This document shows, piece after piece, positions 1 to 33,449 of a stretch of DNA of 33,449 bases. This DNA comes from a virus. The position numbers were made by a program, and so were the translations under genes. The stretch lies in the IMG/VR virus record IMGVR_UViG_3300010233_000020, positions 1 to 33,449 of that record. The stretch is one strand, 5' to 3'. Under the pieces are notes generated by a model. It was given only the letters and a program-made list of their open reading frames with translations. It ran no database searches and was not told the DNA's origin. Position 1 is the stretch's first letter; the number at the start of each line of letters is the position of its first letter.

Positions 1-116
1 GACTATCATTCTCTACAGTCACTTTTCCGGTCCTCCAGACAGGAGAGTGAAGATTGTTTGGTGTCTTAGCCGCCAAGCATTAACACCATTCAATCAGGGA
101 GTGTCACTGACACAGG

Positions 117-149
117 GCCGGGGAGGACTTCAAACTCTCCGGCTTTTTC
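117..149 (+). terminator. Rho-independent terminator
   Basis: A 9-bp stem (GCCGGGGAG at 117-125 with CTCTCCGGC at 135-143, one G-U pair) with a 9-nt loop is followed directly by TTTTT. It should end plus-strand transcription entering from left of the window. Nothing in 1-116 reads as a gene on either strand that I can support. Confidence 0.8.
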
Positions 150-160
150 AATGAGTTGAC

Positions 161-177
161 TGTAAAACTTCTTTACA
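161..177. promoter_or_regulatory. Dyad symmetry upstream of the first gene
   Basis: TGTAAA (161-166) and TTTACA (172-177) form a perfect 6-bp inverted repeat with a 5-nt spacer. It lies just behind a TTGACT box at 156-161 and 24 bp before the start codon at 201. The position fits an operator, but this is inference; no matching -10 box is seen at the usual distance. Confidence 0.35.
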
Positions 178-200
178 TTTTTCGTCAATAGGACTTCACG

Positions 201-473
201 ATGACCAAACAGGAAATCAAGACTCTGATCGAATCCGATGACAAGCTCCAGTGGCGGGCTGCTGTCCTGTTCGCTGAAATCTCGGAATACGATCATCTCG
301 ATAAGACTGGATACAACCTCTCCGACAAGGAATTCCGCAATCTCATCACTCAGAAGATCAAGGAATTCCCTCAGATCGTCATTAACAGACAACTGGAGGA
401 AGCAGAGGGAAAAGTCTCACTCCTGCAAGACCTTGAAAGACGAGTAAGGAGACTGGAAGACAAATTACCATGA
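201..473 (+). CDS. Hypothetical small alpha-helical protein
   Basis: This 90-residue protein is not recognised. It is rich in charged residues and the C-terminal third (about residues 65-90, with the EEAEGKVSLLQDLERRVRRL segment) reads as a short amphipathic coiled coil that could mediate oligomerisation. The ATG at 201 is preceded by AGGA eight bases upstream. The stop codon overlaps the start of the next gene as ATGA, so the two are almost certainly translationally coupled. It lies after a terminator and a dyad repeat, so it is probably the first gene of its transcript. No membrane segment, signal peptide or cysteine motif is present. Confidence 0.8.
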   Translation: MTKQEIKTLIESDDKLQWRAAVLFAEISEYDHLDKTGYNLSDKEFRNLITQKIKEFPQIVINRQLEEAEGKVSLLQDLERRVRRLEDKLP

Positions 474-979
474 CCGAACTCATCAACCTTCGAGACAAAT
501 CGAATAGATATGACCCTCTCGCCTATCTTGCTGCTGGAGACCAGCTAGACGACTTCGGGGAGGGTGATGGTACTCTCCTCAGACGACAGGGATATCTCCT
601 GCAAGTCGTTTTCGACTTACTCTGGATCAATGGAACAAATAACCTTGTCTCATTCCTCAAGGGAGATGCTTCAAAACATACGGATGAATTCCTTGTGCAA
701 GCTCGCTATCGTCCAACCTACATCGAATTAGTCATCTGTCCGAGAGCATTAGTGAAAGCGAGAGTGTATGGTCGTCTGATGCGATCCTGCTTGCAGGAGG
801 ACGGAAAGAAGACTCACGGAAAGGAATACATCGTCAAGCGAACCTTCGAGCTACTAGCGAAGATGGATCAGGAGATTGAGAAAAGCAGATTTGAACAGAA
901 GGAAGCAGCAATGAGAACAATCATGAATAACGCTATCAATCAGGTCAAATCAGGTCTCCCTTTTCAATCCGTCATGTGA
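470..979 (+). CDS. Hypothetical protein coupled to the preceding gene
   Basis: The 169-residue product is not recognised. It looks soluble and mixed alpha/beta, with a hydrophobic stretch LLQVVFDLLWI around residues 42-52 and a lysine/glutamate-rich helical C-terminus from about residue 125. There are only two cysteines, so no zinc site is apparent. The start ATG overlaps the upstream stop (ATGA), which sets the start and argues for coupled expression. The gene ends 16 bp before a strong hairpin at 995-1038 that probably closes this two-gene unit. Confidence 0.8.
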   Translation: MTELINLRDKSNRYDPLAYLAAGDQLDDFGEGDGTLLRRQGYLLQVVFDLLWINGTNNLVSFLKGDASKHTDEFLVQARYRPTYIELVICPRALVKARVYGRLMRSCLQEDGKKTHGKEYIVKRTFELLAKMDQEIEKSRFEQKEAAMRTIMNNAINQVKSGLPFQSVM

Positions 980-994
980 ACAACTGTATCCCAT

Positions 995-1047
995 TCAGAA
1001 TGCGTTGAGGAGGGGAAATCCCTTCCGACGCATTCTGACTCGCTTTT
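995..1047 (+). terminator. Strong hairpin after the two-gene unit
   Basis: TCAGAATGCGT (995-1005) and ACGCATTCTGA (1028-1038) are perfect 11-bp inverted repeats; inside them GGAGGGG pairs with CCCTTCC around an AAAT loop. TTTT follows at 1043-1046. The right arm is also the first part of the dispersed intergenic element that runs to 1094, so the hairpin may have a second role. Confidence 0.6.
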
Positions 1048-1094
1048 CCCCTCTCTGCTCGTTTTAGACGCTGTTTTGTGACAGCAAACGCATG
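1028..1094 (+). repeat. Dispersed intergenic element, copy 1
   Basis: One of six related non-coding segments. The shared pattern is ACGCATTC, a GAxTCG block, TTTT, a variable CT/G-rich block, TTTTAGACRCTGTTTTGTGA, then YAGCAAACGYATG. Other copies are at 3690-3727, 11339-11400, 17174-17241, 20943-21009 and 25201-25267. This copy lies between two plus-strand units, upstream of the promoter at 1165. Function unknown. Confidence 0.7.
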
Positions 1095-1164
1095 TCCTGA
1101 CATTCCTTCCCCTCTCCACTCTGGACAGACAGGAGAGGAATTCCAGAAAATCCGGGAAAGTGGT

Positions 1165-1193
1165 TTGACTTCCCGATTTTGTGGTGCATAGTT
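1165..1193 (+). promoter_or_regulatory. TTTGACTT-type promoter 1
   Basis: TTGACT (1165-1170) is followed after 17 bases by ATAGTT (1188-1193); read as CATAGT the spacing is 16. Six sites in this window share this layout, all on the plus strand and all ahead of genes. This copy is nearly identical across 30 bases to the one at 31835. The start codon of the next gene lies 36 bases beyond the -10-like box. Confidence 0.75.
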
Positions 1194-1229
1194 CATGCAG
1201 ACAGGAAACGACACAAAAGGAGACGGACG

Positions 1230-1499
1230 ATGGCACTCAACGATGTACACGCTACCAAGAGCAAACTGGTTAATGAAATCCTCGACAATCCGACCTACAT
1301 GCCAGACTCGATAATCCGGCAACGTCTGTTCTATAAACTCGTCACAATGGCGAAAGACGACCTCGCCTGTCTCAAGATGCTGATCGACCTCAAGATTCAA
1401 GATGCGGTGGAACACAAGGATGATTGCCCGAAGTGCAAGGGAACGGGACATGATTCCGAATTCCAAACCTGCGATAGCTGTCACGGAACTGGCAAGTAA
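1230..1499 (+). CDS. Small protein with DnaJ-type zinc motif
   Basis: An 89-residue protein ending in two CxxCxGxG knuckles (CPKCKGTG and CDSCHGTG, about residues 66-88), the zinc-binding pattern of the DnaJ cysteine-rich region. The N-terminal 60 residues are helical and unrecognised. There is no J domain, so this is not a DnaJ co-chaperone; a role in protein or nucleic-acid contact through the zinc knuckle is inference. The start ATG at 1230 follows AAGGAGACGGACG; an in-frame upstream start lies before the promoter and is rejected. It is the first of five consecutive cysteine-rich proteins. Confidence 0.85.
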   Translation: MALNDVHATKSKLVNEILDNPTYMPDSIIRQRLFYKLVTMAKDDLACLKMLIDLKIQDAVEHKDDCPKCKGTGHDSEFQTCDSCHGTGK

Positions 1500-1549
1500 C
1501 CTGACAAAATGACAGGAAAAAGAAAACCAAGAATTCGCCCAATTCTGGT

Positions 1550-1578
1550 TTGACTTTTCGTTTTCATGAGCAAGAGTT
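1550..1578 (+). promoter_or_regulatory. TTTGACTT-type promoter 2
   Basis: TTGACT (1550-1555), 17-base spacer, AGAGTT (1573-1578), 35 bases before the start at 1614. The upstream AATTCTGG and the spacer CATGAGCA are shared with the copy at 17330. Confidence 0.75.
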
Positions 1579-1613
1579 GATTGTTCAGGAAACGACACTC
1601 AGGGAGAACTCAG

Positions 1614-2102
1614 ATGAAGACTTCAACTCAGACGACTGTTTTCGAGACGGAAGTTTGCTCCCGCTGTGGTGGAAGCGGTCAGTATTCCTACTGTCAGATG
1701 TACGGAACGACATGCTTTCAGTGTCAGGGCAAGCGAAACGTCTTCACGAAACGGGGAACGGAAGCATCTCGCTATCTGACGGAGCTTCGCTCCCGCAAGG
1801 CGTCTGAGTTGAAAATCGGAGATGTGATTCAGTACAAGGGACTTCAGAAAGCTGTCTGGGTCACAATCACGAAGATCGAATCCTATGACAACAGCAACAG
1901 TCACAGCTATGTCAACGGGGTCGAAATTCCGCAGCGAACGGACCTGCTCAGTATCTCAACGAGTTTCGTTCGACTGTCGGGGATTGCTCCCGAAGACATG
2001 ATCCGGGTGCGTCAGACAGAGGAGCAGAGCAAGGAAACGCTCAAGCTCGCTCTGGAGTATCAGAATACGCTGACGAAAGCCGGGACTGTTCGCAAGAGCT
2101 AA
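1614..2102 (+). CDS. Zinc-ribbon protein, DnaJ-like cysteine motif at N-terminus
   Basis: A 162-residue protein with CSRCGGSGxY (about residues 15-24) and CFQCQGK (about 34-40), i.e. one four-cysteine zinc site of CxxCxGxG type. The middle (about 68-125) is beta-rich, with the IGDVIQYKG turn and a serine/asparagine-rich loop; the C-terminus is helical. This layout is seen in many uncharacterised phage and planctomycete proteins, but I cannot name a family. The ATG at 1614 follows AGGGAGAACTCAG. It sits behind its own promoter and heads a tightly packed run to 3179. Confidence 0.85.
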   Translation: MKTSTQTTVFETEVCSRCGGSGQYSYCQMYGTTCFQCQGKRNVFTKRGTEASRYLTELRSRKASELKIGDVIQYKGLQKAVWVTITKIESYDNSNSHSYVNGVEIPQRTDLLSISTSFVRLSGIAPEDMIRVRQTEEQSKETLKLALEYQNTLTKAGTVRKS

Positions 2103-2138
2103 TCCCCTCTCAATCGCCCTCTTCTCGGAGACACAATC

Positions 2139-2495
2139 ATGATTCTTCCCGAAATCGGTGTTGCTCTCAATCGTCGTCACTACGCTTGCTGGGGAGCGGA
2201 TACGCTAGAGGAGGCACTCCCGAAAGTCTGTCCCTGCTGCGGAGCGAAACTCCTCAAGGGGATGATGGGACAACCTGTCATGCTGTACGAATGTGGTGCG
2301 AAATACACAAACAAACCGCAGGGACAGACACATACGGACGTGTACTACGGTATCTGTCCGGCAAGGGTCGATCCGTGGATTTGCGAGAAGGCTGGACTTG
2401 CTCCCGACACTCCTCCGGGTATCGTCGCGGACAAGCTCGCTGATATGGGACTGACGGAAGAGGAAGCACTCGTCAAAATGTCATGCAAGGTGTAA
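2139..2495 (+). CDS. Cysteine-rich hypothetical protein
   Basis: This 118-residue protein is not recognised. It has a CPCCG motif (about residues 31-35) plus further cysteines in YECGAK, GICPAR and PWICEK, so at least one and perhaps two structural zinc sites are likely. The C-terminal 30 residues form an acidic helical pair. The ATG at 2139 follows GGAGACACAATC. It ends three bases before the next start and is probably co-transcribed with the zinc proteins on both sides. Confidence 0.8.
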   Translation: MILPEIGVALNRRHYACWGADTLEEALPKVCPCCGAKLLKGMMGQPVMLYECGAKYTNKPQGQTHTDVYYGICPARVDPWICEKAGLAPDTPPGIVADKLADMGLTEEEALVKMSCKV

Positions 2496-2497
2496 TC

Positions 2498-2686
2498 ATG
2501 GAAAACGTCAGACGCTCTATCATTCGAGAGAATGCGGAAAAGGACCCAAACTACTGTCCCTACTGTCTCCGCTGTAGTGGACTGGTGAGAATGCTCAAGA
2601 TTGCTCCCCTGCTCTGGAAATGCAAGTGCGGAGCGATCCACGATGAGCGGACAATCAAACAGGAAAGGGAATCAACGAATGGATAG
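2498..2686 (+). CDS. Small double-CxxC zinc-ribbon protein
   Basis: A 62-residue protein made almost entirely of a treble-clef or zinc-ribbon-like module: CPYCLRC (about residues 20-26) and CKCGAIH (about 43-49). Such miniature ribbons often bind nucleic acid or protein partners, but no family can be assigned. I start it at 2498 (ENVRRSII); an upstream in-frame ATG at 2483 would put the start inside the preceding gene. Its end overlaps the SprT start by eight bases, suggesting coupled translation. Confidence 0.75.
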   Translation: MENVRRSIIRENAEKDPNYCPYCLRCSGLVRMLKIAPLLWKCKCGAIHDERTIKQERESTNG

Positions 2687-3179
2687 CTTCACTTCCGATC
2701 AGAAACAGACGACAGCAGCGAAAACGATCTATCCTCACAACGTCGCTTCCGTCGCTCGTTCGCTGATGAACCAATGGGGACTCGGAACATGGACGTTCAA
2801 ACTCGACAACGCCAAGAGGCGAGCGGGAGTGTGCAGATACTCCCGACGAGTCATCAGTCTGTCTCGTTACTATGTTCAGCACAACAGCGATGAGGATGTG
2901 CTGGACACTTTGAAACATGAAATCAGTCATGCCCTAGCAGGACCAGGAACGCATCACGGACCCATCTGGAAAGCAATGTGCAGGAAGGTAGGATGCCGTC
3001 CTGTTCGCTGCTACGACAGCAAGCAAGTCAAGATGCCCGAACCCAAGTTGAAAGCAGTCTGCGGGGGGTGCCAGAAGACATTCACTCGTCATCGACAGAC
3101 GGGAAGGGGAAAGTGGCGATATTGTATCACTTGCGGACCTGAGAAGGGACGCTTGAATTTTTCCTGCAATCCCGTTTGA
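2679..3179 (+). CDS. SprT-like zinc metallopeptidase
   Basis: This 166-residue protein has the SprT/Spartan active site: H80-E81-I-S-H84, with H92/H93 nine residues later as the third zinc ligand (GTHHGPIW), and a C-terminal zinc ribbon (C128, C131, C149, C152). Family knowledge: SprT/SPRTN proteases act in or near DNA metabolism, and SPRTN cleaves DNA-protein crosslinks; a similar role here is inference. The N-terminal half has the expected helical layout, and length is typical. The start ATG at 2679 follows AGGAAAGGG. Of its 13 glycine codons, 11 are GGA and none is GGC or GGT, unlike a high-GC host. Its stop codon lies inside the next promoter's -35 region. Confidence 0.9.
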   Translation: MDSFTSDQKQTTAAKTIYPHNVASVARSLMNQWGLGTWTFKLDNAKRRAGVCRYSRRVISLSRYYVQHNSDEDVLDTLKHEISHALAGPGTHHGPIWKAMCRKVGCRPVRCYDSKQVKMPEPKLKAVCGGCQKTFTRHRQTGRGKWRYCITCGPEKGRLNFSCNPV

Positions 3180-3204
3180 CTTCCGCTGTCCGTGTGCAAG
3201 AGTT
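3176..3204 (+). promoter_or_regulatory. TTTGACTT-type promoter 3
   Basis: TTGACT (3176-3181) overlaps the SprT stop codon; after 17 bases comes AGAGTT (3199-3204), identical to promoter 2's box. Unlike the others it is followed by a 168-base leader before the next start codon at 3373. Confidence 0.7.
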
Positions 3205-3310
3205 GAGTATCGGAGCAGTATCGCGGGACAACGACCGTTGCACCGACTTCCCGCAGAAATGCGTCAGTGGAGATGAACCGCTTCTAAACGGTTCCACAAG
3301 GGAAGTGTAA
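3205..3310 (+). ncRNA. Structured leader or small RNA
   Basis: Between promoter 3 and the gene at 3373 there are two clear hairpins. GCGGGA pairs with TCCCGC (about 3222-3253) enclosing CAAC/GTTG, and GAACCG pairs with CGGTTC around an eight-base loop (about 3276-3295). No start codon with a ribosome site occurs in it. It could be a 5' regulatory leader or an independent small RNA; no known riboswitch is recognised. Confidence 0.4.
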
Positions 3311-3372
3311 GACTGTGAATAAGGGCAATACTGTACTGCTTCGTTATTTCTCACAACAAGGAAAACTCAATC

Positions 3373-3621
3373 ATGGACCAAGTGCAACGAGTCTACAATG
3401 CTCTGAAACATGCTGCTGAACAAGTGGGGATAGCCAATTATCGAGCGGGACTGTACAAGGGAACCTATCGAAAGGGGAAACTTGTCAGAGGCTATTCCAT
3501 CACTCAGGAACATGCCGATTTGGTGGAAGCAATGGATAAAGTATCAAGAGGGACAATGACGCCAGAAGAGGGAATGGCACTTGTCAACAGTTATGACGTG
3601 ATGCAACAACGCTTCCCATAA
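3373..3621 (+). CDS. Hypothetical small soluble protein
   Basis: An 82-residue protein with no recognised family. It appears helical: residues 1-20 and about 45-80 form amphipathic helices separated by a basic, tyrosine-rich turn (NYRAGLYKGTYRKGKLVRGY). No cysteines or membrane segments. AAGGAAAACTCAATC precedes the ATG. It is the only gene between promoter 3 and the bidirectional terminator at 3646-3681, so it forms a single-gene unit with a long structured leader. Confidence 0.75.
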   Translation: MDQVQRVYNALKHAAEQVGIANYRAGLYKGTYRKGKLVRGYSITQEHADLVEAMDKVSRGTMTPEEGMALVNSYDVMQQRFP

Positions 3622-3645
3622 TGACAAAACCACGTCCAGAAACAC

Positions 3646-3681
3646 AAGAGGGAGCAGAAATGGAATCTGGCTCCCTCTTTT
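3646..3681. terminator. Bidirectional terminator
   Basis: AAGAGGGAGC (3646-3655) and GCTCCCTCTT (3670-3679) form a perfect 10-bp stem with a 14-base loop, followed on the plus strand by TTTT and on the minus strand by TTGTG. It separates the plus unit ending at 3621 from the minus array ending at 3704. Confidence 0.85.
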
Positions 3682-3689
3682 CGTTGATC

Positions 3690-3727
3690 GTCGCTTTTAG
3701 ACACTATTCTGTAACGGGAATAGATGC
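3690..3727 (+). repeat. Dispersed intergenic element, copy 6 (partial)
   Basis: Carries the TCGCTTTTAGACACTATTCT core followed by GTAACGGGAATAGATGC, matching the second half of the six-copy element. It overlaps the last codons of the minus-strand gene at 3704-3910, so this copy is partly coding. Confidence 0.5.
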
Positions 3728-3910
3728 TTCCTGCTGATGCTCTTCTCTCCAGATCAATACGCATTCATGATGAGCTTGCTGAAACTCCGCAGCGAGTTTC
3801 TCCGTCAGATATACTCTTCCTGAATAATCTGGAACTCCGCCACCATTAATAAATGTTCCTGATTCCGCTCGAAATGTCGCACCACATGGACAGGACAGAT
3901 TGATAATCAT
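3704..3910 (-). CDS. Hypothetical small protein, last gene of the minus array
   Basis: A 68-residue protein beginning IINLSCPCGATFRAESG; a single CxC near the N-terminus is the only motif. The remainder resembles a short beta-hairpin followed by a helix with a histidine/glutamate-rich tail. I start it at 3910, where the ATG has AGGAG eight bases upstream; a longer in-frame start at 3976 would lie inside the tRNA and is rejected. It follows tRNA-Gly by 17 bases and is the last minus gene before the terminator at 3646-3681. Confidence 0.75.
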   Translation of the reverse strand: MIINLSCPCGATFRAESGTFINGGGVPDYSGRVYLTEKLAAEFQQAHHECVLIWREEHQQEASIPVTE

Positions 3911-3927
3911 TGATTCATTCTCCTGAT

Positions 3928-3998
3928 TACGGGCGGGGAGAATTGAACTCCCGTCATCAGTTTGGAAAACTGACACTCTACCATTGAGCTACACCCGC
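3928..3998 (-). tRNA. tRNA-Gly (anticodon UCC)
   Basis: A complete 71-base cloverleaf: acceptor GCGGGTG/CGCCCGT (one G-U at each end region), D arm GCTC-AATGGTA-GAGT, anticodon arm TCAGT-TTTCCAA-ACTGA giving anticodon TCC, short variable loop TGAC, T arm GGGAG-TTCAATT-CTCCC, discriminator A. CCA is not encoded. It reads GGA, the favoured glycine codon of this DNA. It sits inside the minus-strand operon between 4004 and 3910, so it is probably excised from an mRNA. Confidence 0.95.
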
Positions 3999-4003
3999 AT
4001 GAC

Positions 4004-4459
4004 TTAACTCTGTTTGATCTTGCTCCTCAGTTTCTCCGTCTCTTCCTCAGAGTAGAGCAGATTTCCGTCCCCCTGTCGGACGTAGACTTCATCAACCACG
4101 ATTGTCTTCGCTCCTGTTGGCATCCGGGAATCAACCTCAAACATCGTATCGTCTGACTTTCCCCCGACACAGTTGACCATGCAGGAGCCTACTCGCTCCT
4201 GAATGTTGATCCTGTCCTCCAGCTCCCGGATTGCTCGCTTTGCTGCTACTTCCTCTGCTTTCTTCTCGAATGGATTGAAAACGATAGCTTGCTGTTGTCC
4301 CTCTGCTGCTTTGACTGCGGAGCGGAGTTGTCGGACAAACCCAATCACAGTAGAGATGATGGCTACATTGTCTGTCAATTCATAGATAGTACCTCCCTTT
4401 TCTCTACAATCACTTTCCATCTGAGTAGCGATTTCATGAATAGCATCAGACAGAGCCAT
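4004..4459 (-). CDS. Hypothetical helical protein
   Basis: A 151-residue protein, not recognised. Residues 1-100 are predicted helical with an alanine/glutamate/arginine-rich stretch (KKAEEVAAKRAIRELEDRIN, about 63-82) suggestive of a coiled coil. The C-terminus has a short beta segment and an acidic tail. The ATG at 4459 overlaps the end of the upstream gene by 14 bases; a longer start at 4510 would deepen that overlap to 65 bases and is disfavoured. It immediately precedes tRNA-Gly. Confidence 0.75.
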   Translation of the reverse strand: MALSDAIHEIATQMESDCREKGGTIYELTDNVAIISTVIGFVRQLRSAVKAAEGQQQAIVFNPFEKKAEEVAAKRAIRELEDRINIQERVGSCMVNCVGGKSDDTMFEVDSRMPTGAKTIVVDEVYVRQGDGNLLYSEEETEKLRSKIKQS

Positions 4460-4616
4460 TGGTTGCGTTCTCCTTTTCCTGATGTTCCTTATTTCGCTTA
4501 TCCACTTCATCCATCATTTTGAGGACTCGCCCGTAGGCGTGAGCATTCCCCAAACAGTAACCTATCAAAAAAATGATAATGGCAAGGATCATTCCACAAA
4601 TAACGAATCCGATCAT
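4446..4616 (-). CDS. Tiny single-pass membrane protein
   Basis: A 56-residue protein with one strong transmembrane helix (about residues 2-22, IGFVICGMILAIIIFLIGYC) followed by a highly charged cytoplasmic-type tail (KMMDEVDKRNKEHQEKENAT). This is the layout of small phage membrane proteins such as holin accessories or superinfection-exclusion peptides, but no family is assigned. The start at 4616 overlaps the upstream stop (ATGA). It shares its layout, and loosely its 'G-x-L-G-x-x-x-A...VLKxMxx' segment, with the gene at 4613-4783, so the two may be duplicates. Confidence 0.75.
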   Translation of the reverse strand: MIGFVICGMILAIIIFLIGYCLGNAHAYGRVLKMMDEVDKRNKEHQEKENATNGSV

Positions 4617-4783
4617 TGTTCCTCTCCTGTTCGCTTCCACCAATCGGCATTGTCCACATCAGGTTTCTTTTCCATTACTTTGAGAATTTCCATGAAGTTG
4701 ATTCGAGCAAGTCTGTGACCCCAGAGCATCCCTGCGAGAAATGCAGCAACGATCATGCAGAGAGTAAAAAGTACATCATCCAT
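4613..4783 (-). CDS. Tiny single-pass membrane protein
   Basis: A 56-residue product with an N-terminal transmembrane helix (about residues 5-22, LFTLCMIVAAFLAGMLWG) and a charged C-terminus ending in DWWKRTGEEQ. The ATG at 4783 directly follows the upstream TAA, and its TGA overlaps the next ATG, so both borders are fixed by gene packing. Architecture matches the neighbour at 4446-4616. Function unknown; membrane localisation is the only supported statement. Confidence 0.7.
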   Translation of the reverse strand: MDDVLFTLCMIVAAFLAGMLWGHRLARINFMEILKVMEKKPDVDNADWWKRTGEEQ

Positions 4784-4870
4784 TTACTTTCTCCCTGTCC
4801 ACAAGACTCCCATGATGAATCCGAACAACATGCAAGCAGAACACATGAAAACGAGATAAACAATTCCCAT
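4784..4870 (-). CDS. 28-residue membrane peptide
   Basis: A very short gene: start ATG at 4870 within TAATG shared with the upstream stop, GGAGGATGAGTA as ribosome site, stop TAA abutting the next ATG. The product is one hydrophobic helix (GIVYLVFMCSACMLFGFIMG) with a short TGRK basic end, as expected for a membrane-inserted micropeptide. Perfect junctions on both sides are the main reason to believe it. It is one of three consecutive tiny membrane genes. Confidence 0.65.
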   Translation of the reverse strand: MGIVYLVFMCSACMLFGFIMGVLWTGRK

Positions 4871-5289
4871 TACTCATCCTCCTCGAATGGAAAGAAGATC
4901 AGATTTCCTTTTCCCTTGCATCGCTCACATTGGGGATTGACAGCACCATGAGCTACGACGCACTCGAAACAGGGCATTGTTGTACCTCCGTCTCGTTCCT
5001 CTGGTTCATCCTCTTCGTCATCCATCTCAATTGTAATCGCGGGGATTTTTTTCTTAGCATCCCGTTTCTCGAACCTATCAAGAGGGAGCTTCCCAAGAAA
5101 GTATTCATTGAGAATATGAGCAGCAGTAGTTTGTGTGTTCAACTCTGCTTTGGTTAGCTTCTGTCCGGGTATCTCCTCAATCTTCAAATCATTTGCAGCG
5201 ATGCGGGAAGCAGCTTTGTTCGCCATAAGGGTGATGTACTCAAGAGCTACTTGTACTCTCAAGGGAGGAGCTTCGCTGCGTGTGGTCAT
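4870..5289 (-). CDS. Hypothetical protein with C-terminal zinc knuckle
   Basis: A 139-residue protein. Residues 1-75 are helical and unrecognised. A strongly acidic linker (EMDDEEDEPEERD, about 88-100) leads to a zinc site C107-x2-C110 and C121-x2-C124-KGKG, the DnaJ-like CxxCxGxG form also used in the plus-strand array at 1230-2102. The ATG at 5289 has AAGGA eight bases upstream. It overlaps the end of the upstream gene by 50 bases and its own stop forms TAATG with the next start. Confidence 0.8.
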   Translation of the reverse strand: MTTRSEAPPLRVQVALEYITLMANKAASRIAANDLKIEEIPGQKLTKAELNTQTTAAHILNEYFLGKLPLDRFEKRDAKKKIPAITIEMDDEEDEPEERDGGTTMPCFECVVAHGAVNPQCERCKGKGNLIFFPFEEDE

Positions 5290-5461
5290 TCAAGTATTCC
5301 TTATCTGTGAGATTGGATGGTAAGGAAAAGTCTCGCAAGAGGAAGTCCAGCATCATCTCATGGAAGTCCACCCACTTGATTAAAGGCTGCAAAGGAGAGA
5401 TATCCCATCGGGGTTTTTCCTGTTCCTTCTCTTCTCCTTCCCCATCGTACATTGTTCTCAT
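5240..5461 (-). CDS. Hypothetical small protein
   Basis: A 73-residue protein beginning RTMYDGEGEEKEQEKPRWD; acidic N-terminus, a hydrophobic helix around residues 25-45 (WVDFHEMMLDFLLRDF) and a serine-rich C-terminus. Not recognised. The start overlaps the HNH gene's stop as ATGA. The last 50 bases overlap the next gene, which is longer than the usual overlaps here, so the C-terminus may be tolerated rather than selected. Membership of the operon is clear. Confidence 0.6.
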   Translation of the reverse strand: MRTMYDGEGEEKEQEKPRWDISPLQPLIKWVDFHEMMLDFLLRDFSLPSNLTDKEYLNDHTQRSSSLESTSSS

Positions 5462-5745
5462 GTTATTTTCGCTCGCAATTCTTCGGGAGAGAATCCGGGA
5501 AACGCTGTCCCCGTCGCATGAAATCGTTCTGCTTTCCAGTGACAATTATCCTCACCCTTCCCCGAACAGAGGGTGATTCCATTCTCCATCGTGTATCCAC
5601 CATCAGGAAGTTCATGTCTATCTACGATGTGATGGACGTTGAGGAAACAGTGCATCCGACCACACATAACACACTGGTGCTTGTCCCTGTCCATGCAGGC
5701 AATGTTGAAATTGCGTCGGAGCATTTTGAGGTTAGATTTCTTCAT
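5458..5745 (-). CDS. HNH endonuclease
   Basis: A 95-residue HNH nuclease consisting of little more than the catalytic domain. C25-x2-C28 and C60...C68-H69 supply the structural zinc; H38-H39 begins the HNH motif (VHHIVDR), N55 is the central Asn, and H69 falls where the last His of the motif is expected (NCHWKAE). Family members are nicking or cutting nucleases that act as homing enzymes or packaging cofactors. In many tailed phages a small HNH protein works with terminase; TerL is in this same minus-strand array, though about 6 kb upstream, so that link is inference. Both ends overlap neighbours (TAATG and ATGA). Confidence 0.9.
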   Translation of the reverse strand: MKKSNLKMLRRNFNIACMDRDKHQCVMCGRMHCFLNVHHIVDRHELPDGGYTMENGITLCSGKGEDNCHWKAERFHATGTAFPGFSPEELRAKIT

Positions 5746-5966
5746 TATGTAACTCGATCAAATGGGGAATTGTATTCGTTCTCCTCTTGCTCCAAACCCT
5801 TGATGTGCATTTCCGATTCCTGTCTCGTTCCGAAATAATGGGGAAGCTCAGTGTAGTTGTTGCAGTAGACTACCCATTGTTTCCCCAACCATAGTAACCA
5901 CCATACAGGGAGCAGTTCTTGGATGAGAAATAGATGTCCATTTGTGACAATTCGTCGTTGGGTCAT
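5745..5966 (-). CDS. Hypothetical small tryptophan-rich protein
   Basis: A 73-residue protein with an aromatic, hydrophobic core (LFLIQELLPVWWLLWLGKQWVV, beginning about residue 12) that could be one membrane-associated helix, followed by a hydrophilic C-terminus. Not recognised. The start at 5966 shares TGATG with the upstream stop; the stop shares TAATG with the HNH start. A longer in-frame start at 6017 would lie inside the upstream gene. Confidence 0.65.
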   Translation of the reverse strand: MTQRRIVTNGHLFLIQELLPVWWLLWLGKQWVVYCNNYTELPHYFGTRQESEMHIKGLEQEENEYNSPFDRVT

Positions 5967-6151
5967 CAGAGTTGACTCGCTTTGAGCAGGATGACAGTCT
6001 TGCGACAGTGACCACATTTGATCCGGGGAGCTTCGTTCTGTCGCTCCAGCAGGGAAGACCCATTGAGGAGGACAGTAGGGAGTCCTGTCTTGCTTTTGCG
6101 TCTGTCCTCAGTACCAACGATCTTACCACAAGCAGGGCAGGGGATATTCAT
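5966..6151 (-). CDS. Small zinc-ribbon protein
   Basis: A 61-residue protein built around CPACGK (about residues 5-10) and CGHCRK (about 46-51), a typical two-knuckle zinc ribbon. No other domain fits in the length. Such ribbons are common in phage early genes and bind nucleic acid or protein partners, but no specific function can be given. It starts two bases after the TAG of the upstream gene and overlaps the next start. Confidence 0.75.
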   Translation of the reverse strand: MNIPCPACGKIVGTEDRRKSKTGLPTVLLNGSSLLERQNEAPRIKCGHCRKTVILLKASQL

Positions 6152-6153
6152 GA

Positions 6154-6585
6154 CTACCCTTTCAACGGAATTTCAACGACAGAGTAAATTGTTCCATTTG
6201 AATCACAATGAAACTTCGGATCAAGAGGACAACCTGATTTCTCAATCTCCATGTGATATGCCCACCAATTCAACTCTCCAAACATTTGATCTCGTCTCGC
6301 TCTTTCCTGTTCGTTAGGAAGATGTTGAATGCTTCGATCAGCACACCATTTATTCAATTCGTCTGCTCTCGCTCTTGCTGCTCGCTCATCAAGATATGCT
6401 GACACATTCCATGTCATCCATGATGAGTATTCTCCAGTCTCTCCAGTTACGACATACACAATTGCCAATTTATCACCTTCCATCCATTCGGAACAATACT
6501 CCTGCAAAGCATCCGAGAGAATCCCGTTTGGGCAATCAGAATCTTCAATCATCGCAAGCAACAAAGGAGGAAGTGATTGGCTCAT
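6154..6585 (-). CDS. Hypothetical protein
   Basis: A 143-residue soluble protein, not recognised. Residues 40-75 look like a small beta-sheet (LAIVYVVTGETGEYSSWMTW), followed by an arginine/alanine/glutamate helix (YLDERAARARADELNKWC) and a C-terminal beta segment (GTIYSVVEIPLKG). The N-terminus LPPLLLAMIEDSDCPNGILSDALQEY resembles the 'xxLxDAIEDAGC' segment in the larger 6605-7429 and 13839-14597 proteins, so a distant relation to that host-type family is possible. Confidence 0.75.
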   Translation of the reverse strand: MSQSLPPLLLAMIEDSDCPNGILSDALQEYCSEWMEGDKLAIVYVVTGETGEYSSWMTWNVSAYLDERAARARADELNKWCADRSIQHLPNEQERARRDQMFGELNWWAYHMEIEKSGCPLDPKFHCDSNGTIYSVVEIPLKG

Positions 6586-6604
6586 GACTCCTCAAACTCC
6601 ATAT

Positions 6605-7429
6605 CTACTCCAGATTCAACAGAAGATCGGTTATCCAAAACCCAGGGAAGAGAGGGACTTCCCGTTTCTTCCAGATTATCGTTTTGATAGCGATATCCGC
6701 TTTACCAATTCCTTTGACTGCTCCTTTTCCGAGACTGACATATTCGCAAGTCTGCACTTCTCCCCGCAAGGATCGAAGGATGACTTCCTCATCACAACCA
6801 GCGTCCTCAATTGCATCAGAGAGGATTCCGAGACGATCCGAGTCTAGCTGTCCTGTGTTGATAGTTCCGTTTCCTCCGCATTTTGAGCATGTTGGAAGTG
6901 TGAATTTACTAGGCTGAATCACTTTTCCCCATCCCTCACACTCTGTACATTTCACTTTTTGCAAATGGTCGTAACACGCCTGAGCAAGAGAGACGACAGT
7001 AGGTGTGAGCCATAATTGCCATTTTTGTTGATTAGCTTCACACTCTCGATTGCAACCAATATCACTAACTGCTCCTAGACAGAAACACTTAGGACCACGA
7101 ACAGCAAACGAGAAGGGATTGACGACAATATCCCGCAAGTGCTGCGACCACAAAGCGGAATTGCCCATCAAGGATTCTCCGCTTGTGAAGTGAATGACGG
7201 ATGACCTATTGATCGTCAATCCCATCATCGACTGAATCTGTAACTTCTCATCCTCAATCCGATTGGAACAGATACAAGCAAAACGATTAGCTTTCCGCTT
7301 GCTGATGAGGGGAGGGTGTCTGCTCTGTGTCGATGTTCCTCCATACTGACTTTCCTCATAGCTGGAATAGTGGAGGTGATTCCACATTGCTACAGGATCG
7401 GAGGATTCAAACCACTCTTGTTCGTTCAT
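6605..7429 (-). CDS. Gemmata-type 'TEAEWL' family protein with inserted zinc site
   Basis: A 274-residue protein that follows the plan I know from multicopy Gemmata proteins: an N-terminal 'NEQEWFESSDPVAMWNHL', a basic 'KRKANRFACICSNRI' block, 'HLRDIVVNPF', 'WLTPTVVSLAQACYD', and near the C-terminus 'LGILSDAIEDAGCDEEVILRSLRG' and 'FWITDLLLNLE'. Between them lies a four-cysteine CTECEGWG...CSKCGGNG zinc site that I do not expect in host copies. Function of the family is unknown. The start is placed at 7429 where the family consensus begins; the longer in-frame start is not homologous. It is followed downstream by small hypotheticals and preceded by three TIGR02996 genes. Confidence 0.8.
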   Translation of the reverse strand: MNEQEWFESSDPVAMWNHLHYSSYEESQYGGTSTQSRHPPLISKRKANRFACICSNRIEDEKLQIQSMMGLTINRSSVIHFTSGESLMGNSALWSQHLRDIVVNPFSFAVRGPKCFCLGAVSDIGCNRECEANQQKWQLWLTPTVVSLAQACYDHLQKVKCTECEGWGKVIQPSKFTLPTCSKCGGNGTINTGQLDSDRLGILSDAIEDAGCDEEVILRSLRGEVQTCEYVSLGKGAVKGIGKADIAIKTIIWKKREVPLFPGFWITDLLLNLE

Positions 7430-7437
7430 TGTCTGTC

Positions 7438-7884
7438 TCAGCAGGAACAGGTAAACGTGAAATCGTCCCAATTGATTCCCTGATGTAACCAAATCTCTGC
7501 ATACTTTTTCAACTCATCGGGTTCCTCTACTTCACCAAATGAATACAAATCACAACCATGATAAAACAACTCATTTGCTTGCATCTCTTCCATGAGGAGT
7601 TTGAATGCTCTCTCCTTTCCTTCCTCTGTCACTACAGCATCTCTTGTCCCGTAAACTGTCTCTGTATCGTATGGTTTGACTCTGGCTGCATACTCATGTA
7701 ACCACTTGTCTGCTTCGATCCATTCAGGAGTAGCTAGTCTCCGCTGTTCCAGACATTCATCGTCGTATCCATGTTCCTCTAACCAATCTGAATAGACGAG
7801 ACGGGTTGTTGAGTCATAGCGATCCTTTTCGATAGCGTCGAGAAACCCACGTCCCCCATCAGCGATGATTGATTCCCTGCTCAT
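7438..7884 (-). CDS. TIGR02996-domain protein
   Basis: A 148-residue protein whose N-terminal 45 residues match the TIGR02996 repeat-companion domain: GFLDAIEKDRYDSTTRLVYS then DWLEEHGYDDECLEQRR. The rest (about 50-148) is acidic, helical and ends CSC; it has no recognised domain. TIGR02996 is known mainly from large paralogous sets in Gemmata obscuriglobus and relatives, where its function is undetermined. The ATG at 7884 is chosen because the domain starts directly after it. It is the first of three adjacent paralogues (to 8747) that also share a TPEW/TPKL segment after the domain. Confidence 0.85.
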   Translation of the reverse strand: MSRESIIADGGRGFLDAIEKDRYDSTTRLVYSDWLEEHGYDDECLEQRRLATPEWIEADKWLHEYAARVKPYDTETVYGTRDAVVTEEGKERAFKLLMEEMQANELFYHGCDLYSFGEVEEPDELKKYAEIWLHQGINWDDFTFTCSC

Positions 7885-7895
7885 GTCTTTTCTCC

Positions 7896-8327
7896 TCAGA
7901 TGCAGCAACCAAATGGCATTCCCTCACCCGCTTCAACATATTCCCCGGTCCACCACTGGAAATACTTCCAGAAGTCCCGTTCCATCTCCTCATTCCAACG
8001 ATTTGTGATGCTAAATCCGTCTCCACTGAGACAGGTATCCTCTCCTGTTTCGAGATAGCGTTTTGCAGCTTCAATCACTTGCTCCACGGAAACAGACTTC
8101 TGTGTATCTTCCCATCCGTCATCACTTGCAAGAACAGCAAACCCAACAAACCATTCATCTGCCTCTCTCCACTCAGGAGTAGCTCTGTGTCGCTGCTCTG
8201 CTGATTCGTCATCATATCCGTTGTCGCTCAACCAATCTGCAAATACGAGTCTTGTGACAACATCGTATTTGTCCGCAGCGATTGCAGCGAGGAATCCAGC
8301 AGCTTTCGGATCATCTTGGAGTTTCAT
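7896..8327 (-). CDS. TIGR02996-domain protein
   Basis: A 143-residue paralogue of its neighbours. The N-terminal domain reads AGFLAAIAADKYDVVTRLVF then ADWLSDNGYDDESAEQRHRATPEW. The C-terminal half has RYLETGEDTCLSGDGF, related to RYANSGEYEIDW in the 8331 protein, then an aromatic DFWKYFQWW segment matching MFWKYWSD there, and a CCI terminus. So similarity between the pair runs the full length, showing duplication of the entire gene. Function unknown. Confidence 0.85.
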   Translation of the reverse strand: MKLQDDPKAAGFLAAIAADKYDVVTRLVFADWLSDNGYDDESAEQRHRATPEWREADEWFVGFAVLASDDGWEDTQKSVSVEQVIEAAKRYLETGEDTCLSGDGFSITNRWNEEMERDFWKYFQWWTGEYVEAGEGMPFGCCI

Positions 8328-8330
8328 TAC

Positions 8331-8747
8331 TTAGCACCCATAGCATCCATCATCGTAGTATTCCCGTTCTACTTCGGGTCCGTTCGGGTGGGATTGTCCA
8401 GTGATATCAGACCAGTATTTCCAGAACATTTCTAGCATGGATGGATCAGACTCGAATTCCTCGTTAGCTGTATCGGAAGTCCAATCAATTTCGTATTCTC
8501 CGCTGTTTGCATATCTCCGACCCGTCTCAATCACTTCCTCATAGTCCAGTTCATGAGCAGAGGAGAATCCCTCAATCCAGTCAATCGCTCGCTGGAGCTT
8601 CGGAGTCCACTTCCGCTGAAAAGCTGCTTCGTCATCTAGTCCCTGATCCTCAAGGAAGTCAGCGAAGATCAATCGCAAATCACGATTGAAGCGGTCCTCT
8701 GCAATGGAGAGAAGAAAACCCTCCCTTGTGTCCTTCTGTCTGCTCAT
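8331..8747 (-). CDS. TIGR02996-domain protein
   Basis: A 138-residue paralogue with GFLLSIAEDRFNRDLRLIFA then DFLEDQGLDDEAAFQRKWTP at residues 10-50, the TIGR02996 signature. Downstream it keeps the ETGRRYANSGEYE and FWKYWSD segments shared with the protein at 7896-8327, then ends in an acidic tail with C-Y-G-C. The start overlaps the upstream gene's stop (ATGA). The three copies in a row suggest local tandem duplication followed by divergence. Confidence 0.85.
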   Translation of the reverse strand: MSRQKDTREGFLLSIAEDRFNRDLRLIFADFLEDQGLDDEAAFQRKWTPKLQRAIDWIEGFSSAHELDYEEVIETGRRYANSGEYEIDWTSDTANEEFESDPSMLEMFWKYWSDITGQSHPNGPEVEREYYDDGCYGC

Positions 8748-8968
8748 TCTGCTTTCTCCGCATTGTCAATCGCTTCCCTTGCTCTATTTAGCTCATTCCT
8801 GATGCTCCATAAAGATTGCATGATACCATTAGCTTTCCTTTGTGGTTCTACTTCTCCTTCCTTGAATGCTTCCCCACAAATGATTGAACCACATTCAATC
8901 GCATAATCCAATGATCTTTCGATAATGTGGAGATGATTCCTGAGATTGGAAAGTACGACTGTATTCAT
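8744..8968 (-). CDS. Hypothetical small helical protein
   Basis: A 74-residue protein that appears wholly helical: LRNHLHIIERSLDYAIECG, a short turn, then LWSIRNELNRAREAIDNAEKAE as an amphipathic, coiled-coil-like C-terminus. No recognised family; two cysteines only (C26 and C31 approximately). Both ends overlap neighbours by four bases, placing it firmly in the operon between the TIGR02996 genes and the conserved protein at 8965. Confidence 0.7.
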   Translation of the reverse strand: MNTVVLSNLRNHLHIIERSLDYAIECGSIICGEAFKEGEVEPQRKANGIMQSLWSIRNELNRAREAIDNAEKAE

Positions 8969-9285
8969 TCCCCTTCACCCCGACGCTTTGGATTGAATCC
9001 GATCAATTGCCAGGTATGCCGTAGGTTCTGAACTGTATTTGGATTGAGGAACATATAGAACCACTCCCCTTCCTTCACCTGATCCTTGAGGAAGGGGGAG
9101 ACAACCCCGATGGAATCCTCTGCTCGCTCAACAGAGATAGCTACTCCACCCTCTAGCTTGATTTTCTCTCCGGGGAACAGAGTCTCCCCCGCTTGAACGG
9201 GGGAGATGGCGACATGAATGGCGTCTCTGAAATGACCATCAGACGTGATGAGGTTGCTGATATCGGGGACGTGTTGCTGCTGCAT
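8965..9285 (-). CDS. Conserved phage-type protein of unknown function
   Basis: A 106-residue beta-rich protein. From memory its pattern matches a small family seen in uncultured phages and mobile elements: RDAIHVAISPVQAGE..LFPGEKI, then a conserved IGVVSPFLKDQVKEGEWFYM segment and FLNPNTVQNLRHTW near the C-terminus. The family has no experimental function that I know of. The fold is probably a small beta-barrel (many alternating hydrophobics, prolines and glycines). It overlaps the next gene by four bases. Family recognition is by pattern only. Confidence 0.8.
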   Translation of the reverse strand: MQQQHVPDISNLITSDGHFRDAIHVAISPVQAGETLFPGEKIKLEGGVAISVERAEDSIGVVSPFLKDQVKEGEWFYMFLNPNTVQNLRHTWQLIGFNPKRRGEGE

Positions 9286-9325
9286 GATTCTCTCCCTGTT
9301 GCGAATTCACTACAGCAATTATAGT

Positions 9326-9517
9326 CTACATCTTGTCTGGTACTTCGATGTTCTTGAAAAGCAGGAAAGCAGAATTAACTCCACAGCACCACATGCAGAA
9401 TCCGAAATAGTAGGGATTGATTTCCTCCCATCTCGCATACAGCACAGCAGCACCCAACCACGACAGAACCAGAAACAGCAGGTAGTACGGATTTTTCCTT
9501 GTCATCCACTTGAACAT
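9326..9517 (-). CDS. Small two-pass membrane protein
   Basis: A 63-residue protein with a basic N-terminus (KWMTRKN) and two hydrophobic helices, about residues 11-27 (YYLLFLVLSWLGAAVLY) and about 36-54 (YYFGFCMWCCGVNSAFLLF). Positive-inside logic places the N-terminus in the cytoplasm and, with two passes, the C-terminus too. Size and topology suit a holin-like or membrane-targeted phage protein, but there is no sequence family to support that and no endolysin gene nearby. Confidence 0.7.
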   Translation of the reverse strand: MFKWMTRKNPYYLLFLVLSWLGAAVLYARWEEINPYYFGFCMWCCGVNSAFLLFKNIEVPDKM

Positions 9518-9526
9518 GATTTCTCC

Positions 9527-9982
9527 TTATCCACTCATTCCGACGAAAGCCCCGAACCCAGGACGCATGCTCACAGGCATGTCATAACTGCTGATGTATC
9601 CACTGACGGAGGCGAGTTTGACTTCCTCCCTATAGCCGTGGATGCACGCTTCCGAAATCATCCTCCGACATTCGAGAGTGATGGGATGGGCTACATCAGC
9701 GAAGAGTTTGGGTTGATCCGTATTCGGAATCCACTCTCCGAGATGATAGCCACAGCGAGAGCAGTAGGTGGAGATGAGAGGATTCTTCGTGTCACATTCG
9801 GGACAATGATCCTGAATCCTCTTGTCGGGCATGGAGACGAAAAGTCCATTCTTGCCGTCGATGATCTTGAGGTCACGAACTACAAAGCATTGGTCAATGA
9901 CGATAGAGCAGAAGGCGAGCAGTCGTTTGTTAGGGGACTCGTATTCGTCCATGAGCTTGACACGGACTTCGGTGATTTTCAT
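9527..9982 (-). CDS. spoVG: SpoVG-family regulator with inserted zinc ribbon
   Basis: A 151-residue SpoVG homologue. The KITEVRVKLM start, LLAFCSIVIDQCFVVRDLKI (about 21-40), IDGKNGLFVSMPDKR (about 41-55) and FADVAHPITLECRRMISEA (about 94-112) match the SpoVG core. Between the last two blocks is a zinc ribbon (C60, C63, C74, C77), absent from the short bacillary protein. Family knowledge: SpoVG proteins bind DNA and RNA and act as global regulators. In a phage such a gene could redirect host gene expression; this is inference. I start at 9982, where the family consensus begins. About 35 residues extend past the core. Confidence 0.88.
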   Translation of the reverse strand: MKITEVRVKLMDEYESPNKRLLAFCSIVIDQCFVVRDLKIIDGKNGLFVSMPDKRIQDHCPECDTKNPLISTYCSRCGYHLGEWIPNTDQPKLFADVAHPITLECRRMISEACIHGYREEVKLASVSGYISSYDMPVSMRPGFGAFVGMSG

Positions 9983-10149
9983 GGTGGAGCATCTTCCCCT
10001 CTGGCTCTCTGCGGCCATTACAGTGTAGTTTGTCGTTCTTGACACTTCGAGTCAGGCCAACATGACCTGAAGCACATTCCCTAGCTGTATTGCGGACGCG
10101 ATTTATTCACGTCAAGTAGTTGGAACAATCTCGCATCATACAACGTTGC

Positions 10150-10293
10150 TTACTTGTTGTCCCCTTTCTTCTTTCGCAGCATCTTCTGAAACTTCTTCAC
10201 TGTCTTCCTGTCCGCAATCGCTCGCAGCATTTCGAGAACACTCCCGAATACGGGTCTTCCTGTCACTGGATCAACTCGTACTTTGGCTGTCAT
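10150..10293 (-). CDS. Small basic protein
   Basis: A 47-residue lysine/arginine-rich protein (TAKVRVDPVTGRPVFGSVLE, then a helix ending MLRKKKGDNK). The ATG at 10293 has GGAGG six bases upstream. Size and charge suggest nucleic-acid or protein binding; no family is recognised. The 167 bp between its end and the SpoVG start at 9982 hold no other gene that I can support, only a weak TCAGG/CCTGA hairpin near 10057-10075. Confidence 0.65.
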   Translation of the reverse strand: MTAKVRVDPVTGRPVFGSVLEMLRAIADRKTVKKFQKMLRKKKGDNK

Positions 10294-10296
10294 CCC

Positions 10297-10350
10297 TCAC
10301 CTCCGATATCCCACCATAGTTCTTCCAGCGTATCTAGTAGTTTGTTCATT
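10297..10350 (-). CDS. Possible 17-residue micro-ORF
   Basis: NKLLDTLEETMVGYRR follows an ATG that overlaps the upstream stop (ATGA), and its own stop falls within the ribosome site of the next gene. Such a peptide may only serve to keep ribosomes on the message. Reported because of the perfect junction; length gives no independent support. Confidence 0.25.
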   Translation of the reverse strand, partial: NEQTTRYAGRTMVGYRR

Positions 10351-10786
10351 GGATGCAATCCGTGATTCTACTTCCATAGGTTTCTGCTGTATACTTTGTC
10401 TCTGCTGTATTGGATGTATTGGTTACAGTCCAATCAGGAGCAGTGGAAGGATGAGTCATAGGAGGAAAAACAGGTTGGGTATATGGGTAAATTGCTGGTG
10501 TAATCGGAGGATATTCTCTCATGTATCTTTCTAATTCCTCCCTCATTCTCTCCACTTGATCGCCTGTAGGAGTAGGAGGGTATGTAATCATCCCCATAGG
10601 TGTATTCGCTGTAATCCTTGCACTCATCAGAGCGTTGACGAGACGGAAGATCGCAGCAACAGCATCGACGGGTTCACACTCCCGCAGACAGTCCACGAAC
10701 GCCATCACATCCACTTCCGCGACTGCTCTTGCGTCGATGGGGTCAGCGAGGAGAACGTCGAGAATTGCACTGAGAGTCTTGTTCAC
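10346..10786 (-). CDS. Hypothetical protein with proline/threonine-rich tail
   Basis: A 146-residue protein starting at a GTG that overlaps the upstream stop (GTGA). Residues 1-60 form helices rich in alanine and leucine (ILDVLLADPIDARAVAEVDV... FRLVNALMSARI). From about residue 62 the sequence becomes proline- and threonine-rich (TPMGMITYPPTPTGD ... PPITPAIYPYTQPVFPPMTH) and probably unstructured. No recognised domain. The bipartite helical plus low-complexity design resembles phage scaffold or accessory proteins in general terms only. Confidence 0.75.
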   Translation of the reverse strand: MNKTLSAILDVLLADPIDARAVAEVDVMAFVDCLRECEPVDAVAAIFRLVNALMSARITANTPMGMITYPPTPTGDQVERMREELERYMREYPPITPAIYPYTQPVFPPMTHPSTAPDWTVTNTSNTAETKYTAETYGSRITDCIQ

Positions 10787-10860
10787 TGTTTTTCCTCTGG
10801 TAGTTCATAGAGGGACAGATTGAAATACTGGGTCATAAGAGGAATCCCATTGTCAATCAT
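10783..10860 (-). CDS. 25-residue micro-protein
   Basis: IDNGIPLMTQYFNLSLYEL followed by PEEKQ. Its ATG overlaps the end of the upstream gene by eight bases and its TGA overlaps the next gene's GTG, so it exactly fills the gap between two genes. This packing is typical of the real genes around it. No function can be proposed. Confidence 0.5.
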   Translation of the reverse strand: MIDNGIPLMTQYFNLSLYELPEEKQ

Positions 10861-11320
10861 GTTGTAATTCCTCCAGTTCCTTTTTCCACATCGGGAGCTT
10901 GTCTCTATCGGGACAGTCAGAGACACAGGATTCGATTTCCGCAATCGTGGAGAGCAACCATTGCATACGCTTATTTAGGTCAGTCAAATCCAGAAAACAT
11001 TCCTCAAGGGGTATCATCTTACCCTCCGCGATTTCCTTCTCGATTTCCTCCCACTTCCTTTTCATGCAGACCTTGCATTCCCACATTGGGAGATTCCATC
11101 TTGCTAGTTCCTCCGCAAGCAAGACAGGGTCGGATTCCAGTTGCTTTCGGAGTTCCTCATCCATACCGATTTTGTCTAGGTTCGTATGAGTATAGAGATG
11201 AGCAGGAGTGAGGACAGCAGAGCATCCCCAGCATCCTTCCGTAATCTCGGACTGGAGATAGTGCCACTTCCCATCAATGATGAGTTGAGCGTGTTTGCAT
11301 GTAGCTGTAGGCTTTCTCAT
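10853..11320 (-). CDS. Cysteine-containing hypothetical protein
   Basis: A 155-residue protein beginning RKPTATCKHAQLIIDGKWHY. C8-x-H10, C30-x2-C33 (CWGC) and CKVC around residue 82-85 could build one or two zinc sites. The remainder is helical and acidic, with EEIEKEIAEGKMIPLEE and a C-terminal KKELEELQHD coil. Not recognised. It is the first gene after the terminase gene in transcription order; between them lies copy 5 of the dispersed element, and AGAGAGAACATCCC precedes the ATG. Confidence 0.75.
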   Translation of the reverse strand: MRKPTATCKHAQLIIDGKWHYLQSEITEGCWGCSAVLTPAHLYTHTNLDKIGMDEELRKQLESDPVLLAEELARWNLPMWECKVCMKRKWEEIEKEIAEGKMIPLEECFLDLTDLNKRMQWLLSTIAEIESCVSDCPDRDKLPMWKKELEELQHD

Positions 11321-11338
11321 GGGATGTTCTCTCTGGAA

Positions 11339-11400
11339 GTACGTTTGCTATCACAAAAACACGTCTAGAAGCTCCGAAGTCTGCAAAAGCGAATCAAACT
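11339..11400 (-). repeat. Dispersed intergenic element, copy 5 (partial)
   Basis: On the minus strand it reads ...GAGCTTCTAGACGTGTTTTT, then GTGATAGCAAACGTACT. The leading ACGCATTC block is degraded in this copy. It occupies the only real gap (102 bp) between the terminase gene and the gene at 10853-11320, ending 18 bases before that start codon. Confidence 0.6.
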
Positions 11401-11422
11401 CCATTCCTTTCTCAATTCTAGC

Positions 11423-13498
11423 TCAGAGAACAGAATTACGAGCGAGCTTTGTCACATCGAAGATGAACCCATTCTCTGCTTTGTCTGCTTTCGTGAATTT
11501 CTTATCGGGGTCTTCGGGATAGTAAATCGCACTACTCCTGTCGAGAGCTAGTACGTCACAGACAGCAAGAGCAACAGATAAAGCTCGATTGTCCCCCTCA
11601 TCAACAATCACGATTACTTCCACTGGAGGTTCTCTTTTCCTCAAGACGGATGACCACAACCGTTTCCCTTGCTCTGCTTGCATCATCAATTGCTGCGGAA
11701 GCATCTCATACGGTTCTAGCGGAACGTCCCACACTTCCTGATAATCTGCGGGGTCGATATCCATGAAGGATAGTTGCAGACTATCAACCAGCTTGCGTAG
11801 AGCATGAGGGGGAATGGGAATGGACTCAGAATCTAACGGAGGATTGAACAGATGAATCATCAAGCAAGAATGCTCTGCAATATCCAGTAAGGGGAGTTGA
11901 TCGACGGATGTAGCAACGATGCGAAGGCCCTTCTGTTTTGTCGATCCGAGAGAATAGGTTTTCAATCCCTTTTTCTTGTCTCCTGCTCCTGCAAGCAGAG
12001 AAAAGCTACCCGATGCAGAATCCACCCGGTCCTTGTATTTCCCTAAAGGAAACGCACAACACTCCCTGACAAACTCATTGATATCCCATTCTGACTTCCC
12101 CTGACTCTCACTTTCCCCATTGTCTACAAGATAGATATTCCCCGCAGCAAACTGAGCAGATAATGGTTCTGCTCTCGTTGCTTTGTTTCCCAATCGACTA
12201 ACGTATTGCTGTCTGACGTTGAACCCCCTAAGAACGCGAGCAATCGCCTTGAATGCATCCTTCCCCGATGATCCTCCTTCTGCTTCAATCCAGATTGTTG
12301 GTTCCTCTTTAGGTCCATACTTCGCTCTATCTTTCATTGCAGTAGCAAGCATCACTTGATTTCGTTCGTGAGGTTCCCATTCTCCGACAACACAATCCTC
12401 AATGTAAAAATCCTCTCCGTCAAAGGACATGAGAGTACCCGCAGTCCTGCAACCTCCTTCCCCCGCAGCAGACGCCGCCCGATCCCAATAACGAACCCGT
12501 CTCACAACATGATAGGGGGATGCTTTGACCCGATTGTTGAAGTAGTTCTCATGGAACATACCCCCGGATGACGAATAAGGTTTCTGGAGAAATTGTGTAG
12601 CGTAATAATGAATCCCTCTCGCTTTGAACGGAGCTAATGATTGTCGATCAAGACGATTGGGGTCCATGATCCCATCAATATAACGTCTTGCTAGTTCCTG
12701 TGGTCTTACATCACAATCCTGATAAGCTCCATCATCCCCTCTGAGCAATTCAGCGGGCAAGCAAATATGACGAACGGGAATAGCTCCTGGGTTCTGTGAC
12801 TCTTTCAACATCACATCTGTTGGGTCTTCCACTCCAAGACGTTGCATGATGAGAAAGGTAACACTGATTTTCTTATCGACTTTTCTAGAGGGTAGTACAT
12901 TCGTCATGAACTCCCTTGCATTCTTCACTTCCGCTTCAGAAAGTACCTTCTTAGGGTCAATCGGGTCATCGACAATAGCGGCGTGACAATGGAACCCGGT
13001 TGGAGACTTACCTGCAACAGTACAAGTCTTCCGATCCCCTCCGAGAGTGTTCCTAAAATAACCTTTCGTGTCCTGATCCTCACAGAATTCAATCTCAGGA
13101 AAGAGGGATTGATACTTCTCTGATTTGATGACTGAACGAGATTTGTTCGCAAGGTCGAGAGCTAACTCATCCGTATGCGATGCAGTAAGGAAACGCATCT
13201 CGGGCATTCGAGTCCAACACCAAGCAGGGAACAGGATCGACCACACAGAGGATTTACTTGTACCGGGAGACACATTGAGACAGATATCGCTCTCGTTGGG
13301 GAGTCCCTTGAATACTCGCTCTGCTGCTTCCTGCAACACTTCACAGAACAGAGACAGATGCCAATTCCACTTGAGGTTTCCACTACCCGGAACCTCACAC
13401 CAAAAATCCCTGACAAACTCCTCAAAGGAAGTTCGATAGATGGAACGTTCCAATTCTTCCTTTGGTCCCTTCCATACTGCTGTTGCTGTCTCAGCCAT
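11423..13498 (-). CDS. terL: Terminase large subunit with C-terminal extension
   Basis: The 691-residue product is the DNA-packaging motor ATPase/nuclease. Visible motifs: a P-loop variant NVSPGTSKSS (75-84), Walker B AIVDDP (174-179), an adenine/coupling-type FLIMQR (215-220), and the RuvC-like nuclease acidic residues in YWDRAAS (D339), FYIEDCVVGEW (about 364-374), IWIEAEGG (about 402-409) and DRVDSASGSF (D490/D493). From about residue 525 there are some 165 extra residues beyond the usual nuclease end, with a hydrophobic beta/helix pattern and 'PPVEVIVIVDEGDNRALSVA', not matched to a known domain. The start at 13498 overlaps the upstream stop by eight bases; a start at 13591 would overlap that gene by 101 bases. 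Confidence 0.9.
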   Translation of the reverse strand: MAETATAVWKGPKEELERSIYRTSFEEFVRDFWCEVPGSGNLKWNWHLSLFCEVLQEAAERVFKGLPNESDICLNVSPGTSKSSVWSILFPAWCWTRMPEMRFLTASHTDELALDLANKSRSVIKSEKYQSLFPEIEFCEDQDTKGYFRNTLGGDRKTCTVAGKSPTGFHCHAAIVDDPIDPKKVLSEAEVKNAREFMTNVLPSRKVDKKISVTFLIMQRLGVEDPTDVMLKESQNPGAIPVRHICLPAELLRGDDGAYQDCDVRPQELARRYIDGIMDPNRLDRQSLAPFKARGIHYYATQFLQKPYSSSGGMFHENYFNNRVKASPYHVVRRVRYWDRAASAAGEGGCRTAGTLMSFDGEDFYIEDCVVGEWEPHERNQVMLATAMKDRAKYGPKEEPTIWIEAEGGSSGKDAFKAIARVLRGFNVRQQYVSRLGNKATRAEPLSAQFAAGNIYLVDNGESESQGKSEWDINEFVRECCAFPLGKYKDRVDSASGSFSLLAGAGDKKKGLKTYSLGSTKQKGLRIVATSVDQLPLLDIAEHSCLMIHLFNPPLDSESIPIPPHALRKLVDSLQLSFMDIDPADYQEVWDVPLEPYEMLPQQLMMQAEQGKRLWSSVLRKREPPVEVIVIVDEGDNRALSVALAVCDVLALDRSSAIYYPEDPDKKFTKADKAENGFIFDVTKLARNSVL

Positions 13499-13835
13499 TT
13501 GCTTTTCCCAATTCGATGAGAACTCGTAATTCAGTAAGAAGTCGTTTCTTTCCTTCTCTTCCACCACGAGTTTCTCGATTGATATGGTCATTTTCCAAAT
13601 TACCTAAACATCTTTTCAAGATCGGCAGGAGCGATTGAATCCCATCATTCCAACCACGCTCGTAGGCAGTTGATTCCGTTTTGAGGTCAGAGATGAGCAT
13701 ATCTCGGAAGTCAATTTCATTGAGAAGATTTTGCATCTCATTTGCATTCCCACCAGAAGTTAAAACCCTTCCTTCCTTGATTCCCTTGACGAGTTGTCGA
13801 ACTCGATTGATTGTTTCCTCATTACGACTACTCAT
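13491..13835 (-). CDS. Member of the repeated 'IDFxxxLISDLKxEStAY' family
   Basis: A 114-residue protein, one of ten in this window that share a core; here NEIDFRDMLISDLKTESTAY then ERGWNDGIQSLLP (about residues 39-71). Upstream of the core is a short helix (EETINRVRQLVKGIKEG), downstream a basic helical tail (NRETRGGREGKKRLLTELRV). The core is predicted as two helices joined by the polar SDLKTES turn. No published family comes to mind. This copy lies directly before the terminase gene and its stop overlaps the terminase start, so both are probably co-translated. Confidence 0.8.
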   Translation of the reverse strand: MSSRNEETINRVRQLVKGIKEGRVLTSGGNANEMQNLLNEIDFRDMLISDLKTESTAYERGWNDGIQSLLPILKRCLGNLENDHINRETRGGREGKKRLLTELRVLIELGKANG

Positions 13836-13838
13836 TGT

Positions 13839-14597
13839 CTATTCCTTCCCCAAGATGATATCAAGAACCCAATCCCCTCTACAGCGGATAAGGGGATTTT
13901 CAACAATCCATCCTGTTCCGTCACAATCGCAGAAATACTTATCGAAGTGGTCGATATGATCGTTCCCGACACGCTCTGAATTTCCATTGCCCCCGCATCG
14001 CTGATATCCTCGCAAGTGTCGAAGCATGTCCTCATTGCAGCAACCTTGATCTTCGAGTGCATCAGCAAGGATGGGTAGACCTTCCCAATCTCGCTTCTCA
14101 TAGATGTTCTGAGCGATATTCCTCACTGTATCATTCACCCATCCCATAAAGAAGTAGTTCTTCTCCGTCGCTGCTTTCACAAGGATGGGGATTGCTTCCC
14201 AGATGTTAGGTTCCTCTGCGGGGATGATTTGAATGGGACGAAAGGGATTTCCGATGATGGAACGAAGGAGGTTAGTTAATTGTGTATTGGTATTTTCATC
14301 CTTCTTGTATTCTGTCGAACATGCAGCAATAGCATCCCCCCACGGAGTTTGTCCTTTCTGTTTCTCCAGAGTGGATTCCTCTCCGTCTCCCCATTGACTC
14401 CACGGAGAAGAACCAGGTAATTTGTATCCGTAGCGAACCCGATAGCTCTCATAGCAGAAAAGACGCAATTTCCTCTTACTCACCTTGATCGTCCAGAAAG
14501 GACTATCTTTCTGGACGGATTTCGCATTGTGGGGATTGAGGAGGGTGAGCATCATCCTATGTGGATCAGTCGATAGCAACCACTCGCTTTCGGTCAT
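13839..14597 (-). CDS. Gemmata-type 'TEAEWL' family protein
   Basis: A 252-residue protein that follows the host-type plan closely: TESEWLLSTDPHRMMLTLL at the start, SKRKLRLFCYESYRVRYGY, then LTNLLRSIIGNPFRPIQIIP, VNDTVRNIAQNIYEKRDWEG, LPILADALEDQGCCNEDMLR and a closing GDWVLDIILGKE. A C/G-rich insert before the end (CGGNGNSERVG...CDCDGTG) may form a zinc knuckle, as in the paralogue at 6605-7429. In Gemmata genomes this family occurs in many copies; its function is unknown. The start at 14597 overlaps the upstream TIGR02996 gene (ATGA), matching the frequent pairing of these two families that I recall from host genomes. Confidence 0.85.
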   Translation of the reverse strand: MTESEWLLSTDPHRMMLTLLNPHNAKSVQKDSPFWTIKVSKRKLRLFCYESYRVRYGYKLPGSSPWSQWGDGEESTLEKQKGQTPWGDAIAACSTEYKKDENTNTQLTNLLRSIIGNPFRPIQIIPAEEPNIWEAIPILVKAATEKNYFFMGWVNDTVRNIAQNIYEKRDWEGLPILADALEDQGCCNEDMLRHLRGYQRCGGNGNSERVGNDHIDHFDKYFCDCDGTGWIVENPLIRCRGDWVLDIILGKE

Positions 14598-15295
14598 GCT
14601 GTTTCTCCTTTTGCCCAACGGAGACAGGCGATGGACAACTCCCGTTTCGCTTCCTCCGCAGATGAGAAACCGTCTGTTTCTATGGTGTCTGCATCTTGAA
14701 CTGCCATACATCCCTTCATCAATTTGAGAACAGCAAACGGGATGATGTTAGAAATCTGTTGGGCCTCTCCGACATATCCTCTAGCAATCCAGTACCATCT
14801 ATGATTGACAGGATTCCATCCGGGAACTACAACAGGTTCCCTATCGACAATCTCCACTTGTCGGATCGTTGGTTGTCTTCTGATAATGTCAATTCCATCA
14901 ATCTCATAGTCATCCCCACTGTCGTACCATCCTTCCATCCGACATTTCACAGAATGGAGGAATCCCCTCTCGAAAGTGCATTCGTATTCCCGTCTCCCAC
15001 TCGTTGACTCAGGGAGATAGACTTTCGTTCCAGAGACAGTATAAGTACGACCCCGGATGATTGGGTCAGTCCATTCGTAGACGTTCTTGTATAGTAGCTC
15101 ACACTCCCGACGCTTCATCGGATTGAAACGAGGATCATGACCCATTTTGGAAAGAGCTATCTGAATCTGGATCAATTCTCCCTTGTCCTCCTGTCCATTT
15201 TCCATGTACCAATCGGCGAGGATAAGACGTAGGGAGTCATCATTGGGGTTAGCAAGGATATCAGCAAGAATTGCTTGATCGACTGTCTGAATCAT
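14594..15295 (-). CDS. TIGR02996-domain protein, long form
   Basis: At 233 residues this is the longest TIGR02996 protein here and the most host-like: ILADILANPNDDSLRLILAD then WYMENGQEDKGELIQIQIAL (about residues 9-48), followed by a beta-rich middle with YECTFERGFLHSVKCRMEG, the 'RGF' block usual in host members, and DIIRRQPTIRQVEIVDREPV. The C-terminus is a helical segment with AEEAKRELSIACLRWAKGE. Members of this type in Gemmata resemble leucine-rich-repeat companions. The stop overlaps the next gene's ATG; the start overlaps the upstream gene. Confidence 0.88.
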   Translation of the reverse strand: MIQTVDQAILADILANPNDDSLRLILADWYMENGQEDKGELIQIQIALSKMGHDPRFNPMKRRECELLYKNVYEWTDPIIRGRTYTVSGTKVYLPESTSGRREYECTFERGFLHSVKCRMEGWYDSGDDYEIDGIDIIRRQPTIRQVEIVDREPVVVPGWNPVNHRWYWIARGYVGEAQQISNIIPFAVLKLMKGCMAVQDADTIETDGFSSAEEAKRELSIACLRWAKGETA

Positions 15296-15780
15296 GGTTG
15301 TTTTCGGATAGCTTCCTTGACGTGTTCAGCAAAAACCGCAATCGCAACCTTCCCTACTACTCTCTGATCGTTCTGTTCGATTTTGGTTGCATCATACATA
15401 AACTGCATTTCCGCAATCGTTTGAAGACTCTTCACTCTTTCATCAATCCTACCTAATTCAAATGCTCGTCCTTCCTCTGACTTGATATCGGAAAGGATGT
15501 GTTTCAGGACAAGCAATTCCTGAACCTGTTCGATGAGCTTGTCTACTACTCCCTCAACATCGGAATTGCGAGCATTGACGATCAGGGCAACATCATGAAT
15601 AGCATTGTGTTCAGGAGAACCAACGACACGAATGAAGAGAAGTCCATTTGCTCCGATCAACCATGTGTCGGGTTCTTCAGGAGCATTACCGCATGCCCAT
15701 TTTCCAGGTGTTGCCTCTGCCTTCAGTTGCCGTCTTATTTTATTATCAGAACGAATTTCATCCGGTTCTTGCTGTGTCAT
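15292..15780 (-). CDS. Repeated-family member with Ead/Ea22-like N-terminus
   Basis: A 162-residue protein. Residues 20-85 (EATPGKWACGN... DVALIVNARNSDVEGVVDKL) follow the 'TPGPWxxxG...ALIxxxxN' pattern of Ead/Ea22-like phage proteins. Residues 85-120 carry a divergent form of the window's repeated core: LLVLKHILSDIKSEEGRAFE then LGRIDERVKSLQTIAEM. It is a close paralogue of the gene at 15758-16237, whose order of segments is the same. The start at 15780 (TQQEPDEIRSD) is chosen because the neighbour begins with the same TQQ segment; overlap with that gene is 23 bases. Confidence 0.8.
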   Translation of the reverse strand: MTQQEPDEIRSDNKIRRQLKAEATPGKWACGNAPEEPDTWLIGANGLLFIRVVGSPEHNAIHDVALIVNARNSDVEGVVDKLIEQVQELLVLKHILSDIKSEEGRAFELGRIDERVKSLQTIAEMQFMYDATKIEQNDQRVVGKVAIAVFAEHVKEAIRKQP

Positions 15781-16237
15781 TGTTTCCCCTGTTGCGAATT
15801 TCTCTTGCAAGTGCTGCTCGTCTGCCGTGTGGATTAGGTTCTGCTCCTCCCCAATTCTCAGCGATGGTGGCACATGCTTCACGTTCCTCGATCTTTCCTA
15901 GCTCATACGCTCTGGATTCGTCTACTTTGAGGTCAGAGAGCATTTGCTTGAGGATGAGCAATTCCTCTGCTGCTTTGAGGAGCAAGTCAACGTCATCCTC
16001 TACTTTATCATTGCGAGCGTGAGCAATGAATGTTCCATCCTCTGTTACGGTGCTATCTGTTCGATATTCTAATGAACAAATTAATGTGCCATCTTCAATG
16101 TTCCCATTTCCTAGATCGTAAGCAGGAATGAATACAATGCCTTTATCGTATTCCCACAAATCAGGAGTAGCCTGATCCTTCAACTTCCTCCGCTGTTCGT
16201 TCCGCTCCCGCATCAATTCAAGGTCTTGCTGAGTCAT
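15758..16237 (-). CDS. Repeated-family member with Ead/Ea22-like N-terminus
   Basis: A 159-residue paralogue of the gene at 15292-15780: TQQDLELMRERNEQRRKLKD, QATPDLWEYDKG, then DGTFIAHARNDKVEDDVDLL, and the core LLILKQMLSDLKVDESRAYE then LGKIEEREACATIAENW. The two are clearly products of duplication. The last 40 residues are basic and glycine/asparagine-rich. Function unknown. It overlaps both neighbours, consistent with coupled translation. Confidence 0.8.
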   Translation of the reverse strand: MTQQDLELMRERNEQRRKLKDQATPDLWEYDKGIVFIPAYDLGNGNIEDGTLICSLEYRTDSTVTEDGTFIAHARNDKVEDDVDLLLKAAEELLILKQMLSDLKVDESRAYELGKIEEREACATIAENWGGAEPNPHGRRAALAREIRNRGNNDTARTG

Positions 16238-16526
16238 TGATTTGCTCCTTCAGTTTCTCCCTTGTGGTGATTTCATCTATACTCCATCGTCCTTCATGAA
16301 CGTACTCGAATTCCATTTCACTGACCAACTGCAAACATCGTTCCCGTTCCAGCTTTCGACCTAGCTCGATTGCTCCGGGATAGTCCATCGTCAAATCCTT
16401 CATCACTGCTCGCATGAAGCGTAATTCACTGATGAGACTATCAACCACTTCATTCGCATAACCCGAATGAGTGTATCTATCCCTCATCTGCTGATACATT
16501 GCGTCAATTTCAATGTCTGCCATCAT
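16218..16526 (-). CDS. Divergent repeated-family member
   Basis: A 102-residue protein starting MADIEIDAMYQQMRDRYTHS. The core is present but diverged: LRFMRAVMKDLTMDYPGAIE then LGRKLERERCLQLVSEMEFE. The same spacing of 'KDL', the acidic turn, 'A-x-E-L-G' and a following arginine/glutamate helix supports membership. I place the start at 16526, where TGATG is shared with the upstream stop; six residues earlier is possible. No other domain is present. Confidence 0.7.
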   Translation of the reverse strand: MMADIEIDAMYQQMRDRYTHSGYANEVVDSLISELRFMRAVMKDLTMDYPGAIELGRKLERERCLQLVSEMEFEYVHEGRWSIDEITTREKLKEQINDSARP

Positions 16527-17008
16527 CAGTGTGTCCCCGTCCATCCTTCGTATGGTTCTTCTTCTACATCACTACTATCGACACTAGCTCTCTTAATTCC
16601 CTCCCTTACCCCCTGATCGTACAGAGCGGATTCCGTCCTCTGATCCGAGATGACCCCGTTGAGAAACTCAATATGCTTGAGGAGTTGTCCCACTACATCG
16701 GAAATCGACTGCTCGCTTGAGTAATCCGACCCCCCTACTTCCTCTCCGATCTTGTTCAACTGCTCATCCGTCAGCACTCTGTAAGCGGAAATGGGAAGAG
16801 GACAGATTTCGTCTGTGAAGTCCTTGAGACTGATGCTTTCTACATCGGAATAGTCCCCATGACGACGATTGTAAACAGCATTGCAAATCATGGGGTAATC
16901 GTCGGGACTGGGTCTGCCCATCTCAGGAGGAACATATCCCTGATTCGTCCAGCAGTTTTTCCTCATCCATGCTAACCACTCTTCGTAATTGCGAACGACT
17001 GCACCCAT
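16526..17008 (-). CDS. Repeated-family member with long N-terminal region
   Basis: A 160-residue protein. The first 100 residues (AVVRNYEEWLAWMRKNCWTN, then a proline-rich loop and a helix-rich segment) are unique to this copy. The repeated core follows: LLKHIEFLNGVISDQRTESA then LYDQGVREGIKRASVD (about residues 109-144), ending in an acidic tail. Its start shares TAATG with the upstream gene. The unique N-terminal part may set its binding partner; this is inference. Confidence 0.8.
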   Translation of the reverse strand: MGAVVRNYEEWLAWMRKNCWTNQGYVPPEMGRPSPDDYPMICNAVYNRRHGDYSDVESISLKDFTDEICPLPISAYRVLTDEQLNKIGEEVGGSDYSSEQSISDVVGQLLKHIEFLNGVISDQRTESALYDQGVREGIKRASVDSSDVEEEPYEGWTGTH

Positions 17009-17157
17009 TATTCATCACTCCAAAAATAGACCGCTACATCATCCTCACATCGACAAATCCCGATGATTCGAGACGGACCTAGCTCCGTCAACCAGTCCAG
17101 CATCGTTTGAACGTAAGTGGCGTCTGATCGTTGAAAGTAGCGTACTTGTGCGATCAT
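17008..17157 (-). CDS. Small protein, first gene of the minus array
   Basis: A 49-residue protein, IAQVRYFQRSDATYVQTMLD WLTELGPSRIIGICRC followed by EDDVAVYFWSDE, with the beta-alpha-beta rhythm of a complete mini-domain. Not recognised. The start is the second of two overlapping ATGs near 17157; the other frame gives a less plausible product. It follows copy 2 of the dispersed element and a TATAAT box at 17259, so it is probably the first cistron of the long minus operon that includes terminase. Confidence 0.65.
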   Translation of the reverse strand: MIAQVRYFQRSDATYVQTMLDWLTELGPSRIIGICRCEDDVAVYFWSDE

Positions 17158-17173
17158 TGCTCATTCCCTTCCT

Positions 17174-17241
17174 GATAGCGTTTCCCGTCACAAAACAGCG
17201 TCCAGAAGCGACGAAGACAGCAAAATCGAGTCAGAATGCGT
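17174..17241 (-). repeat. Dispersed intergenic element, copy 2
   Basis: On the minus strand: ACGCATTCTGACTCGATTTT, a variable block, then CTTCTGGACGCTGTTTTGTG and ACGGGAAACGC. AGAAGCG and CGCTTCT (17214-17220 and 17246-17252) form a local inverted repeat. The element ends about 16 bases before the start codon at 17157. Confidence 0.7.
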
Positions 17242-17258
17242 CGGATCGCTTCTAGGGG

Positions 17259-17287
17259 ATTATAGCTCGATTTCGAGAGTGTTCGAT
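17259..17287 (-). promoter_or_regulatory. Candidate minus-strand promoter of the long array
   Basis: The minus strand carries a perfect TATAAT (17264-17259). The -35 position holds TCGAAC or ATCGAA, a weak match. The adjoining stretch is shared with copy 3 of the dispersed element (TACAAT at 21032-21027 behind GTGAAC), so the box belongs to a repeated module. Confidence 0.5.
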
Positions 17288-17329
17288 TAGTGTACAGATG
17301 ATAAGGGAAAAGAAAATCGGAATTCTGGT

Positions 17330-17358
17330 TTGACTTCTCCATTTCATGAGCAATAGTT
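17330..17358 (+). promoter_or_regulatory. TTTGACTT-type promoter 4
   Basis: TTGACT (17330-17335), 17-base spacer, ATAGTT (17353-17358), then 39 bases to the start at 17398. Upstream GGAATTCTGG and the spacer ending CATGAGCA are shared with promoter 2. Confidence 0.75.
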
Positions 17359-17397
17359 GTTTAGTGACAGAGAACAACCAAACGACAGGAGACAACA

Positions 17398-17571
17398 ATG
17401 TACGCAATCATCCTTGAACCCGAAATCTGCAAGTCCTACGGGGAACGATACGCTGTCGTGGAGATTGACGCTCGCGGGAACTGGAGCAACGTTCTCGGAA
17501 AGACTGTCCGGGTCGTTGACTCCGCTCGCTATCTGGATGAGGCTCAGGAAATCCTCAAGCAGTACAGTTGA
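17398..17571 (+). CDS. Hypothetical small protein
   Basis: A 57-residue protein, YAIILEPEICKSYGERYAVV EIDARGNW followed by VRVVDSARYLDEAQEILKQYS. It reads as a compact beta-sheet plus C-terminal helix. Not recognised. ACAGGAGACAACA precedes the ATG, and it is the first gene after promoter 4. The C-terminal 'AQEILKQ' echoes the 'AQEILSQ' at the start of the next gene, which may only reflect chance. Confidence 0.75.
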   Translation: MYAIILEPEICKSYGERYAVVEIDARGNWSNVLGKTVRVVDSARYLDEAQEILKQYS

Positions 17572-17610
17572 ACACCCTCCATCGCCCCATTTCCTAGAAA
17601 GGGAAATTCC

Positions 17611-18076
17611 ATGCTAGTAGCTCAGGAAATCCTCAGTCAACTCGGTGGAAGTCGCTTCTCCTGCATGACAGGTGCCCGTCAGTACGTCAGCAGCGACAAC
17701 AGCTTGACATTCAAACTCCCCTCCCGTTTCTGCAAGATGGGGATCAACTGCGTCCGAATCACTCTGACGCCGGAAGACACCTACGATATGTCCTTCTACG
17801 TCATCCGGGGAACGCGAGTACAGGAAGAGTACAGGAAGTCCACAAGGTCGAAGGAGTCTACAACGACATGCTGACGGAAGTGTTCCGGGACGTTACCGGA
17901 CGAATCCGAAATCGAGGAACTCAAAACTCTCGCAGACTACATCAACAAACACAGTGTCGATATGAGTCTTTTCGAGAGGTACAAAACTCTACTGACGGCA
18001 GGGAAACGTCTCGATCAAGCTTACACTCTGATCCGAGAACTACAGGAAAGGGTACGGGAATGGCCGTCGAACTGAC
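17611..18076 (+). pseudogene. Frameshifted conserved phage gene and its fused or coupled partner
   Basis: The first 73 residues (LVAQEILSQLGGSRFSCMTG ... SFYVIRGTRVQE) follow a conserved small phage protein that normally continues 'VHKVEGVYNDMLTEVFRDVTG'. That continuation is present but one frame away, because an 11-bp tandem duplication (17816-17837) shifts the reading. In the original frame translation stops at 17872. Beyond about 17896 the first frame reopens and encodes DESEIEELKTLADYINKHSV ... LIRELQERVREWPSN to 18076, a helical protein with no start codon of its own. So either one fused gene has two frameshifts, or two overlapping genes lost their junction. GGAAAGGGAAATTCC precedes the ATG at 17611. 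Confidence 0.7.
17816..17837 (+). repeat. 11-bp tandem duplication causing a frameshift
   Basis: GAGTACAGGAA occurs twice head-to-tail. Removing one copy restores VIRGTRVQEVHKVEGVYND in a single frame. Confidence 0.9.
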
Positions 18077-18293
18077 AGCAACGGAACAACGATGGGAGAC
18101 AACAAGGAATATGCTGAACTGTCTCATTGACTTCCTCAGACAAGGGAAAACGAGAGAGGAATGGATACTCCTAGCAATCCTTCTAAGTGTCAAGGGTAGC
18201 ACACTCAATCCCTATTCCCTTGAGCGATTGCGAACTGTCATGGAGAAATACACAGAACAGGAATTGACAATCCTGAAAGCTCCGAACAACTGA
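18060..18293 (+). CDS. Hypothetical helical protein
   Basis: A 77-residue protein (AVELTATEQRWETTRNMLNC LIDFLRQGKTREEWILLAIL ... TILKAPNN) predicted to be almost all helix. Not recognised. The ATG at 18060 follows AGGAAAGGGTACGG and overlaps the preceding reading frame by 17 bases. A longer open frame back to 17868 exists but its first part is the displaced frame of the broken gene, so it is not used. An ATG at 18304 opens a 15-codon frame before the TnpB element; I do not call it. Confidence 0.7.
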   Translation: MAVELTATEQRWETTRNMLNCLIDFLRQGKTREEWILLAILLSVKGSTLNPYSLERLRTVMEKYTEQELTILKAPNN

Positions 18294-18387
18294 GGTAACA
18301 ACGATGAAAACGAAAGCTACTCTGTCCCTACCCGTCAAGCTCTTTCTCTGAGCGATTTTGCTTGACAAACACAGAACTATTAGTAAA

Positions 18388-19533
18388 ATGAACAACATGC
18401 GTAAAGTAACATTCCAATACAGAGTTTACCCGACAAAGGCACAGGAAACCATCCTGAATGCCCAACTGGAGGAATGTCGTTGGCTATACAATCACTTCCT
18501 CGCTGAAAAGAAAAAGGAATGGAGGAAATCCAAAAAATCATTGAGTGCCTACGACTTAATGAACACACTCCCTGCTCTCAAGAAGGAACGAGAGACCTTA
18601 CAGATCGTCAATGCTCAAGCGTTAACTAATGTTGCTATTCGTGTTGACCTCGCATTTCAGGCATTCTTCCGAAGATGGAGAAACGGGGAGAAACCTGGAT
18701 ATCCAAGATTTAAGAGCTTCCATCGTTACCGAAGCATAACATTCCCTCAAGTAATCCACCGATGCTACATTCGTGATGGAATGCTCCGTGTGTCGAAAGT
18801 AGGTGATGTCAAGATCATCCTTCATCGTCCGTTGGAAGGGAATCCCAAGACTGTCACGTTGAAAAAATCAACAACGGGCAAGTGGTATGTAACTTTTGTA
18901 TGTGAATTGAACGATCCCAAACCATTAAAAAAGAGCAAGAATCAAATCGGAATTGATATAGGATTGTGTTCTTTCGCTGCTCTATCCAACGGCGAAAAGA
19001 TTGCTAATCCTCGCTTCTTCAAACGGGATGAAAAGGAACTGGCCAGAGTGCAGCGACTTTTCAGTAAGGAGGCAAAAGGTACCACAGAAAGAATCAAGCG
19101 GAGAAAACCTGTTGCCCGCGTTCATGAGAGGATCGAATTCAGACGTAAAGACTTCGCTCACCAACAGTCTCGGAGGATTGTCAATGCATACGGATTCATC
19201 GCTGTAGAGGATTTGGAAGTTAATCGGATGATTGAAACTAGAAAATTCTCAAAATCTATCAGCGATGCTTCATGGGCCATTTTCTTCACTCTCCTGCTCT
19301 ACAAAGCTGCAAACGCTGGTAGAACTATCGTGAGAGTGAATCCCGCTTACACCAGTCAGACGTGTTCTAGCTGTGGGCATCGTCAAAAGATGCCGCTGGA
19401 CAAGAGGAAGTATGTCTGTCTTGAGTGCAAGCTGTCTCTCAATAGAGACGTGAATGCTGCAATCAACATTCTTACCTTGGGATTACAAGGTAGCCGTAAA
19501 ATCGGGAAAGCTCCTACGCAAGTAGGGGAGTAA
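18388..19533 (+). CDS. tnpB: TnpB RNA-guided endonuclease (IS200/IS605 type)
   Basis: A 381-residue, apparently intact TnpB. The RuvC triad is complete: D190 (GIDIGLCSFA), E274 (IAVEDLEVNRM), D354 (LNRDVNAAINI). The zinc ribbon is C326-x2-C329 and C344-x2-C347. The N-terminal helix-turn-helix-like start (KVTFQYRVYPTKAQE) and the 'HERIEFRRKDFAHQ' arginine-rich helix are typical. Family knowledge: TnpB uses an omega RNA from its own 3' end to cut DNA next to a short TAM. No tnpA transposase is present, so the element is a standalone tnpB or depends on a host TnpA. I start at 18388; upstream TTG starts would lie in the left end. TTGAC at 18362-18366 is a plausible TAM. Confidence 0.93.
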   Translation: MNNMRKVTFQYRVYPTKAQETILNAQLEECRWLYNHFLAEKKKEWRKSKKSLSAYDLMNTLPALKKERETLQIVNAQALTNVAIRVDLAFQAFFRRWRNGEKPGYPRFKSFHRYRSITFPQVIHRCYIRDGMLRVSKVGDVKIILHRPLEGNPKTVTLKKSTTGKWYVTFVCELNDPKPLKKSKNQIGIDIGLCSFAALSNGEKIANPRFFKRDEKELARVQRLFSKEAKGTTERIKRRKPVARVHERIEFRRKDFAHQQSRRIVNAYGFIAVEDLEVNRMIETRKFSKSISDASWAIFFTLLLYKAANAGRTIVRVNPAYTSQTCSSCGHRQKMPLDKRKYVCLECKLSLNRDVNAAINILTLGLQGSRKIGKAPTQVGE

Positions 19534-19537
19534 TCAC
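19440..19537 (+). ncRNA. Probable omega RNA and right end of the TnpB element
   Basis: In TnpB elements the guide RNA scaffold spans the end of the gene and the right end. Here CTCCTAC (19511-19517), GCAA loop and GTAGGGGAG (19522-19530) form a terminal hairpin just before the stop codon, followed by TCAC (19534-19537). The guide would then begin CTCTGAGCAGACGG. The 5' limit is a guess from family behaviour. Confidence 0.55.
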
Positions 19538-19597
19538 CTCTGAGCAGACGGAACAGTGACCTTCGGTACGAAACGTCAAAGGGGATTTCCCCACGCC

Positions 19598-19879
19598 ATG
19601 CCGTTTCACTCTGTTCTGACAGAGACGGAAGCGGAGAACCTGATAACTCTCTACTGTCGTTTGAACAGGACGGATCGACGGCATCTCATCACAAGGGACT
19701 GGAAGGAAGACGATATCTGCGTAGCAGATGTGTTCCGCAGCAAGACAGTTCAATCTCGAACCACTGGACGCATTCAAAGGAAACCTCTGATAATTACAAT
19801 ATCGCCCAATCCTCCTACTCGCAAAGGAACAGTGCATCATGTTCTTCAAACAAGTTTTCGTTTCTCGCCATGCGATTGA
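19598..19879 (+). CDS. Hypothetical protein next to the TnpB insertion
   Basis: A 93-residue protein, PFHSVLTETEAENLITLYCR LNRTDRRHLITRDWKEDDIC and onward, with no recognised family. A GTG at 19556 in the same frame is possible but lacks a ribosome site; the ATG at 19598 follows AAAGGGGA. A stop at 19541 in this frame rules out a simple continuation from the gene interrupted upstream of TnpB. The last 40 bases overlap the next gene, more than usual, so the C-terminal dozen residues (LQTSFRFSPCD) may not be selected. Confidence 0.5.
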   Translation: MPFHSVLTETEAENLITLYCRLNRTDRRHLITRDWKEDDICVADVFRSKTVQSRTTGRIQRKPLIITISPNPPTRKGTVHHVLQTSFRFSPCD

Positions 19880-20336
19880 GCGTTGGTGCGAAAGAGTCTC
19901 CGTCTACTCCGATGAAGATCACCAACAAGTCATCACTGCTTTCCAGTCCTCCCGGAAGTGTGAGGACAACGAATTCATTCCAGGGGGGAAGCTGCGGAAT
20001 ACCACTTACTACTACAGCAAGGAGCATGACTGCTATTTCGTGATTGACCCACTTCGCTTTCCGGGTGCTGCTCAGATTGTCACTGTCATCAGGAATGACA
20101 GGATCGTACTTGTCCCATCAACAGAGGTAGCGGAAAGGAAAATCGTCAACATCGCCTCATTACCTGATGAGGAAAAGATTCAAGTAGTCATCGGGTGGAT
20201 GGAGGAACGAGAGGAATTGAAAAGGGAATACAAAAAGTCTCAGGAATCAGGACATGATTACCACTTGAAGGGACACCAAGAAATCATTCAGAAACGATTG
20301 CAAGCAATCAATGAGGAGGATGCGGAAAGTAACTAG
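19839..20336 (+). CDS. Hypothetical protein with 'SRHAIERWCERV' start
   Basis: A 165-residue protein. The N-terminal 85 residues (VFVSRHAIERWCERVSVYSD ... YYYSKEHDCYFVIDP ... IVTVIRND) have the helix-then-beta layout of the DUF4258-like / RelE-type small domains that begin with a conserved 'H-A-x-x-R-x-x-E-R'. That link is by pattern only. Residues 100-165 are a charged helical extension (EEREELKREYKKSQESGHDY). AAGGAACAGTGCATC precedes the ATG. Its end overlaps the next gene by 26 bases. Confidence 0.75.
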   Translation: MFFKQVFVSRHAIERWCERVSVYSDEDHQQVITAFQSSRKCEDNEFIPGGKLRNTTYYYSKEHDCYFVIDPLRFPGAAQIVTVIRNDRIVLVPSTEVAERKIVNIASLPDEEKIQVVIGWMEEREELKREYKKSQESGHDYHLKGHQEIIQKRLQAINEEDAESN

Positions 20337-20571
20337 TTCGATCAAGAGCAAAGCTGCCTGTATCCGAGACAAGATGCGGAAGGGTATCCCTATCGTTCCC
20401 CCTGAACCATCAGCAGAGGAAAAGGCACTACGGGAACAGAAAGAACAGGTACTATCGGAACTGCGGACAGCTCACGCCTGGAAGGAAACGGAAGCTATCC
20501 TCTCTCTGACGGAGAAACTGAAGGGGATCAAGGAACAACTGAAGGAACTGACAAAGGGGAAAGCATCATGA
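20311..20571 (+). CDS. Small basic coiled-coil protein
   Basis: An 86-residue protein with a very basic N-terminus (RRMRKVTSSIKSKAACIRDK MRKG) and a C-terminal heptad-like helix (AEEKALREQKEQVLSELRTA ... KLKGIKEQLKELTKGKAS), suggesting an oligomer that binds nucleic acid. No family recognised. A second in-frame ATG at 20320 is possible but lies directly on the GAGGAGG sequence. Its stop overlaps the next ATG (ATGA). Confidence 0.7.
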   Translation: MRRMRKVTSSIKSKAACIRDKMRKGIPIVPPEPSAEEKALREQKEQVLSELRTAHAWKETEAILSLTEKLKGIKEQLKELTKGKAS

Positions 20572-20942
20572 CTACTTCCGATGAACTAATTGCTGTTCTC
20601 GCTCAGAATCCTTCTGACTCTGCTCTTTATCTCGTTACTGCTGATCTTCTGGAGGAAGAGGGGAATTGGGAACTAGCAAGAGCATATAGATGGTGCGGGG
20701 AGAATAAGAAGTACCCCTATCGAAATCCTGACAGCGAATGGGAATGGTTCATGACATGGGATATCCCGGCATGGAACGATAACTTGCAATACCGATTAGC
20801 CTACAAAGCTAGGAAAGCTATGGACTTCAATTGGTTCAATCTCAATTTCCGACAGAATCATCAAACTTTCATTTCCTGCATGTCCGCTCTCGCTGAACAC
20901 TTCGATCTTGTCGTTACTCCGTATGTCTATGTTCCCGTCTGA
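20568..20942 (+). CDS. TIGR02996-domain protein
   Basis: A 124-residue protein with TTSDELIAVLAQNPSDSALY and LVTADLLEEEGNWELARAYR (residues 2-41), a clear TIGR02996 domain, then RWCGENKKYPYRNPDSEWEW and an aromatic C-terminus. The same 'YRWCGxxKxYP' segment recurs in the proteins at 24027, 24432 and 24779, defining a subgroup of four distinct from the three at 7438-8747. It is the only copy on the plus strand. Function unknown. ATGA overlap with the upstream gene fixes the start. Confidence 0.85.
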   Translation: MTTSDELIAVLAQNPSDSALYLVTADLLEEEGNWELARAYRWCGENKKYPYRNPDSEWEWFMTWDIPAWNDNLQYRLAYKARKAMDFNWFNLNFRQNHQTFISCMSALAEHFDLVVTPYVYVPV

Positions 20943-21009
20943 GATGCTTTTCCTGTTACAGAACCGTGTCTAAAAGCTCCGAAGTGCTGAAAAGTGATAC
21001 GGAATGCGT
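20943..21009 (-). repeat. Dispersed intergenic element, copy 3
   Basis: Minus strand: ACGCATTCCGTATCACTTTT, CAGCACTTCGGAGC, then TTTTAGACACGGTTCTGTAA and CAGGAAAAGCATC. It abuts the stop codon at 20942 and fills the convergent gap. Beyond it, 21020-21060 resembles the stretch next to copy 2 (GGGGATTGTAGAGCGATTTT, then GAGATAGTTC and TGTACAG). Confidence 0.7.
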
Positions 21010-21050
21010 TTGAGGGAGGATCGGGGATTGTAGAGCGATTTTGAGATAGT

Positions 21051-21362
21051 TCACTCTTGTACAGTAAGAATTATCCCTTTGCGATAGTCAATCTCGAATT
21101 GCTCCAACACCTTGCGGACTGCTGCAAACTTCTGAGAGAAGTGAAGAGTAGCAAAATAGTTCTCCAGTGCTTCCAGAACCTTCTTCTCTCCCTCCTGCAC
21201 TCCTAGATCGAATGCACTGGACTCTGTTCTCATATCGCTGATGATCCCATTCTGGAAGTCGATCAGTTCAAGCAATCGAATGACTGTAAGACCTGAAATA
21301 GAGTCAAATCGCTTATCATGTGTCTGCTGTCGTAATACTTCCAGTTGTTCGTTGCTAATCAT
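21051..21362 (-). CDS. Repeated-family member
   Basis: A 103-residue protein, ISNEQLEVLRQQTHDKRFDS at the start, then the core LLELIDFQNGIISDMRTESS AFDLGVQEGEKKVLEALENY (about residues 29-68) and a helical C-terminus ending QFEIDYRKGIILTVQE. This copy has nearly the consensus core and almost nothing else, so it may show the minimal fold. The start at 21362 overlaps the upstream stop (ATGA). Confidence 0.8.
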   Translation of the reverse strand: MISNEQLEVLRQQTHDKRFDSISGLTVIRLLELIDFQNGIISDMRTESSAFDLGVQEGEKKVLEALENYFATLHFSQKFAAVRKVLEQFEIDYRKGIILTVQE

Positions 21363-21601
21363 GGTTGCTGTCCCTGAAGTGCTTTCCTGTAGTAGCCCCT
21401 CCTCCACGCTTCTCTAGCTCTCCTCAAACACTCGGAACAACGACAGACTGAAAATGTATCAAGGGGACTGGAACACCTTGTACACACCCCCTGTTCTCGT
21501 CGTTTCTCTCGTTTCCTCTCATCACTCCTTCGCTGCTGTTCTCGTCTTCGCTCCGCTCTCTCCTCATCACTAATGTTCAATCTTGGTCTGCCTCTCCCCA
21601 T
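21359..21601 (-). CDS. Basic zinc-binding protein
   Basis: An 80-residue protein starting GRGRPRLNISDEERAERRRE with a long arginine/glutamate helix, then CTRCSSPLDTFSVCRCSECL (C-x2-C, C-x-C-x2-C) and a basic RRAREAWRRGYYRKALQ tail. The pattern of a basic helix plus a compact zinc site is common in small DNA-binding proteins of phages and mobile elements. The ATG at 21601 follows the GGGGAGAGG region; a longer frame upstream is unlike the family style and is rejected. It lies divergent to the recombinase gene and may bind the inverted repeat between them; this is inference. Confidence 0.75.
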   Translation of the reverse strand: MGRGRPRLNISDEERAERRREQQRRSDERKREKRREQGVCTRCSSPLDTFSVCRCSECLRRAREAWRRGYYRKALQGQQP

Positions 21602-21670
21602 TGAAAATCCTCTTGATTCAGACTTGACGGAAATTTGTCTGTTTGAGTAGTGTTCTGTTTGCGTCGAAAT

Positions 21671-21708
21671 GGAATAGCGAGTAACTTTGGTAGGGAACTC
21701 GCTACTCC
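21671..21708. promoter_or_regulatory. Inverted repeat in the divergent gap before the recombinase
   Basis: GGAATAGCGAGT (21671-21682) and ACTCGCTACTCC (21697-21708) pair over 12 positions with one mismatch, spaced by 14 bases. The site lies 23 bases before the recombinase start and could be an operator or part of a recombination site. Confidence 0.55.
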
Positions 21709-21731
21709 AAAACCGCAAGCAACACGTTCAC

Positions 21732-22397
21732 ATGAAGAATTCTAATCTAGACAGAAATAATGTCAACAAAATCCTTCTCAGACCCTCTGATGTGGTCTTC
21801 CCTTTCGAGATAATCCCACTCGACAAAGCAGCTATCGTCCTATGTCGAGTCTCTGGGTCTTATCAACGATGGAATGGGAATTTACAGGATCAAAAATCAA
21901 ACCTCATGTCTGAATTGCTACGGAGGGGAATTGTCATTCACTCCATTATCGAACAGACAGGGGACGGGAGGGAAATCGAATGGTTAGCTAGTGCTATCAG
22001 GGAAGCGAAACGGATCGGAGGAATTCTTGTAGCGGAATCAATGGATCGGATCATGAGACCAGCACTATTTGATATTCACTGGAGACCACACGAAAGATTG
22101 ACAACAGAGGAGCTAATCAGATTACAGCTAATGCTGGAGGGAGTTCCCACTTTTACACTCATCCATCCCAATACACCTTTTCCTCAAGTCCGCTCCATCC
22201 AGACGAAAAGGGGAATGAGACAGGAAATGACAAGGAAAACGAGAAGGGAATTGATGAGGGAAAAGACAATGGAAGCTCTCGCTATGGGATGTAGTACACG
22301 CAATACAGCAGAGTACCTATCTGCTCTCTTCAATACGAAAATCTCTCATATGACCATTCAGCGATGGAGCAAGGAATTCCTTCTGGAAATGAATTAG
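21732..22397 (+). CDS. Small serine recombinase / resolvase-like protein
   Basis: A 221-residue protein with the resolvase N-terminal domain: AAIVLCRVSGSYQRWNGNLQ (S41 in 'CRVS' is the expected nucleophile, R39 beside it), then LMSELLRRGIVIHSIIEQTG and a 'GGILVAESMDRIMRP' segment (R106, R109) equal to the family's 'ldRlxR'. A basic helix (KTRRELMREKTMEALAMGCS) leads to a C-terminal HTH (TRNTAEYLSALFNTKISHMT IQRWSKE). Family role: site-specific DNA inversion, resolution or integration. It is shorter than large integrases. Start choice ATG 21732; a TTG at 21687 lies inside the inverted repeat. Confidence 0.8.
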   Translation: MKNSNLDRNNVNKILLRPSDVVFPFEIIPLDKAAIVLCRVSGSYQRWNGNLQDQKSNLMSELLRRGIVIHSIIEQTGDGREIEWLASAIREAKRIGGILVAESMDRIMRPALFDIHWRPHERLTTEELIRLQLMLEGVPTFTLIHPNTPFPQVRSIQTKRGMRQEMTRKTRRELMREKTMEALAMGCSTRNTAEYLSALFNTKISHMTIQRWSKEFLLEMN

Positions 22398-22522
22398 AGA
22401 GTAAAGACAAGACATACTAACGTTGTTCTGTCGTCTCAGGAAGAGAAAACAATAAGCAATTCCCTTGTTTTCCGATGAATTGAGAAAATGCTGATGGGGA
22501 GTCAAAAGACAAATGTTACAGG

Positions 22523-22840
22523 CTATTCCCGTTCCTTCCACGCCTTTTCAATTCCTAATGCAACGAGATGACCTGCTACTACAACCTGATTGGGCAATTC
22601 GTGGGGTTCGCAAGTCATTCTCAGGGTCGTATTCCGCAAATACTCTATTACCCATTCCACTCCGTCTTGCATTCCCTGAGAATACAAACCACTATCGCTT
22701 CTCTGGTCGGAGATAATACCCTTTTGAAATTCGATTAGATCAAGAATATCGAGAAGCAATTTCTTGTAGACTCGCGGATTGAGGTCTTGCTCTGATTGCA
22801 ACCACTCAGTAAATTCCGTCAGCACTTTATCAGTAATCAT
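22523..22840 (-). CDS. Repeated-family member (last of four in tandem)
   Basis: A 105-residue protein: ITDKVLTEFTEWLQSEQDLN, then LLDILDLIEFQKGIISDQRS DSGLYSQGMQDGVEWVIEYL (about residues 27-66), and a C-terminus with MTCEPHELPNQVVVAGHLVA and a final EKAWKERE. The C-terminal part is shared loosely with the neighbours at 22837 and 23220, which also end 'AxKERE/AWRTKEQ'. ATGA overlap sets the start at 22840. The 125 bp between its stop and the recombinase stop at 22397 contain no gene I can support. Confidence 0.8.
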   Translation of the reverse strand: MITDKVLTEFTEWLQSEQDLNPRVYKKLLLDILDLIEFQKGIISDQRSDSGLYSQGMQDGVEWVIEYLRNTTLRMTCEPHELPNQVVVAGHLVALGIEKAWKERE

Positions 22841-23223
22841 GATTCTCGTTCCTTGAACGCCATGAGGATGCCCATAATGTCGGATTCCTCGATTGGTTGT
22901 CTGCTCATCTCTCTGCTCCTCTCGACTGTGTTTCCGTCTGGAAGCATTTGCAAAACCTCTCTGGAGTTGAATGTCACGATGGGTCGTTCCTTCCGCAAAT
23001 ACTCCATGACCCACTTGACTCCTTCCTCCATCCCGACAGAGTAAGCAGAGGATTCGCTCTTGAGATCGGAGATGAGACCTTGAAGGAAGGCAATCATTCC
23101 GTCTCTATCCTGAATTACCTTAATCAATTCCACTATATAATGGGTGTCTACTGGTAATGAGCGAGGATTGGATTCCTGAGTCAATCTCCTCCAGAGCATT
23201 TTGATTTCTTCTGCTGTCATCAT
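22837..23223 (-). CDS. Repeated-family member
   Basis: A 128-residue protein: MTAEEIKMLWRRLTQESNPR ... ELIKVIQDRDGMIAFLQGLI then SDLKSESSAYSVGMEEGVKW VMEYLRKERPIVTFNSREVL. The core is close to the consensus, with SDLKSESSAY intact. A C-terminal extension includes LPDGNTVERSREMSRQP and ends AFKERES. The start is at 23223, where ATGATG overlaps the upstream stop. It is one of four consecutive paralogues, so it probably arose by tandem duplication. Confidence 0.8.
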   Translation of the reverse strand: MMTAEEIKMLWRRLTQESNPRSLPVDTHYIVELIKVIQDRDGMIAFLQGLISDLKSESSAYSVGMEEGVKWVMEYLRKERPIVTFNSREVLQMLPDGNTVERSREMSRQPIEESDIMGILMAFKERES

Positions 23224-23696
23224 TGCTCTTTTGTCCTCCATGCTTCCAGCAATTTCTTGATGATGGAGATGTAGTCATTCTGAACGAGGAATGTACTCAC
23301 CTCATATCCGCCAATATCGTCAGGTCTATCTGTAGCGGCAACAAGTGTTCCTCCTACCCACATTGTAGGTTCTGCCGGGAGTGTCCTGATTACTGATCCT
23401 ATCGGTAATCGAAATGTCCTCTTCTCTGGATTCGCTACTGCCTTGTCCATCTCCTCTTGCAAATGCTTCATGACCCATTCAATTCCTGCTTCCCGTCCGA
23501 GATCGTATCCCGTTGACTCGGATTTCAAATCAGAAATCAATCCGTCTCGGAAGTCGATTTCCTCGAATAGCTTCTGACAGCAATTGCAAAAGGAACTCGT
23601 TAGATTCTCTCGCTCTGGCCATTCCCCTAGCTCAATTCGTCGCTCCTGCTGTCTCTTGACATATTGCTTGAGAGAGGTAATTTCTTCATTGTTCAT
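23220..23696 (-). CDS. Repeated-family member, longest of the tandem four
   Basis: A 158-residue protein: NNEEITSLKQYVKRQQERRI, a CNCC cysteine cluster, then LFEEIDFRDGLISDLKSEST GYDLGREAGIEWVMKHLQEE (about residues 43-82). The C-terminal 70 residues include a beta-like segment (TFRLPIGSVIRTLPAEPTMW VGGTLVAATD) not present in shorter members, and end LLEAWRTKEQ. The start at 23696 overlaps the upstream stop (ATGA). Function unknown. Confidence 0.8.
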   Translation of the reverse strand: MNNEEITSLKQYVKRQQERRIELGEWPERENLTSSFCNCCQKLFEEIDFRDGLISDLKSESTGYDLGREAGIEWVMKHLQEEMDKAVANPEKRTFRLPIGSVIRTLPAEPTMWVGGTLVAATDRPDDIGGYEVSTFLVQNDYISIIKKLLEAWRTKEQ

Positions 23697-24043
23697 TGAT
23701 TTCGTTCCTTCCATTCCTTGACAAATTGCAGGAGAGCAAAATTAGCTCCTGATTGGTCGTGGTCATATTCATCGTAGCTATCTGCATACTGTACCAGAGC
23801 ATCAAGGATTTGTTTGTTACCTGCTTCCATTCCTGCTTGATACGCTCCTGACTCGCTTTGACAGTCGGACAGGATTCCCTGCAACGCTTCGATTTCGTTG
23901 ATAAGTCTACGAATGGTACTTATGTCTGATTTCTTTTCCTCCTTTGCTGCCCTAGGTGTGACGTGCCAATTTTCGATAACTGAATCATCCCACTCCTCAA
24001 CGTCATTCTTGATCGGAGCGAGAATCTCAGATAGCGTTTTCAT
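23693..24043 (-). CDS. Repeated-family member
   Basis: A 116-residue protein: KTLSEILAPIKNDVEEWDDS ... ISTIRRLINEIEALQGILSD then CQSESGAYQAGMEAGNKQIL DALVQYADS. The C-terminus ends ALLQFVKEWKERNQ, matching the basic 'KEWKER' end of the neighbour at 22523. It is the first of the tandem four in transcription order and overlaps the TIGR02996 gene upstream by 17 bases, so both families are in one operon. Confidence 0.8.
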   Translation of the reverse strand: MKTLSEILAPIKNDVEEWDDSVIENWHVTPRAAKEEKKSDISTIRRLINEIEALQGILSDCQSESGAYQAGMEAGNKQILDALVQYADSYDEYDHDQSGANFALLQFVKEWKERNQ

Positions 24044-24362
24044 GGTGTTTCATTTCCTCCAGAAAGGGGATCAGAGCAGCAATGGATTGAGCAAAAGACA
24101 TAAGACCATATTTTTTGAGGTCAATTTTCCTCACCCATTCCTTATCGGGTAAATTGCTATTCGGGTCATTTCCCAAAAAGATATACCAGTCGAAATGATC
24201 GTAGTCTTGTTCTGGATAGTGTTTCGTCATTCCGCACCAGCGATAGACTTGAGACAATTCCCACTGACCCTCCTCTTCCAGTCGATCCGCTACGATCAAA
24301 TACAGATCATGGTTCTTGTGGTCGAGAGCGAGAGCAGCAATCAATTCGTCTGCTGTTGTCAT
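24027..24362 (-). CDS. TIGR02996-domain protein
   Basis: A 111-residue protein: TTADELIAALALDHKNHDLY LIVADRLEEEGQWELSQVYR then WCGMTKHYPEQDYDHFDWYI. The TIGR02996 domain covers residues 1-42. The C-terminus, FAQSIAALIPFLEEMKHHEN, matches the 'LIPFxxEM' ends of the two copies upstream. The start at 24362 (TTADELI) mirrors the start of the other members. It is separated from the next copy by a palindromic hairpin, yet keeps the same orientation. Confidence 0.85.
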   Translation of the reverse strand: MTTADELIAALALDHKNHDLYLIVADRLEEEGQWELSQVYRWCGMTKHYPEQDYDHFDWYIFLGNDPNSNLPDKEWVRKIDLKKYGLMSFAQSIAALIPFLEEMKHHENAI

Positions 24363-24398
24363 GTTCGTTATTCCTGAACGCATAAATAAGAATTCATA

Positions 24399-24420
24399 AG
24401 ATACTGCACTTTCAGTATTT
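24399..24420. repeat. Palindromic repeat, copy B
   Basis: ATACTG, CACTTT loop, CAGTAT (24401-24418): the inverse of the copy at 28106-28127, with the same TTCATAATYYTCTCAT flank on its right. It begins about a dozen bases after the stop of the minus gene at 24432, as a terminator would. Confidence 0.65.
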
Positions 24421-24431
24421 TCATAATCTTC

Positions 24432-24782
24432 TCATGATTGCATTTCCCCGATGAAGGGAATGAGTGTCTGCAATCGTTCCCTGAGTGTGGGAGTGAAGTA
24501 AGTATCTCGTTTGTCATCATGCTCATCCCATTTATCGACAAAATCGACCCAATGTCCGGGAAAGGAATAATCCGTGTCTGCTCGCAGTAATGCCCATCCC
24601 CATCTCGGATTGAGATAGGGAACCTTCTTATTTCTGCTGCACCAACGGAAAACGACTGAGAGGGGGTAATCTCCTTCCTCTTCCAGCAAATCCGCGATGA
24701 CAAGGAACAGATCGAAATTGATGATTTGCTTTTCGAGTACAGCAGTTTCAATGACTGCTATGAGTTGATCGGAAGTAGTCAT
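24432..24782 (-). CDS. TIGR02996-domain protein
   Basis: A 116-residue protein: TTSDQLIAVIETAVLEKQII NFDLFLVIADLLEEEGDYPL then SVVFRWCSRNKKVPYLNPRW. The domain carries a four- to five-residue insertion (EKQIIN) relative to its neighbours. It keeps the RWC...KxP block and ends RLQTLIPFIGEMQS. The start at 24782 overlaps the upstream copy's stop (ATGA). Function unknown; followed by palindrome copy B. Confidence 0.85.
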   Translation of the reverse strand: MTTSDQLIAVIETAVLEKQIINFDLFLVIADLLEEEGDYPLSVVFRWCSRNKKVPYLNPRWGWALLRADTDYSFPGHWVDFVDKWDEHDDKRDTYFTPTLRERLQTLIPFIGEMQS

Positions 24783-25135
24783 GATGATTGCTCCATGAAG
24801 GGGATGAGCATTTCCATTGCTTCTCGAAACGTTCCTCTCCAGCGGGGAAGATGTGTCAGGGACGTTTGATTCCTTGTCCAATCGTCAATCTTTCCTGCCC
24901 ATTGTGTCGAGATCGTATGAGGCTGTCCCTGTTCTCCATCAATTCCTAAATCGCTGTACCAATACCATCCCTCACCAGCAGTATCAGGACATTTCTTGTA
25001 TCGCTCGCACCAGCGGAAGACGCAAGCAAGATCGAAGCTGTCCTCTTCCTCAAGCAGATCGGCAACTACAGCGTAAATGTCGAAGTCATAGGGATTCTTC
25101 TCGATGACAGCGATAAGATCGTTACTACTAATCAT
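24779..25135 (-). CDS. TIGR02996-domain protein
   Basis: A 118-residue protein: ISSNDLIAVIEKNPYDFDIY AVVADLLEEEDSFDLACVFR then WCERYKKCPDTAGEGWYWYS. The canonical 'ADLLEEEG' has D in place of the final G. The C-terminus is EAMEMLIPFMEQSS. It is the first of three adjacent TIGR02996 copies and the start of this operon segment; 66 bases upstream ends copy 4 of the dispersed element. The three copies share more with the plus-strand gene at 20568 than with those at 7438-8747. Confidence 0.85.
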   Translation of the reverse strand: MISSNDLIAVIEKNPYDFDIYAVVADLLEEEDSFDLACVFRWCERYKKCPDTAGEGWYWYSDLGIDGEQGQPHTISTQWAGKIDDWTRNQTSLTHLPRWRGTFREAMEMLIPFMEQSS

Positions 25136-25200
25136 GCGTTCATTACTCTATGATACAAAGTAAATTTGACTGTACAAACGATGAGGAAAAGGATCAGTAA

Positions 25201-25267
25201 CATACGTTTGCTATCACAAAACAGTGTCTAAAAACTCAAGAGAGGAAAAAATCGAATCCGAATGCGT
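25201..25267 (-). repeat. Dispersed intergenic element, copy 4
   Basis: Minus strand: ACGCATTCGGATTCGATTTT, a CT-rich block, then GAGTTTTTAGACACTGTTTT and GTGATAGCAAACGTATG. AGTGTCTA (25223-25230) and TAGACACT (25288-25295) form an 8-bp inverted repeat reaching beyond the element. The whole 185-bp gap 25136-25320 holds no gene. Confidence 0.7.
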
Positions 25268-25320
25268 TGAGAGGGGATCGACGCTCCTAGACACTATTTT
25301 CGTATAGTACAATCGTACAG

Positions 25321-25530
25321 TTATCCTGACTTCCTCTTGCTCCTGACTTCCTGCAATGCATCGGAGTGAGAGACTAGCTCTCCATCCTTCTCCCAGACCG
25401 CTTCCCTGTCCTTCCTTCGACTATGAATCTTGTAGCCATAGCTCCGCAATACTTGATCGTCATGCCAAGCAGACGAAGTAGATTGCGACGGGTGGATTTC
25501 GACTGGTTCCTTCTTTTCCTTTTCACTCAT
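25321..25530 (-). CDS. Hypothetical small protein
   Basis: A 69-residue, highly charged protein (SEKEKKEPVEIHPSQSTSSA, then GYKIHSRRKDREAVWEKDGE and a basic RSKRKSG end). The central part reads like a short beta-hairpin with a 'WEKDGELVSHSDAL' segment found in small DNA-associated proteins, but no family is assigned. It is the last gene of the operon that begins near 26919; its start overlaps the upstream stop (ATGA). Confidence 0.7.
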   Translation of the reverse strand: MSEKEKKEPVEIHPSQSTSSAWHDDQVLRSYGYKIHSRRKDREAVWEKDGELVSHSDALQEVRSKRKSG

Positions 25531-25781
25531 CGTCCTGTCCCTTCATTTCTGGAATCTGCATCAGAAGCACCAATGAACAGATTGATCTTGAATTCCCTTC
25601 CCGCTTCTCTCGATTGCTTGCAATCCATTGAGATATCCTTGTGTCCCGGCATCCTGAATGCTTTTCGCTGTCGTATTGTTTCCTTTTTCATTCGTTTCGG
25701 AACGATGCTTTTGTGGTTGTGCAGTTTCGAGACGGGATCGGAGCAATTAAGGGATTGACCTATGGGGTATTCATCATTCAT
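25527..25781 (-). CDS. Hypothetical small basic protein
   Basis: An 84-residue protein: NDEYPIGQSLNCSDPVSKLH NHKSIVPKRMKKETIRQRKA, then a hydrophilic C-terminus. Not recognised and composition is poorly structured, with many Lys, Arg, Ser and Asn. The ATG at 25781 overlaps the upstream stop by eight bases and its stop overlaps the next ATG, which is the main support. A second frame open at 25561-25746 is a shadow. Confidence 0.6.
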   Translation of the reverse strand: MNDEYPIGQSLNCSDPVSKLHNHKSIVPKRMKKETIRQRKAFRMPGHKDISMDCKQSREAGREFKINLFIGASDADSRNEGTGR

Positions 25782-26151
25782 TATTCAGCACCTCAATTGT
25801 TTTGTCGAGATTGTTGAAAACGACATGAGAATGATACAACAACCAGGGAGATAGAGGTTTGTCGGAAGCATTGACGAGATAGACTTTTTTCTGTCTCTCC
25901 CATGCATAGAGGATTTCCATCGAAGTACCTACGGATGGATGAGAGAAATGGACGAGGAGAGCATCGCATTCGTCAATTTCTCTCTTGTCCTGTTCGACGA
26001 TGAATTGATAGTTGAGATGTTCGCAACCTCGATAATCTCTCCTCATCGGATCAAGACATTCATGATGGAGGGAGGATTTCGCTTTCTCTCTCCAGTCCTT
26101 CGCTCCGGCATCGGAGCGATTGAAGATACCTCCTGCCAGATAGATTTTCAT
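25774..26151 (-). CDS. Nucleoside 2-deoxyribosyltransferase-like enzyme
   Basis: A 125-residue protein of the nucleoside 2-deoxyribosyltransferase / DUF4406 superfamily: KIYLAGGIFNRSD at the N-terminus, LDPMRRDYRG (about 33-42), the acidic D63 in ECDALLVHFS, and GTSMEILYAW with E79 as the expected catalytic glutamate, then KKVYLVNAS. Known members exchange bases between deoxynucleosides or hydrolyse the N-glycosidic bond, so a role in nucleotide salvage or in making or removing modified nucleotides is likely; substrate cannot be told from sequence. It lies in an operon with a zinc protein and CsrA; the start overlaps the upstream gene (ATGA). Confidence 0.85.
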   Translation of the reverse strand: MKIYLAGGIFNRSDAGAKDWREKAKSSLHHECLDPMRRDYRGCEHLNYQFIVEQDKREIDECDALLVHFSHPSVGTSMEILYAWERQKKVYLVNASDKPLSPWLLYHSHVVFNNLDKTIEVLNNE

Positions 26152-26444
26152 GATTCATCTCCTACCCAGTAACGAATAGCAGCGGAAGTATCTTTCGGAA
26201 AGCACAAGCGACCAGGGGGAGGCAGGGGAATATGTGAATGGGGTAAGGAATTCTCAAATGCCTGCAAAAGCTGACGCAGTTCTCTCCTCTCCCTGATCCA
26301 TTCTCGAAGAATCAGGGGACTATTAGCGAGAAGGAAATCCCTGTTACATCCCGTACACAACCACTCTGTCTTCCAGTCCTCAGTGAATACGCCTCCGGGG
26401 AATTCCTCTCCGAGACGCAAGCGATTGCAACAACAGCAATTCAT
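26148..26444 (-). CDS. Small HNH-like zinc protein, function unknown
   Basis: A 98-residue protein with NCCCCNRLRLGEEFPGG at its start and CTGCNRDF at about residues 30-37, two knuckles of one zinc site. The basic helix REWIRERRELRQLL and a proline-rich loop (LPHSHIPLPPPGR) follow. The layout resembles small treble-clef proteins, but the histidines of an HNH active site are not present. Both ends overlap neighbours by four bases. Confidence 0.75.
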   Translation of the reverse strand: MNCCCCNRLRLGEEFPGGVFTEDWKTEWLCTGCNRDFLLANSPLILREWIRERRELRQLLQAFENSLPHSHIPLPPPGRLCFPKDTSAAIRYWVGDES

Positions 26445-26686
26445 TTCTCTTCCCTCAGAACCTCATTGGGGACTTTGACAAATACAGAAATCTTCCCCTC
26501 TGGTAACATCACCTCCCCTAGCAATTCGTCCCGATCAATGAGGATTTCCCTGTTGTCCGAAGTGAATCCCAATCGAACCATCCCTCCTGCTCTATCCAGA
26601 AGAATGATATGTACTGTCTGCTCCTTGTCGGAGGGAGGGACTCGAATTGTGATACCCTCATTCTTGCGTCTGCGAAGGATCAGCAT
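26441..26686 (-). CDS. csrA: CsrA-family RNA-binding regulator
   Basis: An 81-residue CsrA homologue: LILRRRKNEGITIRVP at the N-terminus, VHIILLDRAGGMVRLGFTSD (about 25-44) and NREILIDRDELL (about 45-56). The first strand LILxRR and the NREI-x5-EL segment, which form the RNA-binding face in known CsrA, are conserved. CsrA dimers bind GGA motifs near ribosome sites and repress or activate translation. The tail (about 57-81) is longer than in Escherichia coli. GGAGGAATAATT precedes the ATG. It lies between two cysteine-rich proteins in one operon. Phage-borne CsrA could alter host translation; that is inference. Confidence 0.9.
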   Translation of the reverse strand: MLILRRRKNEGITIRVPPSDKEQTVHIILLDRAGGMVRLGFTSDNREILIDRDELLGEVMLPEGKISVFVKVPNEVLREEK

Positions 26687-26688
26687 AA

Positions 26689-26919
26689 TTATTCCTCCCT
26701 CTCATTTGGTCGCTTCCCGAATTCCTTCCGATCAATCATTTTCCTTGGTTGATTGGCGTTGAGACAACAGGAACAGTAGGGACGCTCCGCAATATGTCCG
26801 CAAACAAGGGGAGGAAGGTTCTTCAGACTGGAAGCAGGAGTCTGTCCCTTTGCGAGCAATTCACATCCACATCCCGCACAATTCATCATCTTCAAATCGA
26901 GATAATCAGTCTTTTTCAT
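26689..26919 (-). CDS. Small zinc-finger protein
   Basis: A 76-residue protein with CAGCGC (about residues 14-19), CGH around residue 40 and CSCC (about 49-52): enough ligands for one or two zinc ions. The end is basic then acidic (RKMIDRKEFGKRPNEREE). Not recognised. It is the first cistron of the operon that holds csrA and the deoxyribosyltransferase, and its start faces the hairpin-rich non-coding block. Confidence 0.75.
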   Translation of the reverse strand: MKKTDYLDLKMMNCAGCGCELLAKGQTPASSLKNLPPLVCGHIAERPYCSCCLNANQPRKMIDRKEFGKRPNEREE

Positions 26920-26969
26920 TCTGTTCCTTCTCTAAATGTGCTTGACAGGAAATGATCGAATAGCGTAAA

Positions 26970-27490
26970 ACGAAAAAGACGACAGATAGGAGACTTGACC
27001 TCGCTACCCGCCGTCCTTCTCGCACGAGAGTATTGTAGCTTCTACTTTCTCTCCCGTCTAGCAATAAACCAAACCTGTCAAGACCAGAAGCCGTCATCCT
27101 TGAACGGCAACAAAGCAATCCGAGCAAAAGGATTTTCAGGGAAACAGTAGTTGGCTGACTACGGCTCTGAAGCACTTCAGCACACTCCCACGCAACCCGA
27201 AAAGGCGTACATGAAGGGAGAGCAAGGATTGATAAACCCTGCAAATCGAAACGAACGATTGCTATTAGTTTCGATGAGGCGACATACCCTATGACGTATG
27301 TTTCTGGCAGTCCGTTTTGGCCACTTTGGCGGATGACTACACGCTCCCGTAACAGGGATGTCAGACGTTGTGCAAAGGTAATTCGAGAAAACAACGAAAA
27401 ACAATCATTCTCGATGGTGCAAGCGACCCGGCTCATACCACAAATCGCTAACCACTTTGTATGATACCCAATTCGTACAAAGTGGCTTTG
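26970..27490. ncRNA. Candidate large structured RNA
   Basis: This block has no credible gene but many local inverted repeats: 27090-27108 (GCCGT/ACGGC), 27117-27134 (AATCC/GGATT), 27147-27162 (GTAGT/ACTAC), 27167-27180 (CTGAA/TTCAG), 27185-27220 (CTCCC/GGGAG with inner ACGC/GCGT), 27245-27275 (ATCGAAAC/GTTTCGAT), 27282-27301 (ACATAC/GTATGT), 27345-27358 (TCCC/GGGA), 27383-27414 (TCGAGAA/TTCTCGA), 27452-27485 (CCACTTTGTA/TACAAAGTGG). Plus-strand loops are A-rich, and a TTGACA at 26942 could start a plus transcript; a TATTAT box near 27500 could start a minus one, so the strand is left open. Giant phage RNAs such as GOLLD or ROOL are the nearest known idea, but I recognise neither. The 217-codon minus frame here begins with GTG without a ribosome site and has unlike composition. 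Confidence 0.45.
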
Positions 27491-27628
27491 CTCACCTCTC
27501 ACCCACAATAATACATTTATTGTATTTCCACTCAAACAATACGTCACATTGCAAATCACGCTGGAAATCCCATCAATTGCAGGAATGGGACAGGGAATAG
27601 ATCATGTTGGAACAATGGGATGGTACGC

Positions 27629-28087
27629 TCATTTTCGCTTCCTCCTTTTGTTCCAGTGCTTCAATGAGGGAAGATTAGGTACTGAGGTACTCAATTTGTC
27701 CGCTTGTCCATTCTGCTCTCTCGGAATCCATTCGATACACCAATCATCAGACACAGTATCGAGAAATCCCTTGCATTCTCCGTTCAATTCAATCAAATGG
27801 GGTTTCCTCCCTCTCCACTTTCCAGAAACCATATTGACTACAAGCATACTATCTCCGAGACAGAGGAGAGGAATTACCATCTTCTCGTTGTAAAGAAAGC
27901 GAACACCAGCGAGCAAAGCATGAAATTCCGCTACATTGTTTGTTGCTTCTTCTCCTGAACAAGCTAATCCATTCCCCTCTCTGAATAGCTTTCCATCAGG
28001 AGAGAACAAACACCATCCATAGCAAGCATGACCTCCCGGATTTTTGGGGAGACAGGAACCATCAAAGTACAAAGTCCATCGCTTCAT
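27629..28087 (-). CDS. rnhA: Ribonuclease HI
   Basis: A 152-residue RNase HI. The four catalytic acids are in place: D9 (YFDGSC), E54 (NNVAEFHAL), D79 (LGDSMLV) and D130 (NGQADKLS). The 'NPGGxAxYGW' and 'WIPREQN' segments are typical; the basic handle loop is short. The enzyme removes the RNA strand of RNA-DNA hybrids, for instance primers during phage replication. It is transcribed toward the structured block and ends at 27629; palindrome copy A lies 19 bases upstream of its start. Basic C-terminal tail (KHWNKRRKRK). Confidence 0.92.
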   Translation of the reverse strand: MKRWTLYFDGSCLPKNPGGHACYGWCLFSPDGKLFREGNGLACSGEEATNNVAEFHALLAGVRFLYNEKMVIPLLCLGDSMLVVNMVSGKWRGRKPHLIELNGECKGFLDTVSDDWCIEWIPREQNGQADKLSTSVPNLPSLKHWNKRRKRK

Positions 28088-28105
28088 TTTGCTTTTCCCT
28101 TCAAT

Positions 28106-28127
28106 AAATACTGAAAGTGCAGTATTT
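28106..28127. repeat. Palindromic repeat, copy A
   Basis: AAATACTG, AAAGTG loop, CAGTATTT: a perfect 8-bp stem, identical over 22 bases to copy C at 29126-29147. It lies 20 bases after the stop of the minus-strand GNAT gene and probably terminates it, although the U-tract is interrupted. Confidence 0.7.
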
Positions 28128-28146
28128 TCATAATTCTCTCATTTCC

Positions 28147-28509
28147 TTATGCACACTTCAATTTCAGGACGAAGAGACGAGTAGCAATTCCCACATCGTA
28201 GTAATCAGGCATCCATGCGGATTCGACAAACCATTGCTTGTAGTAATCTGCTTTCCCCATTTCCTCAATTTCCTTTCCAGTCCAGAACGAAACCCATAGG
28301 AAGCGGGTACGAGCATACTGGAGAAATGCTTCCATGAGGGATTTTCCATATCCCTTTCCCCGACATTGTGGGTCGATATAGAACCAGTCAATTTGTACGT
28401 TTCGACTTCCTGAATCATCATCGGGGAGGACATAGGACAGATACCCAATCCTCCCGTCCCCATGAATACAGAGGAATTGCTTTCCCTTCTCATCATGAAT
28501 GATTTTCAT
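28147..28509 (-). CDS. GNAT-family N-acetyltransferase
   Basis: A 120-residue GNAT protein. The acetyl-CoA motif A is clear: IDWFYIDPQCRGKGYGKSLM (about residues 40-59, with Q-x-x-G-x-G), after a beta-sheet LCIHGDGRIGYLSYVLP. The C-terminal half (WFVESAWMPDYYDVGIATRL) completes the fold. Substrate cannot be predicted; phage acetyltransferases may modify host enzymes, anti-phage signals or small molecules. It begins two bases after the stop of the SLOG-like gene, so both form one unit. Confidence 0.85.
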   Translation of the reverse strand: MKIIHDEKGKQFLCIHGDGRIGYLSYVLPDDDSGSRNVQIDWFYIDPQCRGKGYGKSLMEAFLQYARTRFLWVSFWTGKEIEEMGKADYYKQWFVESAWMPDYYDVGIATRLFVLKLKCA

Positions 28510-28511
28510 TG

Positions 28512-28811
28512 TTATGACCTCTCAATCAATCGGATTTGTAGTTTCGCTTTCTGAGCTAATTTCAGGAGGTTCATATCCTTTTTTCCCTGTCGGAACAGAA
28601 GGAATGCTCTTGCTGCTGCAATCATCTCCTCATCCGTCTCGTCTGCTTGAAATCGTATTGAAGTCAGGACATGAGCAAAACAGAACGCTTCCAGATTCCA
28701 CATTTCCTTACGGAAAAGCAGAATGGGTTTCTTGATCGACTTGAGGAAGTGTCGGAGTTTCTTTTGCAGGAATGGATAATCAGAAGTGTCACCAGCGATG
28801 AGGATATTCAA
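28512..28811 (-). CDS. Possible SLOG (YspA-like) nucleotide-binding protein
   Basis: A 99-residue protein if started at the TTG at 28811, which has AAGGAG seven bases upstream. NILIAGDTSDYPFLQKKLRH is like the first strand and helix of YspA/SLOG proteins ('mkiLIaGxRxfxD'), and EEMIAAARAFLLFRQGKKDM NLLKLAQKAKLQIRLI is like their last strands and helices. The middle 'GGArGAD' and 'N' motifs are degraded, so ligand binding is doubtful. SLOG proteins sense or process nucleotide-derived ligands. A longer frame starting at a TTG at 28880 crosses an inverted repeat and is disfavoured. Confidence 0.45.
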   Translation of the reverse strand: MNILIAGDTSDYPFLQKKLRHFLKSIKKPILLFRKEMWNLEAFCFAHVLTSIRFQADETDEEMIAAARAFLLFRQGKKDMNLLKLAQKAKLQIRLIERS

Positions 28812-28903
28812 TCGTCTTCTCCTTCTGAGAAGGAAATGAGGGAGAGGAGATAATGGTGGTATGACTACTTCCCATGGCAAGAAGCAATCCTCCTCTCCCT
28901 CAT
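28812..28903 (-). promoter_or_regulatory. Structured leader with sequestered ribosome site
   Basis: ATGAGGGAGAGGAG (28836-28849) and CTCCTCTCCCTCAT (28890-28903) form a perfect 14-bp inverted repeat with a 40-base loop. Next to it, TCCTTC and GAAGGA (about 28821-28835) form a hairpin whose 3' arm on the minus strand contains the AAGGAG of the SLOG-like gene. The arrangement could switch translation on or off. No known riboswitch is recognised. Confidence 0.5.
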
Positions 28904-29013
28904 GTTTCGAGAGTCAGCAAGTTTGAGAAATCGAGTGAAGACAGACCAGCACGAACGGAAGACTTCTCAGACTGCAACAAGCAATCCCTGCTGTCCCTCT
29001 AATTGATTGTAGC

Positions 29014-29100
29014 TCACTTGCTCAGAAATCCAATAACGACGATCACGATAGCAGCAGAGCAGACGATAATTTCAAACCCGTAGCATTTCAGGAATCTCAT
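29014..29100 (-). CDS. 28-residue membrane peptide
   Basis: The ATG at 29100 has an excellent AAGGAGGT six bases upstream. The product RFLKCYGFEIIVCSAAIVIV followed by VIGFLSK is a single membrane helix with a basic end on each side. It overlaps the last 29 bases of the beta-helix gene in another frame. Comparable micropeptides are at 4784-4870. Possible roles include a holin or regulator of the adjacent secreted protein, without direct evidence. The 110 bp between its stop and 28903 hold no gene. Confidence 0.6.
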   Translation of the reverse strand: MRFLKCYGFEIIVCSAAIVIVVIGFLSK

Positions 29101-30838
29101 CAGATACCTCCTTTTCAGTCCCAGAAAATACTGAAAGTGCAGTATTTATTTTCCCTGTGAGCAGGTCAGAAAAATCATCCTCATCGAAGTCCTCATCGTC
29201 TACACCACTAGAAATCTTGCAGCATTCGCTTTCCTCAATTGCACTGATCGAAGAAATACCCTCTTCTCTTTCCTCTCTCCTGATGGATTCCAGAGCGAAA
29301 ACAATGTACTGCTCCCGCAGCGTCGATAGCTGCTGTTCCGACAGAAGAGAGAAAAACCCATCCACCAATTGAGGGTGCAGAGGATTTGCTGTCTCGACAG
29401 GGGAAGCAATGGACAGGGACAGAGAGAATTCAGAGGTATTCCCATTGCTATCCGTTGCTGTCGCTGTCACGAATCCTCCACTCCTGACAGGAAAAGACAG
29501 ATGGAAATTCCCTCCGACAGTCGCTCTCCCGATGAATTCCTTTCCCTCCGATGCAGGAATCTGATTGCTGAAGAACTCCAGAGTAGCATTTCCTGTCACA
29601 AAACCAGTGATAGAAAGCGAAGTTCCGTCAGAAACGACGCTGGACAGCACAGGAGGGGAAATCCCCCCATTGCTGCTATTCAGGAGCGTGATTCCCTTTC
29701 CCCCATTGCTGTAGATCGAATCAGGATCAATCGTGTTTCCGACGGAAGCAGTATCAACGATGATGACTCCACCCCGCTGATTGAAAGCGATGATGTTCCC
29801 CTGTCCGGGAATGGGACCCCCGATGATGTTGTGCAGACTTGCACCAACACCTCCTGAGTCGATATCAATCCCATATCCTGCATTCCCCATTGGTCGTAGT
29901 CCAGAAAGATCAGTCCCGATGACATTTCCCTGAATGATGTTAAGTGTGGAATCCCCCGAAGAGATGAGAATTCCGTCTGCTCGATTGCTGGAAATGAGAT
30001 TACCCGTTGCTGTATTCGCTGTCTCGTTTCCAGCGAAATTGATTCCTTCGTTATTGCTGATCGAGAAAGAACCCGTCCCGTCTGTCCCGATCATGTTGTT
30101 TTCGATGAGATTCCCCGTCCCCTGTGAGACAGCAACCCCGTTGATGTTATTCCCGGAGATGACATTTCCGCTGACTGTATTGTTGCTTCCCTCGACGTGA
30201 ATTCCATCCAGAAGGTTCGGAATGGGAAGTATTCCGTCATTGCCGATGAGGTTATTTTCGATTGTATTGAATACACCATCAAGGAAAATCCCGAATGCGG
30301 AAGCGGAAACGACTGTATTTCGCTGTGACGGGAGCAGTCCTCCGATTGTGCAATTCTGTCCTGTCACGACAATTCCCGATCCATTATCCGCAGAGTAGCA
30401 CCCTTCAACTTTATTGAAGGAACCAGCAAGGCTGATATTCGCTCCCGACGATGTTGACCCGTTGACAATTCCGCTGAAGTGCTGGAAAGCGAATCCGTCA
30501 ATGACGAAATTGGAAACGTCTCCTGTGTGCAATCCGATAGCACCAGGAGGAAGGAGAGAACCATCCAGCGTAATTCCCCGGATCGCATTATCAGAGGTCA
30601 GGGAATCATTCCTTTTGCTGTTCGGAGCGGAAAATCCGTCGATGAGGAGGGATTTGTCGATTTCGGGTAATTCGTTCTGTAGCTGAATTGTTCCAGAGAC
30701 AGCAAATTGAATTGTATCTCCGTTTTGACTGTCGAGAAGTGCTTGACGGAAGCTGTCAGGACCACTGTCGTTGAGATTCAGGACGGAAAGGACGGAAAGG
30801 AGATTGCGGGATTCGAGTTCTTCACATTGCAGGTTCAT
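29072..30838 (-). CDS. Secreted right-handed beta-helix protein with planctomycete LExRxLLS motif
   Basis: A 588-residue protein. The N-terminus NLQCEELESRNLLSVLSVLN matches the planctomycete LEPRxLLS-type motif of surface or exported proteins. Residues 20-75 (GPDSFRQALLDSQNGDTIQF) begin a parallel beta-helix; about 90-390 contain repeated N-N-x-I/V-x-G-N-x-I-G rungs such as NTIENNLIGNDGI, GNLIENNMIGTDGTG and LNIIQGNVIGTDLSG. About 395-475 is a beta-sandwich like those of adhesins (TATATDSNGNTSEFSLSLSI). The last 100 residues are acidic with a paired cysteine (ECCK). Known beta-helix proteins bind or cut polysaccharide; no lyase active site can be named. It could decorate the host surface or the virion. 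A 22-bp palindrome lies inside its 3' end. Confidence 0.85.
   Translation of the reverse strand: MNLQCEELESRNLLSVLSVLNLNDSGPDSFRQALLDSQNGDTIQFAVSGTIQLQNELPEIDKSLLIDGFSAPNSKRNDSLTSDNAIRGITLDGSLLPPGAIGLHTGDVSNFVIDGFAFQHFSGIVNGSTSSGANISLAGSFNKVEGCYSADNGSGIVVTGQNCTIGGLLPSQRNTVVSASAFGIFLDGVFNTIENNLIGNDGILPIPNLLDGIHVEGSNNTVSGNVISGNNINGVAVSQGTGNLIENNMIGTDGTGSFSISNNEGINFAGNETANTATGNLISSNRADGILISSGDSTLNIIQGNVIGTDLSGLRPMGNAGYGIDIDSGGVGASLHNIIGGPIPGQGNIIAFNQRGGVIIVDTASVGNTIDPDSIYSNGGKGITLLNSSNGGISPPVLSSVVSDGTSLSITGFVTGNATLEFFSNQIPASEGKEFIGRATVGGNFHLSFPVRSGGFVTATATDSNGNTSEFSLSLSIASPVETANPLHPQLVDGFFSLLSEQQLSTLREQYIVFALESIRREEREEGISSISAIEESECCKISSGVDDEDFDEDDFSDLLTGKINTALSVFSGTEKEVSDEIPEMLRV
29126..29147. 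repeat. Palindromic repeat, copy C (inside a coding sequence)
   Basis: The same 22-base palindrome as at 28106-28127, but here it encodes residues in KINTALSVFSG near the C-terminus of the beta-helix protein, 40 bases before the start of the 28-residue peptide. Confidence 0.7.
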
Positions 30839-30892
30839 GGGAATATCTCTTGCTTTGGGTTTTGTCCTCCTAACTGTTGTCTGATCCTGCTT

Positions 30893-30914
30893 ATTACAGG
30901 GTCGTCTCTGTAAT
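30893..30914 (-). terminator. Hairpin after the small terminase gene
   Basis: ATTACAG (30893-30899) and CTGTAAT (30908-30914) form a perfect 7-bp stem with an 8-base loop that includes part of the stop codon at 30914-30916. No U-tract follows on the minus strand, so it may attenuate rather than end transcription before the beta-helix gene at 30838. Confidence 0.45.
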
Positions 30915-31438
30915 TACTGGACGCTCTCTGAGGATTTATTCGCTTCCTCTGCTTCTTTTCTGCGAAGGACAGCAAGCATTTCCTTCCGACATTCGAGGGA
31001 AAGGTCTTCCAGACAGATAGCATTTGTGGATTCGGATTTGATGGGGGGAGCAGTCGAATCCCCTCCGAGACGGGTTTCCACTCGTTCTACATAATCTCGA
31101 TTTCTTCCGAGAGTGCGTAGGACGAATTTCGTAGCATCCAGATTCCCATTCTGGACTTTATCCCAGAGTTTCGTTTCCGCCATGTCAATGAATTCACCCC
31201 GTTGCGAATTGATTGCTTCCTGAATGCAGGGTTCCTTTTTCGCTCGCTCATAAATCGTTACAGGGGAGCAATGGAGAGTTTTCGCAGCAAGATAGACAAG
31301 ACCATGATGTAATTCGAGAGCGTTGATAATTACTTCAGTCGGATAGAGGACAGGACATCCTAAATTCTTCGGTTGCTCCTGTTCCTTCTGCTTTGCAGGA
31401 GTTTTACGCTTCGGGGGGGATTTTGCTTTGCGTGCCAT
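30914..31438 (-). CDS. terS: Terminase small subunit-like HTH protein
   Basis: A 174-residue protein. The basic N-terminus (ARKAKSPPKRKTPAKQKEQE) precedes an HTH-type segment, EVIINALELHHGLVYLAAKT LHCSPVTIYERAKKEPCIQE (about residues 34-73), and a helical core with KLWDKVQNGNLDATKFVLRT LGRNRDYVERVE, the 'G(N/D)xxAxxFxLxxxGxxRGY' pattern of phBC6A51-type small terminases. These recognise the packaging start on phage DNA. The acidic C-terminal helix may contact TerL. It lies about 17 kb from terL, unusual since the two are normally adjacent. No clear ribosome site is needed to decide the start; the ATG at 31438 is the only good one. Confidence 0.75.
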   Translation of the reverse strand: MARKAKSPPKRKTPAKQKEQEQPKNLGCPVLYPTEVIINALELHHGLVYLAAKTLHCSPVTIYERAKKEPCIQEAINSQRGEFIDMAETKLWDKVQNGNLDATKFVLRTLGRNRDYVERVETRLGGDSTAPPIKSESTNAICLEDLSLECRKEMLAVLRRKEAEEANKSSESVQ

Positions 31439-31539
31439 AGGGTTTAGACTGCTTGTACAGTAAGTAAACTGGTATTCCGCTATGAAGCATACTACTTTGT
31501 GGAGCAGAGCAACAAGAGGAAAAATTTTCGGAATTTGGT

Positions 31540-31568
31540 TTGACTTCTGCTAAACAGGGAGTATATTT
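31540..31568 (+). promoter_or_regulatory. TTTGACTT-type promoter 5
   Basis: TTGACT (31540-31545), 17-base spacer, ATATTT (31563-31568); the overlapping TATATT at spacing 16 is the best -10 of the set. Start codon 39 bases downstream. Upstream GGAATTTGG resembles promoters 2 and 4. Confidence 0.75.
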
Positions 31569-31607
31569 CCTGTGTAGGGATCAGAAACAGACAGGGAGAA
31601 CAAGACG

Positions 31608-31838
31608 ATGACCCTCTACGAAGCCTGGACAAAAGGAATCAAGTGGATCATCTTTCAGGATCGTCTCTGCAAACTCTCACTATCGCAAGCGAGAGGGAAA
31701 TTCTGGTTAGCAGAGAATGGGGGATGGAGACGGAAGGACTGTCATTTCTGCGGATTGATTCCGATGAATGCTGAATGTCTATCTGTACAGAACAACAAGG
31801 TACAGGAATTCAGAAGAAATCGCTCGAATCCGATTTGA
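31608..31838 (+). CDS. Hypothetical small protein
   Basis: A 76-residue protein: TLYEAWTKGIKWIIFQDRLC KLSLSQARGKFWLAENGGWR then RKDCHFCGLIPMNAECLSVQ. A single CHFC plus one later cysteine gives an incomplete zinc site. Tryptophan-rich N-terminus, basic C-terminus (FRRNRSNPI). Not recognised. AGGGAGAACAAGACG precedes the ATG. Its TGA stop is part of the next promoter's TTTGACTT, an arrangement also seen at 3176. Confidence 0.75.
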   Translation: MTLYEAWTKGIKWIIFQDRLCKLSLSQARGKFWLAENGGWRRKDCHFCGLIPMNAECLSVQNNKVQEFRRNRSNPI

Positions 31839-31863
31839 CTTCCTGATTTTGTGGTGCATACTT
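31835..31863 (+). promoter_or_regulatory. TTTGACTT-type promoter 6
   Basis: TTGACT (31835-31840), 17-base spacer, ATACTT (31858-31863), 45 bases before the start at 31909. Nearly identical to promoter 1 through the spacer (GATTTTGTGGTGCATA). Confidence 0.75.
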
Positions 31864-31908
31864 CATTCGACGGGAAAACAACAGGACTTCTCAGAAGGAG
31901 AATAAATC

Positions 31909-32772
31909 ATGGCGACGAAACTTTCGATGCTTGTCTACGACATTCGCAGCAACAGCAAGTGCATTCATCCCGTTCACGTCCTTCGCAATCGGGCACTTCA
32001 CTTCCAGCTTTCCTGCTGGATCATCGCTCACGACAGAATCCCCTGGACCTACCTGCGGGAACTGGACGCGGAGCAGATCGGCAACATCTGGGACGTGATT
32101 GATTTCGCTGATGATATCACTCCCGCAGTCGCCAACATCCTGATTCGCAATCTGCGTCGGGAAATCGAGGACGCTGCGAAACGTGAGACTGCCTCTCTCG
32201 AAAGGCTGGATGAGCAGGAGAGAACCGCTGTGGATGAAGGAACTCGGAGCAGGGACAAACGGAACAAGGATCGTCAATCGGTCCTCAACAGGACGGAAAA
32301 GCTCCTGAAGGAACTGGAACAGGCTGCTCAACTGTACAACATCGACATTTCCGCTCTGCCCTTCTCATCGTCAAGGGATCGTCTGTCTGCTCTCCGGGGA
32401 GTCAACGGGGTTCGTGCTGCTCTCGTCTCGCAAATGGCAATGGAAGCTGCTCAGACTCCTTACGCTGCTGCTGCGAAAGCTGATGAGATGCCAGTCGGAA
32501 TCCTGATGGATGCACTAGAAGATCAGGGGGTGGACGTTTCCGCAGCGAGAGCAGCATTCTCCGAAACTCCCCAAGTGACGGAACGGAACATCACAAGCAG
32601 CAACGGAAACGGGACTACTCCGACCAGGACTCCCCCCCGGTCAACGCGGGTTCAGGATCGACAGAACGGGACAACGACACAATACCACTGTCCGCTCCCG
32701 CAACGAAGTGCGGACAGTCAACAGTCACCTCAACAGTCAGCAAGCAGCGGATATCTGCTTGACGCTCAATAG
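31909..32772 (+). CDS. Hypothetical protein, possibly frameshifted at its end
   Basis: A 287-residue protein. Residues 1-75 (ATKLSMLVYDIRSNSKCIHP ... IPWTYLRELDAEQIGNIWDV) are globular; 75-145 form a long charged helix (LRREIEDAAKRETASLERLD ... NRTEKLLKELEQAAQ) that is probably a coiled coil; about 195-215 reads PVGILMDALEDQGVDVSAAR, recalling the LADALEDxGC segment of the Gemmata-type family. After a run of seven C (32632-32638) the protein becomes low-complexity (TPTRTPPRSTRVQDRQNGTT ... QQSPQQSASS), while the +1 frame is open from there through 33253. A shift at that tract would join the two reading frames into one long protein. AAGGAGAATAAATC precedes the ATG. Confidence 0.75.
   Translation: MATKLSMLVYDIRSNSKCIHPVHVLRNRALHFQLSCWIIAHDRIPWTYLRELDAEQIGNIWDVIDFADDITPAVANILIRNLRREIEDAAKRETASLERLDEQERTAVDEGTRSRDKRNKDRQSVLNRTEKLLKELEQAAQLYNIDISALPFSSSRDRLSALRGVNGVRAALVSQMAMEAAQTPYAAAAKADEMPVGILMDALEDQGVDVSAARAAFSETPQVTERNITSSNGNGTTPTRTPPRSTRVQDRQNGTTTQYHCPLPQRSADSQQSPQQSASSGYLLDAQ
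32632..32638 (+). other. Poly-C tract at a probable reading-frame switch
   Basis: Seven consecutive C residues. Loss of one, or a ribosomal slip, moves reading from the 31909 frame into the frame of the protein that ends at 33253, which is open without stop from this point. Confidence 0.5.
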
Positions 32773-33253
32773 CAACTTCGCAAGGGATATCGCTCGGAGA
32801 TACAATCGTGGGGGTCGATTGACGAATCTTCAGAGGTCATGGCTTCACGTCCTGGCAATGGAATCCCTGCAACGGGATCAGGAGACGGAAGCTCCTCAGA
32901 CTGTCGAAGTGACTCCCGCTCCTGTCCCGATGCAAGCTGCTGCTCAGGTGACTGCTCCTCCCGCTCCTGTCTCCGCTCCGATGAGCGACGATACGACCCC
33001 GATGGAGCGAGCGAACAAGGTTCCTGAGTTTCCAGTCTCCCTGATGGGATTCAACAAAGAAACAAAAACGCTGACAGTCGAAGCGAGTGACCTGGGGATT
33101 GACAGTCTTCCCCGGACTCTCTCCCTCAAAAAGAGCAATGGACAGACTGCTCTCTTCACTCAGACGCGGGAAATCTGGAGTGATGAGGAAGAATTGCTAC
33201 ATACGGAATACAGCGGGCCGAATGGACTCTCCCTCTGGATTCTGAACGACTGA
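32708..33253 (+). CDS. Hypothetical protein with 'NFARDIARRYNRGGRLTNLQ' domain
   Basis: If started at the GTG at 32708 this is 181 residues. The start codon has no ribosome site, and the frame is open upstream to the poly-C tract at 32632, so it may be the C-terminal half of the 31909 gene reached by frameshift. Residues 5-50 (LNSQQAADICLTLNSNFARD IARRYNRGGRLTNLQRSWLH) resemble a short module I recall from phage proteins ('FAxSLxxxxxxxGxLSxxQxxWVxxL'), function unknown. A proline/alanine-rich linker follows, then a beta-rich domain (FPVSLMGFNKETKTLTVEAS) to the end, GLSLWILND. Confidence 0.65.
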   Translation: MRTVNSHLNSQQAADICLTLNSNFARDIARRYNRGGRLTNLQRSWLHVLAMESLQRDQETEAPQTVEVTPAPVPMQAAAQVTAPPAPVSAPMSDDTTPMERANKVPEFPVSLMGFNKETKTLTVEASDLGIDSLPRTLSLKKSNGQTALFTQTREIWSDEEELLHTEYSGPNGLSLWILND

Positions 33254-33300
33254 TAATCTCAGAGGGGATCGCCCTCCCCTCGCAACAGGAGAACAAGACA

Positions 33301-33449
33301 ATGTACAGCGTAAACGGGATGGAATTCGATCATCTGATTCTTGCAGTCGAGTACGCAAAGGAGCGTGTCAAAATGCTCCGAACGAAAAAACCCTCTCTCA
33401 CAATCAGGAGTTTCGCTGTCCCTTCGTACCCGAGTTTGTCCAGCACCTC
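33301..33449 (+). CDS. Hypothetical protein, cut by the window end
   Basis: The ATG at 33301 follows ACAGGAGAACAAGACA, and the frame is open for 49 codons to the edge: YSVNGMEFDHLILAVEYAKE RVKMLRTKKPSLTIRSFAVP. A short helix and a basic segment are visible, nothing recognisable. It follows the previous stop by 47 bases and probably belongs to the same transcript. Confidence 0.6.
   Translation, partial: MYSVNGMEFDHLILAVEYAKERVKMLRTKKPSLTIRSFAVPSYPSLSST

Follow-up and report, generated by a model that had tools for sequence, protein, structure and literature searches.

A noncoding gap with structured ends and a strong terminator-like hairpin beside csrA in a deeply branching phage lineage

The window analysed here – bases 1–33449 of the 54,450-base IMG/VR virus record IMGVR_UViG_3300010233_000020 – carries a minus-strand block in the order RNase H-like gene (27629–28087), gap (26920–27628), 76-aa ORF (26689–26919) and csrA (26441–26686). 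Because a run of ten Ns follows directly after the window, at 33450–33459, the record is a scaffold. The large terminase subunit of the phage has at most about 31–34% identity to those of named phages and 43% identity to that of its nearest IMG/VR relative, G021; judged by sequence, the lineage is an orphan, deeply branching and remote from named or sequenced phages.

Upstream of the gap, the RNase H-like gene matches phrog_531 (1.3e-11), RVT_3 (2.3e-10) and RNase_H (6.1e-6). The RVT_3 match represents the RNase H fold and the record holds no RVT_1 reverse transcriptase, so a retron was rejected. Downstream of the gap lie the cysteine-rich 76-aa ORF, for which family searches gave no match, and the csrA-like gene (PF02599, 1.7e-6). 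The original prediction had placed the element between csrA and RNase HI; both genes do flank it, but the 76-aa ORF separates the gap from csrA. Among 50 related records, csrA was found in two, both of them among the nearest relatives (G021, 23736–23879, PF02599 1.1e-22; G060, 53751–53930, PF02599 1.1e-12) and both with small ORFs preceding it; since these phages also carry it, csrA seems to be a recurrent gene of this lineage.

The 709-base gap itself has no coding signal in any frame. With a model of codon usage trained on genes from the record itself, the 217-aa minus-strand ORF that spans much of it (26906–27559) scores -28, while every called gene is positive; all other ORFs within the gap are negative, and the neighbouring genes score between +9.6 and +23. 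When the best of six frames was taken in 150-base windows, 27151–27600 proved to be the lowest-scoring of five low-coding runs in the record. Stop-to-stop fragments of the gap matched nothing in Pfam or PHROGs, and tblastn against phage records and 2.4 Mb of related loci returned nothing convincing. Coding conservation had been named beforehand as the observation that would speak against an RNA; as far as codon usage, Pfam, PHROGs and tblastn can tell, there is none, and by these measures the gap is noncoding in all six frames. A protein-coding or decayed gene was rejected on the same grounds, all frames having a low codon score and no Pfam, PHROG or tblastn match. Another long gap in the record, of 786 bases, lies upstream of the primase gene (record 47968–48753; L002 14969–15754) and has a strong terminator-like hairpin at its end (48735, plus strand).

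Small inverted repeats are abundant. The ten or more local repeats originally reported, with perfect stems of 10, 8, 7 and 6 bp, are indeed present when counted in the gap: one perfect stem of 10 bp (27452–27461/27476–27485), one of 8 bp (27245–27252/27268–27275), one of 7 bp (27383–27389/27408–27414) and five of 6 bp. There are 23 repeats with arms of at least five bases, against 11.9 ± 3.3 expected (a count reached by 0 of 200 dinucleotide shuffles), and those with arms of at least six number 8, against 3.0 ± 1.7 (reached by 3 of 200); for such repeats, a 591-base window within the gap ranks first of 181 across the record. The reported recurrence of CCACTTTG is genuine in that a second copy lies at 27321–27328, but it is at about chance level, one perfect 9-base complementary pair being expected per ~700 bases.

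Folding of the region as a whole is significant (z -4.2 on the minus strand, -3.3 on the plus strand), and its energy over 590 nt falls within the top 5 of 180 record windows (third on the plus strand, fifth on the minus), not first; on both strands it is outranked by 1560–2149. That stretch, whose 590-nt folding energy is unsurpassed in the record on both strands, overlaps a weakly coding ORF (1581–2102) and adjoins a further gap at 980–1580. At the finer scale of 120-base windows (n=1808), 26941–27060 ranks third on the minus strand, and 27421–27540 ranks second on the plus strand and 28th on the minus.

Divided by domain, the significant structure is confined to the two ends (27418–27493 and 26940–27083). 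The 5' domain, on the minus strand, consists of a 12-bp hairpin (27487–27476/27461–27450) followed by a second one (27449–27443/27428–27422), with pairing probabilities of 0.97 and 0.91, respectively; its z-score is -3.5 on the minus strand (4 of 1000 shuffles) and -5.6 on the plus (0 of 1000). The 3' domain reaches z -6.2 on the minus strand (0 of 500 shuffles) and -2.1 on the plus, and combines a closing helix, CUUGACAGG/CCUGUCAAG (27082–27074/26949–26941, predicted probability 0.97), with a small hairpin (27057–27024) and a 24-bp hairpin. Between the two, the part with the small repeats (27084–27417, some 330 bases) folds near chance on the minus strand, at z -1.6; on the plus strand its z-score is -2.3. 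Since the domain z-scores are strong at the ends and only -1.6 in the middle, the structure is real yet end-located: of the roughly 500-base structured RNA originally proposed, the local structure above chance stands, whereas folding throughout is not supported.

The 24-bp hairpin is the strongest element of the gap, although it was absent from the original prediction; a consensus scanner also missed it, probably because of its bulge. On the minus strand, 27023–26970 forms 20 uninterrupted base pairs and, after a one-base bulge, 4 more, enclosing a 5-base loop; 7 of the 24 pairs are G-U, and UUUUUCGUUUU, partly inside the stem itself, follows, the whole feature occupying 26962–27023. With G-U pairs allowed, no stem on either strand of the 54-kb record is longer than its 20-bp part (the next has 16 bp), and none of 300 shuffles of the region reaches 20. 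Among 193 terminator-like hairpins in the record, the 24-bp hairpin ranks first (-24.2 kcal/mol). Its z-score is -5.9 on the minus strand and -0.2 on the plus, which cannot form it because the G-U pairs turn into A-C. A stable stem directly followed by a U tract is what defines an intrinsic terminator, and this one looks like a very strong predicted example. It shares the G+C-rich stem, short loop and U tract of known intrinsic (rho-independent) terminators, all on the minus strand, but differs in being unusually long, with one bulge, and in its distance of 655 bases from the end of the nearest upstream gene, the RNase H-like one; in this phage, two further strong sites follow a gene end by 55 and 62 bases. 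The 76-aa ORF starts about 50 bases downstream, with no promoter-like site in the stretch between. If the hairpin works as a terminator, it settles that the RNA is a minus-strand one ending near 26962; the helix that closes the 3' domain extends past the U tract and would then form only in a read-through transcript. A bidirectional terminator-like hairpin was seen elsewhere in the window at 3644–3679 (AAGAGGGAGC...GCTCCCTCTT), near a tRNA-Gly gene (3927–3999).

At the other edge of the gap, two overlapping, weak sigma-70-like sites (27508–27547, minus strand; GTGACG-17-TACAAT and TTGAGT-16-TATTAT, each 9/12) have predicted starts at about 27512 and 27501; their ends, at 27519 and 27508, fall immediately beyond the 5' structured domain. 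An alternative site (27032–27060, minus strand; TAGACG-17-TACAAT, 9/12) would start at about 27025, the foot of the 24-bp hairpin. The 1.9-kb region holds five promoter-like sites, against 3.0 ± 1.8 in shuffles; as this number is within chance, the sites are no more than suggestive and the promoter is a putative one. A sigma-factor-like protein encoded at 40473–41000 of the record (L002 7474–8001; phrog_1740, 2.2e-4) might supply the phage with its own promoter class.

None of the known RNA classes was recognised. The original prediction had found no resemblance to GOLLD or ROOL, and scanning with Rfam models bore this out: there is no family match in the gap at the gathering threshold, and only chance matches appear with E up to 10 (mir-2238 at 3.9, SNORA58 at 10). 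ROOL, found in phages and prophages, is a large noncoding RNA that forms nanocage structures (PMC12286853); the gap resembles it as a large noncoding phage stretch, but has no Rfam match (E up to 10), no adjoining tRNA island and no highly folded middle. GOLLD is likewise a large phage RNA, with a conserved 3' region and many members longer than 800 nt (PMC12286853), whereas the candidate of ~540 nt is without a GOLLD match. The proximity of csrA had been taken to make RNA regulation plausible, and a noncoding stretch close to this gene is reminiscent of the CsrB/CsrC-type sponges that bind CsrA. GGA motifs, however, are not enriched on the minus strand of the gap; since there are 7 against 8.2 expected, the link to CsrA finds no support in binding sites, and a CsrB/C-type sponge RNA was rejected. 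Elsewhere in the window (18388–19533, plus strand) lies an intact-looking, stand-alone tnpB with Cas12f1-like TNB and OrfB_IS605 domains, in which candidate nuclease residues (D, E and D) can be picked out by eye; a promoter-like site precedes it (TTGACA-16-TAAAAT), no tnpA was recognised alongside, and the 3' end of the gene could bear an omega RNA.

No relative of the gap turned up in any of the collections searched. Blastn against phages and plasmids gave nothing beyond one short chance match, and IMG/VR scans with the RNase H, CsrA or terminase protein singly yielded no relatives; terminase alignments added 80 and 78 viral loci and four genome loci. Searching 69 terminase-sharing whole records with the gap produced short chance matches only, those in G016 and G002 being rejected as they lie inside long open reading frames. 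Covariance models built for each end domain from the single sequence, run over 1.13 Mb, matched only the window itself. Of three exact-pattern scans of IMG/VR, two returned single-motif chance matches with unrelated flanks and one returned none, and two sets of about 400 bacterial genomes (~800 in total) held no relative. The collections searched may leave out the records nearest to the window's own, and these null results do not extend to close relatives. No copy of the element can be recognised in the two csrA carriers, G021 and G060; in G021, the 191 nt of noncoding sequence that precede csrA fold unremarkably (z -1.1), and gaps upstream of csrA in related phages were rejected, as judged by eye they probably contain genes missed by crude calling (ThyX-like, phosphoesterase-like).

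Noncoding character, structured ends, the terminator-like hairpin and the strand on which it forms can be read from the DNA itself, and a hairpin that forms on only one strand speaks for transcription of the minus strand. From there we infer a promoter, a discrete transcript and any function in trans. We lean, with somewhat less than even confidence, towards an independent noncoding transcription unit of ~540 nt on the minus strand, with structured ends and a strong terminator, belonging to an orphan phage lineage. RNA polymerase would start near 27512–27501 and stop at the predicted, very strong intrinsic terminator (27023–26962); the product would carry two stable hairpins at its 5' end and fold loosely in the middle, and its two stable ends may shield it from exonucleases. 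Such an RNA would work in trans, its likeliest role being that of a regulatory or decoy RNA specific to the phage. In favour are the lack of coding signal, the strand-specific hairpin, its distance from the RNase H-like gene, the significant 5' domain and the two promoter-like sites at the 5' edge. Against it stand the weakness and near-chance number of the promoter matches, the lack of any homologue found, the middle without above-chance folding, a 5' hairpin slightly more significant on the plus strand, and a 3' closing helix that requires RNA past the terminator.

The hairpin could also serve the genes on either side. As a leader or attenuator of the 76-aa ORF and csrA, it would end transcripts coming from upstream or from the 27060–27032 promoter unless an alternative fold, for example the 27082–27074/26949–26941 helix, permitted read-through into csrA. 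Its place shortly before the ORF, with no promoter-like site intervening, speaks for a leader, as do a promoter-like site starting at its very foot and the confidently predicted closing helix; but inspection by eye, which was not systematic, found no convincing antiterminator pairing with the 5' arm of the terminator, and neither the missing copies in the two nearest csrA-bearing relatives nor the unremarkable stretch in G021 fits an attenuator; we consider this reading unlikely. Alternatively, the gap might be nothing but a long 3' UTR: an RNase H-like operon would run as far as the terminator, and the RNA would have no role of its own. The gene lies on the same strand and the hairpin is by far the strongest terminator-like one downstream of it, yet 655 bases greatly exceed the spacing at the two further strong sites and a structured 5' domain would be unneeded; we regard this as distinctly unlikely.

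A genuinely ornate large RNA that functions as ROOL or GOLLD do but is private to this phage lineage would agree with the size, phage location, noncoding nature, overall minus-strand z-score and excess of stems. Its middle at chance, a region energy that only reaches the top 5, and the want of an Rfam match, a homologue and an adjoining tRNA island make it very unlikely, and the energy profile gives no support for an RNA comparable to ROOL or GOLLD (PMC12286853), although folding energy, which ignores pseudoknots, is a weak test of ornate folding. That the gap is a remnant of a mobile element or of a gene that has decayed, functionless beyond its terminator, we consider highly improbable: so long a low-coding run is unusual in the record and no copy was found in the related phages checked, but none of its fragments is similar to a family or to anything in the 2.4 Mb of related sequence, and a 24-bp stem with seven G-U pairs is not explained by decay alone.

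To our knowledge, the large RNAs of phages are few and of unknown function. The independent unit favoured here might represent a new phage RNA class, noncoding, ~540 nt long and unrelated to ROOL or GOLLD; its end domains would be stable and its middle flexible, and a deeply branching lineage would carry it beside its own csrA and RNase H. We grant this reading little probability, and the set of ornate RNAs is not yet enlarged by this gap. As an orphan candidate of ~540 nt, from a lineage far from sequenced phages, it offers a concrete target for RNA-seq, and it indicates that gaps in phage genomes can harbour strongly terminated noncoding stretches invisible to family libraries.
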